A DNA stretch of 64,000 nt from positions 496,001-560,000 of the forward strand of contig JAHLKT010000001.1 in assembly GCA_020444545.1 (NCBI GenBank), in the 5' to 3' direction. A program made the translations under genes and the position numbers. Below are positions 1 to 64,000 of the stretch, piece by piece (the first letter of the stretch is position 1; every line of letters starts with the position of its first letter). This stretch comes from Desulfarculaceae bacterium. Its GTDB lineage: Bacteria > Desulfobacterota > Desulfarculia > Desulfarculales > Desulfarculaceae. The notes beneath the pieces are model-generated. The model saw only the letters and a list, made by a program, of their open reading frames with translations, was not told the origin of the DNA and searched no databases.

Positions 1-3
1 CTT

Positions 4-80
<77 letters not shown>

Positions 81-219
81 TCAAGTGGGGATGAATATAC
101 CGTCTGGCCTGGTGCCTGTCAACAGAACCCCCCTAAAGCTTGCGCCTCCCGGCCTACCGTTGTAGGATGCTAACTCTTGGAACAAGGGACTATATTCAGC
201 TAGCAAAGGACATAGTCAC

Positions 220-1389
220 ATGAACGTCCATGAATACCAAGCCAAACAATTAATGGCTTCTTTCGGGGTTCCGGTGCCCAAGGGCGGCCTGGCCGTAACC
301 CCCGACGAAGCCGTGGAAATCGCAAAACAACTGGGCAGTGACGTATGCGTGGTCAAGGCCCAGATTCACGCCGGCGGGCGCGGCAAGGGCGGCGGCGTCA
401 AGGTATGCAAGAGCCTGGACGAGGTCAAGGCCGCGGCCGAGGCCATCCTGGGCATGCATCTAGTCACCCACCAGACGGGCCCCGAGGGCAAGCTGGTGCA
501 CAAGGTCTGGATCGAGGAAGGCACCGACATCGCCCGCGAGCTCTACGCGGCGGTGGTGTTGGACCGCGGGGCCGAGCGCCTGGCGGTGATGGCCAGCCCC
601 TCGGGCGGCATGGACATCGAGAAGGTGGCCGAGGAGACCCCGGAGCTTATCTTCTCCACCCGCATGGACCCCGGCCAGCCGCTGTGGGACTTCCAGTGCC
701 GCCAGCTCCTGTTCGGCTGCGGGCTGGACGCGGCCCAGGTGCGCCAGGGCACGGCCATGCTCCAGGCCCTGGTGAAGATGGCCATGGCCAAGGACGCCAC
801 CCTGGTGGAGATCAATCCCCTGGCCGTCACCGGCGAGGGCAAGCTCATCGCCCTGGACGGCAAGATCAACTTCGACGACAGCGCCCTTAGGCGCAACCCG
901 GACATCGCCGAGCTCAAGGACCCCACCGAGACCGACGAGCTGGAGCTCACCGCCACCAGCCTGGGGCTGAACTACATCCGCCTGGACGGCAACGTGGGCA
1001 CCATGGTCAACGGCGCGGGCCTGGCCATGGCCACCATGGACGTGGTCAACCAGGCCGGGGCCAAGCCGGCCAACTTCCTGGACGTGGGCGGCGGCGCCAA
1101 CGAGGAGATGATCACCAAGGGCTTCGAGATCATCCTGGATGACCCCAACGTGGAGGCCATCCTCATCAACATCTTCGGCGGCATCCTCAGGTGCGACGTG
1201 CTGGCCGCCGGGGTGGTGGGCGCGGCCCAGAAGATCGACCTCAAGGTGCCCCTGGTGGTGCGCCTGGAGGGCACCAACGTGGAAGAAGGCAAGCGCATCC
1301 TCGGCGAAAGCAGCATCAAGTTCGAGGTTGCCGGTTCCATGAGCGAGGCCGCGGCCAAGGTGGCGGCGGTGCTGGGAGGTCAGGGATGA
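220..1389 (+). CDS. sucC: Succinyl-CoA ligase (ADP-forming) beta subunit
   Basis: The enzyme interconverts succinyl-CoA and succinate with substrate-level phosphorylation in the citric acid cycle or, in anaerobes, in propionate and succinate metabolism. The 389-residue length matches the family. It begins [11 protein letters not shown], as SucC proteins do, has the glycine-rich ATP-grasp segment [10 protein letters not shown] near residue 50, and carries the C-terminal CoA-ligase region with [10 protein letters not shown]. An AAAGGA Shine-Dalgarno precedes the ATG. The stop overlaps the sucD start as ATGA, so the two subunits are translationally coupled. Confidence 0.97.
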
Positions 1390-2255
1390 GCATCCTGGTA
1401 GACAAAAACAGCCGCATCGTGGTGCAGGGCCTCACCGGCAAGGAGGGCATGTTCCACGCCGAGCAGATGATCGCCTATGGCACCAACGTGGTGGCCGGGG
1501 TGACCCCGGGCAAGGGGGGCAGCGAGGTCCTGGGCGTGCCGGTGTTCGACACCGTGGCCGAGGCGGTCAAAGAGACCGGCGCCGACGTTTCCCTGGTGTT
1601 CGTGCCCGCCGCCTTCGCGGCCGACGCGGCCTGCGAGGCCTCGGACGCGGGCGTGGCCCTGGTGGTGGTCATCTCCGAGCACATCCCGGTGATGGACATG
1701 ATCCGGGCCAAGGCTTTCCTCAACGCACGGGGCACCAAGATGATCGGGCCCAACTGCCCGGGCATCATCACCCCCGGCCAGGCCAAGGTGGGCATCATGC
1801 CCGGCTACATTCACGTGCCGGGCTCGGTGGGCATCGTCAGCCGCTCGGGCACCCTGACCTACGAGGTGGTGCACCAGATCACCGCCGCGGGCCTGGGCCA
1901 GAGCACCTGCATCGGCATCGGCGGCGACCCCATCATCGGCCTGAACTTCGTGCAGCTCTTGGAGCTGTTCCGCGACGATCCGGGCACCGAGGCGGTCTGC
2001 CTCATCGGCGAGATCGGCGGCGACGCCGAGGAAAAGGCGGCGGCCGTGGTGGCCGCGGGCTATCCCAAGCCGGTGTTCGGTTTCGTGGCCGGGCTCACCG
2101 CCCCTCCGGGCAAGCGCATGGGCCATGCCGGGGCCATCATCTCCGGCAGCAAGGGGCGCGCCCAGGACAAGCTCGCGGCCATGGAAGCGGCGGGCATAAC
2201 GGTGGTCAAGGCCCTGGGCGAGTTCGGGGCCACGGTGGCCGCCACCCTCAAGTAA
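1386..2255 (+). CDS. sucD: Succinyl-CoA ligase (ADP-forming) alpha subunit
   Basis: This is the alpha subunit, which binds CoA and carries the phosphohistidine. The 289-residue length equals that of the E. coli protein. Visible features are the N-terminal CoA-binding Rossmann domain (ITGKEG-type segment [10 protein letters not shown]), the conserved [11 protein letters not shown] segment, and the active-site His at about residue 247 in GHAGAI. The ATG overlaps the sucC stop by the ATGA arrangement. Confidence 0.97.
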
Positions 2256-2268
2256 GCGAGAAGAGCGC

Positions 2269-3306
2269 GTGGCCGGCATCGGCATAATAGGCTTCGGCCG
2301 TGTGGGGCGCTGCCTCATGCGGGTGCTGGCCGCGCGCGGCCTTACCTCCCAGGTTCGGGCCATCGCGGAGCTCAACCCCGGCGGCCGCGACAACCGCCAG
2401 CTCACCGAGAACCTGGCCTACCTCCTGGCCGCCGACAGCACCTACGGGCCCTTCCCGGGCAAGGTGGAGGCGGCGGGCACCTCGCTGGTGGTGGACGATA
2501 ACCCCATCCCGGTGAGCTACATCCCCCATCCCCAGCAGGTGGACTGGGCCGGGCACGGAGCCACGGTGGTGGTGGAGGCCTCGGGCGACCCCCAGGCCAC
2601 GGCCGAGGCGCGGGGCCTCCTGAGCCAAGGCGTGGCCAAGGTGCTGTTCACCCGCTCGGCGGCCACGGCCGACGTGACCCTGATCCGGGGCATCAACCTG
2701 GACACCTACGACCCGGCGGCCCACCGCCTGATCTCCTGCTCCACCTGCACGGCCAACGCCCTGGCCCCGGTCCTGGGCGTGATCCACGAGGCCTACGGGG
2801 TGCGGCGGGGGGCCATCCTCACGGTGCACCCGGCGCTCTCGGGAGACATGCTCCTGGACGGCCCGGCCAAGGAGTTCGCGGCCGGGCGCAGCGCCCTGGG
2901 GGTGCGGGCGGTGAACAGCGAGGTGGCCCGCACCACCGGCCAGGCCCTACCCGCCCTGGCCGGCCGCCTGACCGCCATGAGCCTCCGGGTGCCCACCCAG
3001 GTGGTCAACGCGCTCATCGCCGACTTGGTGCTGGAAAAGCCCCCCTCCTCTCCGGCCGAGGTCATCGCCCTTTTGGAGCGGGCCGTGGCCGGGCGCCTGA
3101 GCGGGGTGGCCGCCCTGGAGCGGGGCCTCATGGGGCGCCCCCGGGCGGCGGCCGATTTCCGGGGCGACCCCCACTCTGCCCTCATCGACACGAATTGGCT
3201 GGCCCTCAGCGGCGAGCTTTTGCGTCTACATCTCTGGCACGACAACGAGTACGCTTATTGCTGCCGCGTGGCCGACACCTTGGAACTCATCCTGAGCCGG
3301 CTCTAA
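2269..3306 (+). CDS. Glyceraldehyde-3-phosphate dehydrogenase-like oxidoreductase
   Basis: A 345-residue protein of the GAPDH family. It has an N-terminal Rossmann motif (IGFGRVGR) and keeps the catalytic Cys (about residue 160, in STCTAN where GAPDH has SCTTN), the His about 27 residues later in TVH, the LLDGP segment and a C-terminal WHDNEYAYCCR in place of the usual WYDNEWGYS. The divergent active-site flanks suggest a specialised paralogue rather than the main glycolytic enzyme, and its substrate is unknown. The start is GTG, 13 bases after sucD, so it is probably co-transcribed with sucCD, an unusual partner for a GAPDH. Confidence 0.82.
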   Translation: MAGIGIIGFGRVGRCLMRVLAARGLTSQVRAIAELNPGGRDNRQLTENLAYLLAADSTYGPFPGKVEAAGTSLVVDDNPIPVSYIPHPQQVDWAGHGATVVVEASGDPQATAEARGLLSQGVAKVLFTRSAATADVTLIRGINLDTYDPAAHRLISCSTCTANALAPVLGVIHEAYGVRRGAILTVHPALSGDMLLDGPAKEFAAGRSALGVRAVNSEVARTTGQALPALAGRLTAMSLRVPTQVVNALIADLVLEKPPSSPAEVIALLERAVAGRLSGVAALERGLMGRPRAAADFRGDPHSALIDTNWLALSGELLRLHLWHDNEYAYCCRVADTLELILSRL

Positions 3307-3329
3307 TCCTGGCCGGCGGGAGGCGCTTC

Positions 3330-3905
3330 ATGCCTTTCTCCAAGCACGGCTATCCCCGGCCCCTGATCCTCAAGAACGGCCAAGAAGTCTGGCTGCGGCC
3401 CATTGAGCCGGACCAGGACGAGGCGGCGCTGTTCAAGTTTCTGGACGGCCTGAGCCACGACGACCGCTGGTATCTGGACTTCGACGCGGGCGAGGCGGAC
3501 ACGGTGCGCGCCTGCTTTGTGAACTACAAGGCAGCCGAGCTGTTGCCCATCGTGGCCACGAACCAGGAGGGGCTCATCGTGGGCCTGGGCACCCTGGAGC
3601 GCAACCATCCCGGAGCCCGGGGCCACATCGGCCGGGTGCGGGTGGTGGTGGCCCGCGACTTCCGCAACCAGCGCCTGGGCACCTACATCCTGCTGGATCT
3701 GATCCAGCTCTCGGTGAACCTGGGCCTAAGGGTGCTCACCGCGGAGTTCATCCGGGGCATCGAGAACCCGGCCATCCGCGCCGCCCGCCGCCTGGACTTC
3801 TTCGAGCAGGCGGTGCTGCCCGAGTTCGCCAAGGACCCCCGGGGAAACCGCTACGACCAGGTGATCATGGTCAAGCGCATCCACCGCGGCTACGACGACT
3901 TCTAG
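3330..3905 (+). CDS. GNAT-family N-acetyltransferase
   Basis: A 191-residue single-domain GNAT protein. The acetyl-CoA pyrophosphate loop is visible as NQRLGTYILLDL (R-x-x-G type), followed by the C-terminal segment with paired ENPAIRAARRLDFFE, typical of GNAT beta-alpha elements. The frame is open further upstream into the GAPDH-like gene, but the ATG at 3330 has a strong GGCGGGAGG ribosome site 8 bases upstream. It resembles the acetyltransferase domain of Pat/PatZ-type enzymes, but the target is not shown by the sequence. It lies 21 bases upstream of an AcuA-like gene, which suggests a shared role in protein acetylation. Confidence 0.85.
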   Translation: MPFSKHGYPRPLILKNGQEVWLRPIEPDQDEAALFKFLDGLSHDDRWYLDFDAGEADTVRACFVNYKAAELLPIVATNQEGLIVGLGTLERNHPGARGHIGRVRVVVARDFRNQRLGTYILLDLIQLSVNLGLRVLTAEFIRGIENPAIRAARRLDFFEQAVLPEFAKDPRGNRYDQVIMVKRIHRGYDDF

Positions 3906-3926
3906 GCCCATGCCTCCCGTCGCGCC

Positions 3927-4559
3927 ATGACCCCTCCCCCTCAATCCCGGCAGGTGGAGACCCCGCGCGGGCCGGTCTTGGTGCGCGACCGCTTTACTCC
4001 CCAGGAAATAGAGGAGCTTGAGCTGGCCCAGGGCATCGGGGTGTTCAGTGCCTACCGCTCCATCCTGACCAGCAAGGCCAGCCTGGCCAACGTGGCCGCC
4101 CAGCCCCAGAGCAACCTCTGCCTGAGCCTGTTCGAAGGCAAACGCATCGTGGGTTATTGCGTGCTGCGGCCGCCCCAGGAGGGCGAGCGCTGGGTGCGCC
4201 TGAAGCCGCCGGTGATGTTCGAGGTGTTCGGGGAGACCGCGCGGGGCTGGCGCGACCACAAGCTGATGACCCCCATGCTCCAGATGCTCATGAACGACCC
4301 GGCCAACGCCGAGCGCATCCTTTACATCGTGGGCTACTCCTGGACCTGGGACCTGGACTACACCAAGAAGTCCTTGCAGGAGTACCGCGACACCCTGGTC
4401 CACCTCCTGGGCCGCCTGGGCTTCAAGCAGTACCCCACCAACGAGCCCAACATCGGGCTACGGGCCGAGAACCTGTTCATGGCCCGGGTGGGCGAGGCGG
4501 TGAGCAAGGAGACCACCAAGGCCTTCCACAACCTGCTCTTCGGCATGGGGGAGGATTAG
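3927..4559 (+). CDS. AcuA-like acetyltransferase (acetyl-CoA synthetase modifier)
   Basis: The 210-residue protein resembles Bacillus AcuA over its whole length: an N-terminal TPRGPVLVRD segment, a GNAT beta hairpin RIVGYCVLRPP, the YSWTWDLDYTKKSLQEYR block (AcuA has a near-identical YYWHWDL...WEYR) and a C-terminal MARVGEAVSKET. In Bacillus, AcuA acetylates and inactivates acetyl-CoA synthetase AcsA, so a role in acyl-CoA synthetase control is the family-based expectation. The usual GNAT R/Q-x-x-G-x-G loop is poorly conserved, as in AcuA. It follows another GNAT gene, and a sirtuin lies at 57.4-58.1 kb. Confidence 0.82.
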   Translation: MTPPPQSRQVETPRGPVLVRDRFTPQEIEELELAQGIGVFSAYRSILTSKASLANVAAQPQSNLCLSLFEGKRIVGYCVLRPPQEGERWVRLKPPVMFEVFGETARGWRDHKLMTPMLQMLMNDPANAERILYIVGYSWTWDLDYTKKSLQEYRDTLVHLLGRLGFKQYPTNEPNIGLRAENLFMARVGEAVSKETTKAFHNLLFGMGED

Positions 4560-4606
4560 GGGGAGACTGTTTTCTTGCCGGGGGGCTATTCGAACAAACC
4601 AAGCTT

Positions 4607-4782
4607 TGTTATTGCGAGCAAAGCGAAGCAATCCCTGCTTGCAAGAGACGGCGTCGCCTACGCGAAGAGTGCTTGGGTGGGCGTGTTTGCGGTAATCGCG
4701 TCGCGCTGCCTGATGCGCTGCCGCCTCCTACCGCACAGAGATTGCCGCGTCGCGGCCAGGAGGCCGCTCCTCGCAATGACAA
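4607..4782. repeat. Palindromic intergenic element, gene-free copy
   Basis: A 176-bp segment is bounded by near-perfect inverted ends, TGTTATTGCGAG on the left and CTCGCAATGACA on the right. Each end forms its own hairpin arm (left arm with GCGAAGCAATC, right arm with GATTGCCGCG...GAGGCCGC). The right arm (4738-4782) is almost identical to the right arm of the next element (5286-5330). The internal sequence has no convincing gene. Confidence 0.8.
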
Positions 4783-4859
4783 GGCCGTGCTTTTTTTGTG
4801 GATTGCTTGAAAAATCCGGGCCGATTGAGTCGTTTTGGGTTTGTAAAAGGAAAAGTACT

Positions 4860-5330
4860 TTGTCATTGCGAGCGAAGCGAAGCAATCTCTGCCCGGAGCA
4901 GGTGCCACGGATTCGGTTAGCGCCAAGTGCTCACCAAAGGTCCTCGCTCAAGTCTTTCCAGTAAGGGTTCAGCTCCCTGATTAAATCCAGCTTCTTTTGG
5001 CGGGAGCCCGCCTTTATCTGCTTCTCGCGGGCAATGGCTTCCTGAATATCCCCGAACGGCTCGGCATAGACCAGCTTGTCGGCCTTGTATTTGGCGGTGA
5101 AGGAAGATGAGCGCCCTCTGTGCTGCTCCATGCGCTGGCGCAGGTCGCCGGTCACGCCGGTGTAGAGCACCTTGTGGCTTTTGTTGGTGAGGATGTAGAC
5201 CCAGTATTGCTTGGATGGAGACACCCGAAAAATTTAGCCTTATTAACTGCCTCTCATTGTCCTTTGGGAGCGTCTGCTGCGAACCGAGATTGCCGCGTCG
5301 CGGCCAAGAGGCCGCTCCTCGCAATGACAA
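4860..5330. mobile_element. Inverted-repeat element carrying a GIY-YIG gene
   Basis: The 471-bp element is bounded by an exact 13-bp inverted repeat, TTGTCATTGCGAG (4860-4872) and CTCGCAATGACAA (5318-5330). The arms match the gene-free element at 4607-4782, but here a GIY-YIG nuclease gene lies between them. The arrangement parallels autonomous and non-autonomous partners of a repeat family. Calling it mobile is an inference; no target-site duplication was identified. Confidence 0.6.
4931..5224 (-). CDS. Small GIY-YIG endonuclease-domain protein
   Basis: A 97-residue protein that is essentially one GIY-YIG nuclease domain. It has YWVYILTN at the GIY position, VLYTGVT at the YIG position, the catalytic Arg in DLRQRMEQH and the metal-binding Glu in IQEAIAREKQIK. 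Similar small stand-alone proteins are common in bacteria and mostly uncharacterised. The start is GTG with no strong Shine-Dalgarno. It lies wholly between the inverted arms of the 4860-5330 element, so it may act on that repeat. No other domain for DNA recognition is visible. Confidence 0.88.
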   Translation of the reverse strand: MSPSKQYWVYILTNKSHKVLYTGVTGDLRQRMEQHRGRSSSFTAKYKADKLVYAEPFGDIQEAIAREKQIKAGSRQKKLDLIRELNPYWKDLSEDLW

Positions 5331-5438
5331 TGATTTTATTTAACATCCCCCCAAGCAGAGCATCCGGGCGTCGCCAGACAAGGCGGACCGTTCTGCGGCT
5401 GCAAACGATCCCGCCCGAGCCCACCCCCAGGCGGCACA

Positions 5439-5545
5439 GTCAGGCGTGGCTAGGCAAGGCGCCGGGCAAGCGACAGCCGGAGGCGTAGCCTTTAGCTACG
5501 TCGAGGCTGGAGCGAAGCCCGCAACGCAGCATAGCCGCGTCTGAC
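5439..5545. repeat. Dispersed palindromic element, copy A
   Basis: A 107-bp imperfect palindrome begins GTCAGGCGTGGC and ends GCCGCGTCTGAC (10 of 12 positions complementary). A central inverted repeat surrounds GGCGTAGCC...GCTACGTC. It is clearly related to the element at 51625-51729, sharing the blocks GGCAAGGCG, GGAGGCGTA or GCAGGCGTA, and GCCCGCAACGC. It abuts the 3' end of the universal stress protein gene. Confidence 0.75.
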
Positions 5546-5556
5546 GTGGCCGCCCG

Positions 5557-6495
5557 CTACCCGACGATCCAGACGGCGATGTCCTTGCTCTTAGCCAACA
5601 CCTTGTCGCTGACATGGCCCAGGAAGAAGGAGCGGTTTTCGCCGCGGCGGCCCAGGACCACGGTGCCGTAGCCGCCCTGCTTTACCTCGTCCAGCACCGC
5701 GCCGGCCACGGACAGGCCGCCCTCCTTGCTCTTGGTCTCCACCTGCTCGGGCCCCAGGCCCGCGTCGGCCAATACCCGCAAGGCCCGGGCGTAGAAGTCG
5801 TCCATGCACTGGCCGTCGGAGTTCATCAGGTCGGCCTCGATGTCCTCGGCCAGGTCTTTTTCCAGAAAGTCCAGGGTGCAATAGTTGCCCAGGGAGGCGC
5901 CCACGTGGAACAGGGTGATCTTGGTGTCCGGGTTCTCGCCCATCATGAAGGCCAGATGGTCCACCGCCCGTAGCGAGCCCTCGGAGCCGTCCACCGGGCA
6001 GAGCACCTTGCGGCTATCCACCGAGCCGCCCACCACCCACACCGGCAAACGCTCCGCGTGCTGCACCACCTTGTTGGTCACCGAGCCCATGAGCATCTCG
6101 GCCGCCTTGCCCTTGCCCCGGTGGCCCAGGACCAGGGCGTCGTACATGCCGTGCTCGGCCTCGAAGAGGATGTCGCGGGCCGCGTCGCTGGCCCGGGGCA
6201 CCGGCTTCTGCTCGATGGCCTCTTCCCTCATGCCCGCGCGCACCAAACGCTCGGCCGCCTTGCCCAGGGCCTGGCTCGCCTGCTTGCGGTTTTTGGTCTC
6301 CAGCTCGCGCACCCGGGAAAAGGCCTCGGGGTTGCGCTGGGAGTCGCGGCGCAGATAGGGCGGGATGGGGTTCATGATGTACAGGAGGGTCACCGCGAGG
6401 TCGCGGATGAGCGCACCCTGCATCAGGCCCACGTAGTCAACCGCCTGCTGGGCCGTGGCCGAGCCGTCCACCGCGATCAGTATCTTCTTTTCCAC
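5557..6495 (-). CDS. Tandem universal stress protein
   Basis: The 312-residue protein has two UspA domains. The N-terminal domain starts KKILIAVDGSATAQQAV and ends with the ATP-binding signature GHRGKGKAAEMLMGS (G-x2-G-x9-G-S). The second starts KVLCPVDGSEGSLRAV, but its loop is shortened and altered (GRRGENRSFFLGH), so nucleotide binding there is doubtful. It starts at a GTG preceded by GGGAGG. Family members are cytoplasmic stress-survival proteins; a specific function cannot be read here. Confidence 0.9.
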   Translation of the reverse strand: MEKKILIAVDGSATAQQAVDYVGLMQGALIRDLAVTLLYIMNPIPPYLRRDSQRNPEAFSRVRELETKNRKQASQALGKAAERLVRAGMREEAIEQKPVPRASDAARDILFEAEHGMYDALVLGHRGKGKAAEMLMGSVTNKVVQHAERLPVWVVGGSVDSRKVLCPVDGSEGSLRAVDHLAFMMGENPDTKITLFHVGASLGNYCTLDFLEKDLAEDIEADLMNSDGQCMDDFYARALRVLADAGLGPEQVETKSKEGGLSVAGAVLDEVKQGGYGTVVLGRRGENRSFFLGHVSDKVLAKSKDIAVWIVG

Positions 6496-6513
6496 CGTGA
6501 CCTCCCTTGCTAT

Positions 6514-6750
6514 CTAGTAGATGCCCAGCTTTAGGGCGCTGGCCCGGGCCCGAAGATGCTGCATCTGGGTGCCCAGCATCATTTTCCGCTGCTTGAGGCG
6601 ATGTATCTCCGCCGCCTGGGGCGGGCCGCCGGTTGCCTCGGACTCCACCAGGCGCTTGGCCTCGGCCGCGCACTCGGCCTGCTCCTGGGCCAGCTGCTCG
6701 ATTTCGGTCTCCAGCTCGGCTATTTGCACAAAGGCGTCCTGCTCGTTCAT
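6514..6750 (-). CDS. Small coiled-coil protein of unknown function
   Basis: A 78-residue, Glu/Gln/Ala-rich protein starting MNEQDAFVQIAELE, with heptad-like spacing suggesting a coiled coil through most of its length. The ATG overlaps the stop of the upstream 198-residue gene as ATGA, so the two are translationally coupled. The frame is open further upstream, but that part has no good start. I do not recognise the family. It ends 18 bases before the universal stress protein gene. Confidence 0.65.
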   Translation of the reverse strand: MNEQDAFVQIAELETEIEQLAQEQAECAAEAKRLVESEATGGPPQAAEIHRLKQRKMMLGTQMQHLRARASALKLGIY

Positions 6751-7343
6751 GGCTGCTTGCTCTCTCCCTTGCCGCTGGTCCCCTGCCCCGCCGTGACCGG
6801 GCAGGCGTCTATGCTTCCCGCTTCCAGGCCCCTGAGATGGGCGTCCAGGCAATCCAGCAGGGCCACCAGATCATAGGGGTTGGTGATCTCGTCCTTGCCC
6901 TGCTCGGCCACCCGGTCGCGCCAGTCGTAGTCCAGGTAGACCAGCCCGGTGAGGCCGCGTTTCCACTCCACCGCCGGGCCGGGGCGCTTGGCGTCTTGGA
7001 GCCGCTGCCAGGAGCGGGCCATGGCCTGGTAGAGCGCCTGGCGCCCCTGGTCCAGGGCCGCCTGGTCGGCGGGCGCGGTGCGGGCCAGGTCGCGGATGGC
7101 CTCCTCCACCCCCCGGAAGTAGGGCTCCAGTTCCTGGGCATAGTAGTATAGCCGAAGCTTTTCGAAGTAGGAAAGCTCGCGTCCCTTGGCGATGAGCTCG
7201 TCGCGGCCCAGGCGGCCGGAGCGCACCCCCTGGGTCAGTTCCTCCTCGCTGCCCACGGCCGGAGGGGCGGAGGTGTCCTGGGCCGGGGCCGGAAGCGCGG
7301 CCAGGAAAAGCCCGGCCAGGAGAAATAACGCAGTGCGATACAT
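6747..7343 (-). CDS. Secreted protein of unknown function
   Basis: A 198-residue protein with a clear signal peptide (MYRTALFLLAGLFLAALPAPAQ, cleavage near APAQ), so it is probably periplasmic. The mature part is charged and mostly helical, with YYYAQELEPY and YLDYDWRDRV segments. It contains two Cys (LLDCLDAH, DACPVT) that could form a disulfide. I do not recognise the family. It is the first gene of a probable three-gene unit with the small coiled-coil protein and the universal stress protein. Confidence 0.7.
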   Translation of the reverse strand: MYRTALFLLAGLFLAALPAPAQDTSAPPAVGSEEELTQGVRSGRLGRDELIAKGRELSYFEKLRLYYYAQELEPYFRGVEEAIRDLARTAPADQAALDQGRQALYQAMARSWQRLQDAKRPGPAVEWKRGLTGLVYLDYDWRDRVAEQGKDEITNPYDLVALLDCLDAHLRGLEAGSIDACPVTAGQGTSGKGESKQP

Positions 7344-7554
7344 GCTTTAAAGTCTAACCTTTGCCCCGCGAGGGGCCAACCCCCCGGCACCGGGCCGAGG
7401 GCGATATTTTTAAAAAAAAGGTTTACTTGACCGCCATATTGTAGCTACATTGTGACACCACTTTCTTGTCAAGCCCAGGCAAATGGGCTATAAGGTTTAA
7501 GCTTAAGGTTAGACCTTTAGCCGCGCGGGCCGCTGGCCCATGCCGGGAGGGTGC

Positions 7555-8703
7555 ATGCTTTTTCTGACCCAAGAGCAGCACGAGTTACGCCAACGGGTAG
7601 AGGCGTTGGTGCGCGAAAAAATCGCCCCTATCGCCCGCGAGATCGAGGGTACCCACGCCTTCCCCCAAAAGGCCTACGAGGCTTTTGCCCAAGAGAAGCT
7701 CTTCGCCTTGGCCATGCCCCGCGAATACGGCGGGGCCGAGGGAGACGCCACCAGCCTGGCCCTGATGGTGGAGACCATAGCCGCCCAGAGCCCCAGCGCG
7801 GCGCTGATGGTGTTCGTGACCAACGCGGTGTTGCGCACCATCGCCATCACCGGCACCCGCGAGCAGAAAAAGCGCCTGTTCGCGGAGCTGAAGTCCGGGG
7901 ACAAGGCCCTGGGCTTTTGCCTCACCGAGCCGGACTACGGCTCGGACGCGGCCAGCCTGCAAACCAAGGCGGAGCCCACCGAGGGCGGCTACCTGGTCTC
8001 GGGCAGCAAGACCTACATCACCATCGGCCCTCACGGCCGCTACTACCTGGTCTTCGCCCGCACCGGCCCCGGCCCCCGGGCGGCGGGCATCAGCGCCCTT
8101 CTGGTGGACCGCAACGCCGAGGGCGTGGTCTTTGCGCCGCCGGAGAAAAAGATGGGCCTGCACGGCTCCATCACCAGCCAGATGTTCTTGGACAAGGTTT
8201 TCGTGCCCGAGAACATGCGCCTGTGGCCCGAGGGCGAGGGCTGGAGGGTCTTGGCCGACGTGTCCAACCCCATGCGGGTGTGGGGCGCGGCCTCCCTGGC
8301 TTTGGGCACCGCCCAGGGGGTGCTCAACGATTGCCTGAACTTCGCGGTGGAGCGCCGCCTGCTCTCCGAGCAGGCCATCGCCTTCACCCTGGCTGAAATG
8401 GAGATGCAGATCGAGGCCTGCCGCAGTCTGAACTACCGGGTGTGCCGCTTGGTGGACGACCACCGCTCCAGCGCCCGCCAGGTGGAGTCCATGGTCTCCA
8501 TGGCCAAGTGCTTCGCAGCCGACACGGGCATGAAGGTGGCCGACATGGCCTCCACCGTCTTGGGAACCGAGATGGCCAAGGCGGACAACGCCTCGGCCCA
8601 ACTCTTCCGGGCGGCCAAGGGCATCCAGATTTTCGACGGCTCCAACCAGATCCAGCGCCTTATCGTGGCCCGCAACCTGGCCGCCAAGGTGCGCGACAAA
8701 TAG
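7555..8703 (+). CDS. Acyl-CoA dehydrogenase with Asp at the catalytic-base position
   Basis: A 382-residue flavoprotein of the acyl-CoA dehydrogenase family, oxidising an acyl-CoA at the alpha-beta bond and passing electrons to ETF. Visible are the N-terminal helical domain, the FAD/substrate segment FCLTEPDYGSDAAS, the SGSKTYIT block and the C-terminal IFDGSNQIQRLIVAR. In most relatives the last block reads YEGTNQIQR with a catalytic Glu; here that residue is Asp. The ATG at 7555 is chosen because GGGAGG precedes it. It lies 94 bases upstream of another acyl-CoA dehydrogenase. Confidence 0.93.
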   Translation: MLFLTQEQHELRQRVEALVREKIAPIAREIEGTHAFPQKAYEAFAQEKLFALAMPREYGGAEGDATSLALMVETIAAQSPSAALMVFVTNAVLRTIAITGTREQKKRLFAELKSGDKALGFCLTEPDYGSDAASLQTKAEPTEGGYLVSGSKTYITIGPHGRYYLVFARTGPGPRAAGISALLVDRNAEGVVFAPPEKKMGLHGSITSQMFLDKVFVPENMRLWPEGEGWRVLADVSNPMRVWGAASLALGTAQGVLNDCLNFAVERRLLSEQAIAFTLAEMEMQIEACRSLNYRVCRLVDDHRSSARQVESMVSMAKCFAADTGMKVADMASTVLGTEMAKADNASAQLFRAAKGIQIFDGSNQIQRLIVARNLAAKVRDK

Positions 8704-8797
8704 ATAAACCCGGGCCGCCCCGCACCGGCCCACGCGAGGGAATGGTTTTTAACAGAGGGGACCGAGGACCGGCCCCTACCAGGAGGTAAAAAAGGAA

Positions 8798-9973
8798 ATG
8801 GATTTCAAGCTTAGCGAAGAGTTGGTGATGCTGCGCGACATGGTGCGCGATTTCGCGTCCGAGCAGATCGCCCCCAACGCCGACGAGTGGGATGAGAATC
8901 ACTACTTCCCCTACGAGGAAGTCGTCAAGCCCATGGCCGAGCTCGGCCTGTTCGGCACGGTGATCCCCGAGGAGTACGGCGGCAACGAGATGGGCTGGCT
9001 GGCCGCCATGATCATCACCGAGGAGATCGCCCGGGCATCGAGCAGCTTGCGCGTGCAGATCAACATGAACACCTTGGGCTGCGCCTTCACCATCTACCGG
9101 TACGGCACCGAAGAGGCCAAGAAGAAGTACATCGAGAAGCTGGTCACCGCCGAGTACATGGGCGGCTTCGGCATCACCGAGCCCAACGCCGGCTCCGACG
9201 TGATGAGCCTGAAGTCCACCGCCGAGGACAAGGGCGATTACTGGGTGCTCAACGGCTCCAAGACCTGGATCTCCAACGCCTCCACGGCCAACTGCGTGAT
9301 CTACTACGCCTACGCCACGGTGGAAGGCAAGAAGAAGCTCTGCGCCTTTGTTTGCGACCTGAAAAACGAAGACGGCACCATGGCCGAGGGCGTGAGCGTG
9401 ACCGACCTGGACAAGATGGGCAGCCGCTCCAGCCCCACCGGCGAGATCTACCTTGAGGACGTGAAAGTGCCCAAGGAGAACCTCTTGGGCGCGGTGGGCG
9501 ACGGCGCCAAGATCGTCTTCGGCTCGCTGAACCAGACCCGCCTGAGCGCGGCGGCCGGCGGCGTGGGCCTGGCCCAGGCCTGCCTGGACGAGGCCATCAA
9601 GTACGCCAACGAGCGCGAGCAGTTCGGCAAGCCCATCGCCACCCTGCAGATGGTGCAGGATCAGATCGCCCAGATGGCCATCGAGATCGAGGCCGCCCGC
9701 CTGCTGGTCTACAAGGCCGCGGTGCAAAAGGACGACGGCATGCTGGGCAACACCCTGGAGGTGGCGGCGGCCAAGTACAAGTCCGGCGAGACGGCCAGCA
9801 TGTGCGCCAACTACGCCATGCGCATCCTGGGCGCCTACGGCTACAGCACCGAGTACCCGGTGGCCCGTTTCTACCGCGACGCGCCCACTTATTTCATGGT
9901 CGAGGGCAGCGCGAACATCTGCAAGTTCATCGTGGCCATGGACGCCCTGGGCCTGCGCAAGGCCAACAAGTAG
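8798..9973 (+). CDS. Acyl-CoA dehydrogenase, probably glutaryl-CoA dehydrogenase
   Basis: A 391-residue acyl-CoA dehydrogenase with FGITEPNAGSDVMS (flavin/substrate loop), NGSKTWISN, and the catalytic Glu in FMVEGSANICKFIV near residue 370. An AGGAGG site precedes the ATG. It lies 16 bases upstream of glutaconyl-CoA decarboxylase alpha, so the likely substrate is glutaryl-CoA. A non-decarboxylating glutaryl-CoA dehydrogenase that leaves glutaconyl-CoA for a separate decarboxylase is known in sulfate-reducing Desulfococcus. The substrate call rests on context, because I cannot read specificity from residues here. Confidence 0.85.
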   Translation: MDFKLSEELVMLRDMVRDFASEQIAPNADEWDENHYFPYEEVVKPMAELGLFGTVIPEEYGGNEMGWLAAMIITEEIARASSSLRVQINMNTLGCAFTIYRYGTEEAKKKYIEKLVTAEYMGGFGITEPNAGSDVMSLKSTAEDKGDYWVLNGSKTWISNASTANCVIYYAYATVEGKKKLCAFVCDLKNEDGTMAEGVSVTDLDKMGSRSSPTGEIYLEDVKVPKENLLGAVGDGAKIVFGSLNQTRLSAAAGGVGLAQACLDEAIKYANEREQFGKPIATLQMVQDQIAQMAIEIEAARLLVYKAAVQKDDGMLGNTLEVAAAKYKSGETASMCANYAMRILGAYGYSTEYPVARFYRDAPTYFMVEGSANICKFIVAMDALGLRKANK

Positions 9974-9989
9974 TCAGGAGCGACACGAC

Positions 9990-11729
9990 ATGCATCCCTA
10001 TTTCCAAAACATGCCCGCCTTCGGCAAGGCCCTGAGCGACAAGAAAAAGGCCAAGGCCGAGGACAACAAGGCCGCCATCCTCGAGGTGGAGGCCAAAATC
10101 GCCGAGGAGATCGAACGGGTCAAGAACGCGGGCCTGCCCGCCGAGAAGATCCACTCCCGCGGCCAGCTGACCATCTGGGACCGCATCGAGAAGCTGGTGG
10201 ACCCGGGAACCTTCCGGCCCCTGCACATCCTCTACAACCCCAAGAACAACGTGGAAGGCACCACCGGCGTGGTGGACGGCCTGGCCAAGATCGACGGCAA
10301 GTGGTGCGTGCTGGCCGGCTTTGACAACAAGGTGATGGCCGGCGCCTGGATCGCGGGCCAAGCCGAGAACCAGCTCCGGATCACCGACCTGGCCAAGCGC
10401 CTGCACATCCCGCTGGTGTGGCTGGTCAACTGCTCGGGCGTCAAGCTCACCGAGCAGGAAGAGGTCTACGCCGACCGCCGGGGCAACGGCACCACCTTCT
10501 TCCGTCATGCCGAGCTGGAGAAGCTGGGCATCCCCATCCTGGCCGGCATCTGGGGCACCAACCCCGCCGGCGGCGGCTACCAGGGCATCAGCCCCACCTA
10601 CCTCATCGCCCACAAGGACTGCAACATCGCGGTGGGCGGCGGCGGCATCGTGGGCGGCATGAGCCCCAAGGGCGGCTTCGACGTGGAAGGCGCCGAGCAG
10701 CTCATCGAGGCCACCCGCCACTTCAAGGAGGTGCCCCCGGGCAGCGTGGGCATCCACCACGACAAGACCGGCTTCTTCAAGGAAGTGCACGACACCGAGG
10801 AAGGCGTGCTGAACTCCATCCGCAAGCACATGGCCCAGATGCCGGCCTATGACCTGGACTTCTTCCGGGTGGATGAGCCCAAGGAGCCCGCCTTCCCGGC
10901 CGACGACCTGTACTACCTGGTCAACTTCAACCAGAAGATGTCCTACGACTTCGACCAGTGCCTGGCCCGTCTGGTGGACGGCTCCGAGCACATGGAGTAC
11001 AAGCCCGGCTACGGCCCGGAGATCTACACCGGCCTGGTCAAGATGAACGGCCTGGCCGTCGGCGTCATCGGCAACCGCCAGGGCTTCCTGCCTCCCGGCT
11101 ATCCCGAATATGCCAACGGCGAGTACATGGGCATCGGCGGCAAGCTCTACCGCCAAGGCCTGATCAAGATGAACGAGTTCGTGACTCTCTGCGGCCGCGA
11201 CCGGGTGCCAATCATCTGGTTCCAGGACACCAGCGGCATCGACGTGGGCGACATCGCCGAGCAGGCCGAGCTTCTGGGCCTGGGCCAGAGCCTGATCTAC
11301 TCCATCGAGCAGACCGACGTGCCCATGATGCTGGTGCTTCTGCGCAAGGGCACCGCCGCCGCCCACTACGTCATGGGCGGCCCCACGGCCAACAACAACA
11401 ACTCCTTCACCCTGGGCACCGCCACCAGCGAGATCTACGTGATGCACGGCGAGACCGCCGCGGCCGCCAGCTTCTCGCGCCGCCTGGTCAAGGAGAAGGA
11501 CGCGGGCCGCGACCTGCAGCCGGTCATCGACAAGATGAACGACTTGGCCCAGATGTACTACGACAAGTCCCGCCCCTGGTACTGCGCCTTCCGGGGCTTC
11601 GTGGACGAGGTGGTCAACTACAGCGACCTCAGGAGCTACCTCACCGCCTTTGCCGAGGCCTCCTACCAGAACCCGCTGTCCCTGTGCCCCCATCACCACA
11701 TGATGATCCCGAGGATCATCAAGGGCTGA
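9990..11729 (+). CDS. gcdA: Glutaconyl-CoA decarboxylase alpha (carboxyltransferase) subunit
   Basis: The 579-residue protein closely follows Acidaminococcus GcdA (587 residues). It starts with PYFQNMPAFGK, contains NKVMAGAWIAGQAE, WGTNPAGGGYQGISPT and IGGKLYRQGLIKMNEFVTLC, and ends with YQNPLSLCPHHHMMIPR. It moves the carboxyl group of glutaconyl-CoA to biotin, giving crotonyl-CoA; in the full complex membrane subunits then release CO2 and pump Na+. The biotin carrier and membrane beta subunits are not in this window. It follows the acyl-CoA dehydrogenase gene with CAGGAG 9 bases before the ATG. Confidence 0.93.
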   Translation: MHPYFQNMPAFGKALSDKKKAKAEDNKAAILEVEAKIAEEIERVKNAGLPAEKIHSRGQLTIWDRIEKLVDPGTFRPLHILYNPKNNVEGTTGVVDGLAKIDGKWCVLAGFDNKVMAGAWIAGQAENQLRITDLAKRLHIPLVWLVNCSGVKLTEQEEVYADRRGNGTTFFRHAELEKLGIPILAGIWGTNPAGGGYQGISPTYLIAHKDCNIAVGGGGIVGGMSPKGGFDVEGAEQLIEATRHFKEVPPGSVGIHHDKTGFFKEVHDTEEGVLNSIRKHMAQMPAYDLDFFRVDEPKEPAFPADDLYYLVNFNQKMSYDFDQCLARLVDGSEHMEYKPGYGPEIYTGLVKMNGLAVGVIGNRQGFLPPGYPEYANGEYMGIGGKLYRQGLIKMNEFVTLCGRDRVPIIWFQDTSGIDVGDIAEQAELLGLGQSLIYSIEQTDVPMMLVLLRKGTAAAHYVMGGPTANNNNSFTLGTATSEIYVMHGETAAAASFSRRLVKEKDAGRDLQPVIDKMNDLAQMYYDKSRPWYCAFRGFVDEVVNYSDLRSYLTAFAEASYQNPLSLCPHHHMMIPRIIKG

Positions 11730-11750
11730 GGGCCTAAGAGATAAGACCAG

Positions 11751-11788
11751 CCGGGGGAACCCTTTTTTGAGAAAAAGGGTTCCCCCGG
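11751..11788. terminator. Long perfect hairpin after gcdA
   Basis: CCGGGGGAACCCTTTTT (from 11751) pairs perfectly with AAAAAGGGTTCCCCCGG (11772-11788) over 17 bp. The T-run lies within the stem rather than after it. It lies 21 bases downstream of the gcdA stop and probably ends that transcript. Confidence 0.7.
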
Positions 11789-11808
11789 ACCCCTTCCCAA
11801 AAAGCGTT

Positions 11809-11843
11809 CCGCAATATTGTTCACGCAATATTGCGGTGTTTTT
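11809..11843 (+). terminator. Second hairpin followed by a T-run
   Basis: CCGCAATATTG (11809-11819) and CAATATTGCGG (11826-11836) form an 11-bp stem, followed by TGTTTTTT. It lies between the gcdA-end hairpin and an AT-rich gene. It could terminate the gcd transcript or be a regulatory palindrome for the next gene. Confidence 0.55.
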
Positions 11844-11907
11844 TGGTGGGGTAGGCCGTGTTAAAGTGGGGACAATTTTTCCAAACAAACGTCAATGGGG
11901 GAGAGAA

Positions 11908-12465
11908 ATGACTTCACGAATATGGCTCGAAAGGTTTTTCGAGAAATTCGAAGATGACCCTGACAAATACGAGGGCTTCTTCGGCGGCGCTTGGACAGAT
12001 AAAGTTGGCGAAATTATGGACAAAATAGGTGACAACTTAAACTGCAACGTAGTCCGCAGACGCCCCTCGGAAACCAAGAGGCATGATGAAAGCGGTGAAT
12101 ATTTAGGTTTAGACTTTGTATTCCTTGACAAAAGCGACAGCGTTGATTGGCCTTCCATGCTCCCAAGAATAATAATTGAGCATGAAAACAAGAGAGACAA
12201 AAACTATATTGCGTACTGCTTATGGAAACTAATGTGCGTAAAAAGTCCCGTAAAAATATTGATCTGTTACCAAGGCAAAGACGTAACTGCCGAAGAACTC
12301 AAAAGACACCTTGAGGAGTTCCTATTGCGCGGTAATTTGATGGATACGAGTTCATGTGAATTGATGGTACTGATTGGTGTCGATTCACGCGAAGAATCAA
12401 CCTGGCGAGAATACTATGATGTTTACGAGTACGCAGGTAGGAGCCTCCGTAAAATTATTAGCTAA
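11908..12465 (+). CDS. AT-rich unknown gene, possible PD-(D/E)xK-like nuclease fold
   Basis: A 185-residue protein starting MTSRIWLERFFEKF, chosen because GGGGGAGAG lies just upstream. Its codons are clearly AT-richer than those of every neighbour (many AAA, ATA, AAT), which suggests horizontal acquisition. The region GLDFVFLD...RIIIEHENKRDKNY, then KILICY, has the strand-Asp, strand-ExxxK layout seen in PD-(D/E)xK proteins. That is only a pattern; I do not recognise the family. It lies between gcdA and the AhpD-like gene, 15 bases before the latter. Confidence 0.75.
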   Translation: MTSRIWLERFFEKFEDDPDKYEGFFGGAWTDKVGEIMDKIGDNLNCNVVRRRPSETKRHDESGEYLGLDFVFLDKSDSVDWPSMLPRIIIEHENKRDKNYIAYCLWKLMCVKSPVKILICYQGKDVTAEELKRHLEEFLLRGNLMDTSSCELMVLIGVDSREESTWREYYDVYEYAGRSLRKIIS

Positions 12466-12480
12466 CAACGAGGTAATCAA

Positions 12481-12876
12481 ATGGATCGCGACGAACTGAA
12501 GAAAAAGACCGGCGCCACGGCCAAGCTGTACTTCGACGGCTACAAGGACGACCGCCCCTACGACCTGTGGCGGAGCTTTGACAAGGGCCTGGCCCTGGAC
12601 CTGAGCCTGTTCATCACCGGGCAGATGTACGCCCGCGAGAAGCTCCCCCACCCCACCCGCCAGCTGGTGGCCGTGGCCACGCTCACCGCCCTGGAGCGCA
12701 CCGAGGAGCTCAAGCTGCACATCTGGGCCGCCCTCAACGTGGGCTGCGACCCCCACGACGTGGCCGAGACCATCTTCCAGGTGGCCATATACGCAGGCAT
12801 GCCCGTGGTAAACCAGGGCCTCAAGGTGCTCAAGGAAGTCCTCGAAGAGCGCGGCGAGTGGCCCCTGCCCGAGTAG
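12481..12876 (+). CDS. Carboxymuconolactone decarboxylase / AhpD-family protein
   Basis: A 131-residue protein matching the all-helical CMD fold: REKLPHPTRQLVAVATLTALERTEELKLHIWAALN followed by GCDPHDVAETIFQVAIYAGMPVVNQGL. It lacks the CxxC of AhpD peroxidase partners, so a redox role is unlikely. It may act on a cyclic or dicarboxylic intermediate, but the substrate is unknown. It could have been part of the gcd unit before the AT-rich gene was inserted. Confidence 0.82.
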   Translation: MDRDELKKKTGATAKLYFDGYKDDRPYDLWRSFDKGLALDLSLFITGQMYAREKLPHPTRQLVAVATLTALERTEELKLHIWAALNVGCDPHDVAETIFQVAIYAGMPVVNQGLKVLKEVLEERGEWPLPE

Positions 12877-12944
12877 CTCCGGCCTTGTTTGAGCCTCCGC
12901 CTGCCATCAGACTGGGAATATAATCCTAGTCCGAGGGAGGCATT

Positions 12945-13532
12945 ATGAAACGAATTATCATTATCAGCATTTGCCTGGCGGCCCTGATTTGCCTGGCCGG
13001 TGCCGCCTGGGCCCAGCAAGAGGGGCAACCCGGCAACCGGCAAGGCAGCCAGTATTACGGCCCCGGCTACGGCATGGGTTCGGGCGGCGGCATGGGGCCC
13101 GGCATGATGGGTCAGGGCGGTGGCTACGGGATGCGTGGCGGCCGCGGCATGATGGGCCCGGGCGGCGGCTATGGCATGCGCGGCGGCTACGGCATGATGG
13201 GCCCGGGCGGCGGTTACGGCCAACGCGGCGGTTACGGCCCCAATTACCAAGGCTGGCAGTCCATGTCCCCGGCCGACCGCCAGGCCTGGCAAAAGATGTT
13301 CCAGGAGCATCAGAAGGACACCCTGAAGCTGCGCCAGGAGCTGGTGACCAAGCAGATGGAGCTCCAGACCATGTGGAACGAGCCCAACCCGGACCAGGCC
13401 CGCATGCGCGAGCTTTCCAAGGATGTTAACCAACTCCGCAATGAGCTGTCGAACAAGCAGAACGATTTCCTGCTGCAGTGCCGCCAGAAGTTCGGCAACA
13501 AGGGCTGGTCCTGCCCCGGCAGCGGCTACTAG
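12945..13532 (+). CDS. Spy/ZraP-like periplasmic protein with Gly-Met-rich repeats
   Basis: A 195-residue protein with a signal peptide (MKRIIIISICLAALICLAGAAWA). A Gly/Met/Tyr-rich region follows, with repeated GMMGPGGGYGMRGG-type units (residues about 40-105). A helical C-terminal half starting MSPADRQAWQKMFQEHQKD resembles the LTxxQ-type Spy/CpxP/ZraP fold. These proteins are periplasmic chaperones or metal-stress factors, and the Met-rich repeats could bind Cu or other soft metals. A TATAAT box lies at 12919-12924 and GAGGGAGG before the ATG. Confidence 0.78.
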   Translation: MKRIIIISICLAALICLAGAAWAQQEGQPGNRQGSQYYGPGYGMGSGGGMGPGMMGQGGGYGMRGGRGMMGPGGGYGMRGGYGMMGPGGGYGQRGGYGPNYQGWQSMSPADRQAWQKMFQEHQKDTLKLRQELVTKQMELQTMWNEPNPDQARMRELSKDVNQLRNELSNKQNDFLLQCRQKFGNKGWSCPGSGY

Positions 13533-13552
13533 AAACCCGCCTCAACAAGCAA

Positions 13553-13588
13553 GCGGCCCCGCCCGGCATGGGCAGGGCCGCTTTTTTT
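13553..13588 (+). terminator. Rho-independent terminator
   Basis: GCGGCCCCGCCC and GGGCAGGGCCGC form a stem with a short GGCAT loop, followed by TTTTTTT. It lies between the Spy-like gene and the convergent penicillin-acylase-family gene. Confidence 0.85.
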
Positions 13589-13598
13589 GGGGCGCGGA

Positions 13599-15989
13599 TT
13601 ATTTGCCCGGCTTGAGCATCAGCTCGCTGACCGTGTGCTTTTTGATGGCCCGGTTGCTCAGCCACCAGTAGAGCGGCTGCCCGCTCATGTAGGGCCCCAC
13701 CTGGTCGCTGGTGTGGCGGTTGAACAGCCGCGCGGTGACCCCGCCGGGCAGCACCGCCATCACCTTGTCGTCGTCGGCCAGATCGGCCACCATGCGCAGC
13801 GAATCGAACACCACCACCTTGTAGGGGCGGTTGAAGTCGTAGATGCCGCGCAAGAGGGTGGACTCCGAGCCGCCCATGGGGTGGAACTCGCCCAGCCAGG
13901 GGGCCAGGAAGCCGGTGCGGGCCACCGGGCTGACCAGCTCCAGCATGTGGGCGTCGCCCCAGCGCCACTCGGCCGGGTTGCCGCCGATGTCGTTCATGGC
14001 CTCGCGCCCGGCGCGGCGGATAACCTCGTCGCGGTTCTCCGGGTCCGGGGTGCCCACGTCGTCGAACCAGGACCAGCCCGGCTCGTGCAAGACCTTGTCG
14101 GCCAGGCGCTCCTTCCAGAAATAGTATTGATCCAGGATGTAGCGGGCCAGGTATTCCCCCAGCTCGTCCCTGAGGGTGATGAGCGCCAAACGGCTGTACA
14201 CCGCCTGGAACACCAGGGGCGCGGCCGCGTCGGCTCGGTCGCGGTGGTCCCACTTCTTCAGCACGCGGGCCAGGGGCTCAGTCTCCGGGTCCTGGTCCAG
14301 GGCCTTGATCAGCACCGGGGCCAGCTGCTGGGCCATGAGGTTCTTGTCGTCGCGCTGATAGGCCCAGGAGTCGGCGGCGGTCTTCTTGCCCGGCTGGGCC
14401 ATTAGCTGCATCAGGCGGCGGTAGCGCCAGGAGGGGGCCAGGCGCGAGGAATAATAGTAGGGATAGTCCTTGGTCACGGTCTTGTGGTTGCAGGTGCCGA
14501 TCCAGCCCTTGGCCGGGCTCAGCGCCTGGGGCATCTCGCGGTCGGGTATCCAGCCCAGCCAGTTGTCCCGGCCCGTGGTGACCACGTAGGGCACCGTGCC
14601 TTGGTCCGGCCCGCGCTTGGGCAGCCCGCCGATGACCACCCAGCCGAAGCCGCCGTCGCGGTCGGCGAACACGTAATTCAGTACGAAGTGGCGCATGCCC
14701 TGGATGCCGTCGCGGAACTCGCGGACGTTGGTGGCCCGCATGGCCTGGTCCAGGCCCAGGCGGCCGTCAAAGGCCTCCAGCGGGGCCCAGCGCAGGGTGA
14801 GCACCTTGTCGGTGCGCATGCCCAGCACCCCGCTGACCACCGGCCCCCGCTTGGTCAGGCGTATCTTCACCTTCTCGTGGCGGATGCCGCCGGGCGCGTC
14901 GGAGTCCTTGATGTTCAGGGTCTCCTCCACCACCTGGAAGGGCACCGGCTTGCCGTCCTCCATGTAGCTGTCCGGCGAGTTGGGGGCCAGGGTCTCCACG
15001 TAGAGGTCCTGGCAATCGCCGTAGGCGTTGGTCACACCCCAGGCCACGTTCTGGTTGCGGCCCACCACGATGCCCGGGATGCCCGGCACCCCCACCCCCA
15101 CCCAGCGCTGGTTGGGCAGAATCAGCCCCACGGGATACCAGGGGCCGGGCAGGATGCGCGAGTCGAGATGGGGGTCGTTGGCCAGGATGGGCTTGCCGCT
15201 GGCGCTCATGCCCGGGCCGATGGCCCAGTTGTTGCTGCTCAGGCCCAGCTCGCCGCTGCTCAGGAGCAGGGGCAGGCGCGGGTCGCCGGCCAGGTTCAGG
15301 CGCAGGGCGCTTTTGGGCGCGGGAGTCTGGGCGGGCGGGCCCGGCTCCTCGGGGTTCACGGTGATGGGGAATATCTCCTTGGCCCGCTCCAGGCCCAGCT
15401 TGTCCACCAGCATCTGGGCGGCGGCCTCGGTCTTTAGGTTGCCTGAGGAGCCCCAGCTCATGAACAGCTGCATGGCCAGGCTGTCGCTCACCTCCCAGGG
15501 GGTGGGCTTTATGCCCGCCAGCTTGAACTCCAGGGGGTATTCGCTTTGGCGGTGGGCGATGAAATGGTTCACCCCGGCCAGATAGGCCTCCATGAAGCGC
15601 CGCGATTGCGGGGTGAGCTTCTTGGCCATCCGCTCGGCGTTGCGCTTGAAGCCCAGGGTCAGATAGTACATGGCCAGGGGGCGGGCCTTTTCGCCGGCCA
15701 GCTCGCAGATGCGGCCCGTGGCCAGGCGGCGGATCACCTCCATCTGGAACAGGCGGTCCTGGGCGGTGATGAAGCCGTGAGCCCGGCACATGTCCTCGAA
15801 GTCGGCGGCGAAGATATAGGCCATGCCCTTGGCGTCGCGCACCACTTTTACCGGGGCCTTGAGGCCGGGCAGGGCTAGTTCGCCCGTGGTCTGGGGGGTG
15901 TTCAGGCTGGGCAGCCACCACCACAGGCCCAGGCCGATAAGCGCCACCAGAACCACCCCCGCCGCCAGCCACTTGATGAGCTTCGCCAA
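13599..15989 (-). CDS. Penicillin-acylase-family Ntn hydrolase
   Basis: A 796-residue precursor of the penicillin amidase family, which cleaves N-acyl bonds (beta-lactams, acyl-homoserine lactones or others). An N-terminal hydrophobic segment (WLAAGVVLVALIGLGLWWW) targets it to the membrane or periplasm. Then come the alpha-chain segment with HGFITAQDRLFQME and a linker. The beta chain should begin at Ser about 252 in SSNNWAIGPG, the autocatalytic N-terminal nucleophile, followed by SGKPILANDPHL. Start is TTG with GGAGGTG upstream. The sequence does not reveal the true substrate. Confidence 0.9.
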   Translation of the reverse strand: MAKLIKWLAAGVVLVALIGLGLWWWLPSLNTPQTTGELALPGLKAPVKVVRDAKGMAYIFAADFEDMCRAHGFITAQDRLFQMEVIRRLATGRICELAGEKARPLAMYYLTLGFKRNAERMAKKLTPQSRRFMEAYLAGVNHFIAHRQSEYPLEFKLAGIKPTPWEVSDSLAMQLFMSWGSSGNLKTEAAAQMLVDKLGLERAKEIFPITVNPEEPGPPAQTPAPKSALRLNLAGDPRLPLLLSSGELGLSSNNWAIGPGMSASGKPILANDPHLDSRILPGPWYPVGLILPNQRWVGVGVPGIPGIVVGRNQNVAWGVTNAYGDCQDLYVETLAPNSPDSYMEDGKPVPFQVVEETLNIKDSDAPGGIRHEKVKIRLTKRGPVVSGVLGMRTDKVLTLRWAPLEAFDGRLGLDQAMRATNVREFRDGIQGMRHFVLNYVFADRDGGFGWVVIGGLPKRGPDQGTVPYVVTTGRDNWLGWIPDREMPQALSPAKGWIGTCNHKTVTKDYPYYYSSRLAPSWRYRRLMQLMAQPGKKTAADSWAYQRDDKNLMAQQLAPVLIKALDQDPETEPLARVLKKWDHRDRADAAAPLVFQAVYSRLALITLRDELGEYLARYILDQYYFWKERLADKVLHEPGWSWFDDVGTPDPENRDEVIRRAGREAMNDIGGNPAEWRWGDAHMLELVSPVARTGFLAPWLGEFHPMGGSESTLLRGIYDFNRPYKVVVFDSLRMVADLADDDKVMAVLPGGVTARLFNRHTSDQVGPYMSGQPLYWWLSNRAIKKHTVSELMLKPGK

Positions 15990-16025
15990 CCCACACCTCC
16001 CCTCGCCCCGCCTCGGCGGGCCTTA

Positions 16026-16058
16026 TGAAAAACGGGAGCCCCGCTTCGGAGCTCCCGT
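16026..16058 (-). terminator. Terminator of the tol-pal operon
   Basis: On the minus strand ACGGGAGC and GCTCCCGT pair around a short GC-rich loop and are followed by TTTTTC. It lies 42 bases past the cpoB stop. Confidence 0.82.
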
Positions 16059-16099
16059 CTGCAAAGACGCTTCGCTTTGGGCCAAAATCCAGCTCGCCC

Positions 16100-16939
16100 C
16101 TAGAGCTTCTTCAGCACCTTCTTGGCCACCTTGGCCTGGGAGGACTTAGGATAGTCCTTGACCAGCTTGCCCAGCACTATCTTGGCGGTACGCTTGTCGC
16201 CCAGGGCGCGGAAGGCCAGGCCTTGCTTCAGCAGGGCGGCGGGCACCTTGGAGCTCTTGGGATAGTGCTTGATCATGTGGTTGTAGGCCAGGATGGCCTC
16301 TTCGAACTTCTTCTGGGCATAGAAGGTCTGGCCCACCCAGTACTGGGCGTTGTCGGCCAGGCTGCTCTTGGGATACTTCTTGACGAACTCCTCGAACCGG
16401 TCGCGGGAAGCGGCGTAGGACTTCTGCTTGTAGAGCCTCAGGCCCAGGTTGTAGATGTCCTTGGGCTGGGGCTCGGCCGGGGGGCCCTTGGGCGCGGCCG
16501 CGGCCGCCTTGCCCGGAGCGGCCGCCGCCGCGGCGGCGGCGCCGGACATGCCCAGATAGGCCTCCACCTTGGCCAGGCGCTTGTCCAGCTCGGCGCTCTT
16601 GGCTGTGTCCGCCTTGGCTTGGGCCTGCTCGGCCTGGCTCTTGGCGCTCATGGCCTGGCCCAGGCTGTGCTCGCTCTCCTCCACCCGGCCCGAGAGGCGC
16701 ATCAGGTCTTGGCGCAGGCTGGCCACCTCGGACACCAGCTCGGCGCGCGGCTTGCGGGCCTGCTCCGCCTGTTTGCTCAGGGTGTCCAGCCGTTTGCTCA
16801 TATCGGCCAGGCTGCGCTGCTGCTGATACACCTGGGATTGCAGGGCCATGAACTGCTCCGGCTCCACCGTGGCGCAGCCGCCCAAAATAAGGGCCACGGC
16901 CAACAGAGACCAGAGGATTGCCGGAGTTGTCGCCTTCAT
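16100..16939 (-). CDS. cpoB: Tol-Pal system lipoprotein/periplasmic protein CpoB (YbgF)
   Basis: The 279-residue protein starts with a lipoprotein-like signal (lipobox ILGGC). A coiled-coil region (residues about 30-130) and an Ala/Pro linker follow. The C-terminal part has three TPR-type repeats with the spaced PKSS motif (KKYPKSSLADNAQYW, KHYPKSSKVPAAL, KDYPKSSQA). CpoB coordinates peptidoglycan synthesis with Tol-driven outer-membrane constriction. It is the last gene of the tol operon. Most CpoB proteins are soluble, so the lipobox Cys is a variation. Confidence 0.9.
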   Translation of the reverse strand: MKATTPAILWSLLAVALILGGCATVEPEQFMALQSQVYQQQRSLADMSKRLDTLSKQAEQARKPRAELVSEVASLRQDLMRLSGRVEESEHSLGQAMSAKSQAEQAQAKADTAKSAELDKRLAKVEAYLGMSGAAAAAAAAPGKAAAAAPKGPPAEPQPKDIYNLGLRLYKQKSYAASRDRFEEFVKKYPKSSLADNAQYWVGQTFYAQKKFEEAILAYNHMIKHYPKSSKVPAALLKQGLAFRALGDKRTAKIVLGKLVKDYPKSSQAKVAKKVLKKL

Positions 16940-16985
16940 ACACGCCTCCCGCGCGAACGGCCCTGGCGGCGGGCCGTCCGGACGA

Positions 16986-17546
16986 TTACTTGATAACGAA
17001 GTGGGCCCGGCGGTTGGCCGCGAAGGCCTCCTCGGTCTGTCCCATCACCAGGGGCCGCTCCTCGCCGTAGCTCACGGTCTCGATGCGCGAGGGGTTGATA
17101 CCCATGGCGGAGAGGTAGGCCTCGGCCGCCTTGGCGCGCTTCTCGCCCAGAGCCATGTTGTAGGAGTTGGAGCCGCGCTCGTCGGTGTGGCCTTCGATGA
17201 TCACCTGCACCGAGGGATGCTGCTGCATGTAGGCGGCCTTCTCGTTGAGGATCTGCTTGGCCTCGGGGGTCAGGTCGTAACGGTCATACTCGAAATGGAT
17301 GTCCGTGTTGACGAAGATGTCCTTGAGCTTGGCCTCGCCCTCGCGGGCCTGCTGCTCCTTGAGCTGGCTTTCCTTGAGGCGCTGTTCCCGAAGGCGGCGC
17401 TCCTGCTCGGCCGCCAGGCGGGCCTTGTCCTGTTCGCTCATGGCCCCGCTGACTCCCGGCACCGGCTCCTTGGCGCAGCCCAGGGGCAAGACGGCCATGC
17501 CCGCCATGAGAGACGCGGCCATGATCCAGATTAGATACTTTTTCAC
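16986..17546 (-). CDS. pal: Peptidoglycan-associated lipoprotein Pal
   Basis: The outer-membrane lipoprotein that anchors the envelope to peptidoglycan in the Tol-Pal complex. The signal peptide ends in lipobox LPLGC and is followed by a charged coiled linker. The OmpA-like C-terminal domain contains HFEYDRYDLTPEAKQIL, VIIEGHTDERGSNSYNMALG and RRAHFVIK. I place the start at GTG 17546 (AGGAGG 4-10 bases upstream, 186 residues). An ATG at 17582 overlapping the tolB stop is in frame but adds 12 residues before the signal peptide. Confidence 0.93.
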   Translation of the reverse strand: MKKYLIWIMAASLMAGMAVLPLGCAKEPVPGVSGAMSEQDKARLAAEQERRLREQRLKESQLKEQQAREGEAKLKDIFVNTDIHFEYDRYDLTPEAKQILNEKAAYMQQHPSVQVIIEGHTDERGSNSYNMALGEKRAKAAEAYLSAMGINPSRIETVSYGEERPLVMGQTEEAFAANRRAHFVIK

Positions 17547-17578
17547 GCGAAGCCTCCTGCCGATTGTTGTTTGAGTTC

Positions 17579-18883
17579 TCATTTAACCATTATGCCCCGG
17601 GGAGACCAAGCCGGGTCGGTCTGATCGCCGGGCAGATTGGTCAGCCGGGTGATGAACTCGCCGCCGGCGGTCATCAGGTATATCTGGTGGCGGCCGGTGC
17701 CCCGGCTGGTGTAGGCGATGAGCCGCCCGTCCGGGCTCCAGGTGGGGTCTTCGCCCCCGCCCCAGCCGGAGGTCAATACGCGCATGTCGCTGCCGTCGGG
17801 GCGGATGGTGGCCACCTGGAAGGCACCCTTCACCTGGGCCTGGTAGGCGATGCGGTCGCCCCGGGGCGACCAGGCCGGGCTGGCCGCGTACTTGTGGCCA
17901 AAGGTGATGCGCCGGTTGGTGCCGGTGTCCAGGTCCAACACGTAGATCTGGGGGTTGCCGCCCCGGTCGCTCACATAGGCCATGCGCCGCCCGTCCGGGC
18001 TGAACGACGGGGCCACCTCGATGCCCCAGCCGTCGGTGAGGCGCTTGATCTCCCGGCCGCTCAGGTCGGCCAGGAAGATGTTGGTCTTGCCGGTGTAGGA
18101 CAAGGCGGCCGCGAACTGGCCCTGGTGCTTGGGCCTAAAGGCCGGGGTGAGGTTAACGCCGGGCTTGTTCAAGACCACCTTGCCGCTGCCCCCGGCCAGG
18201 GCGTGCACCACGATGGCCGGGCGGCGCTTCACGTAGGAGGAATAAGCCACCAAGGCGCCGTCTGGGCTCCAGGCGGGGTACAGGCTGATGTCGCCCTTGT
18301 GCGAAAGCTTCCTCACTCCGGAGCCGTCGAAGCGCATCAAATAGATTTCCTTGATCCGCTCGCGCTTGCCCACGAAGGCGATCATGGTGCTGTAGATGCT
18401 GCGCTCGCCGGTGATGGCCAGCATCACGTCGTCGGCGAAGCGGGCCAGCATGGCCCCCAGGTCCTTGGTGTGCCCGTCGTAGCGGCGGCCCACCAGGAGC
18501 TTGGTCTCCGCGAGGTCGTAGAGCCTCAGCTCCAGGGTGAAGATGCCGCCCTCCAGCTTGTACCCGCCGGTGATGAGTAGCTCGGCCCCGATGCGCGACC
18601 AGCGGCGGTAGTCCACCCCTTCCAGCTTGGGCGCGCCCAAGAAGCTCTTGGGGTCCAGGAAGTCGAACAGGCCGGTGTAGCCCAGGTAGCGCTTGAGCAG
18701 GTCCGTGCCCTGGGCCCCTATGGGGTCCGAGGCCGCGCCGGGCAGGGGCTGGAACTGGGTCAGGGCCAGGGGCAGCTTTTTGGAAAAGGGCTGGGTGATG
18801 TCGATGTAGACCCTGGCGTTGGCCGGAGCGGCCAGGGCCAGGACCGTGAGCAGGATGATCAGCAGGGCTACTAGGCGGCGCAT
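17579..18883 (-). CDS. tolB: Tol-Pal translocation protein TolB
   Basis: A 434-residue periplasmic protein with a signal peptide (MRRLVALLIILLTVLALAAPANA). The N-terminal TolB domain is followed by a six-bladed propeller with repeated WSPDG-type motifs (AWSPDGALVAYSS, SFSPDGRRMAYVSDRGG, AWSPRGDRIAYQ, TWSPDGRLIAYTS). It links Pal to TolA in the envelope-spanning machine. It lies 17 bases downstream of tolA. Confidence 0.95.
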   Translation of the reverse strand: MRRLVALLIILLTVLALAAPANARVYIDITQPFSKKLPLALTQFQPLPGAASDPIGAQGTDLLKRYLGYTGLFDFLDPKSFLGAPKLEGVDYRRWSRIGAELLITGGYKLEGGIFTLELRLYDLAETKLLVGRRYDGHTKDLGAMLARFADDVMLAITGERSIYSTMIAFVGKRERIKEIYLMRFDGSGVRKLSHKGDISLYPAWSPDGALVAYSSYVKRRPAIVVHALAGGSGKVVLNKPGVNLTPAFRPKHQGQFAAALSYTGKTNIFLADLSGREIKRLTDGWGIEVAPSFSPDGRRMAYVSDRGGNPQIYVLDLDTGTNRRITFGHKYAASPAWSPRGDRIAYQAQVKGAFQVATIRPDGSDMRVLTSGWGGGEDPTWSPDGRLIAYTSRGTGRHQIYLMTAGGEFITRLTNLPGDQTDPAWSPRGIMVK

Positions 18884-18900
18884 TCTCTCTCCGCGGCTGG

Positions 18901-19734
18901 TCAGCCGTTAAAGTCTTCTGGCATGAATCTCAGGCCCACCTCGTGCTCCCGGCCCCGCACCACGCTGGGCAGGGGCGGAAAGGGCGCGGCCCGCTCCACC
19001 GCCCGGACGGCGCTGGCGTCCAGGCGGCTGTTGCCCGATTTCTTCTCCAGCCACACCTTGGCCAGGGTGCCGTCGCGGCGGATGCGGGCCACCACCACCG
19101 CCTCCAGGCCGCCGGGCTTGGAGACCAAGGCCTCGGGCAACACCCAATGGCGGCGCACCCGCTCCCATATCTCAGTGTAATAGACCTGAAAGCGCAAGCT
19201 GGTGGTATCGGCCGTGGCCGCCCCGGCGGCAAAGGCCCCGGAGGCCGCCTGGCGGCTGGCCACCTTGCTCTCCAGCTTGCTCATGGCGCTGGCCAGGCTC
19301 TTCTCGGCCCTTTGCTCGGCCTTCACCCGGCGTTCCATGCGCTTGAGGCGGCTGGCCAGCAGCTTGCTGGGGTCGGGCTGCTTTTTCACCGGCTTGGGCT
19401 TCAGGCGCTTGGGCCGGTCCTTTTTTAGGGCAACCGCTTCTTTTTTAGGCTGGGGCTTGGGGGCCGGCTTGGACGCGGCCTTCACCGGCGCGGGCTTGGG
19501 CGCGGCCTTTTTGGGCGGCGCGGGTGGAGCCGGGGCCGGACGGGCCAGCACCGAGGGGCTGACCAGGGCCACGTTGTACACCGGCGCGAAGCTCTTGGGC
19601 TTGGTGAGCCGCCAGCCGGGCCAAAAGGCCAGCACGCCCACCAGCAGCAGGTGCAGGCCCAGGCTCACCCCGATGGCCCATCCCACCTGCTCGCCGCCGA
19701 GGCCGCCCAGGCGTCTGAGGGCCATGGAACTCAC
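18901..19734 (-). CDS. tolA: TolA-like energy transducer (TonB C-terminal type)
   Basis: The 277-residue protein has one N-terminal membrane helix (IGVSLGLHLLLVGVLAFWPG, with the SxxxH pattern used to contact TolQR). A long Lys/Pro/Ala-rich periplasmic spacer (residues about 65-130) follows. The C-terminal domain is TonB-like: YYTEIWERVRRHWVLP, VVVARIRRDGTL, NSRLDASAVRAVERAAPFPPLP. Position between tolR and tolB supports TolA rather than TonB. The GTG start overlaps the tolR stop as GTGA. Confidence 0.92.
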   Translation of the reverse strand: MSSMALRRLGGLGGEQVGWAIGVSLGLHLLLVGVLAFWPGWRLTKPKSFAPVYNVALVSPSVLARPAPAPPAPPKKAAPKPAPVKAASKPAPKPQPKKEAVALKKDRPKRLKPKPVKKQPDPSKLLASRLKRMERRVKAEQRAEKSLASAMSKLESKVASRQAASGAFAAGAATADTTSLRFQVYYTEIWERVRRHWVLPEALVSKPGGLEAVVVARIRRDGTLAKVWLEKKSGNSRLDASAVRAVERAAPFPPLPSVVRGREHEVGLRFMPEDFNG

Positions 19735-20168
19735 GAGCTTTTCTTCTTCTTTTGGGGAGGAGCCACGCGCTCGGGTTCGGTGACCATGCCCAGGTTGTCC
19801 ACCCCGGCCTTCTTGGCTTCGGTCAAGACCTGCACCACGATGCCGTAGGCCACGTCCTTGTCGGCCCGGAGATATACCCGGGTGCCCGGTTTGCGGGCCC
19901 GGATGTTGGTCAGCTTGGCGGCCAGGCCGTCGATGCCCACCTCGAACTCGTCCAGGAACACCTTGCCCTGGCGGGTCACGGTGAGCACCAACAGCTCGTC
20001 ACTGGTCTTGAGCGCCCCGGAGTCGGTGGCCGGCAGCTTCACGTCCAGGCCCTGCACCATCATGGGCGCGGCCACCATGAAGATGATCAGGAGCACCAGG
20101 ACCACGTCCACCAGCGGGACCACGTTGATCTCGCCCATGAAACGGCCCTTGTTGCCCACGCCGGCCAT
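19731..20168 (-). CDS. tolR: Tol system inner-membrane protein TolR
   Basis: A 145-residue ExbD/TolR protein. It has a short cytoplasmic N-terminus (INVVPLVDVVLVLLIIFMVAAP), whose membrane helix carries the conserved Asp needed for proton use. A periplasmic domain with YLRADKDVAYGIVVQVL follows. The C-terminus is unusually basic (KKKKSS). It starts 4 bases after the tolQ stop and overlaps tolA. Confidence 0.94.
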   Translation of the reverse strand: MAGVGNKGRFMGEINVVPLVDVVLVLLIIFMVAAPMMVQGLDVKLPATDSGALKTSDELLVLTVTRQGKVFLDEFEVGIDGLAAKLTNIRARKPGTRVYLRADKDVAYGIVVQVLTEAKKAGVDNLGMVTEPERVAPPQKKKKSS

Positions 20169-20172
20169 GGCT

Positions 20173-20973
20173 CTAGCCCTCTCCCCCTTCCAGTTCCGAA
20201 GGCCGCACCGCCTCCACCGCCGGGCCCCGGCGGCGCATCAAATCGCGCTCCACCAGGTTGAGGAAGTCCTGGGAGAAGGAGTCCATCTCCGCCTCCAAGA
20301 CCACCAGCTTGCGGTTGAAGTGGTTGTAGAACACCACCGCCGGGATGGCCGCGAAAAGGCCGGTGGCCGTGGCCACCAGGGCCTCGGCGATGCCCGGGGC
20401 CACGGTGGCCAGGTTGGCCGCGCCGGTGGCCCCGATGGAGCGGAAGGCGTCCATGATGCCCCACACCGTGCCGAACAGGCCGATGAAGGGTGCGGTGTTG
20501 GCCGTGGTGGCCAGGAAGGTGACCGCGCGCCCCAGGCGGGTGCTTTCGGCCGCCTGGGCCCGGTCCAGGGCCCGCTTGAGGTTGGGCATCACCCCGGCGG
20601 GCAGGCCGGGCTCGCCCTGCCTGAGGCGCATGACCTTGCCCAGCTCGGCGTAGCCCACGGTGAACACGTTGGCCAGGGGGCTGGCATTCAGGTGGCGAAT
20701 CTGGCCCTCGGCGGCCGAAAGGCTGCCCGCGTTCCAGAACAGGTTGTCGAACTGCTCGTTCTGATTGCGCGCGTCGCGCAGGCTTTTCAGCTTCGCCAGG
20801 ATAAGCCCCCAGCTAACTACCGAAAATATAATCAGAATGAGCAGGACGCCCTGCACCACCAGGCCCGCGGACCAGACCATGTCCCAGACGTCGGTGCCCC
20901 GCCCCACCCCATTTGCCGCCCAGGCCAGGGTGGGGCTGAAAACGGCCAAAAATACCAAGATATAGTTAGTCAT
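20173..20973 (-). CDS. tolQ: Tol system proton-channel subunit TolQ
   Basis: A 266-residue MotA/TolQ/ExbB protein with three hydrophobic segments: MVWSAGLVVQGVLLILIIFSVVSWGLIL, and a later pair around ATTANTAPFIGLFGTVWGIMDAF and AEALVATATGLFAAIPAVVFYN. The GLFGTVWGIM and TATGLFAAIPA motifs are family signatures. N-terminal to the first helix is an extra signal-like hydrophobic stretch (NYILVFLAVFSPTLAWA). It is the first gene of tolQRAB-pal-cpoB. Confidence 0.94.
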   Translation of the reverse strand: MTNYILVFLAVFSPTLAWAANGVGRGTDVWDMVWSAGLVVQGVLLILIIFSVVSWGLILAKLKSLRDARNQNEQFDNLFWNAGSLSAAEGQIRHLNASPLANVFTVGYAELGKVMRLRQGEPGLPAGVMPNLKRALDRAQAAESTRLGRAVTFLATTANTAPFIGLFGTVWGIMDAFRSIGATGAANLATVAPGIAEALVATATGLFAAIPAVVFYNHFNRKLVVLEAEMDSFSQDFLNLVERDLMRRRGPAVEAVRPSELEGGEG

Positions 20974-20987
20974 TAGACACCTAACCC

Positions 20988-20993
20988 ATTATA
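20988..20993 (-). promoter_or_regulatory. -10 box upstream of tolQ
   Basis: A perfect TATAAT reads toward tolQ 15 bases before its ATG. No convincing -35 box is seen at 16-18 bp spacing. A downstream ribosome site is weak (TTAGGTG). Confidence 0.5.
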
Positions 20994-21153
20994 TTGCGGT
21001 CATCTTAGCTTTGGCGGCGGGTAAAGTCAAGGAAGGGGCCATGGCCTTCGTGTGAATATTGGCCAGGCTGGTCGCGACACGGTACATTAGGATTAAGATA
21101 TACATGCAAGGCAGTTAGTGCGCCACCCCGAGGGCGGGGGAGAGAGGTCGATC

Positions 21154-21810
21154 GTGAGTGATAACAAGGCCAAAGGCCTGTTTTTGGACCTGGACGGCAC
21201 CCTGGCCGACTCCATGCAGGTGATGACTTCGGCCACCGACCGCTTCCTCAAGGAGCTGGGGGTGGGGCGCATGGGCGGCGGGCCCCATCAGTGGGCCGGG
21301 CGCAGCCCCTACGACATCATGTCCGCCCTCAAGGAGCACCACGGTCTGAATCACAGCGTGGATGAATTGGTGGAGCTCTACTACGGATACGTGGACCAAA
21401 CCTACACCCGGGAGGCGGTGGTCATGCCCGGGGGGCGCGAGCTGTTGGAAGAGGCGGCCAAGCGCGGGGTTTTCACCGCCGTGGTCACCTCCACCCTGCG
21501 CTCGGTGGCCGAGGGTTTTTTGATTCACCAGGGCCTGGACGGCCTGATCAAGGCGGTGGTCTCGGTGGAGGACATCACCTCGGGCAAGCCCGACCCGGAG
21601 CCCTATCTCAAGGCCCTGACCCTCAGCGGCCTGCCCGCCGCCGAGGCCCTGGCCGTGGAGGACGCGCCCATGGGGGCCCTGGCCTCCACCCGGGCGGGCA
21701 TGGCCACCTGGGTCATGGCCCCCCGGGGCCGGGGCGATTTCCCGGAGATTCCGGGGGTGGCCGGCTTCGTCACCAGCCTGGACCAGTTGATCCCCCATCT
21801 CATTCCTTGA
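21154..21810 (+). CDS. HAD-superfamily hydrolase (phosphoglycolate-phosphatase-like)
   Basis: A 218-residue HAD protein with motif I FLDLDGTLADS, motif II TAVVTSTLRS, the conserved Lys in ITSGKPDPEPYLKAL and motif III VEDAPMGALASTRAGM. It resembles beta-phosphoglucomutase and phosphoglycolate phosphatases with a helical cap. The substrate is not determinable. GTG 21154 follows GGGGGAGAGAGG; an earlier in-frame GTG at 21118 lacks such a site. Confidence 0.9.
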   Translation: MSDNKAKGLFLDLDGTLADSMQVMTSATDRFLKELGVGRMGGGPHQWAGRSPYDIMSALKEHHGLNHSVDELVELYYGYVDQTYTREAVVMPGGRELLEEAAKRGVFTAVVTSTLRSVAEGFLIHQGLDGLIKAVVSVEDITSGKPDPEPYLKALTLSGLPAAEALAVEDAPMGALASTRAGMATWVMAPRGRGDFPEIPGVAGFVTSLDQLIPHLIP

Positions 21811-21835
21811 CATGCCCAGGGTCATAGTCTATGTT
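21807..21835 (+). promoter_or_regulatory. Strong sigma-70-like promoter for a small RNA
   Basis: TTGACA (21807-21812) and TATGTT (21830-21835) are separated by exactly 17 bp. The -35 box overlaps the stop codon of the HAD gene. No open reading frame of note follows on this strand before a terminator about 180 bases downstream. Confidence 0.6.
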
Positions 21836-21840
21836 GGTGC

Positions 21841-22018
21841 CGCTAAGTTAGACTCATTCTTAAGCGCCACTGGATACCACCAACCAGTGAATGCTTAAAC
21901 CTGACAGGCGGCCGCCAGCGCCTTTGCCTGCCCCCATGAGATAGGGTCGCCACGATCCGCGGCCCGGTGGGGGGAAAATTACGGCGGCGAGGGTCAAATG
22001 CCCTCGCCGCCCTCTTTT
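21841..22018 (+). ncRNA. Candidate structured small RNA of unknown class
   Basis: The segment runs from just past a promoter-like pair to a strong terminator (GGCGGCGAGGG/CCCTCGCCGCC, 21983-22011, then CTCTTTT). Inside, TTAAGC (21860-21865) pairs with GCTTAA (21893-21898), and CACTGG (21868-21873) pairs with CCAGTG (21884-21889), giving one extended hairpin. No coding frame with a ribosome site is seen. The size of about 175 nt would fit 6S-like or regulatory RNAs, but I cannot match it to a known family. The terminator also faces the convergent lytic transglycosylase gene. Confidence 0.5.
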
Positions 22019-22032
22019 GGGCCCCTTTGCCC

Positions 22033-23112
22033 TTATTTCTCCGGAATCTTCAGACGCTGCCCCGGCTGGATGGTGGAGTCATCCAGGTCGTTGGCCTGCC
22101 TCAGCTGGCCCAGGCTCACCCCGTGGCGCCGGGCGATGCTCGACAGGTTGTCCCCCCGCTTGACCACGTAGTGGTCCGCCGTTTCCGAAGGCGCCGGCCC
22201 GGCCTTGGCCAGGCGGGTGGTCAGCCCGGCGGCCTGGCCCGGCGGCACCTGCACCGTCACCTTGCCCCGGGGCAGATAACGCCGCTTGAGCTCGGGGTTG
22301 AGCTCCCGCAGTTGGCGAAAGCTGGTGTGGGCCGCCTTGGCCAGGGACATCAGGTACAGAGGACGCTTGAGGTTGAGGGTCACGCTCTCGCTGGGCACCG
22401 GCCGGTACAGGGCGCTCCGGGGCAGGGCGTAGCCATAGGTCTCCGGCGAGGAGATCACCAGCTTGGCCGCCAGGATGCGGTACACGTAGCGCTGGGTCTC
22501 CATGGGCAGGGCCAGGTCGAAGTAGTCCTTGGTGCCCTGCGCCTTGATCTCCTTGGCCACCCGGCGCTCGCCGCAGTTGTAGGCGGCCATGGCCAGGGGC
22601 CAGGAGTTGAACTCGGCGTAGAGGTCCTTGAAGTACTTCACCGCCGCGCCGGTGGCCAGGGCCAGGTTGCGCCGGTCGTCGAAGTAGCGGTTGATGCGCA
22701 GGCCGTAGCGCCGCCCGGTGGCCGGGATGAACTGCCAGAAGCCCACCGCCCCGGCGGGCGAGCGGATGTAGTGGATCAGGGCGCTCTCGGCCACGGCCAC
22801 GTACTTGAGGTCGTCGGGCAGCCCGGCCGCCTTCAGGCGCTTTTCGATGTAGGGAAAATAGCGCGCCGCCCGTTTGAGCCACATGATGCTCTGGGCGGGG
22901 TCGTGCACCGCGATAACCAGCTCGCGGTCCAGATAGCTCGCCACCAGGGGGCGGTTCAGGGGCACCGGCGAGCCGCAGAGGCTCAGCTTGGCGGGCAGCT
23001 CGGGAATTATGTAGTGGTAGGGGGCGGCCGGAGACTTCTGGGCGGCCGGGGCGGCCGAGGGCAGAGCCAGAAGCAGGGCCAGGACTAAGGCGCGGACTAA
23101 GAATTTGATCAA
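22033..23112 (-). CDS. Membrane-bound lytic transglycosylase (MltD-like) with LysM
   Basis: The 359-residue protein cleaves peptidoglycan glycan strands. After a signal peptide (FLVRALVLALLLALPSAAPAA) comes a GH23/SLT domain with the catalytic Glu in KYVAVAESALIHY. It also has SPAGAVGFWQFIPATGRRYGL and MAAYNCGERRVAKEI. The C-terminal LysM domain reads HYVVKRGDNLSSIARRHGVSLGQLRQAN...IQPGQRLKIP. I prefer TTG 23112 as start: GGGAGG lies 7 bases upstream and the start overlaps the thiL stop as TTGA. The signal peptide lacks a clear lipobox. Confidence 0.9.
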   Translation of the reverse strand: MIKFLVRALVLALLLALPSAAPAAQKSPAAPYHYIIPELPAKLSLCGSPVPLNRPLVASYLDRELVIAVHDPAQSIMWLKRAARYFPYIEKRLKAAGLPDDLKYVAVAESALIHYIRSPAGAVGFWQFIPATGRRYGLRINRYFDDRRNLALATGAAVKYFKDLYAEFNSWPLAMAAYNCGERRVAKEIKAQGTKDYFDLALPMETQRYVYRILAAKLVISSPETYGYALPRSALYRPVPSESVTLNLKRPLYLMSLAKAAHTSFRQLRELNPELKRRYLPRGKVTVQVPPGQAAGLTTRLAKAGPAPSETADHYVVKRGDNLSSIARRHGVSLGQLRQANDLDDSTIQPGQRLKIPEK

Positions 23113-24131
23113 GTGGCGTCCTCCCGAAAGTGGTCCCATCCCCCCATGGTGATGTCGCTTTCCTCTCCGTCGCGCAGCAAGCTCACCCCCGGTCCGGGGC
23201 CCAGGCGCCCCACCCGGCTCACCACCAGGCCGCCGGCGGCCTCGGCCACCAGCGCGCTCAACAGGCCCACCTCGCCGGGGTCGCAGGTGAACATTAGCTC
23301 GAAATCCTCGCCGCCGCTCAGCGCCCAGGCCAGGGGATCGCCGCCGATTTCCTCGGCCACGGCCAAGGCCCCGGGATGCAGGGGCAGCAGATCGGCCTCC
23401 ACCTTGGCCCCCAGGCCGCTGGCCCGAACCAAACGGGCCAGGTCGCTGGCCAGGCCGTCGCTCAAATCCATCATGGCGTGCACCCGCCCCGATTGGGCCA
23501 GGGCCCGCCCGGCGCTGAGCCGGGGCAGGGGGCGCTCAAAGGCGGCCACCGCCTTATCCGGGCCCGGCGCGGCAGGGTCGCGCCCGGATTTGAGCCAGGC
23601 CAGGCCCGCGGCGCTGCCCCCCAAACCGCCGGTGACGCACACCGCGTCGCCCGGGCGCCCGCCGGAGCGCAGCAGGGGCTCGGCCCGCCCCATGCGCCCC
23701 ACCAGGCACAGGTTGATGATCACCTGGGGCGCGCGCACCGTGTCGCCGCCGGCCAGCACCAGGCCGTGCTCCCGGCCCAGCTGGGTCATGGCCCCCACCA
23801 GTTCCTCCACGAAGCTGGGCTTTGGCCCCTTGGGCAGGCCCAGGGACAGAAAAGCCCAGGCGGGCTTGGCCCCCATGCCGGCCAGGTCGCTCAAGTTGGC
23901 GGCCATGGCCCGCCAGCCCACCGCGCCCGGGCCCATGAAGCCCAGGTCGAAGTGGGAGCCCTCCACCAAAAGGTCGGTGGTCACCACCAGCTCCTTGTGA
24001 GCCCCGCCCAAGACGGCGGCATCGTCGCCGATACCCACGGCCAGGTCGCGGCCGCCCTCGCCGGCCAGGGCGGCGATGAGGCGGATGACGCCTTCTTCGC
24101 TCAGGGTGGTGGGGGTGTCCTCGGGGGCCAT
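23109..24131 (-). CDS. thiL: Thiamine-monophosphate kinase
   Basis: A 340-residue AIR synthase-type ATP kinase that makes thiamine diphosphate from thiamine monophosphate. It has the N-terminal VGIGDDAAVL, the ATP/Mg segment VVTTDLLVEGSHFDL, the WRAMAANLSDLAGMGA signature, GGDTVRAP, and DLSDGLASDLARLV. It follows ndk by 14 bases and overlaps the transglycosylase gene. Confidence 0.94.
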   Translation of the reverse strand: MAPEDTPTTLSEEGVIRLIAALAGEGGRDLAVGIGDDAAVLGGAHKELVVTTDLLVEGSHFDLGFMGPGAVGWRAMAANLSDLAGMGAKPAWAFLSLGLPKGPKPSFVEELVGAMTQLGREHGLVLAGGDTVRAPQVIINLCLVGRMGRAEPLLRSGGRPGDAVCVTGGLGGSAAGLAWLKSGRDPAAPGPDKAVAAFERPLPRLSAGRALAQSGRVHAMMDLSDGLASDLARLVRASGLGAKVEADLLPLHPGALAVAEEIGGDPLAWALSGGEDFELMFTCDPGEVGLLSALVAEAAGGLVVSRVGRLGPGPGVSLLRDGEESDITMGGWDHFREDAT

Positions 24132-24145
24132 GGCCTCTGTTCCGC

Positions 24146-24613
24146 CTAGCGCTCGTCAGAGGCGTAGAGATACTTGATCAGGGGCTGCTCGTAGGCGAAC
24201 AGCTCGTCATCGGAGAAGAAGCGAGCCACCTCGGCCTGGGCGGTCTCCACCGAGTCGGAGGCGTGCACCAGGTTGGCCTGCATGCTCATGCCCAGGTCGC
24301 CCCGGATGGTGCCCGGCGCGGCGTTGCGGCTGTTGGTCACCCCGCAGAGGTTGCGGCACACCTGCACCGCCTCCAGGCCTTCCAGGCACAGGGCCACCAC
24401 CGGGGTGCGGCTCATGAACTCGCAGATGGTGGGGAAGAAGGGCTTGTCGGCCAGGTGGCTGTAGTGCGCCTTGAGCATGGCCTCGTCGAGCTGGATCATC
24501 TTCATGCCGGCGATCTTGAGGCCCTTGGCCTCGAAGCGGGCCAGCACCGTGCCGGCCAGGCCCCGGGCGATGGCGTCGGGTTTGATCAGGATAAGGGTCC
24601 GTTCCACGTTCAC
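24146..24613 (-). CDS. ndk: Nucleoside diphosphate kinase
   Basis: The 155-residue enzyme equilibrates nucleoside di- and triphosphates through a phosphohistidine. The active-site His is at about residue 117 in ANLVHASDS, and TLILIKPDAIARGLAG, YSHLADKPFFP and GTIRGDLG are family motifs. It is slightly longer than the usual 140 residues because of an extended C-terminus (FAYEQPLIKYLYASDER), as in some Desulfobacterota forms. It probably leads the ndk-thiL-transglycosylase unit. Confidence 0.95.
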   Translation of the reverse strand: MNVERTLILIKPDAIARGLAGTVLARFEAKGLKIAGMKMIQLDEAMLKAHYSHLADKPFFPTICEFMSRTPVVALCLEGLEAVQVCRNLCGVTNSRNAAPGTIRGDLGMSMQANLVHASDSVETAQAEVARFFSDDELFAYEQPLIKYLYASDER

Positions 24614-24699
24614 GCTTCCTTGCTGTCTTTATTATAAGCCTCGGCCCGTGCCCAACGGCGCGGGGTTTGCCCCAATTTGTCCAGAGGGGCCGGAGATTG

Positions 24700-25494
24700 T
24701 CAAGGGAGGGAGACCGGAAACCGCCATCCGGCGTTTTTCAGCGCGTGCACCACCAGAAAGCTCTTGAACTCGCGGTCCGTGCGCCCCCACCAGCCGTCCG
24801 CCGCCTGGGCCCCCGTCAGACGCGGCCAGCAGGGCCGCAGCAGGGCCACGGCCTGGCGGCCGGGCAGATGGGCCAGGGCGTTCACGGTCTGGTGAAAGGG
24901 CAGGCTTCGCGGCCATGGATCGGCCCCGGCCAGCCGCGCCAGGAAGGCCCGCGCTCCCCGGCCCCTTTGGAAGCGGAGATGCACCGCCAGGGCGCGCAGC
25001 AGGTTGCCCGCCGCGCCCCAGCCCAGGCCCGGCTCGCCCCAGAGCCGCTTATTAATATGTTGCAGGCCCCGCACGACCTCCGGGCGCTCCCCGCGGCCGA
25101 AGATGGCGGCCAGAAACAGGCCCGCCGGGGGCCACAGGGCATCGGCCCGGCTGGGCGCGAAGGGCAGGCCCGCTAGCTGCCGCGCGCTGGGGGCGGGGCC
25201 GCATTGCTCCGGAGCCAGGACCCGGGGCAGCAGCCAGTCCAAAGCCCGCTCCACCGCCGGGTCCGGCTCCCGCTGGGTCAGGTGCAGGCCGAAAAGGCGG
25301 CGCAGGCTCTCCAGGGGCGAGCCGCCCCAGGAGCCATCCTGGCGCTGGCCCTTTTTCAGCGCGGCCACCCTTGCCTTCATGTCAATCGCCAGGCGCGCGT
25401 CGCCGCCCAGCCAGCGCTGGCGGGCGTAGAGCCCGGCCGGGGAAGTGCTGAAAACAAAAGGCGTCAAGGGATCGTATTTCAGGTTTCCCGCCAT
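24700..25494 (-). CDS. Terpene-cyclase/prenyltransferase-like repeat protein, function unknown
   Basis: A 264-residue protein with helical repeats resembling the alpha-alpha barrel of squalene cyclases and prenyltransferases. QW-like motifs occur at both ends: KKGQRQDGSWGGSPLESLRR near residue 45, and AQAADGWWGRTDREFKSFLVV near the C-terminus. No DxDD or other catalytic motif is obvious, so it may be a binding or degenerate relative. ATG 25494 has GGAAGG upstream; a TTG at 25521 is in frame. It is divergent from pstS. Confidence 0.65.
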   Translation of the reverse strand: MAGNLKYDPLTPFVFSTSPAGLYARQRWLGGDARLAIDMKARVAALKKGQRQDGSWGGSPLESLRRLFGLHLTQREPDPAVERALDWLLPRVLAPEQCGPAPSARQLAGLPFAPSRADALWPPAGLFLAAIFGRGERPEVVRGLQHINKRLWGEPGLGWGAAGNLLRALAVHLRFQRGRGARAFLARLAGADPWPRSLPFHQTVNALAHLPGRQAVALLRPCWPRLTGAQAADGWWGRTDREFKSFLVVHALKNAGWRFPVSLP

Positions 25495-25544
25495 CAAGCG
25501 GCCCTTCCGGCTTGTCGGCAAATCGTCTTGGGCGCGTCACGCCC

Positions 25545-25562
25545 ACGTAACAAAGCTCTCAT
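25545..25562 (+). promoter_or_regulatory. Possible Pho box upstream of pstS
   Basis: ACGTAAC, then 4 bp, then CTCTCAT give two 7-bp half-sites with the 11-bp period of PhoB sites (consensus CTGTCAT). The second half matches 6 of 7, while the first is weak. It lies 84 bases before the pstS ATG. Confidence 0.4.
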
Positions 25563-25645
25563 AACATCCAGGCAGATGACAACAGAGTTGAACCGCGCAT
25601 GGGCGCGGTCAGAGCTACTTAAATCCGTTATGGAGGAATTCTCAG

Positions 25646-26479
25646 ATGAAACTCGGCAAGTTGATCAAAGTGATCGGTGGCGCGGCCATGGTCGCGACCT
25701 TGGCTTTCGGCGCCGCCCCGGCCATGGCCGGTGAAACCATCAGCATCACCGGCTCCACCACCGTGCTGCCCATCGCCCAGAAGGCCGCCGAGGTCTACAT
25801 GAAGCAGAATCCCGGCGTGCGCATCAGCGTGGCCGGCACCGGCAGCGGCGACGGCATCAAGGCCGTGATCGATGGCACCGCCGACATCGGCGACGCCAGC
25901 CGCGACATGAAGAAGAAAGAGATCGCCCTGGCCAAGAAAAAGGGCCACAGCCCGATCAAGAACGTGGTGGCCCTGGACTGCATCGTGCCGGTGGTCAACC
26001 CGGCCAACCCGGTCAAGGACCTGTCCCTGGCCCAGCTCAAGGACATCTACGCCGGCAAGGTCAAGAACTGGAAGGACGTGGGCGGCCTGGACAAGACCAT
26101 CGTGGTGATCAGCCGCGACAGCTCCTCGGGCACCTTCGAGGTGTGGAACAAGAAGGTGCTGGGCAAGAAGACCCGCGTGCGCCCCGACGCGCAGCTGCAG
26201 GCCTCCAACGGCGCGGTGGCCCAGGCGGTCTCCGGCAACAAGTACGCCATCGGCTACGTGGGCATCGGCTACCTGAACCCCAAGCTCAAGGGCCTCACCG
26301 TGGGCGGCGTGATGGCCAGCCCCAAGACCGCCATGGATAAGAGCTACCCCATCGCGCGTCAGCTGTTCATGTTCACCGGCCCTAATCCCAAGCCCGAGGT
26401 GAAGAAGTTCCTGGCTTTCGTCAAGGGCCCCGAGGGTCAGAAGATCGCCAAGGATGAAGGCTTCGTCCCGGTCAAGTAA
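25646..26479 (+). CDS. pstS: Phosphate ABC transporter substrate-binding protein
   Basis: A 277-residue periplasmic phosphate-binding protein with a signal peptide ending APAMAGE. Phosphate-binding motifs are visible: SITGSTTVLPIAQ, GTGSGDGIKAVIDGTADIGDASRDM and SRDSSSGTFEVWN. It delivers phosphate to PstCAB. GGAGG precedes the ATG by 8 bases. A stable hairpin without a T-run lies just downstream, before a porin gene, so pstS is probably expressed more strongly than what follows. Confidence 0.95.
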   Translation: MKLGKLIKVIGGAAMVATLAFGAAPAMAGETISITGSTTVLPIAQKAAEVYMKQNPGVRISVAGTGSGDGIKAVIDGTADIGDASRDMKKKEIALAKKKGHSPIKNVVALDCIVPVVNPANPVKDLSLAQLKDIYAGKVKNWKDVGGLDKTIVVISRDSSSGTFEVWNKKVLGKKTRVRPDAQLQASNGAVAQAVSGNKYAIGYVGIGYLNPKLKGLTVGGVMASPKTAMDKSYPIARQLFMFTGPNPKPEVKKFLAFVKGPEGQKIAKDEGFVPVK

Positions 26480-26516
26480 GCATCCTGTCCCGCCCCTTTC
26501 CCCTGCACGGACATAA

Positions 26517-26547
26517 GCGCCTCCGGCCCCTCGCGGGCCGGGGGCGC
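26517..26547 (+). terminator. Intercistronic hairpin after pstS
   Basis: GCGCCTCCGGCCC and GGGCCGGGGGCGC form a 13-bp stem with one G-U pair. No T-run follows (CAATAAA). It probably stabilises the 3' end of the pstS message or partly attenuates transcription into the porin gene. Confidence 0.55.
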
Positions 26548-26613
26548 CCAATAAACCCGCCGGAAGCTGTGGCGGCCTCCGGCGAAAAGTTAACCAACCG
26601 AAAGGAGAGGCTA

Positions 26614-27882
26614 ATGAGAGGAGTCAGCAAAGCGCTGGGCACAATCGCCCTGGCGGCTGCCTTCGTCACCACCACCTGGATGGCCGCGCCCGCGATGGCG
26701 TCCAACCAGGCCGAGCTCGAGGCCAAGATCCAGGCCATGGAGCAGACCCTCAACCAGATGAAGACCCAACTCCAGCAGGTGCAGACCAGCCAGCAGCAGC
26801 AGGCGGTCGAGGTTGCCTCCAAGAGCAAGCTCCCCTCCTGGATGGAGCGCATGACCTTCTACGGCGACACCCGCTTCCGTTATGAGCACACCAGCTACGA
26901 CGAACTCAACGGCAAGTCCAAGTCCGGCAAGGACCGCTTCCGGGTGCGTCTGCGCTTCGGCGTGCGCAGCCAGATCCACGAGGACGTGGAGCTGGGTATG
27001 CGCATGGTGACCGGGGCCAACAGCGACGCCACCAGCACCAACCAGACCATGGGCAACTACTTCGGCGAGTACAGCGCCTGGGGCCTGGACCGGGCCTACG
27101 TCAAGTGGACCCCGAGCTTCGTTCCCCAGAAGGGCTTCATGTTCGAGTTCGGTAAGGTGCCCCAGCCCTTCATGACCTCCAAGGCCATCTGGGACGGCGA
27201 CGTGGTGCCCGAGGGTGCCTTCGCGCAGTACACCTTCAACAAGGCCGGCTCCTGGCAGCCCTACGTGCTGGCTTCCTACATGACCGTGGAGCAGAGCGGC
27301 GAGTTCAGCGACAACGTGCTGGCTCCGGCGGCCCAGATCGGCGTCAAGGGCAAGGTCGGCGCCTTCAAGATCAAGGCCGCCACCAGCTACACCTCCTGGG
27401 GCGACCTGGGCAACGTGGACAAGGTGCCCGAGTACACCAACGGCAACCCGACCTGGACCGAAGGCGGCGGCACCCGCATGAGCAACTTCGCGGTGTGGGA
27501 TCTGTACGCCAAGGGCGAGTTCAAGTTCAGCAAGAAGGGCTCCGTGAGCCTCTGGGGCCACTACCTGACCAACCAGGACGCCGACGGCCCCTGGCAGGAC
27601 CAGGACACCGGCTGGGCCGCGGGCGCGGGCGTCAAGTACACCAAGTTCGGCTTCAAGCTGTGGTACAAGAACATCGAAGCCAACGCGACTCCCGGCTTCA
27701 TCGCCGACAGCGACTCCGGTTACGTCAACCGCAAGGGTTGGGTGGCCAGCGCCTCCTACAAGATGTGGAAGTACGGCAAGGTGGTCCTGAGCTACTACAA
27801 CACCGAGCCCATCGAGGATTCCATCCCCGGCGCCAAGAACGCCTCGCAGACCTTCTTCTGCGACTTCATCTTCAAGTTCTAA
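26614..27882 (+). CDS. Outer-membrane porin, phosphate-regulon associated (copy 1)
   Basis: A 422-residue protein with a signal peptide (ending APAMAS), a short coiled-coil rich in Gln (residues about 30-65) and a C-terminal beta-barrel that ends in Phe (CDFIFKF), typical of outer-membrane proteins. Strand-like alternation is clear in DTRFRYEHTSYD, RVRLRFGVRSQIHEDVELGMRM and FEFGKVPQPF. It resembles the putative porin family seen in Deltaproteobacteria. Position between pstS and pstC suggests phosphate or anion uptake. The second porin shares most of its sequence. Confidence 0.88.
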   Translation: MRGVSKALGTIALAAAFVTTTWMAAPAMASNQAELEAKIQAMEQTLNQMKTQLQQVQTSQQQQAVEVASKSKLPSWMERMTFYGDTRFRYEHTSYDELNGKSKSGKDRFRVRLRFGVRSQIHEDVELGMRMVTGANSDATSTNQTMGNYFGEYSAWGLDRAYVKWTPSFVPQKGFMFEFGKVPQPFMTSKAIWDGDVVPEGAFAQYTFNKAGSWQPYVLASYMTVEQSGEFSDNVLAPAAQIGVKGKVGAFKIKAATSYTSWGDLGNVDKVPEYTNGNPTWTEGGGTRMSNFAVWDLYAKGEFKFSKKGSVSLWGHYLTNQDADGPWQDQDTGWAAGAGVKYTKFGFKLWYKNIEANATPGFIADSDSGYVNRKGWVASASYKMWKYGKVVLSYYNTEPIEDSIPGAKNASQTFFCDFIFKF

Positions 27883-27937
27883 GCCCCACCTGCGACCGCG
27901 GCTCCATCCTACCTGGCCGCGGTTGCCCTCGGACCCG

Positions 27938-27969
27938 GGCCCGGGGCGTCAAGCCCCGGGCCTTCTCTT
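27938..27969 (+). terminator. Terminator after porin 1
   Basis: GGCCCGGGGC and GCCCCGGGCC pair around GTCAA, followed by TTCTCTTT. Confidence 0.75.
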
Positions 27970-28065
27970 TGGCCCATCGCCCTTTCCCTGCCCCTTCTCT
28001 TGCCTCTTGACCTATGTTGCGATCTGAGGCAGAATTAACAATAGCATGTGAATAGTTGCACACAA

Positions 28066-28083
28066 CTGTTACGTGCCGGTTAC
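28066..28083 (+). promoter_or_regulatory. Pho box upstream of porin 2
   Basis: CTGTTAC-GTGC-CGGTTAC is a pair of 7-bp direct repeats with 4-bp spacing, matching PhoB-site geometry. A TTGACC (28085-28090) with TTAAAC 17 bp further downstream could be the -35 and -10 boxes. Confidence 0.6.
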
Positions 28084-28149
28084 ATTGACCTGGTTTCCCC
28101 GAGCGTTTTAAACTACATCTGGAAGCAGGCAAGTAGGAGGAGAGGAGCA

Positions 28150-29412
28150 ATGAGAAAAGCAGGTCTATTTCTGGCCTTGCTGGCGGCGTTGAGCCTATGG
28201 GTGGCTCCCATGGCCTCGGCGGCCACGCCGTCCGATTTGGAAGCCAAGATCAAGGCCATGGAGCAGCAGCTCCAGAGCATGAAAGAACAGCTGAAGCAGG
28301 TGCAGAGCACCCAGCAGCAGCAGCAACAGCAAGCGGTGGAAGCGGCGGCCCAGAGCAAGCTGCCCGCCTGGGTGGAGCGCATCACCCTGTTCGGCGACGT
28401 TCGCTTCCGCTATGAGCACACCAATTACGACGATCTCAACGGCAAGTCCAAGGACGGCAAGGACCGCTTCCGGATTCGCCTGCGCTTCGGGGCCCGCAGC
28501 CAGATCCACCAGGACGTGGAGGTCGGCTTCCGCATGGCCACCGGCAGCGACACCGACCCCACCAGCACCAACCAGACCATGGGCGGCTACTTCGGCGAGT
28601 TCAGCAACTGGGGCCTCGACCAGGCCTATGTGAAGTACACCCCCAGCTTCATGCCCCAGAGGATGGCCACCTTCAGCTTCGGCAAGGTGCCCAACCCCCT
28701 GGTCACCTCCAAGATCATCTGGGATAGCGACGTGGTGCCCGAGGGCGCGTTCCTCAACTTCACCTTCAACAAGGACGGCAACGTCCGGCCCTTTGTCACC
28801 GCCACCTACATGACCGTGTCCGAGGACGGCGAGTTCGGCGACAACGTGCTGGCCCCGGCCCTGCAAGCGGGCGCCAAGGGCAAGCTCGGCGCCTTCGACT
28901 TCACCGGCGCGGCGGGTTACACCTCGTGGGGCAACTTGGGCGACAACGGCAAGCTGCCGCCCAACCTGCACGGCACCCCCACCTACGTGGAGGGCGGCTC
29001 CGAGCGCACCACCAACTACGCGGTGGTGGATGTCTACGCCAAGGGCGCCTTCAAGTTCAGCAAGAAGGGCTCGGTGGGCCTGTGGGGCCAGTGGCTCAAG
29101 AACCAGGACTCCGAGGGCCCCTACCAGAGCAAGGACCAGGGCTACGGCGCGGCCGCCTTTGTCACCTACGACAAGTTCAAGTTCGAGGTGCTCTACAAGA
29201 ACGTGGAGGCCAACGCCACCCCGGGCTTCATCGCCGACAGCGACTCCGGGTACGTGAACCGCAAGGGTTGGCAGGTCGAGGGCCAGTACAAGATGTGGAA
29301 GTACGGCAAGCTGGTGGTCACCTACTACAACACCGAGCCCGAGGACGAATCCATCCCCGGGGCCAGCAACCCCTCTCAGACCATCTTCGTGAACACCATC
29401 TTCAAGTTCTAG
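28150..29412 (+). CDS. Outer-membrane porin, phosphate-regulon associated (copy 2)
   Basis: The 420-residue paralogue of the preceding porin has the same layout: signal peptide (ending PMASA), a Gln-rich coiled coil with an expanded QQQQQQ run, and a beta-barrel ending FVNTIFKF. Long blocks such as TNQTMGGYFGEFSNWGLD and NATPGFIADSDSGYVNRKGW are shared with copy 1, so the pair arose by tandem duplication. It has its own Pho box and a GGAGGAGAGG ribosome site, so the two copies can be regulated separately. Confidence 0.88.
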   Translation: MRKAGLFLALLAALSLWVAPMASAATPSDLEAKIKAMEQQLQSMKEQLKQVQSTQQQQQQQAVEAAAQSKLPAWVERITLFGDVRFRYEHTNYDDLNGKSKDGKDRFRIRLRFGARSQIHQDVEVGFRMATGSDTDPTSTNQTMGGYFGEFSNWGLDQAYVKYTPSFMPQRMATFSFGKVPNPLVTSKIIWDSDVVPEGAFLNFTFNKDGNVRPFVTATYMTVSEDGEFGDNVLAPALQAGAKGKLGAFDFTGAAGYTSWGNLGDNGKLPPNLHGTPTYVEGGSERTTNYAVVDVYAKGAFKFSKKGSVGLWGQWLKNQDSEGPYQSKDQGYGAAAFVTYDKFKFEVLYKNVEANATPGFIADSDSGYVNRKGWQVEGQYKMWKYGKLVVTYYNTEPEDESIPGASNPSQTIFVNTIFKF

Positions 29413-29459
29413 CAGCCGTCACGCGCCTCCGGCCCAAGTGGGCCGGAACCGGCTGATCA

Positions 29460-29491
29460 GGCCCGGGGCACCCCGCCCCGGGCCATTTTTT
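29460..29491 (+). terminator. Terminator after porin 2
   Basis: GGCCCGGGGC and GCCCCGGGCC pair around ACCCC and are followed by ATTTTTTG. The T-run directly abuts the next Pho box. Confidence 0.85.
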
Positions 29492-29518
29492 GTCACCAAG
29501 TTGTAACCTTCCAGTCAC
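29490..29518 (+). promoter_or_regulatory. Triple Pho box upstream of pstC
   Basis: Three 7-bp half-sites, TTGTCAC, TTGTAAC and CAGTCAC, recur at an exact 11-bp period, separated by CAAG and CTTC. This is the architecture expected for cooperative PhoB binding (consensus CTGTCAT/C). It lies about 65 bases before the pstC start. Confidence 0.75.
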
Positions 29519-29583
29519 CTCCCGGGAACATCCTCGCACTACCTTAGTTGCAACTAGAACTACTCAATTGCGAGTTGTTGATA

Positions 29584-30546
29584 ATGATGCAATTTCCCCA
29601 AGCCCAGACCCTGCGCGCCGACAACGCCACGGCCCTTTCCCTGGGAAAGAAAAAGGGCATGTCCAGCACCCAGCGCGAGGTCTGGATCCGGCGCTTCTTT
29701 GTGTTGGCCGGGTTCTTCTCGGTCATCGTCATGGCCCTCATCGTGCTGTTTTTATTCAAGGAAGGCCTGGGGCTGTTCAGCGAGGTCAGCATCAAGGACT
29801 TCCTGTTCGGCGAGTTCTGGTATCCCACCTACGACCCGCCTGATTTCGGCATCCTGCCCTTGATCGCCGGCTCGGTGGCCGTGACAGCCCTGTCTTCGCT
29901 GCTGGCGGTTCCCCTGGGCGTGGGCGCGGCCCTGTATCTGGGCGAGGTGGCCGGCAACCGCACCCGCGAGATACTCAAGCCCGCGGTGGAGCTGTTGGCC
30001 GGGCTGCCCTCGGTGGTCTTGGGCTTCGTGGGCATGGTGGTGATAGCTCCGCTCATGCAGGAATGGTGGGACATTCCCACCGGACTCAACGTATTCAACG
30101 CCTCGATGATGCTGGCCATCATGGCCATCCCCACCATCGCTTCCATCAGCGAGGACGCCCTGCACTCGGTGCCCCGCGACCTTCAGGAAGCCTCCCTGGC
30201 CCTGGGGGCCACCCGCCTGGAGACCCTCAGCCGGGTCCTGGTGCCGGGCGCGCTCTCGGGCATCGGCACGGCGGTGATCCTGGGCATGAGCCGGGCCATG
30301 GGCGAGACCATGGTGGTCTTGATGGTGGCCGGCGGCGCGGCCCAGATTCCGGGATCCATCTTCGATTCGGTGCGCCCCCTGCCCGCGACCATCGCCGCGG
30401 AAATGGGCGAGACGCCTTTCGGCTCCGAGCACTACCACGCCCTGTTCGCCATCGGCATCGTGCTCTTCCTGCTCACCCTGGGCTTCAACCTGGTGGCGGC
30501 CTACATATCCAACCGCTTCCAGCAGAAGGGAGCGGCCACCTTATGA
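29584..30546 (+). CDS. pstC: Phosphate ABC transporter permease PstC
   Basis: An inner-membrane permease of about 320 residues with six or more hydrophobic helices. The coupling loop contains [29 protein letters not shown], the EAA-type motif that contacts PstB. Start is uncertain: ATG 29584 or 29587 gives a GC-rich, coding-like N-terminus but no clear ribosome site, while ATG 29659 ([12 protein letters not shown]) follows AAAGAAAAAGGG. The stop overlaps the pstA start. Confidence 0.94.
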
Positions 30547-31427
30547 GCACCGACAGCCTGAGCACCAACTCCCTGCCCATGCGCCGCCTGCGCCAGAACC
30601 TGGTCTTCGGCCTGTTCCGCCTGACCATGCTCATCGTGCTGGGCGCCCTGGGGGGCATCCTGCTCTACGTGCTCATCCACGGGGCCGGGGCCATCAGCTG
30701 GACCTTCCTCACCGAGTCGCCCCAGAACTCCATGACCGAGGGCGGCATCTTCCCGGCCATCATGGGCACCCTCTACCTCACCGTCGGGGCCATCCTGGTG
30801 GCCCTGCCCCTGGGCGTGGCGGCGGCCATATACCTGAGCGAATACGCCACCGACGGCAAGGCCCTCAAGATCGTGCGCCTGGGCATCCAGAACCTGGCGG
30901 GCGTGCCCTCGGTGGTCTTCGGCCTGTTCGGCCTGGCGTTGTTCGTGGGCTATTTCGGGCTGGGCGTGTCCATCGCGGCCGGCTCCCTGACCCTGGGCCT
31001 GCTCATATTGCCCACGGTGATCGGGGCCTCGGAAGAGGCGCTTCGGCAGGTGCCGGCCACCTTCCGCGAGGCCTCCCTGGGCCTGGGCGCCACCCGCTGG
31101 CAGACCATACGCAAGGTGGTGTTGCCGGCCGCCCTGCCCGGCATCCTCACCGGCTCCATCCTGGGCATCGGCCGCGCCGCCGGCGAGACCGCGCCCATCA
31201 TGTTCACCGCGGCCACCTTCTACACCATCGGCCTGCCCCGCTCGCCCCTGGACGAGGTGATGGCCCTGCCTTATCACATCTACGTTTTGGCCACCGCCGG
31301 CACCCACATCGAGGCCACCCGGCCCTTGCAGTACGGCACGGTGCTGGTGCTCATCACCCTGGTGCTGGGCCTGAGCCTGGTGGCCATCATCATCCGCACC
31401 AAAATGAGAAAGACCAAGAAATGGTAA
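30543..31427 (+). CDS. pstA: Phosphate ABC transporter permease PstA
   Basis: A 294-residue partner permease with six predicted helices and the loop [31 protein letters not shown], the EAA motif for PstB. The [11 protein letters not shown] segment is typical of PstA. The ATG overlaps the pstC stop (ATGA), and its own end overlaps pstB by 7 bases. Confidence 0.95.
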
Positions 31428-32221
31428 GTGCAACCGCCACGGCGGCCCAGGCCGGCCTCAGCCCGGAGCGCCCCATTATCGAGGTGTCGGGCCTCAACTT
31501 CTATTACGGCGACTTCAAGGCCCTGGCCGACGTGGAGATGAACATCAAGCGGGGACAGGTGACCGCGCTGATCGGCCCCTCGGGCTGCGGCAAGAGCACC
31601 TACCTGCGTCTGTTGAACCGCATGAACGACCTGATCCCCGGCACCCGGGTGGAGGGCTCGGTGCTCATGGACGGGATCGACCTCTACGGCCCGGACGTGG
31701 ACCCGGTGGACGTGCGGCGGCGGGTGGGCATGGTTTTCCAAAAGCCCAACCCCTTCCCCAAGACCATCTACAACAACGTGGCTTACGGCCCCCGCTTGCA
31801 CGGGGTCAAGGACCACAAAAAGCTGGACGGTTTGGTGGAGCACTCGCTGAAATCAGCCGCCCTGTGGGATGAGGTCAAGGACATTTTACACCAGTCGGCC
31901 TTGGGGCTTTCCGGCGGCCAACAGCAGCGCCTTTGCATCGCCCGGGCCATCGCCATGGAGCCGGAAGTGCTCCTCATGGACGAGCCCACCAGCGCCCTGG
32001 ACCCCATCGCCACCAGCCGCATCGAGGAGTTGGTTAAGGAACTTAAGGTACGCTATACTGTAATAATCGTTACCCATAACATGCAGCAGGCTGCCCGGGT
32101 CAGCGACGAAACCGCATTCTTCTACATGGGCAAGCTGGTGGAAATGAGCGACACCGAAAGCATCTTCACCCGCCCCCAAAAAGAGCAGACCGAACATTAC
32201 ATCACCGGCCGATTCGGCTAG
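31421..32221 (+). CDS. pstB: Phosphate ABC transporter ATPase PstB
   Basis: A 266-residue ATPase with Walker [10 protein letters not shown], PstB-typical [19 protein letters not shown]-loop [19 protein letters not shown], signature [16 protein letters not shown], Walker [14 protein letters not shown] and the switch His in [10 protein letters not shown]. The [11 protein letters not shown] block separates PstB from other ABC ATPases. Confidence 0.97.
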
Positions 32222-32249
32222 GCCAACCAGCTTGCGCAAGGAATAATTC

Positions 32250-32939
32250 ATGGAAGGGTTATCGCATTTCCACCGCCGGATGCAGGAGGTCAAGGAAGAC
32301 CTCCTGAAGATGGCCGGACGGGCCGAACAGGCCGTGCACAGCGCCACCCGGGCCCTGGACGCCCGCGACGTGGAGTTGGCCAAATCGGTGATTCAGGGGG
32401 ACCGGCGCATCGACCTGATGCAGAACGAGATCGAAGAACGCTGCATCAACCTGCTGGCCACCCAGCAGCCGGTGGCGGTGGACCTGAGGTTCCTCTCGGC
32501 GGTCACCAAGATCGCCAGCTTCCTGGAGCGCATGGGCGACCAGGCGGTCAACCTGGCCCAGCGGGCCATGGCCCTGGCCGAGCTGGACCCGGTGCCCACG
32601 CCCGGCACCATCATGTCCATGAGCACCATCGCCCGCGAGATGAGCAAGGACTGCCTGGACTCCTTCGTGGAGGAGGACGTGGCCAAGGCCGAGCGGGTCC
32701 TGGTCCGCGACGACGAGCTGGACCAGCTCTGCCGCTCCTTTTTGGAGGAGATGATCGGCTGGATGAACGAGGAGCGCCGCCTGGTGCGGCGCGGGGTGGA
32801 ATTCATCCTGGCCAGCCGCCATCTGGAGCGCATCGGCGACGAGGCCACCAACGTGGCCGAGGAGGTGGTCTACCTGGTGGAAGGCCGCATCATCCGCCAC
32901 GGCGGCAAGCCCGCCTCGGTGGCGGTGGGACCGCTCTAG
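32250..32939 (+). CDS. phoU: Phosphate signalling regulator PhoU
   Basis: A 229-residue all-helical protein with two PhoU repeats. Metal-binding motifs ITKIASFLERMGDQAVNLAQRA and ASRHLERIGDEATNVAEEVVYL show the typical E/DxxxD pattern. PhoU couples PstSCAB activity to repression of the PhoR/PhoB system; no phoR or phoB is present in this window. It is the last gene of the pst cluster. Confidence 0.95.
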   Translation: MEGLSHFHRRMQEVKEDLLKMAGRAEQAVHSATRALDARDVELAKSVIQGDRRIDLMQNEIEERCINLLATQQPVAVDLRFLSAVTKIASFLERMGDQAVNLAQRAMALAELDPVPTPGTIMSMSTIAREMSKDCLDSFVEEDVAKAERVLVRDDELDQLCRSFLEEMIGWMNEERRLVRRGVEFILASRHLERIGDEATNVAEEVVYLVEGRIIRHGGKPASVAVGPL

Positions 32940-32966
32940 GCCGCCAACGCCAAGCAAAAAATCGCA

Positions 32967-33004
32967 ACGCCCCGCCGGTTCCGCGCCGGCGGGGCGTTTT
33001 TTTT
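32967..33004. terminator. Bidirectional terminator between phoU and the molybdoenzyme
   Basis: ACGCCCCGCCGG and CCGGCGGGGCGT form a 12-bp stem followed by TTTTTTT on the plus strand. On the minus strand a T-run (ATTTTTTG) begins four bases past the stem, so it can serve both convergent genes. Confidence 0.85.
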
Positions 33005-33013
33005 GGGCGCGCT

Positions 33014-35257
33014 CTAGGCCGCCTCCACCTTGCAGGGCACGTAACGATGCAGGGGGGTGCCGATGGGGTCGCGGTTGGCCGCCGAAGTGAGGTAGTTCAC
33101 GTTGAAGCCGTAGACCTCCTCGCCGTTGATCAGGCCGAAGCCGTGGGGGATGAGCACCATGCCCGGCCGCACCGCTTGGCTCACCTCCAGCTCGCCGCTT
33201 TGGCTGCCCGCCGCGGTGCTCACCTTGACTTGCTGCCCGTCGCTCAGGCCCAGGGAGGCCGCGTCCTCGGGGCTCAGGGCCACGGTGCAGGCCCGCTTGC
33301 CCGCGTTCCAGGCCGGGTCGCGCATCATGGTGTTGGCGTTGTAGTCCATGTGCCGCCCCGCGTTGAGGATTAGGGGGAAGGCCGGGTCCGGGGCCAGGGC
33401 CTTGGCCTCGGCCTGGGGCGAAAGGGCCTCGGCCTCCTCGGCCAGCTCGGGGATGAACAACTCCAGCTTGCCCGATTCGGTGCGCACGTCTTGCCAGGCC
33501 TCGGCCGGGTCGGCCCGGCCGATCCACAGCCCCTCGGGGTGGTCCAATATGGCCTGGAAGACCCGGTCGCCCTGGTCCGGGCCGGGCGCGAAACCAGCCC
33601 GCGCCGCATTGGCCGCGAAGCTCTGAGGCGCGGTCATGAGCATGCCCCACAGCCCGGCCAGGGCCGCGCTGTCCCACTCCCCACCCAGGGTCTCGGCCAG
33701 CACAAAGGGCAGCATGGCCTTGACTTTGGGCTTGTCCGCGGCCCACTGCATGAGCTGCATGCCGAAGGCCAGGCGGTTGCCCTTGGCCGCCTGCCGTAGG
33801 CTCTCGGGAACCTCGGGCGCCAGGCCCAGCTCCTTGGCCAGCAGGCAATGGATCTGGGCCGCCTCCTTGCACTCCCCCGGCGGGTCGACCAAGGGCCGCC
33901 GCATCTGGAAGTAGACCTCGGGATAGTTGTTGGAAAAGAAGGTGCCGTCCCAGGACTCGAAAAAGCTGCGGCAGGGCAGCACGTAGTGGGCCAGGCGGGC
34001 GGTCTCGCTGAGCACGATGTCGTTGACCACCAACAGCTCCAGCTCGCCAAAGGCACGCTCATAGGCCTTGGTGTCCGGGTAGGAGCGCAGGGGGTTGCAG
34101 GCGCTGACCAGCACCGCGCGCAGGCGCTCGGGCAGGCCGCTGGTGATCTCCTCGGGCATGGCCGCCGGGGGGAAGCTGCCCGCCGCCGCCGGAGGCAGGT
34201 TGCTGGCCACGGTGCGCCATACCTTGGGGTTGCGCTCGTCGGCGTGGAAGCCCAGGGGCATGATGGTGCCGGGCACCAGGTTGCCCCCGGAGCGGCAGAT
34301 GGTGCCGCCCGCCGCGCAGAGCAGCATGAGCAGGTACGAGGTCAGGGTGCTCCGGCGGCCCATGTAGAGCCCCAGGTCCGGGTGCACGCTCCAGCGCTTG
34401 GCGCCCAGCAGGCGGCACAGCTCCAGCACCTGGTCGTAGTCCAGGCCGCAGACCTCCAGGGCCGCGCGCGCGTCGAAGCCCTCGAACCAGGGCCGCACCT
34501 GGTCCCAGCCTTCCGCGTGCCGGGCCAGGTAGTCGGCGTCCTCCCAGCCGTGCTCCAGCATCAGGGCGAGCATGGCCTTGAGCAGCAGGGCGTCGCTGCC
34601 CGGCCGGAGAGCCAGGTGAATGTTGGCGATGGCCGCGGTCTCGCTCTTGCGGGGGTCCACCGCCACCAGGATGCGCTCCGGGTCCTTGGCCATCTGGCTG
34701 AGCACCTTGCGGGCGCGGGGCATCTGGTGGCTCATCATGCCGTTCCAGCCCCAGGCCAGGAGCATCTCGCTGCGCTCCTCGTCGCTCTTGGTCACGTTGT
34801 ACTGCCGGCCCAGCATGCGGCCGTGCACCCACCAGTGGCCGCTGAACTCCTGCCCGGTGGAGGAGTAATAGTATTGCGAGCCCAGGCCGCGCAGCAGGCG
34901 AATCCCGAAGGCGGCCTCGAAGTTGCCCCCGGGCGCGCCGCCGCCCATGTAGGCCAGGCAGCGGGGGCCGTAATCGCCCACCAGCGCCTTGAGCTTGGCC
35001 GCGATCTCTTTGGTGGCCTGCTCCCAGGAGATGGGCCTCAACTCGCCGTCCACCCGCTTGAGGGGCTGGGTCAGGCGGCCCGGCGGGTATTGGTGGTGGA
35101 TGACCCTGAGCCCCTTGCGGCAGGCATAGCCCTTGGAGCGGGGGTTGTCCTTGTCCGGCCGCACCTTGCTCAGGCGGCCATCCTCCACCAGCATCTCCAG
35201 GCCGCAGTTCTGCGCGCAGAGCACGCATCCGCTCTTGTGCCACTCGCCCATGGCCAA
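33014..35257 (-). CDS. Molybdopterin oxidoreductase (DMSO-reductase superfamily)
   Basis: A 747-residue Mo/W-bisMGD enzyme. It begins with a [4Fe-4S] cluster motif, Cys 11, 14, 18 and 46 (CVLCAQNCG ... YACRKG), followed by a Lys typical of electron transfer in this family. No Tat signal is visible, so it is probably cytoplasmic. The segment SSTGQEFSGHWWVHGR lies where the Mo ligand region should be, but I cannot identify the ligand. The C-terminal molybdopterin-dinucleotide domain includes LILNAGRHMDYNANTMMRD. No partner subunits flank it, and its substrate is unknown. A MarR gene lies upstream. Confidence 0.9.
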   Translation of the reverse strand: MAMGEWHKSGCVLCAQNCGLEMLVEDGRLSKVRPDKDNPRSKGYACRKGLRVIHHQYPPGRLTQPLKRVDGELRPISWEQATKEIAAKLKALVGDYGPRCLAYMGGGAPGGNFEAAFGIRLLRGLGSQYYYSSTGQEFSGHWWVHGRMLGRQYNVTKSDEERSEMLLAWGWNGMMSHQMPRARKVLSQMAKDPERILVAVDPRKSETAAIANIHLALRPGSDALLLKAMLALMLEHGWEDADYLARHAEGWDQVRPWFEGFDARAALEVCGLDYDQVLELCRLLGAKRWSVHPDLGLYMGRRSTLTSYLLMLLCAAGGTICRSGGNLVPGTIMPLGFHADERNPKVWRTVASNLPPAAAGSFPPAAMPEEITSGLPERLRAVLVSACNPLRSYPDTKAYERAFGELELLVVNDIVLSETARLAHYVLPCRSFFESWDGTFFSNNYPEVYFQMRRPLVDPPGECKEAAQIHCLLAKELGLAPEVPESLRQAAKGNRLAFGMQLMQWAADKPKVKAMLPFVLAETLGGEWDSAALAGLWGMLMTAPQSFAANAARAGFAPGPDQGDRVFQAILDHPEGLWIGRADPAEAWQDVRTESGKLELFIPELAEEAEALSPQAEAKALAPDPAFPLILNAGRHMDYNANTMMRDPAWNAGKRACTVALSPEDAASLGLSDGQQVKVSTAAGSQSGELEVSQAVRPGMVLIPHGFGLINGEEVYGFNVNYLTSAANRDPIGTPLHRYVPCKVEAA

Positions 35258-35298
35258 CCTCCCCTATCCGGTGATTCCGCGCGGCCCTTGCCGCCAAA

Positions 35299-35320
35299 TT
35301 AGTTCGAATACGAACCTTAT
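35299..35320 (-). promoter_or_regulatory. MarR-type operator before the molybdoenzyme gene
   Basis: The near-palindrome TTAGTTCGAATACGAACCTTAT contains GTTCG and CGAAC arms. Read on the minus strand, a TATAAG (-10-like) sits at its upstream edge. The sequence closely matches a site before the marR gene (GGTTCGTAT-x-C-x-AAC core), 470 bases away. Confidence 0.6.
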
Positions 35321-35339
35321 ACCCAAAAAAATATAGCCC

Positions 35340-35750
35340 CTAGGGCGTGGCCAGGTCCTTGAGCAAACGGCCCAGCAAGAGGCGCTCCTCGTCGCTCAGC
35401 CCGGCCAGCAGCTCCTGGTTGGCCTCCTGGCGCAGGCCCACCAGATCCTCGCACAGCTCATCGGCCTTGTCCGAGGCGTAGAGGCGCACCATGCGCCCGT
35501 CGTCCGGGTCGGGCCGCTTTTCCAGCCAGCCCGCCTCGCTCATGCGCTCCACCGCGCCGGACAGGGTGGCCTTGTCGATGGTCAGCTCCTTGCCCAGCTC
35601 GGCCGCGCTGGCCCCAGGCCGGGCCCAGAGCATCTCCAGGATCACGTATTGCAGATTGGTTAGGCCGTAGGGCTTCAGGCGGGACTGCACCAAACGGTGG
35701 CCCCGCTGATAGGCCTTGGACAACAGGAATACGTAGCACTCGGAGCTCAT
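35340..35750 (-). CDS. MarR-family transcriptional regulator
   Basis: A 136-residue winged-helix regulator. It has dimerisation helices at both ends and the DNA-binding region GLTNLQYVILEMLWARPGASAAELGKELTIDKATLSGAVERMSEAGWLEKRPDPDDGR, including the wing motif DPDDGR. It probably represses itself and the downstream molybdoenzyme, because the same palindrome precedes both. The ligand is unknown. Confidence 0.92.
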   Translation of the reverse strand: MSSECYVFLLSKAYQRGHRLVQSRLKPYGLTNLQYVILEMLWARPGASAAELGKELTIDKATLSGAVERMSEAGWLEKRPDPDDGRMVRLYASDKADELCEDLVGLRQEANQELLAGLSDEERLLLGRLLKDLATP

Positions 35751-35770
35751 GGGCCGCTTCGCCTCTCGCG

Positions 35771-35793
35771 TGTTGGTTCGTATGCTAACTTAT
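35771..35793 (-). promoter_or_regulatory. MarR-type operator before marR
   Basis: TGTTGGTTCGTATGCTAACTTAT lies 20 bases upstream of the marR ATG and shares the core GGTTCGTAT-x-C-x-AACT with the site at 35299-35320 read on the opposite strand. Confidence 0.55.
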
Positions 35794-36269
35794 CTCGGAT
35801 GCGGGGCGGGAGTCAAGGAGAAGCGTGGAGGACTGTCCAGGAGCGCGGGTCTCGGGTTTGGCGTGGGCAACGAAGAAGGAGAGATTTTAAATAAAGAAGC
35901 GAGGGAAGCCTTAGCTGGAGCACCCGCGGAGCTTGCCCGGTGGCCCGGCGCCGAGGGACACGGCGGCTCCGGGTAGCGACTTCGACTCACGAGGCCGCCC
36001 ATTCAGCCGGCCCCTGGGACCCGATGCGCGCCGCCGTAATCGCCTCGGCCCATCCCATGTTCAACTCCCCCTTTTTCCCTTACCTACCCTAACCACGTCC
36101 CTTTGAGCCGATCCCCCGCAATTTACCATACCCATCAGCCGATCTATTCCCCTCCAGCCTGCTTCCCCGCCTTCACACACCCTTCATCCCCCCGTGACCT
36201 CGCCGTAACAAACCCTTGGTAATCCTTTAAGTGTCGCGGCCAGCCACCGCGGCAAGGAGAACCGACACC
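35794..36269. other. Non-coding gap, no gene recognised
   Basis: About 480 bases between the divergent marR promoter and a small membrane-protein gene. A short open frame (up to 35976) has no ribosome site or family resemblance. The second half (36050-36200) is C- and T-rich and has the look of untranslated sequence. Confidence 0.5.
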
Positions 36270-36485
36270 ATGGATAAGATCAACGGACAACTGGTGCTCT
36301 TCCTGCTGCTGCTCACCACCACCTGGGTGTGGTCCCTGGTGGCCGTGGCCGGTTGGCGGCTGCGCCGGCGGGTCCGTCTGGGCCTGCCCGGCCCACCCAC
36401 CTGCGATGTGGTGGTGCGCCTGGCCGTGCGGGGCACCGCCCTGCTCGTCTTGGGGGTGATCGTTTCCATGGTGGCGGCCTCCTGA
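36270..36485 (+). CDS. Small two-helix membrane protein
   Basis: A 71-residue protein with two hydrophobic helices (LVLFLLLLTTTWVWSLVAVAGW and LAVRGTALLVLGVIVSMVAAS) separated by a basic loop RLRRRVRLGLPG. AAGGAGA lies 10 bases before the ATG. I do not recognise the family. It precedes the metal-regulator promoter by about 90 bases and is probably a separate transcript. Confidence 0.6.
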   Translation: MDKINGQLVLFLLLLTTTWVWSLVAVAGWRLRRRVRLGLPGPPTCDVVVRLAVRGTALLVLGVIVSMVAAS

Positions 36486-36576
36486 CCAGTTCTTCCCTCC
36501 TGATTCTCGTATTTCTCCTATCCCCCCCTTCCCCGGCCGCCTAGCCACGGCCGGGGTTGGCTTTTGGGGCCCTTGC

Positions 36577-36605
36577 TTGCCGTAATAATTGGTATTACGT
36601 ATACT
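36577..36605 (+). promoter_or_regulatory. Promoter with operator between -35 and -10 (RHH regulator)
   Basis: TTGCCG (36577-36582) and TATACT (36600-36605) are spaced by 17 bp. The inverted repeat CGTAATA-ATTGG-TATTACG (36581-36599) fills the spacer almost exactly, so a bound repressor would block RNA polymerase. The repeat is perfect over 7 bp per arm. Confidence 0.65.
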
Positions 36606-36638
36606 GAGGCCATCGGTTACCACCGTTGGAGGCGCGGT

Positions 36639-36917
36639 ATGGCAAAGGGCAAACCCGAGGTGATCACCTTCAAGGCCGAGCCCGCCCTGGTCGAGGCCAT
36701 GGAGGGCATCAAGAACCGCTCGGAGTTCATTCGCGCGGCCATCATCAGCGCCCTGGACGGCGTGTGCCCCCTGTGCCGGGGCACCGGCATCCTCACTCCG
36801 GAGCAGAAAAAGCACTGGCAAAGCTTCGCGCGCCACCACAAGGTGGAGCGCTGCGAGACCTGCGACGCGCACTACCTGGTCTGCCAGGCGCCCGGCGCGG
36901 GCGAGCAGGGGCACTAG
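36639..36917 (+). CDS. Ribbon-helix-helix regulator with Cys/His metal-binding C-terminus
   Basis: A 92-residue protein. The N-terminal part, EVITFKAEPALVEAMEGIKNRSEFIRAAIISAL, has the CopG/Arc ribbon-helix-helix pattern. The C-terminal part carries CPLC, HWQSFARHH, CETCDAHYLVC, enough Cys and His for a zinc site. It lies 7 bases upstream of znuC, so it is probably a metal-sensing repressor of the transporter and of itself. Start ATG 36639 has GGAGG just upstream. Confidence 0.78.
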   Translation: MAKGKPEVITFKAEPALVEAMEGIKNRSEFIRAAIISALDGVCPLCRGTGILTPEQKKHWQSFARHHKVERCETCDAHYLVCQAPGAGEQGH

Positions 36918-36924
36918 GGGTACC

Positions 36925-37677
36925 TTGGCGCTCATCGATCTAAAAGACGTCAGCTTCTCCTACAACGGCCGCCCGGTGCTCACCGGCGTGGACCTGGCCG
37001 TGGAGCCGGGCGAGATGCTGGCCATCCTGGGGCCCAACGGCGGGGGCAAGACCACCCTCCTGCGCCTGATCCTGGGCCAGGTGCATCCCCAGGGCGGCAC
37101 GGTGCGCATCTTCGGCCAGCCCCCAGCCGCCGCCCGGCCCCGCATCGGCTATCTGCCCCAACACGCCGAGGTGGACCCCAGCTTCCCGGTCAGCGCGCTG
37201 GAGGTGGTGCTAACCGGCACCCTGGCTCCGAGAGCGGGCCTGGGCTTCTGGCGCAAAGAGCAGAAGGCCGCCGCTCAGCACGCCCTGGAGCGTCTGGAGG
37301 CGGCGGAGCTGGCCGGGGCCAACTTCGGCCAACTCTCGGGCGGCCAGCGCCAGCGGGTGCTCATCGCCCGGGCCCTGGCCGGGGGGCCGGAGCTGCTCTT
37401 GCTGGACGAGCCCACCGCGGCCATCGACCCCCGGGGCGGGGTGGATCTGATGCGCATCCTGGGCGAGCTTCGCCCCGCGGTCACCATCGTGCTGGTCACC
37501 CACGATTTGGGATTTGTCTCGCCCCACGTGAGCCGGGTGGCCTGCATCAACCGCACCCTGTCCATCCACCCAACCCAGTGCATCGACGGGGCGCTCATCG
37601 ACCAGCTCTACGGCGGACATGTGCATCTGGTGCGCCACGACCACGACCTGTGCGGGCCGGGGGGCTGCCATGACTGA
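36925..37677 (+). CDS. znuC: Zinc/manganese ABC transporter ATPase (ZnuC-like)
   Basis: A 250-residue ABC ATPase with Walker A GPNGGGKTT, Q-loop YLPQHAEVD, signature LSGGQRQRVLIARALA and Walker B LLLLDEPTAAID, with the switch His in VLVTHDLGFV. The C-terminus is Cys/His-rich (GGHVHLVRHDHDLCGPGGCHD), a possible metal-sensing tail. The RHH regulator gene upstream supports Zn rather than general metal uptake. Start is TTG with AGGGG upstream. Its end overlaps znuB by 8 bases. Confidence 0.88.
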   Translation: MALIDLKDVSFSYNGRPVLTGVDLAVEPGEMLAILGPNGGGKTTLLRLILGQVHPQGGTVRIFGQPPAAARPRIGYLPQHAEVDPSFPVSALEVVLTGTLAPRAGLGFWRKEQKAAAQHALERLEAAELAGANFGQLSGGQRQRVLIARALAGGPELLLLDEPTAAIDPRGGVDLMRILGELRPAVTIVLVTHDLGFVSPHVSRVACINRTLSIHPTQCIDGALIDQLYGGHVHLVRHDHDLCGPGGCHD

Positions 37678-38512
37678 GTTCATCAGCGCGGTGGCCAGCC
37701 ACGGCTTTTTGCAACAGGCGCTGGTGGCCGCCGCCCTGGCCAGCCTGGCCTGTGGGGTGGTGGGCACCTACGTGGTGGTCAAACGCATCTCCTACATTGC
37801 CGGGGCCGTGGCCCACAGCGTATTGGGCGGTATGGGCGCGGCGCGCTACCTGGCCGTGGTGCACGGCTGGGACTGGCTGCATCCGCTGATGGGCGCGGTG
37901 GTGGCCGCCCTGGCGGCGGCCATGGTCATCGGCCTGGTTAGCCTCAAGGCCCGCCAGCGCGAGGACACCATCATCGGCGCGGTATGGGCGGTGGGCATGG
38001 CCCTGGGTGTGGTGTGCATCGCCCTCACCCCGGGCTACGACGTGGAGCTGATGAGCTACCTCTTCGGCAACATCCTCCTGGTGACCCCGCGCGAGCTCTG
38101 GCTCATGGGCGCCCTGGACCTGGTGGTGGTGGCCGCGGCGGTGCTGTTCAACCGCCAGCTTTTGGCGGTGTGCTTCGACCAGGAGTTCGCCCGCCTGCGC
38201 GGCCTAAAGGCCGACACCTACTACCTCTTGCTCTTGGCGCTCACCGCCATCACCGTGGTGCTCTTGTCCACGGTGGTTGGCATCATCCTGGTCATCGCGT
38301 TGCTGACCCTGCCCGCGGCCACGGCCTCCACCTTCGCCCGCCGCCTGGGGCCCATCATGGTCCTGGCCGGGCTGCTCAGCCTGGGGTTCACCTGGGGCGG
38401 CCTGGCCCTGAGCTACGCCCCGGACCTGCCCGCCGGAGCGGTGATCATCCTTTTGTCCGGGGCGGTCTATCTGGTGGTGGCCACCGGCGGCTGGCTGAAA
38501 AAGCGCCTCTGA
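37670..38512 (+). CDS. znuB: Zinc/manganese ABC transporter permease (ZnuB-like)
   Basis: A 280-residue permease of the ABC-3 family with about eight hydrophobic helices and the typical segments GTYVVVKRISYIAGAVAHSVLGG and DQEFARLRGLKADTYYLLLLALTAITVVLL. The ATG overlaps znuC. No ZnuA-type binding protein lies in the window, so it must be encoded elsewhere. Confidence 0.9.
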   Translation: MTEFISAVASHGFLQQALVAAALASLACGVVGTYVVVKRISYIAGAVAHSVLGGMGAARYLAVVHGWDWLHPLMGAVVAALAAAMVIGLVSLKARQREDTIIGAVWAVGMALGVVCIALTPGYDVELMSYLFGNILLVTPRELWLMGALDLVVVAAAVLFNRQLLAVCFDQEFARLRGLKADTYYLLLLALTAITVVLLSTVVGIILVIALLTLPAATASTFARRLGPIMVLAGLLSLGFTWGGLALSYAPDLPAGAVIILLSGAVYLVVATGGWLKKRL

Positions 38513-38610
38513 AATCGCTCGTGCCGGGCAAGGCCAAGCTTGGGAAGCCGGCGGCTTTGTGCTAGAATTTTGATCGCCGATTCGACAACTTTTAGTGGGA
38601 GCCCAAAGCG

Positions 38611-39066
38611 ATGAGCAACTTCACCTCGGTGGACGATATATTGGATTTCGCCATTTCCCGCGAGGAAGAGGCGGTGGCCTTCTACACCAGCCTGGCCGAG
38701 CGCATGGAAAAGCCCTGGATGAAGGAGGCCCTGTTGGGCTTCGCGGACCAGGAGCTGGGGCACAAGGACAAGCTGATGCAGGTCAAGCAGGGCAAGACCC
38801 TGGAGCCCTCGGCCGACAAGGTCAAGGACTTGAAGATCGCCGACTACGTGGTGGCCGCGCCGCTGAGCCCGGAGATGACCTACGCCGACGCCCTGACCGT
38901 GGCCATGCAGCGCGAGAAAAAGGCCTTCATGCTCTACCAGCGCCTGGCCGACTCCTGTGGCATCGACTCGCTCAAGAAGACCTTCGAGGCCCTGGCCCAG
39001 GAAGAGGCCAAGCACAAGCTGTGGCTGGAGGTCGAGTACGACGACAAGGTGCTCACCGAGGACTAA
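38611..39066 (+). CDS. Rubrerythrin-like ferritin-fold diiron protein
   Basis: The 151-residue protein has two iron-binding helix pairs: AISREEEAVAFYTSLAER ... ADQELGHKDKL and AMQREKKAFMLYQRLAD ... ALAQEEAKHKLWLEVEYD, giving the E...ExxH pattern twice. It lacks the rubredoxin Cys4 domain, so it is an erythrin-type protein. Expected roles are peroxide removal or iron handling in anaerobes. It is monocistronic with a terminator just after it. Confidence 0.9.
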   Translation: MSNFTSVDDILDFAISREEEAVAFYTSLAERMEKPWMKEALLGFADQELGHKDKLMQVKQGKTLEPSADKVKDLKIADYVVAAPLSPEMTYADALTVAMQREKKAFMLYQRLADSCGIDSLKKTFEALAQEEAKHKLWLEVEYDDKVLTED

Positions 39067-39098
39067 GCCCGCTTCCTTTCAAGCCCCTGTGAAAAATT

Positions 39099-39137
39099 CA
39101 GGCCCCCGTCCGGCGCGGACGGGGGCCTGGTTTTTTT
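39099..39137. terminator. Terminator between rubrerythrin and CVNH genes
   Basis: CAGGCCCCCGTCC and GGACGGGGGCCTG form a 13-bp stem followed by GTTTTTTT on the plus strand. A shorter T-run (GAATTTTTC) on the other strand could serve the convergent gene. Confidence 0.85.
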
Positions 39138-39153
39138 AAGCGGGGTCCGGGTG

Positions 39154-39765
39154 CTAGCGCACGCAGCGCAGCCGGCCGTTGTCGTTGGTCAGGGTGCGGC
39201 AGCCCCGGATTTTCACCCAGGTGCCGTGCCAGTCGCCGCCCCGGTTCTTGCACTCGGCCCACATGCGGTCGCCTTCCACCCGCCAGCGGCGGCAGCTCTG
39301 GCGCCAGGGGCCGTCGGGCACCCGGTAGGTGCGGCCCGAGCCGCAAACCAGGCGGCCGTTGTCATTGCCCACCTCGCCCCGGCAGCGGCTCACGTCCAGC
39401 CAGGACTGCACCCAGTCGCCGTGGCTGTTCTTGCACTCGGCCAACAGGGAGTTGCCCTTCATGCGCCCCCGGCGGCAGGAGTTGCGCCAGGAGCCTTGGG
39501 GCAGATCGCGCCCGCCGCCACCGCAGGTGAGCTGGCCCTCCTGGTTGGCGATGTCTCCGTTGCAGCGGTAATAGCGGATGCTGGTGTCGAACCAGCGCCC
39601 GCCGCCGGCCCGGCAGCGGCAGTTGAGCCGCCCGTTGTCCACGTAGCAGTCCTTGCAGGAGTCGCGGTAGCTGCCCGGAGGCAACACCTTGGCCCCGGCG
39701 ATCATGGGCATGGCCAGCACCAGCCCCAGGATCGCCATCGCGGCGATCGTCGCGAATTTTCTCAT
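39154..39765 (-). CDS. Secreted CVNH (cyanovirin-N-like) protein, three repeats
   Basis: A 203-residue protein with a signal peptide (MRKFATIAAMAILGLVLAMPMIAGA) and three tandem CVNH-like units, each with the layout PxGSWRxSC...L.AECKN.GGxW..S.......C.......NGRLVCG. Units start near LPPGSYRDSC, LPQGSWRNSC and PDGPWRQSC. CVNH proteins bind mannose-rich or other glycans. The mature part is basic and Cys-rich (about 16 Cys), so it is probably periplasmic or extracellular and disulfide-bonded. ATG 39765 has AGGAGGAG upstream. Confidence 0.85.
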   Translation of the reverse strand: MRKFATIAAMAILGLVLAMPMIAGAKVLPPGSYRDSCKDCYVDNGRLNCRCRAGGGRWFDTSIRYYRCNGDIANQEGQLTCGGGGRDLPQGSWRNSCRRGRMKGNSLLAECKNSHGDWVQSWLDVSRCRGEVGNDNGRLVCGSGRTYRVPDGPWRQSCRRWRVEGDRMWAECKNRGGDWHGTWVKIRGCRTLTNDNGRLRCVR

Positions 39766-39791
39766 TTCCACTCTCCTCCTGCTTCAGCTTT

Positions 39792-40346
39792 CTACCACCA
39801 GGGATAGGCGCCGTACCAATAGGGATAGGGCCCGGGCGGAGGCATGGGCCCCCAATAGGGATCCTGGGGCCATATCACCGCGGGCCGCTTCTGCCACAGC
39901 TTCACTTCCTTGCCCCGGAGCAGCACGTAGCGGTACTTCACCTCGCCCACGGGCAGCGACTCCACCCCCACGATCTCGCCCACCACGGTCACCTCGCGGT
40001 TCTTGTGATAGATCTCGGGGTCCAGGAAGCCGCTCATGGCCACGATGAAGCGGCCCGAACTCTCATAGGTCTTCTTAGGCCGGTCGCTGCTGTCCAAAGG
40101 CACCTGGAGCACCTCGATGAGGGTGCCCTTCTTCTTGTTCACCGTGCGGATGATGCGCCCGCCCCAAAGCACCGTCTGCCCCTTGGCCGCGCCCGGATCC
40201 TTGCGGGCCTGGGTGATGGTGAGCTTCTGGTCCACCTGGGCCATCAGCTCGGGCGAGACCACCGGCGGGGCGCAGCCCGCCGCCCAGACCAAGAGCAGGG
40301 CCAGCCCCAAAGCCAGCACCCCCGCTCGCGTTGTTGATTTGTACAT
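39792..40346 (-). CDS. Slp-like outer-membrane lipoprotein
   Basis: A 184-residue lipoprotein: the signal ends at the lipobox WAAGC. The domain VDQKLTITQARKDPGAAKG..VLWGGRIIRTVNKKKGTLIEVLQ..SSGRFIVAMSGFLDPEIY..NREVTVVGEIVG matches the Slp (starvation-induced lipoprotein) family. The C-terminus is Pro/Trp/Tyr-rich (YWGPMPPPGPYPYWYGAYPWW). GGAGG precedes the ATG. It lies 26 bases upstream of the CVNH gene, so the two are probably one secreted-protein unit. Confidence 0.85.
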   Translation of the reverse strand: MYKSTTRAGVLALGLALLLVWAAGCAPPVVSPELMAQVDQKLTITQARKDPGAAKGQTVLWGGRIIRTVNKKKGTLIEVLQVPLDSSDRPKKTYESSGRFIVAMSGFLDPEIYHKNREVTVVGEIVGVESLPVGEVKYRYVLLRGKEVKLWQKRPAVIWPQDPYWGPMPPPGPYPYWYGAYPWW

Positions 40347-40463
40347 GATTCCTCCGCGAATTTGCCGACCGTTTACTGGGCAGGGTCCACGCAAACATTT
40401 TAAACCGGCGGGCGGCCCATGGCCAGAGCCTTGCGGAGGGAAGGGGCCGGGCGCGGGCAAATC

Positions 40464-40499
40464 AAAAAACCGGGGGCGGACCCGGCATTCCGCCCCCGG
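40464..40499 (-). terminator. Terminator after the Lgt-like gene
   Basis: On the minus strand CCGGGGGCGGA and TCCGCCCCCGG form an 11-bp stem followed by TTTTTTG. It closes the three-gene unit that begins at about 45.02 kb. Confidence 0.85.
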
Positions 40500-40521
40500 C
40501 CGTGGCCTCGGTAGTGCGTGC

Positions 40522-41574
40522 TTAGATGTTTTCCTGGACCACGTGGAACTTGACCGTGGCTCCGGTCACCCGGCTGCGGCCGGTGTAGAGCAAGGCGGCG
40601 ATGCCCAGCGCCTGCAGGCCCAGGAGCACCCAGGGATTCCACAGCACGGCCAGCCCCGCGCCCAGGCTGGGCAGGGGGTCCGTGGCCGCGGGCAGGGCCC
40701 AGAGCACCAGGGCGCAGTATGGCAGGGCGGCCAGGGCCATCCACTGATAGGCGGTTAGCTTGCCCCCGCCCCGGTGATCGGCCCGGAGCATCTCGGCCAA
40801 TACCCGCCACACCTGGCTGACCCCCACCGACAACAAGAGGGCCAGGGCGTAGCGGCCCGAGAGGAACAGGCTGAGCCCGGCCAGGCCGGTGGCCATGTTC
40901 AGCGCCGCGCTCAGCGCCTGCACCGGCACCACCTTGCGTCCGGCCAGGCCGCTCTCGTAGGAGATCTTTTTGGTGGCCCCGGAAAAGCTCATGGCCAGGG
41001 GCTCCAGCAGCGAGCGCATGCGGGGGCTCAGGCTGTCCAGGGGCTTGCCGTAGCAGCAGCCGAAGCTCAGGCAGGCCATGCGGCCCAGGCCCTCGCCGAA
41101 GACATAGGCCACGGCCATGGCGGTGAGGGCGGGCAGCACCGGGAACTCGAAGCCCATGCTGTTGCCCAGGGCGGCTCGGGCCCCCAGGGCCAGCCAGGGC
41201 GCGGCCAACAGACCCACGAAAAAGGCCCCGGCCACGGTGAGGGTGAAGCGTTTGTGCTCCACCACCCGAGCCATGATGCGCGCCGCCGGGGCCGACACGC
41301 TGATCAGCGGCAGGCCGAAGACCAGCGCGCCCAGGGCGGGGACACCCACCGAGCCCAGCATGAACAGCAGCAGGGCCGAGGAGAGCATCACCCCCCCGGC
41401 GGTGATCAGCCCGTAGTAGGTGATGTTCATGCCGCTCCAGGAGCCGTCGCCCTGCTTGGCCAGGGGCACGGCGGCCAAAATCTGCCAGCGCTCGCCGGGC
41501 AGATGGCGGCAGCCCCACCAGAGCAGCGAGGCCAGCCCGGCCCCCAGAAGCAAGATCAGGATCGCGTTTTCCAT
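40522..41574 (-). CDS. Prolipoprotein-diacylglyceryl-transferase-like membrane protein
   Basis: A 350-residue polytopic protein with about eight or nine hydrophobic segments. The block GEGLGRMACLSFGCCYGKPL resembles the variant Lgt signature GRxGCxxxGCCYG seen in divergent COG0682 members, where classical Lgt has GRIGNFxNGE. Classical Lgt transfers diacylglyceryl from phosphatidylglycerol to lipoprotein Cys; this relative may use another acceptor or lipid. It lies 18 bases downstream of a PSD homologue. ATG 41574 follows AAGGAGAGAG; an in-frame GTG at 41592 is possible. Confidence 0.72.
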   Translation of the reverse strand: MENAILILLLGAGLASLLWWGCRHLPGERWQILAAVPLAKQGDGSWSGMNITYYGLITAGGVMLSSALLLFMLGSVGVPALGALVFGLPLISVSAPAARIMARVVEHKRFTLTVAGAFFVGLLAAPWLALGARAALGNSMGFEFPVLPALTAMAVAYVFGEGLGRMACLSFGCCYGKPLDSLSPRMRSLLEPLAMSFSGATKKISYESGLAGRKVVPVQALSAALNMATGLAGLSLFLSGRYALALLLSVGVSQVWRVLAEMLRADHRGGGKLTAYQWMALAALPYCALVLWALPAATDPLPSLGAGLAVLWNPWVLLGLQALGIAALLYTGRSRVTGATVKFHVVQENI

Positions 41575-41610
41575 GAGACTCTCTCCTTGCACCCCCGTGG
41601 AATATCCGGC

Positions 41611-42618
41611 CTAAACCGCGCGCCCGATGCGCGAGCGCACCTTGACCTCGGTCTCCACCAGGGGCCGGCCCAGACCGGCCGAGAAGCGGCTGTGCACCCC
41701 CGGGGCCCTGAGGTTGGCCAGCAGGTCGTCGTCGAAAACCACCCGCCCCGCCTGGAACAGAAGCACCACCGTGCTGCCCCCGGGGCGGAACAGGCTCTTG
41801 GGCTGGCCTTTGGCCAAAAACATGCCGGGCACCACCGGGCGGGGCCGGTCGTAGGCGTTGTGGCAGTAGCACTGCACCACCTCGCCCACCATCAAGGCGG
41901 CCACCTCGATCATGGCCACCAGGCCGCAGCCGGTGCCCCGGGGCACGTCGGTGTCGATGATGGTCACCTCGCGCCGGTTCTTCGACAGAGGCGCCAGGCC
42001 GTCCACCGTGGCGGTGGGGTTGCAGGCGTGGCAGCCGCCGCCGATGGCGTAGTGGTCCACCACCCGCCCGGACACCGGGGTGTGGGCGTAGTGGTACTTG
42101 TCCGGGGTCAGGCGGCCCACCGCGTAGTCGGCCTTGGCCAGGGCGGTGAGCCAGCGGGTCTTGGTCTCGCCGATGAGCTCGGCGAAGGTAAAGAACTTCT
42201 CCTTGAGATACAGCGCCGAGTCGCGCTCCAGGGAGCCCACCAAGAGGCGGCAGTCCGCCGGGGCCACCACCGCGAAGGGGTCGTGGTCCATGGGCCGGGT
42301 CTGCCAATAGCGGATCTTGCGCTCAAAGACCTTGCGCGGGGTGTCCAGCAGGGCCGGGTCGTCCAGACACTCGGCCGGGTCCACCCCCAGGGAGGCCAGC
42401 ATGGCCGCGCCCCCGCCCTTGGGGCGGTTGATCATCAGGTCGTAGTTCAAAAACCCCAGCAGGTTGGAAAAGCGGGGGCTGGTCAGGACGTTGAACAATG
42501 GCGTGGCCTTTTCCTTGATGCCCCCGTAGAGCAGCGAGACCAGCTTGTCGCCCACCAGGCGCTCGGTGACAACCTGGCCGGTGGGGCGGTCGATGTATTG
42601 ATGGGCGCTATGCGGCAT
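41611..42618 (-). CDS. Phosphatidylserine-decarboxylase-family pro-enzyme
   Basis: A 335-residue PSD relative with the full machinery: catalytic Asp in APADCR (about residue 122), His in KYHYAHTP (about 179), and the self-cleaving GGST motif (Ser about 282) whose Ser becomes the pyruvoyl group. An unusual Cys/His insert, GGGCHACNPTATVDGL, follows the His motif. Canonical PSD makes phosphatidylethanolamine. This divergent form, in an unknown operon, might decarboxylate another amino-acid headgroup lipid. It starts inside the end of the 804-residue gene (11-base overlap). Confidence 0.85.
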   Translation of the reverse strand: MPHSAHQYIDRPTGQVVTERLVGDKLVSLLYGGIKEKATPLFNVLTSPRFSNLLGFLNYDLMINRPKGGGAAMLASLGVDPAECLDDPALLDTPRKVFERKIRYWQTRPMDHDPFAVVAPADCRLLVGSLERDSALYLKEKFFTFAELIGETKTRWLTALAKADYAVGRLTPDKYHYAHTPVSGRVVDHYAIGGGCHACNPTATVDGLAPLSKNRREVTIIDTDVPRGTGCGLVAMIEVAALMVGEVVQCYCHNAYDRPRPVVPGMFLAKGQPKSLFRPGGSTVVLLFQAGRVVFDDDLLANLRAPGVHSRFSAGLGRPLVETEVKVRSRIGRAV

Positions 42619-45022
42619 CCTTGTCCTCGCGGTTGCCCCCGGGCTCGCCGCCGGCATAGCGCCGGGCGTCCGCGGCCAGGGAGACGATGAGCAGGTTGAT
42701 CAGGTTCAGGGCCTCGCCGGGGGCCATGGTGCCCCGGGCCAAGCCGCTCTCGGCGGCGCGCAGGCAGCGGGCGGCCCCGCCCCGGCCTCCGGCCCACTCC
42801 AGGGCCCGGCCCAGCTCGCCCTCCAGGGCGCGGCTTTGGGTCAGGTCTTGCCGGAGCAGGCCCAGGGCCTCCTCCAGGTGTGACCGGCGCAGGCCCTCGC
42901 GGTAGTGCTCCTCGGCCGCCTGGTTGAACTCGGCCGCCGTGGCCCGGAAGGGGTCTTTCACCCCCAGGCGGTCCAGCACCCCGGCGGTGAGGCGGCCCTG
43001 GGCCCCCAGTTCGGGCTGGTCCAGGCGGGCCTCCAGGTCCTCCAGCATGGGCCCCAGGCCCATGGCCTCGATGAGCCCGGCCCCCTCGCGGCGGATATAG
43101 GCCAAAAGGGCCCGGCGGTACTCCAGGTTGTAGACCCGGAGGTAGCCGGGGTAGCGGCGGCTGTGGCGCACCCGGCGGCTGTCGGCGGCCAGTGAGCGCA
43201 GGAAGATGTTGTCGCTGTCCATGCGCAGGTAGAAGGTGGGGATGCCGATGGCCGCGCCGAAGAAGGCCTGGCGCCGCTCGCTCTCCACCTCGGGCCCGTC
43301 GGGGATGTGGCTCATGGCCAGGCGTCCCCGGGCGATCTGCAACAGGGCCAGGGCGGTGATCAGGCGTTGCAGCTCCGCCGCCGGGGCCAGGTCTTTTTGC
43401 AGCCCGGCGAAGAGGCTGTAGTGGCGGCCCTCGAAGCCGGAAAAGCCCATGGCCGCGAATTCGCGCTGGCGGTAGAGCAGGTAAATGGGCATGCAGGGGT
43501 CGAACGCGCCCTGCTGGGCCAGGTCGTGCTTGAGGCGCTCCTGGTTGCCCAGGCGGCCGTCCAGGGCCGGGGCGGAGTGGCTGCTCATCACCGCCACCAG
43601 GTAGTCCATGAGGCGGAAGTCGCCCACGAAGTCGCCCTTGAGCCCCAGGCCGCGGGCCAGCATGGCGTCCAGCCAGGGCGGGCCGAAGGGGGTCAGGCGC
43701 AGGCCCAAAAAGCGCGATTTGAGCCGCGCCTTCTTTTTCCAGCGCCGCCAGATCATGCGCAGGTGGGTGTAGTCCAGCTCAAAGGGCAGGAAGCCCAGCA
43801 CCCGCTCGGGGTGGAAGTCCGCGAAGTCCAGGCGATAGGGAGCGGCGCTGTAGGAGCCCACGAACAGGGGCAAAAAGTGCTCCACGAACTTGATGACCAG
43901 ATCGCCCACATACTTCTCGGCCGTGGGACCCATGTCCCCCTGGCCGTGGGCCAGGGCCTTGGAGAGCCTGCGGCTGCCCAGGCTGATGTGCACCCCGTTG
44001 TTGGCCAGGCTGATGTTGCTGGCCCCGGGCAGCACCACCAGGTTGCGGGTGATGATGCCCGCTTCCTTGAGCCGCGCCAGGGCGTTGAACTGGGCCCGGC
44101 TGAGCGTCTGGTGGCACAGGTGCATGTAGCGGTGCTTGTCCTCGCCCCGGTCCCAACCGCTCAGGCAAGGGCTCATGAACAGCTCGCGGTAAAAGCTGTC
44201 GCTCACGCAGTCGTTGAGCTGCTTCTGGCGCACCGGGGGGTGGGGCGCGAAGTAGGCCAGCACCCGCTGGCCGCTCTCGGCCAGGCCCAGGGCGCCCTCG
44301 GCATAGGCCAAAAGGGCCTGGGTGAGCAAAAAGCGCTTGGCCGTCTCCCCGGCCAGGGCCCGGCCCAGGCCCGGCCCGGAGTCGTCCACCACGTGGAAGG
44401 AAAAGGTCTCGGGCGAGGTGTTGTCGCTGAGGAAGTGCTCCATTAGGCGGCGGCCGGTGGCCTTGAGCAGATTGGGCGCGCCGGGCTGGCGGCCCAGGGC
44501 CTCGGCCAGGGAGAGCTTGAGCAAATAGCTCACCGGCACCCGCAGGTGCTCCGAGCCCTGGTGCCGCACCACGAAGCGCCCCGCGTCGGCCCGGCGGCCC
44601 TGGCCGGGGTCGGCCTTGTCGGCCAGGAGATCCTGCTCCCACACCCGGCGGGCGGCCGGGCTCAGGGCGTCCAGGGGCAGGCGCACCCAGGAGTTCTCCC
44701 ACACCCCGCCGGGGTTGGCGGCCAGGTATTCGTCCAGGTCGTTGACCAGGCGGGCCGGGGTGTCGCCCCGCCGCTGGCGCTTGACCAAATTCAGGTAGAA
44801 GTTGGAGCTCTCGATGGTCAGGGGCAGGTCCACCTGATCCCGCCCCCCGGCCACCGCGGCCTGTAGCTCGTTCTCGCAGCCGGCCGTGGCGTCGCCGGGC
44901 CCAAAAGGCAACGAGGCCGCCAAGGCGTCCTCGCTGCCCAGGTCCAGTCCCAGCCGGGACAGCCAGGCGGCCGGATAGCGGCCCCCCTGGCGTTTCCAGT
45001 TTTGCATGTCAACCATGGGCAT
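42608..45022 (-). CDS. Large protein of unknown function, first gene of PSD/Lgt-like unit
   Basis: An 804-residue protein I do not recognise. It has no signal peptide and no clear membrane helix, so it is probably cytoplasmic. Distinctive segments include TIESSNFYLNLVKRQRRGD, RFVVRHQGSEHLRVPVSYLL, LPGASNISLANNGVHISLGS, RLDFADFHPERVLGFLPFEL and TFYLRMDSDNIFLRSLAAD. The C-terminal 150 residues are helical and Arg/Glu-rich. I choose ATG 45022 because GGGGAG ends 12 bases upstream; the ATG at 45034 would directly abut that site. Tight overlap with a PSD homologue suggests a lipid-linked role (inference). Confidence 0.8.
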   Translation of the reverse strand: MPMVDMQNWKRQGGRYPAAWLSRLGLDLGSEDALAASLPFGPGDATAGCENELQAAVAGGRDQVDLPLTIESSNFYLNLVKRQRRGDTPARLVNDLDEYLAANPGGVWENSWVRLPLDALSPAARRVWEQDLLADKADPGQGRRADAGRFVVRHQGSEHLRVPVSYLLKLSLAEALGRQPGAPNLLKATGRRLMEHFLSDNTSPETFSFHVVDDSGPGLGRALAGETAKRFLLTQALLAYAEGALGLAESGQRVLAYFAPHPPVRQKQLNDCVSDSFYRELFMSPCLSGWDRGEDKHRYMHLCHQTLSRAQFNALARLKEAGIITRNLVVLPGASNISLANNGVHISLGSRRLSKALAHGQGDMGPTAEKYVGDLVIKFVEHFLPLFVGSYSAAPYRLDFADFHPERVLGFLPFELDYTHLRMIWRRWKKKARLKSRFLGLRLTPFGPPWLDAMLARGLGLKGDFVGDFRLMDYLVAVMSSHSAPALDGRLGNQERLKHDLAQQGAFDPCMPIYLLYRQREFAAMGFSGFEGRHYSLFAGLQKDLAPAAELQRLITALALLQIARGRLAMSHIPDGPEVESERRQAFFGAAIGIPTFYLRMDSDNIFLRSLAADSRRVRHSRRYPGYLRVYNLEYRRALLAYIRREGAGLIEAMGLGPMLEDLEARLDQPELGAQGRLTAGVLDRLGVKDPFRATAAEFNQAAEEHYREGLRRSHLEEALGLLRQDLTQSRALEGELGRALEWAGGRGGAARCLRAAESGLARGTMAPGEALNLINLLIVSLAADARRYAGGEPGGNREDKDAA

Positions 45023-45177
45023 GAATTCGGGCATCTCCCCGCTTTGCGGTTGCCGACCCCCGGTCCCCTGGACCTATGAGGTCTTTACATGCCCGAATTT
45101 ACGCCCAAATCACCACGCTTGCGTGGCGGGGGCGTTACCGAATTGTGAACAGATGGTGAAAAAGAGGCCCGGGAAGG

Positions 45178-45648
45178 TTATTTGGCCTTTTTGCCCGAGG
45201 AGCTGAGCATCTCGTCCAGGGGGAAGGACCGGAAAATGAGGGACATCTCCTCGAGGTTGTATTTCTGGTTCACCCCGATGGTCAGGCTGGCCACCCGGTC
45301 CGGCAAGAACACGGTGAGGTAGCTGAACACCTGCCAGTCGCCCTCTTGCAGATACACCGCCGGGCGGCCGTCCAGATCGGTCCGCCGCGCGTCCGCCTGG
45401 TCTTCCTCGGGCTCGGGGTTGTCCAGGTCCAGGCGATATTCCAGAAACGCGCCGTTGTCGTTGAAGATGCATACCAACTGGGGCGCGCAGGCCTCGGCGG
45501 TGATCAGGTTGGCCGACTCTTGCAGCTTCCAGCCCGGGGGGGCGGCTTTCACGGCCTGGGCGCAGAACTCGCCCAGGGTGGGGGGCCAGGCCGAGGCAGC
45601 GGTGGCAGTGAGCAGGATCAACAGCAGTGAGCAAAGGGCGCGGCGCAT
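45178..45648 (-). CDS. Secreted small protein of unknown function
   Basis: A 156-residue protein with a signal peptide (MRRALCSLLLILLTATAASA). The mature domain has three Cys (FCAQAV, AEACAPQLVCIF) and regular beta-strand alternation (GAFLEYRLDLDN, VFSYLTVFLPDRVASLTIGV). GGAGGAAC precedes the ATG at 45648. I do not recognise the family. It reads in the same direction as, and upstream of, the 804-residue gene, with a 155-base gap. Confidence 0.65.
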   Translation of the reverse strand: MRRALCSLLLILLTATAASAWPPTLGEFCAQAVKAAPPGWKLQESANLITAEACAPQLVCIFNDNGAFLEYRLDLDNPEPEEDQADARRTDLDGRPAVYLQEGDWQVFSYLTVFLPDRVASLTIGVNQKYNLEEMSLIFRSFPLDEMLSSSGKKAK

Positions 45649-45716
45649 AAGTTCCTCCGGGCCCATATTGTGGGCCATGGGACGCCCCGCGTAAAGGGCC
45701 ATTTAAATAAGATGCT

Positions 45717-46025
45717 TCAGCGCAGCAGAACGAAGGCCCACCAGGGGCCGCCTTGGGGCTCGCCTCCCTCATCGGCCAGGAAGAGCTTGCGGTCCCAGGC
45801 GCGCAGCAGCGAGGCCATCTGGCGGGCCATGGCCGGGGAGTGGGTGCACCACATCAGGCGCATCACCCGCCAGCCGTCCCCGGAGCCGGACAGGTCGCGG
45901 GGGCGGGCGGTCACCCCGATCTTCAGGTTGTTCATGGAGAAGTTCAGCCGCCCCAGCTCGCCGGTGAGCTGGGGAAACACCGCCTGCGGGTCGCCGATGG
46001 CAATATGGCTGAAGTCCAGGAACAC
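45717..46025 (-). CDS. Small protein of unknown function
   Basis: A 102-residue protein starting with GTG (VFLDFSHIAIGDPQAVF) after a strong GGGGAGGGGG site. It is rich in Trp and Met toward the C-terminus (GWRVMRLMWCTHSPAMARQMASLL). No signal peptide or recognised domain is visible. It lies between the FMN glutamate-synthase-like gene and the secreted small protein. Confidence 0.55.
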   Translation of the reverse strand: MFLDFSHIAIGDPQAVFPQLTGELGRLNFSMNNLKIGVTARPRDLSGSGDGWRVMRLMWCTHSPAMARQMASLLRAWDRKLFLADEGGEPQGGPWWAFVLLR

Positions 46026-46083
46026 CGCCCCCTCCCCAATGCGCGTTTCCTAAAAAAGGGTAGCACGTCTGGGGGAATGAAGG

Positions 46084-46115
46084 GGCCGGCCCCGCCCGAA
46101 AAGACGGGGCCGGCC
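46084..46115 (-). terminator. Hairpin after the glutamate-synthase-like gene
   Basis: GGCCGGCCCCG and CGGGGCCGGCC form an 11-bp stem within 20 bases of the upstream stop. The following minus-strand sequence (CCCTTCATT) is only weakly T-rich. Confidence 0.6.
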
Positions 46116-46132
46116 GTGGCGGAGGCTCTATC

Positions 46133-47749
46133 CTAGGCTACCTGCGCGGTTCGGTTGCCGTTTGGCAGAGAGTCTATGATATCCAGGGCCTCCTGGCGGT
46201 AGGCGTCCATAATGTAGGCCAGGCCGGTCACCTGGGCGGACTCCTGGCTCAGGGCGGCCAGGTCGCGGCGCTCGATCAGGTCCACCCGCCATTTGCGGGC
46301 CCCGGCCATGAGCTGTTGCAGACCCACCTTGAGCTTCTGGGAGGCGGTGTAAATGCCGATGGCCCCCAGGGGCAGCTGTTCCACCTCCGCGCCGAAGGTG
46401 TCCTTGAGCTCCTCGTAGGCCACGAAGATCTCTTCCTTGGTGGTGCCGTGCTTGCTCACCGTGCTGGGCAGGCCGCCGTCCTCGCCCGCGATCCAGCGGC
46501 CGATGTTCTTGCCCACCATGCCCGGGATCATCAACGCCCGGCCCATGCACACCGCCTTGACGTAGGGCGCGCCCAGGGCCAGGGCCTTGAAGATATGGTC
46601 CTCGGCGCTGAAGCCGCCGGCAAAGGCCAGGTCCGGCACCCAGCCGCCCCGGGCCTCCAGGCGGCGGCAGAGCTCATAGGCCATGGAGTGCAGATACAGG
46701 GCAGGCACGCCCCACTCGCACATCATGCGCCAGGGGCTCATGCCCGTGCCGCCGGGCGCGCCGTCGATGGTGAGGAGGTCGATCTTGGCCTCGGAGGACC
46801 AGCGGATGGCCATGGCCAGCTCGCGCATGGGGTAGGCGCCGGTCTTGAGGGTCACGCGCTTGGCCCCCAGGGCCCTCAGGCGCTCCACCTCGGCCATGAA
46901 GCCCTCTTGGTCCACGAAGCCCAGGCGGCTGTGGCGCTCGAACTCGGTGATGGCCCCGTCCTTGAACGCGGCCTGGATGGCCTTGCTGTCCGGGTCCGGG
47001 GTCACGATGTAGCCGCGCTTTTTCAGCTCCTGGGCCCGCTCCAGGGAGTGCACCTTGATCTCGCCGCCGATGCACTTGGCCCCCTGGCCCCATTTGAGCT
47101 CGATGGTCTCCACGCCGAGCTGGTCGATGGCGTACTCGGCCACGCCCAGGCGGGTGTCCTCCACGTTCATCTGCACCAGGATGTCGCCGTAGCCCTGGTG
47201 ATAGCGGCGGTAGGCCTCCACCCGGCGCTCCATGTCCGGGGCCTTCTTCACCTTGCCGTGCTTGTCGAACTCCAGGCCGGGGTCGATGCCGCAGACGTTC
47301 TCGCCGCAGACCAGGCTGATGCCGGTAATGGCCGCGCCCACCGCGAAGTGCTCCCAGTTTACCCGGGCGATCTCGGTGGAGCCCAGGGCGCCGGTGAACA
47401 TGGGGATCTTTTGCTTCACCTTGTTCTGCACCCCGAAGGAGGTCTCGGTGCTCACCGCCGGGAAGGTGGCCCGGTCCGGGTCGGCCTCGCAGCCCGCCGC
47501 GCCCAGGGCATAGCCCATGATGTTCAGGTGGCTGTAGTCCACCGGGTAGTCCTTGTCCGCGCCGGCGGTTATCTCGCCGAAGGGGCTGGGATAGAGCAGC
47601 TCGCGGCCGCGGAAGGTGGCGTTGAACAGGTCGCAGTTGCCCTTGCAGCCGTCCACGCAGCGCGAGCAGATGCCCGACTGGGGGGCCACGCTGCGGGAGC
47701 GGTTCTTGGTCTGCAGGGCCTCGTTGGCATTGGGGCGGTGCAGGTTCAT
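46133..47749 (-). CDS. FMN-dependent glutamate-synthase-like oxidoreductase
   Basis: A 538-residue protein of the GltB central-domain family. After a four-Cys cluster at the N-terminus (CSRCVDGCKGNC) comes a TIM-barrel FMN/iron-sulfur domain with LTIDGAPGGTGMSPWRMMCEWGVPA, DLAFAGGFSAEDHIFKALALGA and VCMGRALMIPGMVGKN. It lacks the glutaminase domain of GltB, so it may use free ammonia or carry out another FMN redox reaction. AGGAGG lies upstream of the ATG. An adjacent regulator gene with a cupin domain lies upstream. Confidence 0.85.
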   Translation of the reverse strand: MNLHRPNANEALQTKNRSRSVAPQSGICSRCVDGCKGNCDLFNATFRGRELLYPSPFGEITAGADKDYPVDYSHLNIMGYALGAAGCEADPDRATFPAVSTETSFGVQNKVKQKIPMFTGALGSTEIARVNWEHFAVGAAITGISLVCGENVCGIDPGLEFDKHGKVKKAPDMERRVEAYRRYHQGYGDILVQMNVEDTRLGVAEYAIDQLGVETIELKWGQGAKCIGGEIKVHSLERAQELKKRGYIVTPDPDSKAIQAAFKDGAITEFERHSRLGFVDQEGFMAEVERLRALGAKRVTLKTGAYPMRELAMAIRWSSEAKIDLLTIDGAPGGTGMSPWRMMCEWGVPALYLHSMAYELCRRLEARGGWVPDLAFAGGFSAEDHIFKALALGAPYVKAVCMGRALMIPGMVGKNIGRWIAGEDGGLPSTVSKHGTTKEEIFVAYEELKDTFGAEVEQLPLGAIGIYTASQKLKVGLQQLMAGARKWRVDLIERRDLAALSQESAQVTGLAYIMDAYRQEALDIIDSLPNGNRTAQVA

Positions 47750-48127
47750 GACATCCTCCTGAGTGGGTTCCGGGGCGGCAATGGCTGCCGCTGTTATTAG
47801 TGGTACTGAATAGGCAATAACTGCCTTATTTCAAAAACCACGCCCCATGTCAAGCCCCCCTCTTGGGAGGTATTAATTTTCAACTAGCTTATTTAATTAA
47901 TTTTTTTGTGATGGACATGACGAGGGTCGCGGCAAGCCGTCGCGGCCCTCGGATGCCAATTACGGCAATATTGCCTTAATTACCTAGTTTTTACAGAATT
48001 GAAACGGCAGATAGCCTAGCAATGACGCTACGAATAAAAAATAATCATTTTTTTAGAGTATTTTTAGTTATACCGATGATAGGCCCGCCCGACATTAAGG
48101 CAAACTAAAGCTAGTTTGGCCTGGCCT
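47750..48127. other. AT-rich intergenic region with palindromes
   Basis: About 380 bases with no gene, AT-richer than its surroundings. It holds AGGCA-ATAAC-TGCCT (47812-47826) and the perfect palindrome GGCAATATTGCC (47964-47975). A further half-site-like TTAAGGCAAAC occurs near 48096. These may be operators for the glutamate-synthase-like gene. No promoter boxes were assigned with confidence. Confidence 0.5.
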
Positions 48128-49444
48128 TCAGTGCAGCTTAAGCCAAAGCAACCGGGCCGGTTCGCTCCCGGGGTTGGACCACTGGGTGGGCACGTCGCTG
48201 GTCAGATAGACCATGTCCCCGGGCTTGAGGCTGTGCACCTCGCGGCGGGCCTTCATGCGCGGCTTGCCCGCCAGCACGTAGCCCACTTCCTGGCCCTTGT
48301 GCACGAAGAAGTGGCCGTTCAGGCTGGCCGAGGGGGCCAGCTCGATTATATAGGGCTCGGCCGAGCCCTCGAAATCCATGGGGCAGAGCATCCGGGCGTT
48401 CACCGCCCCGGCGGGCAGGTCCTCCAGGCGCACCTCGGCCGCTTCTTCGGCCGGGAAGATCAGGCCCCGGGCCTGGCCCGCGCTCTCGCTGAACAGCGAG
48501 GCCACCTCCACGCCCAGCACCTCGGCCATCTTCACCAGGGCGGGCAGGGAGGGGTAGATGTGGTTGCTCTCCACCTGGCTGATAGTGCTGGGGGTCACCC
48601 CCACCAGGCGGGCCAGCTCGGTCTGGCTCAGGCCTTTTTTGGCCCGAAGCTCCTTGAGCCGCGCGCCCAGCTCCACCAGGCCGGTGGAGCGGCGCTGCTC
48701 GGCGAAGATCACCGTGTGGTCGCGCACCCAATAGTTGTGGGTCTGGTGCAGGGATTCCTGAGGCCGGTTGTCCGCCTTGAGCACGGTCAGGCTGGTGGTG
48801 CCCCGCTTGATGGCCAGCTCGATCACCACCTGGGCGATCTGGCCCAGGGAGGCCTTGAGCCGGGTGGTGTGGGCCTCCTTGGCCATGATCCAGTAGGCCA
48901 CCGTCTCCAACTCGTAGAGCCTCGGGCAGGCGTGGCCGTAGAAGCGGAGCACCGCCTCCTCGCCGCCCCACAGCTCGGCCATGCCGGTGAGGCTCTCGAA
49001 CACGAAGCGCACGTCGCCGCTCAGCTCGGCGTGCAGGCTGTAGAGCATCTCGCCCACCGCGGCCGGGTCCTGGGGCCGCTGGCAGGGCTCCACCCGGCAG
49101 GGGGGCTCGGCCTCTTCGTAGAAGCGGCGGAACACCTCCGAGCCCTCGCCCTTGCCCCAGGTGAAGCAGTCCAGGATGATCAGGCCGGCGTAGTCGGCCA
49201 GGGCGCCCAGCTTGTCCAAGAGGTTCTTGGGCGAGCGGTCGGCGGTCACGTAGATCAGGGGACGCTTGGCCGCCTGGGAGGCCAGGATGAAGTTGTGGCA
49301 AAACTCCCAGGCCAGGGAGCCCGCGTCGTCCTCCCAGACGACGTTGTCGCCGATGTAGAGCCCATCCAACAACTTATCCAGGTCACTCACTCCGGAACTG
49401 ATCCGCGCCGCCCGTGCCGCCAAAGATTTCCTCCCGAATTTCAT
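48128..49444 (-). CDS. Three-domain regulator: degenerate KaiC-like ATPase, XRE HTH, cupin
   Basis: A 438-residue protein. Residues about 1-240 resemble a RecA/KaiC-type domain (ISSGVSDLDKLLDGLYIGD, then FVFESLTGMAEL and a late TVLKADNR), but the P-loop is lost: GDNVVWEDDAGS replaces GPPGTGKT. Residues about 260-320 form an XRE helix-turn-helix (LKELRAKKGLSQTELARLVGVTPSTISQVESN). Residues about 350-438 form a cupin (HKGQEVGYVLAGKPRMKAR...LKPGDMVYL). Such XRE-cupin proteins regulate small-molecule pathways; the KaiC-like fusion is unusual. It may control the neighbouring FMN oxidoreductase. Confidence 0.82.
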   Translation of the reverse strand: MKFGRKSLAARAARISSGVSDLDKLLDGLYIGDNVVWEDDAGSLAWEFCHNFILASQAAKRPLIYVTADRSPKNLLDKLGALADYAGLIILDCFTWGKGEGSEVFRRFYEEAEPPCRVEPCQRPQDPAAVGEMLYSLHAELSGDVRFVFESLTGMAELWGGEEAVLRFYGHACPRLYELETVAYWIMAKEAHTTRLKASLGQIAQVVIELAIKRGTTSLTVLKADNRPQESLHQTHNYWVRDHTVIFAEQRRSTGLVELGARLKELRAKKGLSQTELARLVGVTPSTISQVESNHIYPSLPALVKMAEVLGVEVASLFSESAGQARGLIFPAEEAAEVRLEDLPAGAVNARMLCPMDFEGSAEPYIIELAPSASLNGHFFVHKGQEVGYVLAGKPRMKARREVHSLKPGDMVYLTSDVPTQWSNPGSEPARLLWLKLH

Positions 49445-49687
49445 TCACACTTAAAGCGCAAAAAATATCGCTACCTCCAATAGTTAACACCCGCCCCCTC
49501 TCAAAGGCAACTTGATTGTTACCGATACTTAATACGGTTGCCCAACGGCGGTGCTTGTCCATCGTCCAAATCTATACGTATCGCTGTTAGTCATTACTTT
49601 TAAGTATTTTACAAAGCCCTCCGCGCAATCTACTTATTGGGCAGGCCTAGGGCCCAGCGAAGGCCCTCTCTATGGCAAGGAGTATCG

Positions 49688-50188
49688 GTGAGCCCACGCA
49701 ACGGCCTGGCCGGCCTGATATTCTCCCGCTGGAGCTACCGCCTGCTGCGCTGGGGGCTGGCGGTGGTGTTCATCTACGCCGGCGCGGTCAAGCTCATGGA
49801 CCCGGGCTCATTCGCCAACATCATCGTGCGTTACGGCCTTTTGCCCGACGCCCTGGTGCCCTGGGCCGCCCTGGGCCTGCCCGCCCTGGAGGTCTTGGCC
49901 GGGCTGGGCCTACTGGTGGACCTCCGGGGCAGCCTCAGCCTGATCAGCCTGATGCTGGTGATGTTTGCGGTGGTGCTCTATTGGGGGGCCCTGGCGGGGC
50001 TGGAGATCGACTGCGGCTGTTTCAGCTCCGACGAGCTGGCCGAGCACGACTCCCTGCGCCAAGCCCTGTACCGGGATTTGATGATGCTGGGCGCGGCGGC
50101 CTATCTGTACCTGTGGCGCTGGGGGCGCCGTCAGGTGCGGGCCGAAAGCGCCTGGCGGCATAGCTATCCATACACTCAAACGAGGTGA
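49688..50188 (+). CDS. MauE/DoxX-like membrane protein
   Basis: A 166-residue protein with four hydrophobic helices (LLRWGLAVVFIYAGAVKLMDPGSF, ALGLPALEVLAGLGLLVDL, SLISLMLVMFAVVLYWGAL, LMMLGAAAYLYLW) and the DoxX/MauE pattern YAGAVKLMDP. Two Cys in EIDCGCFSSDE lie in the loop between the third and fourth helices, as in redox-active MauE-type proteins. Start is GTG 49688 after AAGGAG. It lies 5 bases upstream of a rhodanese. Confidence 0.83.
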   Translation: MSPRNGLAGLIFSRWSYRLLRWGLAVVFIYAGAVKLMDPGSFANIIVRYGLLPDALVPWAALGLPALEVLAGLGLLVDLRGSLSLISLMLVMFAVVLYWGALAGLEIDCGCFSSDELAEHDSLRQALYRDLMMLGAAAYLYLWRWGRRQVRAESAWRHSYPYTQTR

Positions 50189-50193
50189 GAGAG

Positions 50194-50703
50194 ATGAAGA
50201 AGTTTGTTCTGATTACGGTTCTGGCCCTGGCCGCGGTACTGATGCTGGGCAGCCTGGCCTCCGCCGGCTTGTTCGGCGACAAGGAACTGGAGAACGAGAA
50301 GCTGGTGGTGACCTTCTACAACGAGGTCAAGCGCGGCGGTTACGACGTGGTGGACACCGAGACCTTCAAGGGCTGGGTGGACGCCAAGAAACCCATGGTC
50401 ATCGTGGACACCATGCCCTACGAGGCCTCCTACAAGAAGAACCACATCCCCGGCGCGGTGCAGTTCCTGTTCCCCATCCCCGACGTGAAGGAGATGAAGC
50501 CCGAGGACATCGCCAAGTACACCAAGCTGTTGGGCGACGACAAGGACAAGGTCATCGTGGTCTACTGCGGCTTCCCCAAGTGTACCCGCAGCCACAACGG
50601 CGCCATGTGGGCCAAGAAGCTGGGCTACAAGAACGTGTACCGCTACCCCGGCGGCATCAAGGCCTGGATGGAAAAGGACTACCCGGTGGCTACGGTCAAG
50701 TAA
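50194..50703 (+). CDS. Periplasmic rhodanese-like protein
   Basis: The 169-residue protein has a signal peptide (MKKFVLITVLALAAVLMLGSLASA) and one rhodanese domain: MVIVDTMPYEASYKKNHIPGAVQF and the active loop VVYCGFPKCTRSHNGA, whose first Cys is the sulfur-accepting residue. A second Cys in the loop could allow disulfide chemistry. With a MauE-like membrane protein before it and a DsbB-like gene after, it fits an envelope thiol-redox or sulfur-handling unit. ATG 50194 has GAGGTGAGAG upstream. Confidence 0.88.
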   Translation: MKKFVLITVLALAAVLMLGSLASAGLFGDKELENEKLVVTFYNEVKRGGYDVVDTETFKGWVDAKKPMVIVDTMPYEASYKKNHIPGAVQFLFPIPDVKEMKPEDIAKYTKLLGDDKDKVIVVYCGFPKCTRSHNGAMWAKKLGYKNVYRYPGGIKAWMEKDYPVATVK

Positions 50704-50729
50704 GACCCCCACACCTGCTAGAACATGAA

Positions 50730-50763
50730 GGCCCGGGGCGTTGGCGCCCTGGGCCCTTTTTAA
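50730..50763 (+). terminator. Terminator after the rhodanese gene
   Basis: GGCCCGGGGCG and CGCCCTGGGCC pair with TTGG in the loop, followed by CTTTTTA. Confidence 0.8.
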
Positions 50764-50836
50764 TGCCCCCGATTTGCCTCCGCCGCGCCCAAGCCCGCAT
50801 AATCTAAAGGCATCACCCATGGCAAGGAGGCAAAAC

Positions 50837-50992
50837 ATGAGCGCGATCCTATTTTTCATGGCCCTGGGCTCCATGGCCCTGGCCTGGTTCGGGCGGCGGC
50901 ACCTGGCCATGACCCTGGTATTGGCGGCCATCGCCCTGGGCACGGTGTGGTTCGGCCACCACGTCACCAGCGCCATCCGCATAGATCTGTAG
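50837..50992 (+). CDS. DUF5993-like small membrane protein
   Basis: A 51-residue protein with two short hydrophobic stretches (ILFFMALGSMALAWFGRRHLAMTLVLAAIALGTVWFGHH). It resembles DUF5993 proteins, which I recall sitting beside dsbB genes. AAGGAGG precedes the ATG by 6 bases. It ends 6 bases before the DsbB-like gene, so the two are coupled. Confidence 0.75.
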   Translation: MSAILFFMALGSMALAWFGRRHLAMTLVLAAIALGTVWFGHHVTSAIRIDL

Positions 50993-50998
50993 GCCGCC

Positions 50999-51535
50999 AT
51001 GAGCTACGACCTTGCGCGCAAAATAAACCTGATCTTCGTGTTGGGCATCGCCGGAGTGCTTTCCGGCTCCCTGGTCATCCAGTTCACCGGCGAGTATCCC
51101 TGCCCCCTGTGCATCCTGCAGCGCCTAGCCTTCGTGCTCATGGTCATGGGCCCCCTGCTGAACCTGCGCTTCGGGGTGCGCCAACGCCACTATGCCATCA
51201 GCCTGTTCGCGGCCCTGTTCGGCATGTCGGTCTCGGTGCGCCAGGTGCTCCTGCATGTGGTGCCCGGCACCGGCCACTACGGCTTCGCGGTGGCGGACAT
51301 GCACCTGTACACCTGGGCTTTCGTGTTTTTCTTCGTGTCGGTGTTCGCGGTGGGAGTGATGCTGGCCATCCACAAGGAGGCCGAGATCGTGCCCGAGGTG
51401 GTGAACCAGCGAGACGCCTACGTCAAGGTGGCCTTCGGGGTGATGGGACTCATCGTGGCCATCCTGGCCGTGGCCACCCTGCTGGAGTGTGGTTGGCAGT
51501 GTCCGGACAGCCCCACCAGCTACAAACTGCTCTGA
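50999..51535 (+). CDS. DsbB-like disulfide-bond formation protein
   Basis: A 178-residue quinone-linked oxidoreductase with the CPLC motif (Cys 35 and 38) in EYPCPLCILQRLAF and four or five hydrophobic helices. E. coli DsbB has a second Cys pair in its large periplasmic loop; here that loop (VVPGTGHYGFAVADMH) has none, and two Cys appear instead near the C-terminus (LLECGWQCPD). So it is a DsbB homologue with a relocated or lost second pair. No DsbA gene is in the window. Confidence 0.87.
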   Translation: MSYDLARKINLIFVLGIAGVLSGSLVIQFTGEYPCPLCILQRLAFVLMVMGPLLNLRFGVRQRHYAISLFAALFGMSVSVRQVLLHVVPGTGHYGFAVADMHLYTWAFVFFFVSVFAVGVMLAIHKEAEIVPEVVNQRDAYVKVAFGVMGLIVAILAVATLLECGWQCPDSPTSYKLL

Positions 51536-51624
51536 AAAAACAGCGGCCGGCCCGGGAATCCCTCTCTCCACCCCGCGCCGGCCGTCTGGCCTGAAACCAA
51601 TTCTTCTTTAAAGCCCCCGGCACA

Positions 51625-51729
51625 GCCAGGCGGCGGCAGGCAAGGCGCGGGCTAGCGAGTTCCGCAGGCGTATTGCTAATACGCCGAGGAGACGAGCGCC
51701 GCCCGCAACGCCGCATCCCGCCGTCTGGC
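51625..51729. repeat. Dispersed palindromic element, copy B
   Basis: A 105-bp element bounded by GCCAGGCGGCGG and CCGCCGTCTGGC (11 of 12 complementary), with a central GGCGTATTGCTAATACGCC hairpin. It matches copy A (5439-5545) through most of its length. It lies between the convergent dsbB-like and lexA genes. Confidence 0.78.
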
Positions 51730-51738
51730 GAAGCCGGC

Positions 51739-52338
51739 CTAATTCTTTCTCACCAGCCCCACCATGATGCCCAGCACCCTCGGCGGCTCGTCCTCGGGCC
51801 CCACCATGATGCTCTTCACCGCCGGGTTGGCCGCCCTGAGCTCCAGGCCGCCGCTGTGGGGCACGAAGTGCTTGAGCGTCACCTCGTCGCCCAGGAGCAC
51901 CGCGGCCACCTCGCCGGTGCGGGCGTCGTCCTGGGCCCGGAGGATCACCAGGTCGCCCTCGGCGATGTGGTCGTTGATCATGGAATCGCCCCGTACCCTG
52001 AGGGCGAAAAAGCTGCCCGAGCCAAAGAAGCCGGGTTCCAGGCCCAGCACCTCCTCCGCGTCCTCCACGGCCAGAATGGGCTGACCGGCGGCGATCTTGC
52101 CCAGCACCGGGATGCCCCGGCGGCTGTGCAGCACCTCCAGGGCGCGGGGCCGTCCGGCCTTGGAGCGCATGTAGCCCTTTTTCTCCAGGGCCTTCATGTG
52201 GTCGTGGGCCGCCCGGGGGGAGCGGAAGCCGAAGTTGGCCGCCACCTCCCGCACCGTGGGCGGGTAGCCGTGGTTGGCGGTGAACTCCTCTATGAACTCC
52301 AGGACCTGAGCCTGGCGCTGGGTCAGTCCGCGAGTCAT
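51739..52338 (-). CDS. lexA: SOS repressor LexA
   Basis: A 199-residue LexA. The N-terminal winged helix reads LTQRQAQVLEFIEEFTANHGYPPTVREVA. The self-cleavage site is Ala 84-Gly 85 in KIAAGQP, and the catalytic dyad is Ser 119 (RGDSM) and Lys 156 (VTLKHF), the same numbering as in E. coli LexA. It represses DNA-damage genes until RecA filaments trigger cleavage. It is monocistronic with its own promoter. Confidence 0.96.
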   Translation of the reverse strand: MTRGLTQRQAQVLEFIEEFTANHGYPPTVREVAANFGFRSPRAAHDHMKALEKKGYMRSKAGRPRALEVLHSRRGIPVLGKIAAGQPILAVEDAEEVLGLEPGFFGSGSFFALRVRGDSMINDHIAEGDLVILRAQDDARTGEVAAVLLGDEVTLKHFVPHSGGLELRAANPAVKSIMVGPEDEPPRVLGIMVGLVRKN

Positions 52339-52375
52339 GGCCTCCTCCTTCGCTTAGCCATAGGGCCTGCCTCAT

Positions 52376-52403
52376 ACTATACAAGGGTAGAGAGCAAAAG
52401 CAA
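52376..52403 (-). promoter_or_regulatory. Promoter of lexA
   Basis: On the minus strand TTGCTT and TATAGT are 16 bp apart. The -10 lies in CTTGTATAGTATGAGG, a partly symmetric sequence that might include a LexA site. I could not match a known SOS-box consensus. Confidence 0.5.
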
Positions 52404-52460
52404 GCCCCAAACGCGGGGGAAAATTCGATTTTGGGAAAGGTTTGAGCGGGATAGCCTGGA

Positions 52461-54380
52461 TCAGGGCAAGGGGCGCTGGCCCAGCACCAAAACCCAGGCG
52501 CACAGGGATAGGGCCAGGGCCAGGGCCAAGGCCTCGTTGGCCCGCCAACGGGGGGGCTCGGCGGGGGCCACGGGCAGGCGCCAGGCGCACAGGGCGTAGA
52601 ACCCGGCGCAGAGCAGGGCCACGGCCAGGGCTGGCAGAGTCTCGGCCCAGGCCCCGAAGCCACTGGGCAGGCTGCGGCTCAGGTCCAGGCCCAGGGCGCG
52701 CCCGGCCCGGAGCAGCAGGGGGTTGGGCCCTCCCGGCTGGGTAAGGCGCATCCAGGGCAGCAGGGTGAGTAGCCAGGTGTAGAACAGCCCCGCCCCGGCG
52801 GGCAGCCAGGAGGCCAGCCGCCACCAGGGTTGGGACAGCGCGGCCATCACCGGGGCCATGAACAGGGCCGCCGGGGGCAGGATGACCACGGCCAACAGCC
52901 CGGGGGGGGCCATGCCCCCGTGCCAGCGGTACCAGCCGGTGAAGCCCATTGCCGCCAGGTGCAAGGAGGCGGGGATCAGGTAGTGCAGGCTGGCCGCGGT
53001 GCGGCGCTTCAGGCTCACCGGCAGACCGCCCAGGGCGATGAGCAGCATGGGCGCGGTGAACAGCAGGCCCTGGGCCTGGTCCAAAAACAGCCCGCCGCTG
53101 AAGGCGGCCAGGGGGGTCCACCAGTACATGGCCTGGCGCCACCAGGCCGCGTTTTCGGCCAGGGCCCCGGCCAGGGGATGGGGCCAGCCCCAGGGGCTGA
53201 GCACCACGGCGGCCAGGGCGGCCACCGGCGCGGCCACGGCCAGCGCGGCTCCCAAGCGGCCCAGCCGGTGGCGCAGGAGCTCGTAGAAGCCCAAGAGCAA
53301 CAGGCCCCCGGCCAAGGCGATGTAGCGCAGCTCCAGCCCGGCCAGGAGCAGGCAAGCGGCGATGATCAGCGGCAAGGCGCTCCAAGGCCGCGTGCGGGCC
53401 CAGGCCAGCAAGCGCAAGCCGCACAAGGTCAGCAGCATGGCCGGGGCCTCGGGCAGGACCAGGCCCCCGGCGATGAACACCGGGGCCGCGCCCAGGGCCA
53501 GGCCGGCCGCCGCCGCGCCGGGTCCGGCCCGCACCCCGCTAGCCCCCAGCCAGGAGATCAGGGTCACCGCCGCCAGGGCCATGAAGCCCGTCTGCAACAG
53601 GAGCACCCCCAGGCGACCGGCCAGGATGTAGGCCGGGGTGATGAGCAGGGAGAACAAGGGTGTGGCCGCGCCGCCGGGGCGGTCCAGGCGGGCGGGCTCG
53701 CCCTCGTTCCAATAGAAGCCCTGCTGCCGTTGCCCGCCCTGGCTGATGAGCAGGGCCGGCTTGCCGGTGGCCAGGGCGTGGGCCTGGGCCAGATAGGCGC
53801 TCTCCCCGCCCCCGGAGCTGACCACCTGGTCCAGCCAGGGCGCGGGCAGGGCAAAGGTCATCAACGCGGCCAAAAACACCCCCACCAGGCCCGCCCGGCC
53901 CAGGGGGCGGCCCTCGGCGGCGGCGGGGGCCAGAAACACCTGCCACACCAGGCGCAGCAGGATGGCGCTTTTGAGAGTGGTGAGCCCCAGGTAGATCAGG
54001 CCCAGGGCCAACATGCCGTTGCCCAGGACGTTCCACACCAACACCTGCACCACCCCGGCGGCCAGCAGGAGATAGGCATAGGCGTCGAAGCGCTGGGCCT
54101 GGCGGCATTGCTCCCGGGCCGCCGGGCCGCGCCCGGCCACCAGCAGGGAGATGATCCCCAAGGCCAGGGTGGGCAGGGCGGCGGCGGCGGGCAGGGCGAT
54201 GCACACGAAGCGCCGGAGACCCCAGGGCCGCACCAGATCGCCCCAGACCGCCGGGCCGGGGCGGTCGGGCAGGCCGAACAGCTCCCAGAAACCGGCCAAA
54301 AGCAGCCCGGCCAGGGCCCCGGCCAGGAGCCCCAGAAGCATTTGCAGCCAGATGTGATGGGTGCGCGCGGGCGCGGCCAT
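52461..54380 (-). CDS. Polytopic glycosyltransferase-like membrane protein (GT39/ArnT-like)
   Basis: A 639-residue integral membrane protein with a dozen or more hydrophobic helices. The arrangement, with one large extracytoplasmic stretch after the first helices (VVSSGGGESAYLAQAHALATGK, FYWNEGEPARLD), resembles dolichyl-phosphate-mannose/ArnT-type transferases. A catalytic Asp or Glu is not clearly marked. It probably acts in envelope or exopolysaccharide glycosylation. ATG 54380 has AGGAGG upstream; the frame is open 28 codons further. Confidence 0.6.
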   Translation of the reverse strand: MAAPARTHHIWLQMLLGLLAGALAGLLLAGFWELFGLPDRPGPAVWGDLVRPWGLRRFVCIALPAAAALPTLALGIISLLVAGRGPAAREQCRQAQRFDAYAYLLLAAGVVQVLVWNVLGNGMLALGLIYLGLTTLKSAILLRLVWQVFLAPAAAEGRPLGRAGLVGVFLAALMTFALPAPWLDQVVSSGGGESAYLAQAHALATGKPALLISQGGQRQQGFYWNEGEPARLDRPGGAATPLFSLLITPAYILAGRLGVLLLQTGFMALAAVTLISWLGASGVRAGPGAAAAGLALGAAPVFIAGGLVLPEAPAMLLTLCGLRLLAWARTRPWSALPLIIAACLLLAGLELRYIALAGGLLLLGFYELLRHRLGRLGAALAVAAPVAALAAVVLSPWGWPHPLAGALAENAAWWRQAMYWWTPLAAFSGGLFLDQAQGLLFTAPMLLIALGGLPVSLKRRTAASLHYLIPASLHLAAMGFTGWYRWHGGMAPPGLLAVVILPPAALFMAPVMAALSQPWWRLASWLPAGAGLFYTWLLTLLPWMRLTQPGGPNPLLLRAGRALGLDLSRSLPSGFGAWAETLPALAVALLCAGFYALCAWRLPVAPAEPPRWRANEALALALALSLCAWVLVLGQRPLP

Positions 54381-54518
54381 GCAGCCTCCTGGGAACGGAC
54401 GCCTCATGGTCGCACACCGTGGGTGCCCTGGCAAGGCCCCGGCCATGGACTTGGCCCGGCGCATGGGCTATAAGCTGAGGGGACCGCGTGTTATTTTCGT
54501 CAGTCGGGAGGCCGGGGC

Positions 54519-56501
54519 ATGTGCGGCATAGCCGGGTTTTGGGACAGCCGGGGGGGCGAGGCCGGGGCGCTTTTGGCCCAGGCCGAGGCCATGGCCGCCG
54601 TGCTGGCCCACCGGGGCCCGGACGACGCCGGGGCCTGGGCCGATCCCGGCGCGGGCCTGGCCCTGGGCCACCGCCGCTTGTCCATCATCGACCTCTCCCC
54701 CGCCGGGGCCCAGCCCATGGCCAGCCATGACGGCCGCTGGCATTTGGCCTACAACGGCGAGATATACAACTTCCCGGAGATCAAAGCGCGCCTGGAGGCC
54801 GAGGACCCGTCCCTGGCCCGCGCCTGGCGGGGGCACTCGGACACCGAGGTTCTGCTCGCCGCCTTTACCCGCTGGGGGGTGGAGGCCACGCTAAAGGCCA
54901 CGGCGGGCATGTTCGCCCTGGCCCTGTGGGACGCGGCCGAGCGCCGCCTTTTTCTGGCCCGCGACCGTTTGGGCAAGAAGCCCCTGTACTACGGCTGGCA
55001 AGGCCCGGCCCTGCTCTTCGCCTCGGAGACCGGCGCGCTCAGGGCCCATGAGGCCTTCCGCGCCGAGGTGGATCGCGAGGCCCTGGCCCTGTACCTGATG
55101 CGGGGCAATGTGCCCGCGCCCCGAAGCATCTATTCCGGCATCGCCAAGCTGCCCCCCGGCTGCTACCTGGCCATTGACCAGGCCGCGCCCGGCCGTTTGC
55201 CCGCGCCCCGGCCCTACTGGTCGGCCCTGGAGGCGGCCCAGAGGGGCCAGGCCGATCCCCTGCCAAGCGAACCCGAGGCCCTGGCCCGCTTGGAGGACGC
55301 CCTGCTCACTGCGGTGCGCGGCCGCCTCATCTCCGACGTGCCCCTGGGCGCGCTGCTTTCCGGCGGGGTGGACTCCTCCCTGGTCACCGCGCTCATGGCC
55401 GAGGCCAGCCCCGCGCCGGTGAAGAGCTTTTGCATCGGCTTTGGCAGCGCGGTGCACGACGAGGCCCCCTACGCCAAGGCGGTGGCCGGGCATTTGGGCA
55501 CCCAGCACACCGAGCTCTATCTGGAGCCCGCCAAGGCCCTGGAGCTGGTTCCCGCCCTGCCCGATGTGTACGGCGAGCCATTTGCCGATTCCTCGGCCCT
55601 GCCCACCCTGCTGGTCTCGGCCCTGGCCCGGCAGCGGGTCACGGTGGCCCTGTCCGGCGACGGAGGCGACGAGCTTTTCGGCGGATACGAGCGCTATGCC
55701 TGGGCCCCGCGCCTGCTGGGCCTCAAGCGCCGCCTGGGCCTCCTGGCCCCGGGCCTGGCCTGGGCCCTGAGCGCGGGCGGCGAGCGCCTGGCCGGGCCGC
55801 TCATCTCGGCGGCCATGCCGCTGTTGCCCGCGCGCCTGCGCAAGCAGAACCCGGCCGACAACCTGCACCGTCTGGGCGCGGCCCTGGGGGCCAAGGACGG
55901 CGTGGCGCTCTACGACCAGCTGCTCACCCTGTGGGCCAAACCCGGCGAGCTGCTGCGCGGGGCGGTGAGCCCCCAGCCTTATCCCGGCCCGGCCCCGGCG
56001 CTTGAGGGCCTGGTGCCCCGGATCATGCTGCGCGACGCGGTGAGTTACCTGCCCGACGACATCCTGGCCAAGGTGGACCGCGCCTCCATGGCCGTTAGCC
56101 TGGAGCTGCGCTGCCCTCTCTTGGACCACCGCGTCTTCGAGCTGGCCTGGCGCATGCCTTTGCAATGGAAGGTGGGTCCCGAGGGCGGCAAGCTGCCGCT
56201 AAAGAAGCTCCTGGCCGCCCGCCTGCCCCGGGAGCTCATCGAGCGGCCCAAGACCGGCTTCGGAGTGCCCCTGGCCGCCTGGCTGCGCGGACCGCTCAAG
56301 GGCTGGGCCGAGGAGCTGCTGGCCCCAGCGCGCCTAAAGGCCGAGGGCTATCTGCAGCCCGAGCCCATCGCCAAGGCCTGGCGCGAGCACAGCACCGGCC
56401 GCCGCGACTGGCACCATCATCTCTGGGTGGTCTTGATGTTCTCGGCCTGGCTGGCCGCCCAGAACGAGCCGCCTGCCTCGCCCAGCATCCCAAGCTTGTA
56501 A
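54519..56501 (+). CDS. asnB: Asparagine synthase (glutamine-hydrolysing), AsnB family
   Basis: A 660-residue protein. Cys 2 (MCGIAGFWD) is the glutaminase nucleophile of the N-terminal class II amidotransferase domain (RRLSIIDLSPAG, YNGEIYN). The synthase domain contains the PP-loop SGGVDSSLVTALM and SGDGGDELFGGYERY. It makes asparagine, or amidates a polymer precursor in polysaccharide clusters. Nearby glycosyltransferase-like genes allow either role. Confidence 0.93.
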   Translation: MCGIAGFWDSRGGEAGALLAQAEAMAAVLAHRGPDDAGAWADPGAGLALGHRRLSIIDLSPAGAQPMASHDGRWHLAYNGEIYNFPEIKARLEAEDPSLARAWRGHSDTEVLLAAFTRWGVEATLKATAGMFALALWDAAERRLFLARDRLGKKPLYYGWQGPALLFASETGALRAHEAFRAEVDREALALYLMRGNVPAPRSIYSGIAKLPPGCYLAIDQAAPGRLPAPRPYWSALEAAQRGQADPLPSEPEALARLEDALLTAVRGRLISDVPLGALLSGGVDSSLVTALMAEASPAPVKSFCIGFGSAVHDEAPYAKAVAGHLGTQHTELYLEPAKALELVPALPDVYGEPFADSSALPTLLVSALARQRVTVALSGDGGDELFGGYERYAWAPRLLGLKRRLGLLAPGLAWALSAGGERLAGPLISAAMPLLPARLRKQNPADNLHRLGAALGAKDGVALYDQLLTLWAKPGELLRGAVSPQPYPGPAPALEGLVPRIMLRDAVSYLPDDILAKVDRASMAVSLELRCPLLDHRVFELAWRMPLQWKVGPEGGKLPLKKLLAARLPRELIERPKTGFGVPLAAWLRGPLKGWAEELLAPARLKAEGYLQPEPIAKAWREHSTGRRDWHHHLWVVLMFSAWLAAQNEPPASPSIPSL

Positions 56502-56531
56502 GGCCACGCCGCTCCCAAGCCCAATTCAAGC

Positions 56532-56759
56532 AATAGCCGTCATTGCGAGGGCCGCCGCCCAAAGAGGTTGTAGAAAGGGAAAAGCCCCTTGCGGCGGGCC
56601 GTGGCAATCTTCCCTGGACTCGTCTTCCCCTATCCTGAAAGTGGCTGTTCTCCGGGCGCGCGCCTGACGATCACCAGGGAAGATCGCCACGTCGCGGCGG
56701 GAGCATCGCCTTTTTCATAACCACGTCTTCTGCCGCCGCTCCTCGCGATGACGGCTATT
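56532..56759. repeat. Palindromic intergenic element (third relative of the 4.6-kb family)
   Basis: The 228-bp element is bounded by AATAGCCGTCATTGCGAG (56532-56549) and CTCGCGATGACGGCTATT (56742-56759), complementary at 17 of 18 positions. Each arm contains its own GC-rich hairpin, and an inner pair GTGGCAATCTTCCCTGG / CCAGGGAAGATCGCCAC lies between them. The ATTGCGAG/CTCGCAAT ends are those of the 4607-4782 and 4860-5330 elements. No gene lies inside. Confidence 0.72.
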
Positions 56760-56819
56760 TCTATATTCTTACTTGCCGCTCCCGCACAGCTTGCCGGAGC
56801 CGCCCCTTCTTTCCGCCTC

Positions 56820-57015
56820 CCCAACCCCACCACCGCCGGGGTTGCTTCGGGGCCGGCATCTCCCCGCGCCGCTTAGGCGCTTGTTCTGCCCACCCACCAA
56901 AACAAAAAGCGGCCCTTGTCCGCTTGCTCAACTCCATGAAGCCGCCCCGCCAGCGAGCGCCCCTCTCCGGCAACCACCCTTATGCCGGCCCTGGGTGACC
57001 CCGATAAAAAACGCC
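56820..57015. repeat. 196-bp direct repeat, copy 1
   Basis: It starts CCCAACCCCACCACCG and ends ATAAAAAACGCC. A second copy begins 232 bases later with about six substitutions. The segment lacks a convincing gene on either strand. Short open frames run across it on the minus strand but have no ribosome site or family resemblance. Confidence 0.85.
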
Positions 57016-57051
57016 CTCTTGCTTTTTTTCTCCCCCTTTTCTCTTTCTTCT

Positions 57052-57247
57052 CCCAACCCCACCACCGTCGGGGTCGCCTCGGGGCCGGCATCTCCCCGCT
57101 CCGCTTAGGCGCTTGTTCTGCCCACCCACCAAAACAAAAAGCGGCCCTTGTCCGCTTGCTCAACTCCATGAGGCCGCCCCGCCAGCGAGCGCCCCTCTAC
57201 GGCAACCACCCTTATGCCGGCCCTGGGTGACCCCGATAAAAAACGCC
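57052..57247. repeat. 196-bp direct repeat, copy 2
   Basis: The second copy has the same ends as 56820-57015. The two are separated by a T/C-rich 36-bp spacer, and a similar T-rich run follows copy 2. This looks like a recent tandem duplication of about 232 bp. Confidence 0.85.
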
Positions 57248-57352
57248 TTTTCTTTTCGCCTTCTTTTATTTTTTCGCGATGGTCCGGGGCCCAAAAAAGT
57301 GGGCGGGGACAAACCCCGCCCTCGCCGCTTCTTCTTTTTTCAGCCGGCTACA

Positions 57353-58099
57353 CTAACCCCGAATCTCCCTGACCAGCTCCAACAACCTCGGCAAAACCTC
57401 CGCCCCGCCCGCCATGAGCGAGATGTCGGCCACGTGGCCGGTGAGCGGGGTGGGCTCCAGGTTGATCTCGATCACCTTGGCCCCTGACTCGCGGGCCAAG
57501 CCCGGAAGCTGGCTGGCCGGGGCCACCACCGCGCTGGTGCCCACCACCAGCATGGCCGAGCAGCCCTGGGCCGAGGTCATTGCCGCCAACAGGGCCCGCT
57601 GGGGAATGGCCTCGCCGAAGAACACGATGTCCGGCTTGATCAGCCCGCCGCATACGCAGTGGGGCACCTCGCCGTGCAGGGCCAGCTCGGAGCGGCGCAT
57701 ACCCTTGCCGCAGTCCATGCACACCAGGCGTCGCCCCGAGCCGTGGAACTCCACCACCGCCTTGGAGCCCGCCACCTGGTGCAGGCCGTCGATGTTCTGG
57801 GTCACCACCAGGTCCAGCAGGCCCATGGCCTCCAGCTCGGCCAGGGAGTGGTGCACCTGGTTGGGCTCCGCGCCCAAGACCACCGCGTCCAGCTCGCGGA
57901 GCATGTTCCACACCCGGCCCGGATTGGCCAAAAAGGCGTCGATGCTGGCGTAGTCCATGGGTTCGTATTTTTCCCACAGGCCCTGGGAGCCGCGAAAAGC
58001 GGGGATGCCGCTGTCCACGCTGATGCCCGCCCCGGTCAGGGCCACGGTGCTTTTGCTGGCCGCCAATATCTCGGCCGCCCGGCGCAGTTGATCATCCAT
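57353..58099 (-). CDS. Sirtuin NAD-dependent protein deacylase
   Basis: A 248-residue Sir2 enzyme with GAGIS (residue about 23), TQNIDGLH (about 100), the catalytic His in VEFHGS (about 119) and a zinc site formed by CMDC and CVC (Cys 127, 130, 148, 150). It removes acyl groups from lysine with NAD. It could reverse the GNAT acetyltransferases at 3.3-4.6 kb, but that link is inference. The Tyr/Arg pair of CobB-type desuccinylases is not seen in its helical segment. It lies 13 bases downstream of a glycosyltransferase gene. Confidence 0.93.
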   Translation of the reverse strand: MDDQLRRAAEILAASKSTVALTGAGISVDSGIPAFRGSQGLWEKYEPMDYASIDAFLANPGRVWNMLRELDAVVLGAEPNQVHHSLAELEAMGLLDLVVTQNIDGLHQVAGSKAVVEFHGSGRRLVCMDCGKGMRRSELALHGEVPHCVCGGLIKPDIVFFGEAIPQRALLAAMTSAQGCSAMLVVGTSAVVAPASQLPGLARESGAKVIEINLEPTPLTGHVADISLMAGGAEVLPRLLELVREIRG

Positions 58100-58112
58100 G
58101 ATGCTCTCCCCC

Positions 58113-59366
58113 TCAGTCTCCGGCCTGGCCGTAGAGCCGCGCGATGTCCGCGGCCAGGCGTTGTTTGGCGTGATTGGCTTGCACGTATTCCCGGAGCGCC
58201 CCGCCCAGGCGGCGGGCTTGCCCCGGCTCGCCCAGCAGGCGGGCCAGGCCGTGGGCCAGGGCCGGGGCGTCGCCCACGGGCGCGCTTACCCCGCGCTCCC
58301 GCAGCTTGATGCCGCCGCCCCAATCTTCTTGCGTCTCGCCCAAAAGATCGGGCACCCCACCCACCTCGGTGGCCACCACCGGCAGACTTGAGGCCCCGCC
58401 TTCCAGTATAGACACCGGAGTGCCCTCGTTGTTGCTGGTGATCATCAGGGCGTCCAGGCCCGGGAAAAAAGCCTCGCGGTCGGCGCGCATGCCCAGCAGG
58501 GCCGCGCGCTCGCCCAGGCCTCGGCGCTCGATCTCCGCGCGCAGCTCGGCCAGCTCGGCGGGCGAGCCCCCGCCGATGAGCAAAAAGCGGCAGCGCGCGA
58601 AAAGCTCCGGGGCCTCGTCGCGCAGGGCGGCGGCGGTGGCGAAGAACAGGGCGAAGTTCTTCACCGGCGCGATGCGCCCCACCGCGCCGATCAATAGCTC
58701 GTCCTCGCCCGCGCCCAGCTCGGCCCGGAAGCGGGCCCGTCCCGCCTCGGGGTCGGCAAAGGGCGCCAGGTCGATGCCCAGGGGCACCACCACCGCCTGC
58801 TCCGGCCGCCCCACCCCAAAGACCTCCACGATCTCTTGGTATTGGCGGGGGCTGATGGTCACGATGCGCCAGGTGACCGCGCGCGCCAAAAAGCGCTCCA
58901 GGCCCAGAAAGAGCCGCGCCTTGGCCGGGCCGAAGTAGGAGTGGAAGGTATGGCCGTGGAAGGTGTGCACCACCCTCAGGCGCGGCCAGCCCCGCATCCG
59001 GGCCAGGGGCCGGTAGATCAGCGCGGCCACCCGGCCCAGCAGCCCGGCCTTGGAGGCGTGGGTGGCCAGGATGTGGGGCTTGGTATCCATGAGCAGCCTG
59101 AGCACCGCGCCCAGGCTGGCCAGGTCCGCCCCCGGCGAGATGGCCCGCCCCAAACGGGGCAGCTCCACCCACTCCAGGCCCCCGGCGGCCAGTTCGGGCC
59201 CCAGGTCGTCCTCGCCGCCCTGCACCCGGCCCGCGGCCAGGGTCTGCTCGAAGCGGGCGGGGTCCAGCTCCTCCATGAGCCAGGCCACGTGACGGGCCGG
59301 GCCGCCCACGTTTAGCCGGGCGATGAGGCGCAGGACGCGCACGGGTTGGGGATTGGCGTCAGTCAT
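58113..59366 (-). CDS. Glycosyltransferase family 4-type protein
   Basis: A 417-residue GT-B enzyme. The N-terminal half reads VLRLIARLNVGGPARHVAWLMEEL, with an HxFHGHTFHSYF segment in the middle. The donor domain has LIGAVGRIAPVKNFALF and the ExxxGxxxxxxE-like NNEGTPVSILEGGASSLPVVATEVGGVPDLL. It is a retaining glycosyltransferase, probably for a surface polysaccharide; sugar specificity is unknown. It is co-directional with the sirtuin gene. Confidence 0.9.
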   Translation of the reverse strand: MTDANPQPVRVLRLIARLNVGGPARHVAWLMEELDPARFEQTLAAGRVQGGEDDLGPELAAGGLEWVELPRLGRAISPGADLASLGAVLRLLMDTKPHILATHASKAGLLGRVAALIYRPLARMRGWPRLRVVHTFHGHTFHSYFGPAKARLFLGLERFLARAVTWRIVTISPRQYQEIVEVFGVGRPEQAVVVPLGIDLAPFADPEAGRARFRAELGAGEDELLIGAVGRIAPVKNFALFFATAAALRDEAPELFARCRFLLIGGGSPAELAELRAEIERRGLGERAALLGMRADREAFFPGLDALMITSNNEGTPVSILEGGASSLPVVATEVGGVPDLLGETQEDWGGGIKLRERGVSAPVGDAPALAHGLARLLGEPGQARRLGGALREYVQANHAKQRLAADIARLYGQAGD

Positions 59367-59412
59367 ACTGGCGGAGATTGTACCCCATGGCCCCGGCGGA
59401 CTAAAGCGCGCC

Positions 59413-59583
59413 TTAGGACAGGCCCAGGCAGGTTACCAGATAGTCCGGCGCGAAACGCTTCACGCGGCGAAGCAGCTTGGCCAGGGCCCCGGCGAACTGC
59501 CCCGCGAAGATTTGGCGCACCTGGGCGATGGCCTCGCGGTCGATGGCCCGAAGGTCGTTGTAGATGCGCCGGATGCGGAACAC
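59413..59583 (-). CDS. Small protein of unknown function (56 residues)
   Basis: GTG start after an excellent AAGGAGG site (5 bases upstream), giving a basic 56-residue protein: MFRIRRIYNDLRAIDREAIA, then QVRQIFAGQFAGALAKLLRR, then VKRFAPDYLVTCLGLS. The first 25 residues resemble the start of larger Desulfobacterota acetyltransferase-type proteins that I recall, so this could be a remnant of one or a true small protein. It lies between the ribB and glycosyltransferase genes. Confidence 0.5.
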   Translation of the reverse strand: MFRIRRIYNDLRAIDREAIAQVRQIFAGQFAGALAKLLRRVKRFAPDYLVTCLGLS

Positions 59584-59656
59584 GCGGCCTCCTTGCCTGC
59601 CTTAATCGGGAGTCATTTCCCTAGAGCCCAATTTTATCACGCCGCCCCGGCCCCTG

Positions 59657-60301
59657 TTAGCAGGCCGCGCCCGCCCGGTAGGCCGCCAGGTCTTCCACGG
59701 TGAGCACCGGGTAGCCGTTCTCCTGGGCAAACTCCACGATGCGGGGCAAACGGGCCATGGAGCCGTCGGGGTTGGTCAGCTCGCAGAGCACCCCATAGGG
59801 CTTTAGCCCGGCCAGGCGCATGAGGTCCACCGTGGCCTCGGTGTGGCCCCGCCGCTCCAAGACCCCGCCGTCGCGCGATTGCAAGGGGAAGACGTGGCCC
59901 GGGCGGTTGAGATCGCTCGGCCCGGCCTGATCGGCGATGGCCGCCCGCACCGTGGTCAGGCGGTCCTGGGCCGAAACCCCGGTGGTCACACCCCGGGCCG
60001 CCTCGATGGACACGGTGAAGGCGGTCTGATAGCGGCTGGAGTTGGTGGGGGCCATGGGGGGCAGCTCCAGGCTGTGCACCTTGTCCGAGGGCAGGCACAG
60101 ACACACGATGCCGCTGCACTCGCGGATCAGGGCGGCCATCTGATCCTTGGTCAGCGACTGAGCCGCGAAGATGAGATCCCCCTCGTTCTCCCGGTCCTGG
60201 TCGTCGGTGACCAGCACCCCCTTCCCAGCGCGCACCGCCGCCAAGGCCCGATTGACCCGCTCCAAGGGACCGCCGAATTGCTCCAATAATGCTTCGCCCA
60301 T
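59657..60301 (-). CDS. ribB: 3,4-dihydroxy-2-butanone-4-phosphate synthase
   Basis: A 214-residue enzyme that converts ribulose 5-phosphate to the four-carbon precursor of riboflavin. The metal and substrate motifs [34 protein letters not shown] and [28 protein letters not shown] are clear. It has no GTP cyclohydrolase II domain, so it is a stand-alone RibB. An FMN riboswitch lies upstream. Confidence 0.96.
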
Positions 60302-60425
60302 GATAATGCTCCCGCGCCTGTTACGCGTTTAGGGGTTATGGGCGGGGGAGACAGAGTAGGCACGCACGCGCTACCGGGCGCACCACTGACGGGCGGCCAG
60401 GCATCGCGGGGGATGCTGACTGTCT

Positions 60426-60571
60426 TATCCTCTCTCATCCGGACTGTCACCGTCGGCTCTGGCCTCTCACCAGATCTGCTGACCCCCTTTGCAAGCAAAG
60501 GGGCGCTCGCGGGCTCCCCGGCCTTTGGCCGGGATACCGCCGGTGGGGAATTGCACCCCGCCCCGAGAATA
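60426..60571 (-). promoter_or_regulatory. FMN riboswitch (RFN element)
   Basis: Read on the minus strand, conserved RFN blocks appear in order: GGGGTGCAATTCCCCACCGG, then AGCCCGCGAGCG, GGTCAGCAGATCTGGTGAGA, and GCCGACGGTGACAGTCCGGA followed by GAGAG. FMN binding should lower ribB expression through termination or by masking the ribosome site. About 125 bases separate the aptamer from the ribB ATG. Confidence 0.96.
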
Positions 60572-60705
60572 AGCTGATATTGGTCTAGCCCTCCCGGGGC
60601 CGTGTGTCAAGGACGGAGGGGATCGCCGGGCCGCCACCTGGCTTGCCAGCTCGGCCGGGCTGTGGAATATTGGCCGGGAACCCGCCACGCCCCAGGGAGC
60701 GCCCC

Positions 60706-61626
60706 ATGGCCAACTTCATAGAACCCCGCCAGCTCGCCGACCGCCTGTGGCACCTGGGCAGCCACCACCTGCCCGTGTTTCTCATGGGCAGCGGCGAGGA
60801 GCGCGCCCTGTACGAGGTCGGCATCGGGGTCACCGCGCCCCTGATCCTGGCCCAGCTGGAGGCCCTGGGCGTGGCCCGCGAGGAGGTGGCCTGGCTTATC
60901 CTGAGCCACGCCCACTCCGACCACTCGGCAGGGGCGGGCGACCTCTTGGCCGCCCTGCCCCGCGCCCGCCTGGTGCTCACCCCCATCGCCCGCGACCTAC
61001 TCAGCCGGGCCAGCACCCTGGGCCGCTTCAGCCAGGACAACCAGTTCTCCAGCCAAGCGGTGGCCCGCCGGGAGGGCCTGGCCGATCGAGCGCAATGGCC
61101 GCCCATGACCCCGCCGCCGGGGGAGCGGCTATGCCTGATGGAGCCGGGCCAGAGCCTGGCCCTGGAAGGCGAAACGGTGGAATTCATGGGCGCGGCGGGG
61201 CACGTTCCCGGCGGGCTCACCTGTTGGCTGCATGGCGCGGGGGCGGTGCTGGCCTCGGACTCGGCGGGCTTCCGCCATCCCGGCCGCCACGGCTTCCCCT
61301 TGTACTTCGTGTCCTACGGCCGCTACCAGGACAACCTGGCCGCCCTGGCCGCCCGCGAGCCCCAGGTGCTGGGCCTGGGCCACCAGGGGGCCCTGCGCGG
61401 GCCCCAGGCGCGGGAGTACCTGGCCGGGGCCGCCGAGCATTTGGCCGGGTTTCACCAGGAGGTCTGCACCCGTTTCCAAGGCGGCCAGGCGCCCGAGCAG
61501 ATCAGCGCCTGGGCCTTTGAGCACTTCTACCGCGACGAGCTATGCATCTACACCCCCAGCAACATCGCCTATTGCTGCGATTTGCTGGTAAAACGCTCCT
61601 TGCAGCACGAAAACCTGCTTCCCTAG
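60706..61626 (+). CDS. Metallo-beta-lactamase-fold hydrolase
   Basis: A 306-residue MBL-fold protein with the dinuclear zinc motif LSHAHSDHSAGAG, a downstream metal His in GAAGHVPGG, an Asp in VLASDSAGF, and a late His in LGLGHQGAL. The substrate is unknown; hydrolysis of thioesters or other esters is typical for such single-domain members. ATG 60706 has AGGGAG upstream. Confidence 0.88.
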   Translation: MANFIEPRQLADRLWHLGSHHLPVFLMGSGEERALYEVGIGVTAPLILAQLEALGVAREEVAWLILSHAHSDHSAGAGDLLAALPRARLVLTPIARDLLSRASTLGRFSQDNQFSSQAVARREGLADRAQWPPMTPPPGERLCLMEPGQSLALEGETVEFMGAAGHVPGGLTCWLHGAGAVLASDSAGFRHPGRHGFPLYFVSYGRYQDNLAALAAREPQVLGLGHQGALRGPQAREYLAGAAEHLAGFHQEVCTRFQGGQAPEQISAWAFEHFYRDELCIYTPSNIAYCCDLLVKRSLQHENLLP

Positions 61627-61663
61627 GGGTTGGCAACTCGCCATGTCCTGTTAGACTGCGGCC

Positions 61664-62602
61664 ATGAGCCAAAACGAGCCCCAAAACACCGGCGAGTGCG
61701 CCCCCCCGCCCGGCGAGCCGCCCATCCAGCCGCCCCCCCGGCCCACCAGCCTGAGCCCGGCGGGCCGCGCGCTGCTCAACTTGGCCCTGATGCTCGGGGG
61801 CAACCTCTGCGCCGCGGTGGCGGTCAATGGCATCCTGGTGCCCCACGGCCTCTTGTCCGGCGGCTTCACCGGCATGGCCATCCTGCTGCACTATCTGCCG
61901 CCCCATATGCCGGTGGCCCTGTGGTACGCCCTGCTCAACATCCCCATCTTCATCCTGGGCTGGCGCTTGGTGGGCCGCCGCTTCTTCTGGTGGTCCCTGG
62001 CGGGCATGGCCATCCTCAGCCTGACCATCGAGCTGGTAAAGGTGCCCATGCTGCTGGAGGACCCGGTGGCCGCCGCGCTGTTGGCGGGCATCCTCTTTGG
62101 CGGGGGCACCGGCCTGGTGCTGCGCTCCCAGGGCTCGGCCGGAGGCCTGGACATCCTCTCGGTGATCCTGATGCAGCGCTTTTCCCTGCGCCTGGGCACC
62201 ACCCTGTTGGGGGCCAACGTCATCGTGCTGGGCTTGGGGGTGCTCTTGTTCCCCTTGGTCAAGGTGATCTACACCCTGATGGTGCTCTTCGTGGCCGCGC
62301 GGGTGACCAACCTGGTGTTCACCGGCCTGAGCCAGCGCAAGGTGGTCACCATCATCAGCCACCACTGGCAAGAGATTGCCGACGCCCTGGTCAAGCAGGG
62401 CGGCTCCTCCGGAGCCACCCTCATCCAGGCCCGGGGGGCCTTCCGGGGGCTGGACGAGCCCATGATCTACACCGTGGTCAACCTCAGGGAGTTGGGGCGG
62501 CTCAAGGCGGTGGTGTCCTCGGTGGACCCGGACGCCTTCGTGGTGGTCAGCGACACCCTGGAGGTAACCGGCCAGCGCATAGGCCGGGCCACTCACTGGT
62601 AG
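61664..62602 (+). CDS. YitT-family membrane protein with DUF2179 domain
   Basis: The 312-residue protein has a Pro-rich N-terminus, five or six hydrophobic helices (LALMLGGNLCAAVAVNGILVPHGLLSGGFTGMAILLHY and others; FGGGTGLVLRSQGSAGGLDIL is a YitT signature) and a C-terminal DUF2179 domain (VVTIISHHWQEIADALVK...VYTVVNLRELGRLKAVVSSVDPDAFVVVSDTLEV). Function is unknown. It lies 37 bases after the MBL gene, so the two may form one unit. Confidence 0.88.
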   Translation: MSQNEPQNTGECAPPPGEPPIQPPPRPTSLSPAGRALLNLALMLGGNLCAAVAVNGILVPHGLLSGGFTGMAILLHYLPPHMPVALWYALLNIPIFILGWRLVGRRFFWWSLAGMAILSLTIELVKVPMLLEDPVAAALLAGILFGGGTGLVLRSQGSAGGLDILSVILMQRFSLRLGTTLLGANVIVLGLGVLLFPLVKVIYTLMVLFVAARVTNLVFTGLSQRKVVTIISHHWQEIADALVKQGGSSGATLIQARGAFRGLDEPMIYTVVNLRELGRLKAVVSSVDPDAFVVVSDTLEVTGQRIGRATHW

Positions 62603-62624
62603 AAGGCCGCCTCGCTAAAGCACG

Positions 62625-62661
62625 AAAAAGCCGGCCCCCTCGCGGGAGCCGGCTTTTGTTT
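62625..62661. terminator. Bidirectional terminator between yitT-like and dnaK
   Basis: AAAAGCCGGC and GCCGGCTTTT form a 10-bp stem with A- and T-runs built in, usable on both strands by the convergent genes. Confidence 0.85.
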
Positions 62662-62678
62662 TGGTTGTATGCCGGAGC

Positions 62679-64000
62679 TTACTTCTCGGTGAACTCCGCG
62701 TCCACCACGTCGTCGTCCGGGGGAGCCTGGCCGCCGCCGGGCTGGCCACCAGGCTGACCGCCGGGCTGACCACCAGGCTCGCCGCCGGGCTGCTGCTGGC
62801 TCTGGTACAGGCTCTGGGCCATGGCGTGGGAGGCGTTTTGCAGGTTCTCGAAGGCGGCCTCCATCTGGGCCCGGTCGTCGCTCTCCAGGGCCTTCTTGGC
62901 CTCGGCAATGGAGGCCTCCATGGTGCTCTTGGTGCCTTCGTCCAGCTTGTCCTCGTTCTCCTTCATGAGCTTCTCGGTCTGGTAGATCAAGCTGTCCAGC
63001 TTGTTCTTGGCCTCCACCGCCTGGCGCCGCTCCTTGTCCTCGTTGGCGAAGCGCTTGGCGTCGGTGACCATCTGGTCGATCTCGCCCTCTTCCAGGCCGC
63101 TGCTGGCCTTGATCTCGATGGACTGCTCCTTGCCGGTGGCCATGTCCTTGGCGCTCACGTTGACCATGCCGTTGGCGTCGATGTCAAAGGTGACCTCGAT
63201 CTGGGGCACGCCGCGCGGGGCCGGGGGCAGGCCGGTGAGCTGGAAGTTGCCCAGGGTGCGGTTGTCCTTGGCGAACTCGCGCTCGCCCTGGAGCACGTGA
63301 ATGTCCACCGCCGGCTGGTTGTCCGCCGCCGTGGAGAAGGTCTCGGACTTGCGGGTGGGGATGGTGGTGTTGCGCTCGATGAGCTTGGTCATCACCCCGC
63401 CCAGGGTCTCGATGCCTAGGCTCAGCGGAGTCACGTCCAGAAGCAGCACGTCGTTGACCTCGCCGCCCAGGACGCCGCCCTGGATGGCCGCGCCGACGGC
63501 CACCACCTCGTCGGGGTTCACGCCCTTGTGAGGCTCCTTGCCGAAGAACTCCTTGACCATCTCCTGGACCTTGGGGATGCGGGTGGAGCCGCCCACCAGG
63601 ACCACCTCGTCCACCGCGTTGGGGGCCAGGCCCGCGTCGCTCAGGGCCGCCTTGCAGGGGCCCAGGGTGCGCTGCAGCTCGGCGTCCACCAGGGACTCGA
63701 ACTTGCTGCGGCTCAGCTTCACGTTCAGGTGCTTGGGGCCGGACGCGTCGGCGGTGATGAAGGGCAGGTTGATGTCGGTCTCCACCGCGCTGGACAGCTC
63801 CATCTTGGCCTTTTCGGCGGCCTCCTTGAGGCGCTGCATGGCCATGGGGTCGCCGGAGAGGTCCACGCCGGAGTCCTTCTTGAACTCATCCACCAGCCAG
63901 TCGATGATCTTCTGGTCCAGGTTGTCGCCGCCCAGGTGGGTGTCGCCGTTGGTGGCCTTAACCTCCACCACGCCGTCGCCGACCTCCAGGACGGAGATGT
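62679..64000 (-). CDS. dnaK: Chaperone DnaK (Hsp70), C-terminal part
   Basis: The gene runs off the window, so the N-terminal part is missing. The visible 440 residues include [19 protein letters not shown] (end of the ATPase domain), [39 protein letters not shown], and the substrate-binding domain from [17 protein letters not shown] onward. The C-terminal Gly/Gln-rich tail has repeated GGQP units and ends VDAEFTEK, as in many DnaK proteins. Confidence 0.97.

Follow-up and report, generated by a model that had tools for sequence, protein, structure and literature searches.

A three-gene unit near phosphate-uptake genes in anaerobic bacteria probably makes an undescribed membrane lipid for phosphate scarcity

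What is the function of a bacterial gene unit that joins a large protein of no evident sequence family to relatives of phosphatidylserine decarboxylase (Psd) and the diacylglyceryl transferase Lgt? We addressed this question for a locus of a Desulfarculaceae bacterium, contained in a 64,000-nucleotide stretch of DNA analyzed as a whole (here called the window). The genes and lipids used by anaerobes under phosphate scarcity are only partly known. In Desulfovibrio alaskensis, phosphate limitation leads to replacement of more than 90% of the phospholipids by glycolipids and ornithine lipids (PMC5193443), so lipid remodeling is to be expected in sulfate reducers and their kin. Many anoxic environments are rich in lipids that lack phosphorus (PMC5193443). 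The unit studied here sits by phosphate-uptake genes and therefore probably makes an undescribed membrane lipid for phosphate scarcity.

Gene organization and coinheritance

The unit lies on the minus strand and begins with the gene for an 804-amino-acid protein (positions 42608 to 45022; an alternative upstream start at 45034 is likewise open) that lacks a Pfam or NCBIfam match and has the predicted fold of glutamate-cysteine ligase. It is followed by a gene for a PSD-like pyruvoyl decarboxylase (41611 to 42618; 335 amino acids) and one for an Lgt-like integral membrane protein (40522 to 41574; 350 amino acids). According to the open reading frame listing and translation, the ligase-like and PSD-like genes overlap by 11 bases, 36 bases separate the PSD-like gene from the Lgt-like gene, and the unit closes with an intrinsic terminator on the same strand at about 40464 to 40499, a GC-rich hairpin with a T run (folding energy, −30.7 kcal/mol; z = −2.2). 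This arrangement had been proposed in an earlier sequence-only reading, and the reading frames and hairpin fold bear it out in full.

That reading had also considered that the operon might carry the housekeeping psd and lgt genes. The source genome (4.38 Mb, estimated to be 100% complete) contains, besides the operon, two other PF02666 genes and one strong, housekeeping lgt elsewhere; one of these psd copies sits upstream of a leuA-like gene, and the third copy has an N terminus that reads by eye as a signal peptide. The PSD-like and Lgt-like genes of the operon are therefore extra copies, and the housekeeping interpretation was rejected.

A scan of 84,980 species genomes yielded 220 related stretches, 80 of which were retained as relatives. 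The three genes are contiguous in most of the 80, including contigs labeled Acidobacteria, Brocadia, and Nitrospinae (the records' own labels). The order large protein, PSD-like, Lgt-like is kept in 13 relatives with a full-length large protein and in a fourteenth in pieces; one of these draft sequences has a disrupted PSD frame. Overlap between the ligase and PSD genes was seen in 58 of 70 loci, and the three proteins have correlated distance matrices (r = 0.79 to 0.86). In some relatives, DksA-like, CHAD/CYTH, and HAD genes flank or interrupt the set; these are not universal and were not counted as parts of the unit.

Co-occurrence was assessed with family-specific profiles in 394 genomes of the phylum, most of them at least 90% complete. 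Each family was matched in 49 genomes (ligase; Lgt-like, E of 1e-20; PSD-like, E of 1e-60), and all three genes occur in the same 48 genomes. Only two genomes deviate: in G403 the ligase match is spurious (33 bits over 32 residues, no partner genes), and G015 has all but the ligase because its contig stops 143 bases past the PSD gene. In all eight genomes chosen because one or more of the genes stand apart, both partners were still present. The three genes are thus found together across the phylum and beyond it, and certain anaerobic bacteria nearly always inherit them as a set. Of the two refuting conditions named in the sequence-only reading, a lack of other psd and lgt genes and a failure to find the three genes together in other genomes, neither holds. 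The matching distribution across the 394 genomes and the constant presence of the partners argue strongly for a joint function of the three proteins.

Phosphate context of the unit

The same window carries a pst-phoU cluster on the plus strand, which the sequence-only reading had overlooked along with the Pho-box-like sites described below. It comprises pstS (25646 to 26479; PBP_like_2, 160 bits, and sequence), two Porin_5 outer-membrane porins (26569 to 29412), and pstC, pstA, pstB, and phoU (29548 to 32939; BPD_transp_1 twice, ABC_tran, and PhoU), and it ends 7.5 kb from the three-gene operon. Across the relatives, pstS, phoU, or pit genes were found within about 10 kb of the unit in 21 of 80 loci; the associated binomial value of 2e-14 is to be read loosely, resting as it does on a background of 3% that we chose and on independence of the loci. 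In roughly three quarters of the relatives, no pst or pho gene was seen within 10 kb, although many contigs are short. The pst-linked loci stem partly from related lineages. Among the eight genomes with one or more genes standing apart, three have the PSD-like gene adjoining pstS-type genes while the ligase gene lies elsewhere.

We scanned for Pho boxes with the Escherichia coli consensus and a three-unit score, a sequence match only. Upstream of the ligase gene, direct repeats of the form TTTTCAC-N4-TGTTCAC-N4-CGGTAAC were detected on the minus strand at 45134 to 45162 (shuffle P = 0.015), the sole minus-strand site scoring at least 16.5 in the window; the 7-mers of these repeats are largely retained in the nearest relative. 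Three distinct sites reach this score in the window: ahead of where the second porin probably starts (28055), upstream of pstC (29490 to 29518, plus strand, with the top three-unit score of the window, 18.5), and upstream of the ligase gene (45162). Across relatives, Pho-box-like sites with P < 0.05 were more frequent upstream of the ligase gene (20 of 74, 27%) than upstream of control genes (26 of 303, 8.6%; Fisher P = 6e-5), and the corresponding values were 56% for pstS, the positive control, and 1.4% for PSD. The support is statistical, and the individual sites are weak. The operon thus has a putative Pho box, in the form of a sequence match, as expected under Pho control. We conclude that membership in the phosphate-starvation response is the best reading of the three-gene unit.

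Predicted chemistry of the three proteins

The 804-amino-acid protein had been described as belonging to no recognizable family. This description holds for sequence, since searches of Pfam, NCBIfam, and PDB sequences returned no significant match, but not for structure, where the protein falls into a known fold superfamily. The AlphaFold2 model (79 sequences; mean pLDDT of 88.8, pTM of 0.92) was most similar in VIA to E. coli gamma-glutamylcysteine synthetase (Z = 18.2 over 411 residues, 4.2 Å), followed by bifunctional glutathione synthetases, YbdK (Z = 16.6), PafA/Dop (Z of about 14), and glutamine synthetase (8.8). All of the first 21 matches belong to the carboxylate-amine ligase superfamily (Z = 8.6 to 18.2), and the next match, which is unrelated, has a Z of 5.3. 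When the family was aligned by hhalign to a single GshA sequence, that of E. coli, no homology was detectable (probability, 0.3%). All 79 sequences have Glu50 and Glu52 on the first core strand, an E-x-E similar to the G-x-E-x-E motif of the glutamate-cysteine/carboxylate-amine ligase superfamily; many further Glu and Arg positions are also invariant across the aligned family. Because the model has the glutamate-cysteine ligase fold, the protein is probably an ATP-dependent carboxylate-amine ligase.

Such a fold would also suit a soluble, glutathione-like pathway for a low-molecular-weight thiol or amide, with the lipid enzymes recruited secondarily. PF04262 GshA was absent from all 198 phylum genomes searched, so another thiol system could exist there. 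However, the ligase lacks sequence similarity to GshA, its constant partner is an integral membrane protein with the Lgt fold, and the unit is associated with Pho; we therefore regard a soluble thiol pathway as highly improbable. Glutathione synthesis itself was disfavored, given the absence of PF04262 from these genomes and of a GshA profile match of the ligase.

The second protein is a member of the PF02666 superfamily (121 bits; cutoff, 22) that scores below both NCBIfam Psd equivalogs (110.7 bits against a cutoff of 371 and 71.9 bits against a cutoff of 111.75). By alignment, Asp122, His176, His179, and Ser282 occupy the catalytic positions of E. coli Psd, and in 73 PSD-like sequences they are invariant wherever the residue is present. 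The claim that the Asp, His, and Ser machinery is kept thus stands, whereas the supposed Cys/His insert (GGGCHACNP) aligns to E. coli Psd without a gap. Most relatives read GxYHSCNP at this position, and an H-x-C-N-P motif (His in 64 and Cys in 72 of 73 sequences) stands in place of the usual Psd sequence. Members of the PSD family acquire a pyruvoyl group and remove the carboxyl group from substrates that bear a primary amine, and the PSD-like protein, judged from these residues, should do the same. Intact Psd catalytic residues would equally be seen if the operon merely held redundant, phosphate-inducible Psd and Lgt isozymes next to an unrelated ligase, the three sharing no pathway. We give this explanation almost no credence, because the distributions of the three families match in 394 genomes and the ligase and PSD frames overlap.

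The third protein matches PF01790 with 29.5 bits (cutoff, 24.9). Its AlphaFold2 model (pLDDT of 92.8) had a sole good VIA match, E. coli Lgt with phosphatidylglycerol (5azb; Z = 13.4), with the next at 5.0. Counterparts of Lgt Arg143, Arg239, and Glu243 are kept as Arg165 (67 of 68 Lgt-like sequences), Arg257, and Glu261 (both 68 of 68), an indication that the donor has remained phosphatidylglycerol. No counterpart of His103 was found: the hhalign alignment, which is weak there, places a Val at this position, and no column of the family has His in more than half of the sequences except near the C terminus. Acceptor chemistry may therefore differ. The housekeeping Lgt of the same genome seemingly also lacks the His103 counterpart (FYGG, read by eye). 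It reads GCFSAGCCYG as well, so the GCCYG signature that had been called a variant is common to both proteins; GCCYG and the gap-free Cys/His segment were both dropped as signs of novelty.

Lgt normally modifies lipoproteins, the third protein has the Lgt fold, and the ligase resembles the Pup ligase PafA and Dop in structure (Z of about 14). These likenesses would accommodate posttranslational lipidation, with the ligase coupling an aminolipid to a protein or peptide, or with the Lgt-like protein serving as a specialized lipoprotein modifier. However, no conserved small-protein gene (open reading frames of 90 amino acids and up) was found beside the unit in 80 neighborhoods, the decarboxylase is without a known role in lipoprotein modification, and the Pho context is left unexplained, so that we find lipidation distinctly unlikely. 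Of the two routes suggested by the sequence-only reading, a novel lipid headgroup pathway is supported, and no positive evidence was obtained for lipid-to-protein transfer.

Proposed lipid pathway and its relation to known systems

Genes of lipid metabolism accompany the unit in some relatives, where the neighbors include a Zn-dependent phospholipase C, a PHP-GT4 glycosyltransferase, a PhoH-like protein, and CHAD and CYTH proteins, and the Brocadia locus contains an N-methyltransferase closest to OlsG and PmtA. Synthesis of a phosphorus-free amine lipid would be a fitting task for a diacylglyceryl transferase, a decarboxylase, and an amide ligase under putative Pho control. We consider it reasonably probable that the unit, controlled by Pho, makes the headgroup of an undescribed glycerolipid that bears an amine and probably lacks phosphorus; the identity of the product as a membrane lipid, its phosphorus-free nature, the acceptor, and the order of steps are all inferred. 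The interpretation given in the sequence-only reading is in part supported; it had missed the ligase fold.

In the proposed scheme, the Lgt-like enzyme, like Lgt itself, would draw the diacylglyceryl group from phosphatidylglycerol and transfer it to a small acceptor, for which cysteine or one of its derivatives is the likeliest candidate, with release of glycerol phosphate. By decarboxylating the amino acid part, the PSD-like pyruvoyl enzyme would leave the headgroup with a free amine, much as in ethanolamine or cysteamine. The ligase would form an ATP-dependent bond between an amine and a carboxylate, the latter probably contributed by glutamate (its gamma-carboxylate) or a similar amino acid. 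Pyruvoyl decarboxylases require the amine of their substrate to be free, so that decarboxylation probably precedes any ligation at this amine. Cysteine is the natural guess for the acceptor, being both the residue to which Lgt attaches diacylglycerol and a substrate of the enzyme that the ligase most resembles in fold. A sulfur-linked form of the pathway, possible but put forward with considerable doubt, would place the diacylglyceryl group on the cysteine thiol, yield diacylglyceryl-cysteamine by the PSD-like enzyme, and have the ligase cap the amine with a gamma-glutamyl or similar group. The postulated diacylglyceryl-cysteamine would be a thioether analogue of phosphatidylethanolamine, and the product would represent a new class of membrane lipid, sulfur-linked and free of phosphorus.

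The unit might instead belong to a general response of the envelope to phosphate stress, in which it would modify some other envelope component or a lipid that does contain phosphorus, such as an aminoacylated derivative of phosphatidylethanolamine or phosphatidylglycerol. The PSD-like enzyme retains all phosphatidylserine decarboxylase catalytic residues, the ligase could acylate an aminolipid, and the Pho association is compatible with either case. Extra phospholipid would, however, be counterproductive under phosphate starvation, a diacylglyceryl transferase that spends phosphatidylglycerol would release phosphate instead, and some relatives have genes for a phospholipase C and a glycosyltransferase close to the unit. 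We consider this modifying role unlikely and favor the phosphorus-free amine lipid.

Our literature search, whose coverage was incomplete and which does not prove absence, found no published account of this pathway or of diacylglyceryl-cysteine or diacylglyceryl-cysteamine membrane lipids. With its gene set in about one in eight sampled phylum genomes and three recognizable chemistries, the unit is a directly testable candidate pathway and a possible source of a lipid biomarker. It would also give a role to branches of Psd, Lgt, and glutamate-cysteine ligase that are otherwise annotated as housekeeping or left unnamed.

Each predicted enzyme resembles a known one. The large protein shares with GshA, YbdK, and PafA/Dop the overall fold over about 340 to 410 residues and the E-x-E on the first core strand; in contrast to them, it has about 13% identity, invisible to sequence profiles, is about 300 residues longer than GshA, and is encoded by a Pho-linked gene grouped with lipid enzymes. 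The PSD-like protein has the PF02666 membership of Psd, the Asp, both His, and the Ser from which the pyruvoyl group is expected to arise, whereas the PSD-like proteins form a group apart from housekeeping psd, with the conserved H-x-C-N-P and scores far under the NCBIfam equivalog cutoffs. The Lgt-like protein has the Lgt fold (Z = 13.4), PF01790, and the Arg143, Arg239, and Glu243 counterparts but lacks that of His103 and is divergent elsewhere. In the source genome, no member of the BtaA family was found, and Acetyltransf_5, which we take to be the OlsB family and which was the sole ornithine-lipid family sought, gave no match. As a whole, the unit is like the known systems of phosphate-starvation remodeling (PlcP/Agt glycolipids, ornithine lipids, and BtaAB betaine lipids) in its Pho context, its use of lipid enzymes, and its proposed role, whereas its three genes, in a genome without a BtaA or Acetyltransf_5 match, constitute a different enzyme set.

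Genes near the operon in the window

Downstream of the operon lies a gene for a CVNH (cyanovirin-N homology) domain protein (window 39154-39771), in which the domain was matched over two stretches. The window also carries a Pst phosphate-uptake cluster (25646-32939) comprising pstS, two Porin_5 porins, pstC, pstA, pstB, and phoU, with the two porin genes separating pstS from pstC.

Ligase reading frames and a third PSD-family gene

One in-frame TAG was found in each of the ligase matches from three other genomes (G307:C10, G452:C1, and G367:C8). The source genome encodes a third PSD-family protein of 408 aa (locus L038:7327-8553, about G000:C2:394326-395552). This protein has an apparent signal peptide, and its gene is followed downstream by apparent thiolase and acyl-CoA dehydrogenase genes.

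Gene content of the unit in relatives

At two relatives' loci (L071:13456-16696 and L078:13548-16719), the PSD-like gene is separated from the Lgt-like gene by genes for CHAD, ParA-like, and CYTH proteins, members of families frequently associated with polyphosphate. A gene for a DksA/TraR-type zinc-finger protein stands between the same pair in several relatives (L099:3611-4045 and similar loci). A 732-aa protein without a match in Pfam or NCBIfam (L068:7503-9701) recurs near the unit at five Geobacter-type loci. On a Brocadia-labelled contig (L074:13910-14491), the operon runs on into genes for a PHP-GT4 glycosyltransferase and an N-methyltransferase, the latter nearest to OlsG/PmtA.
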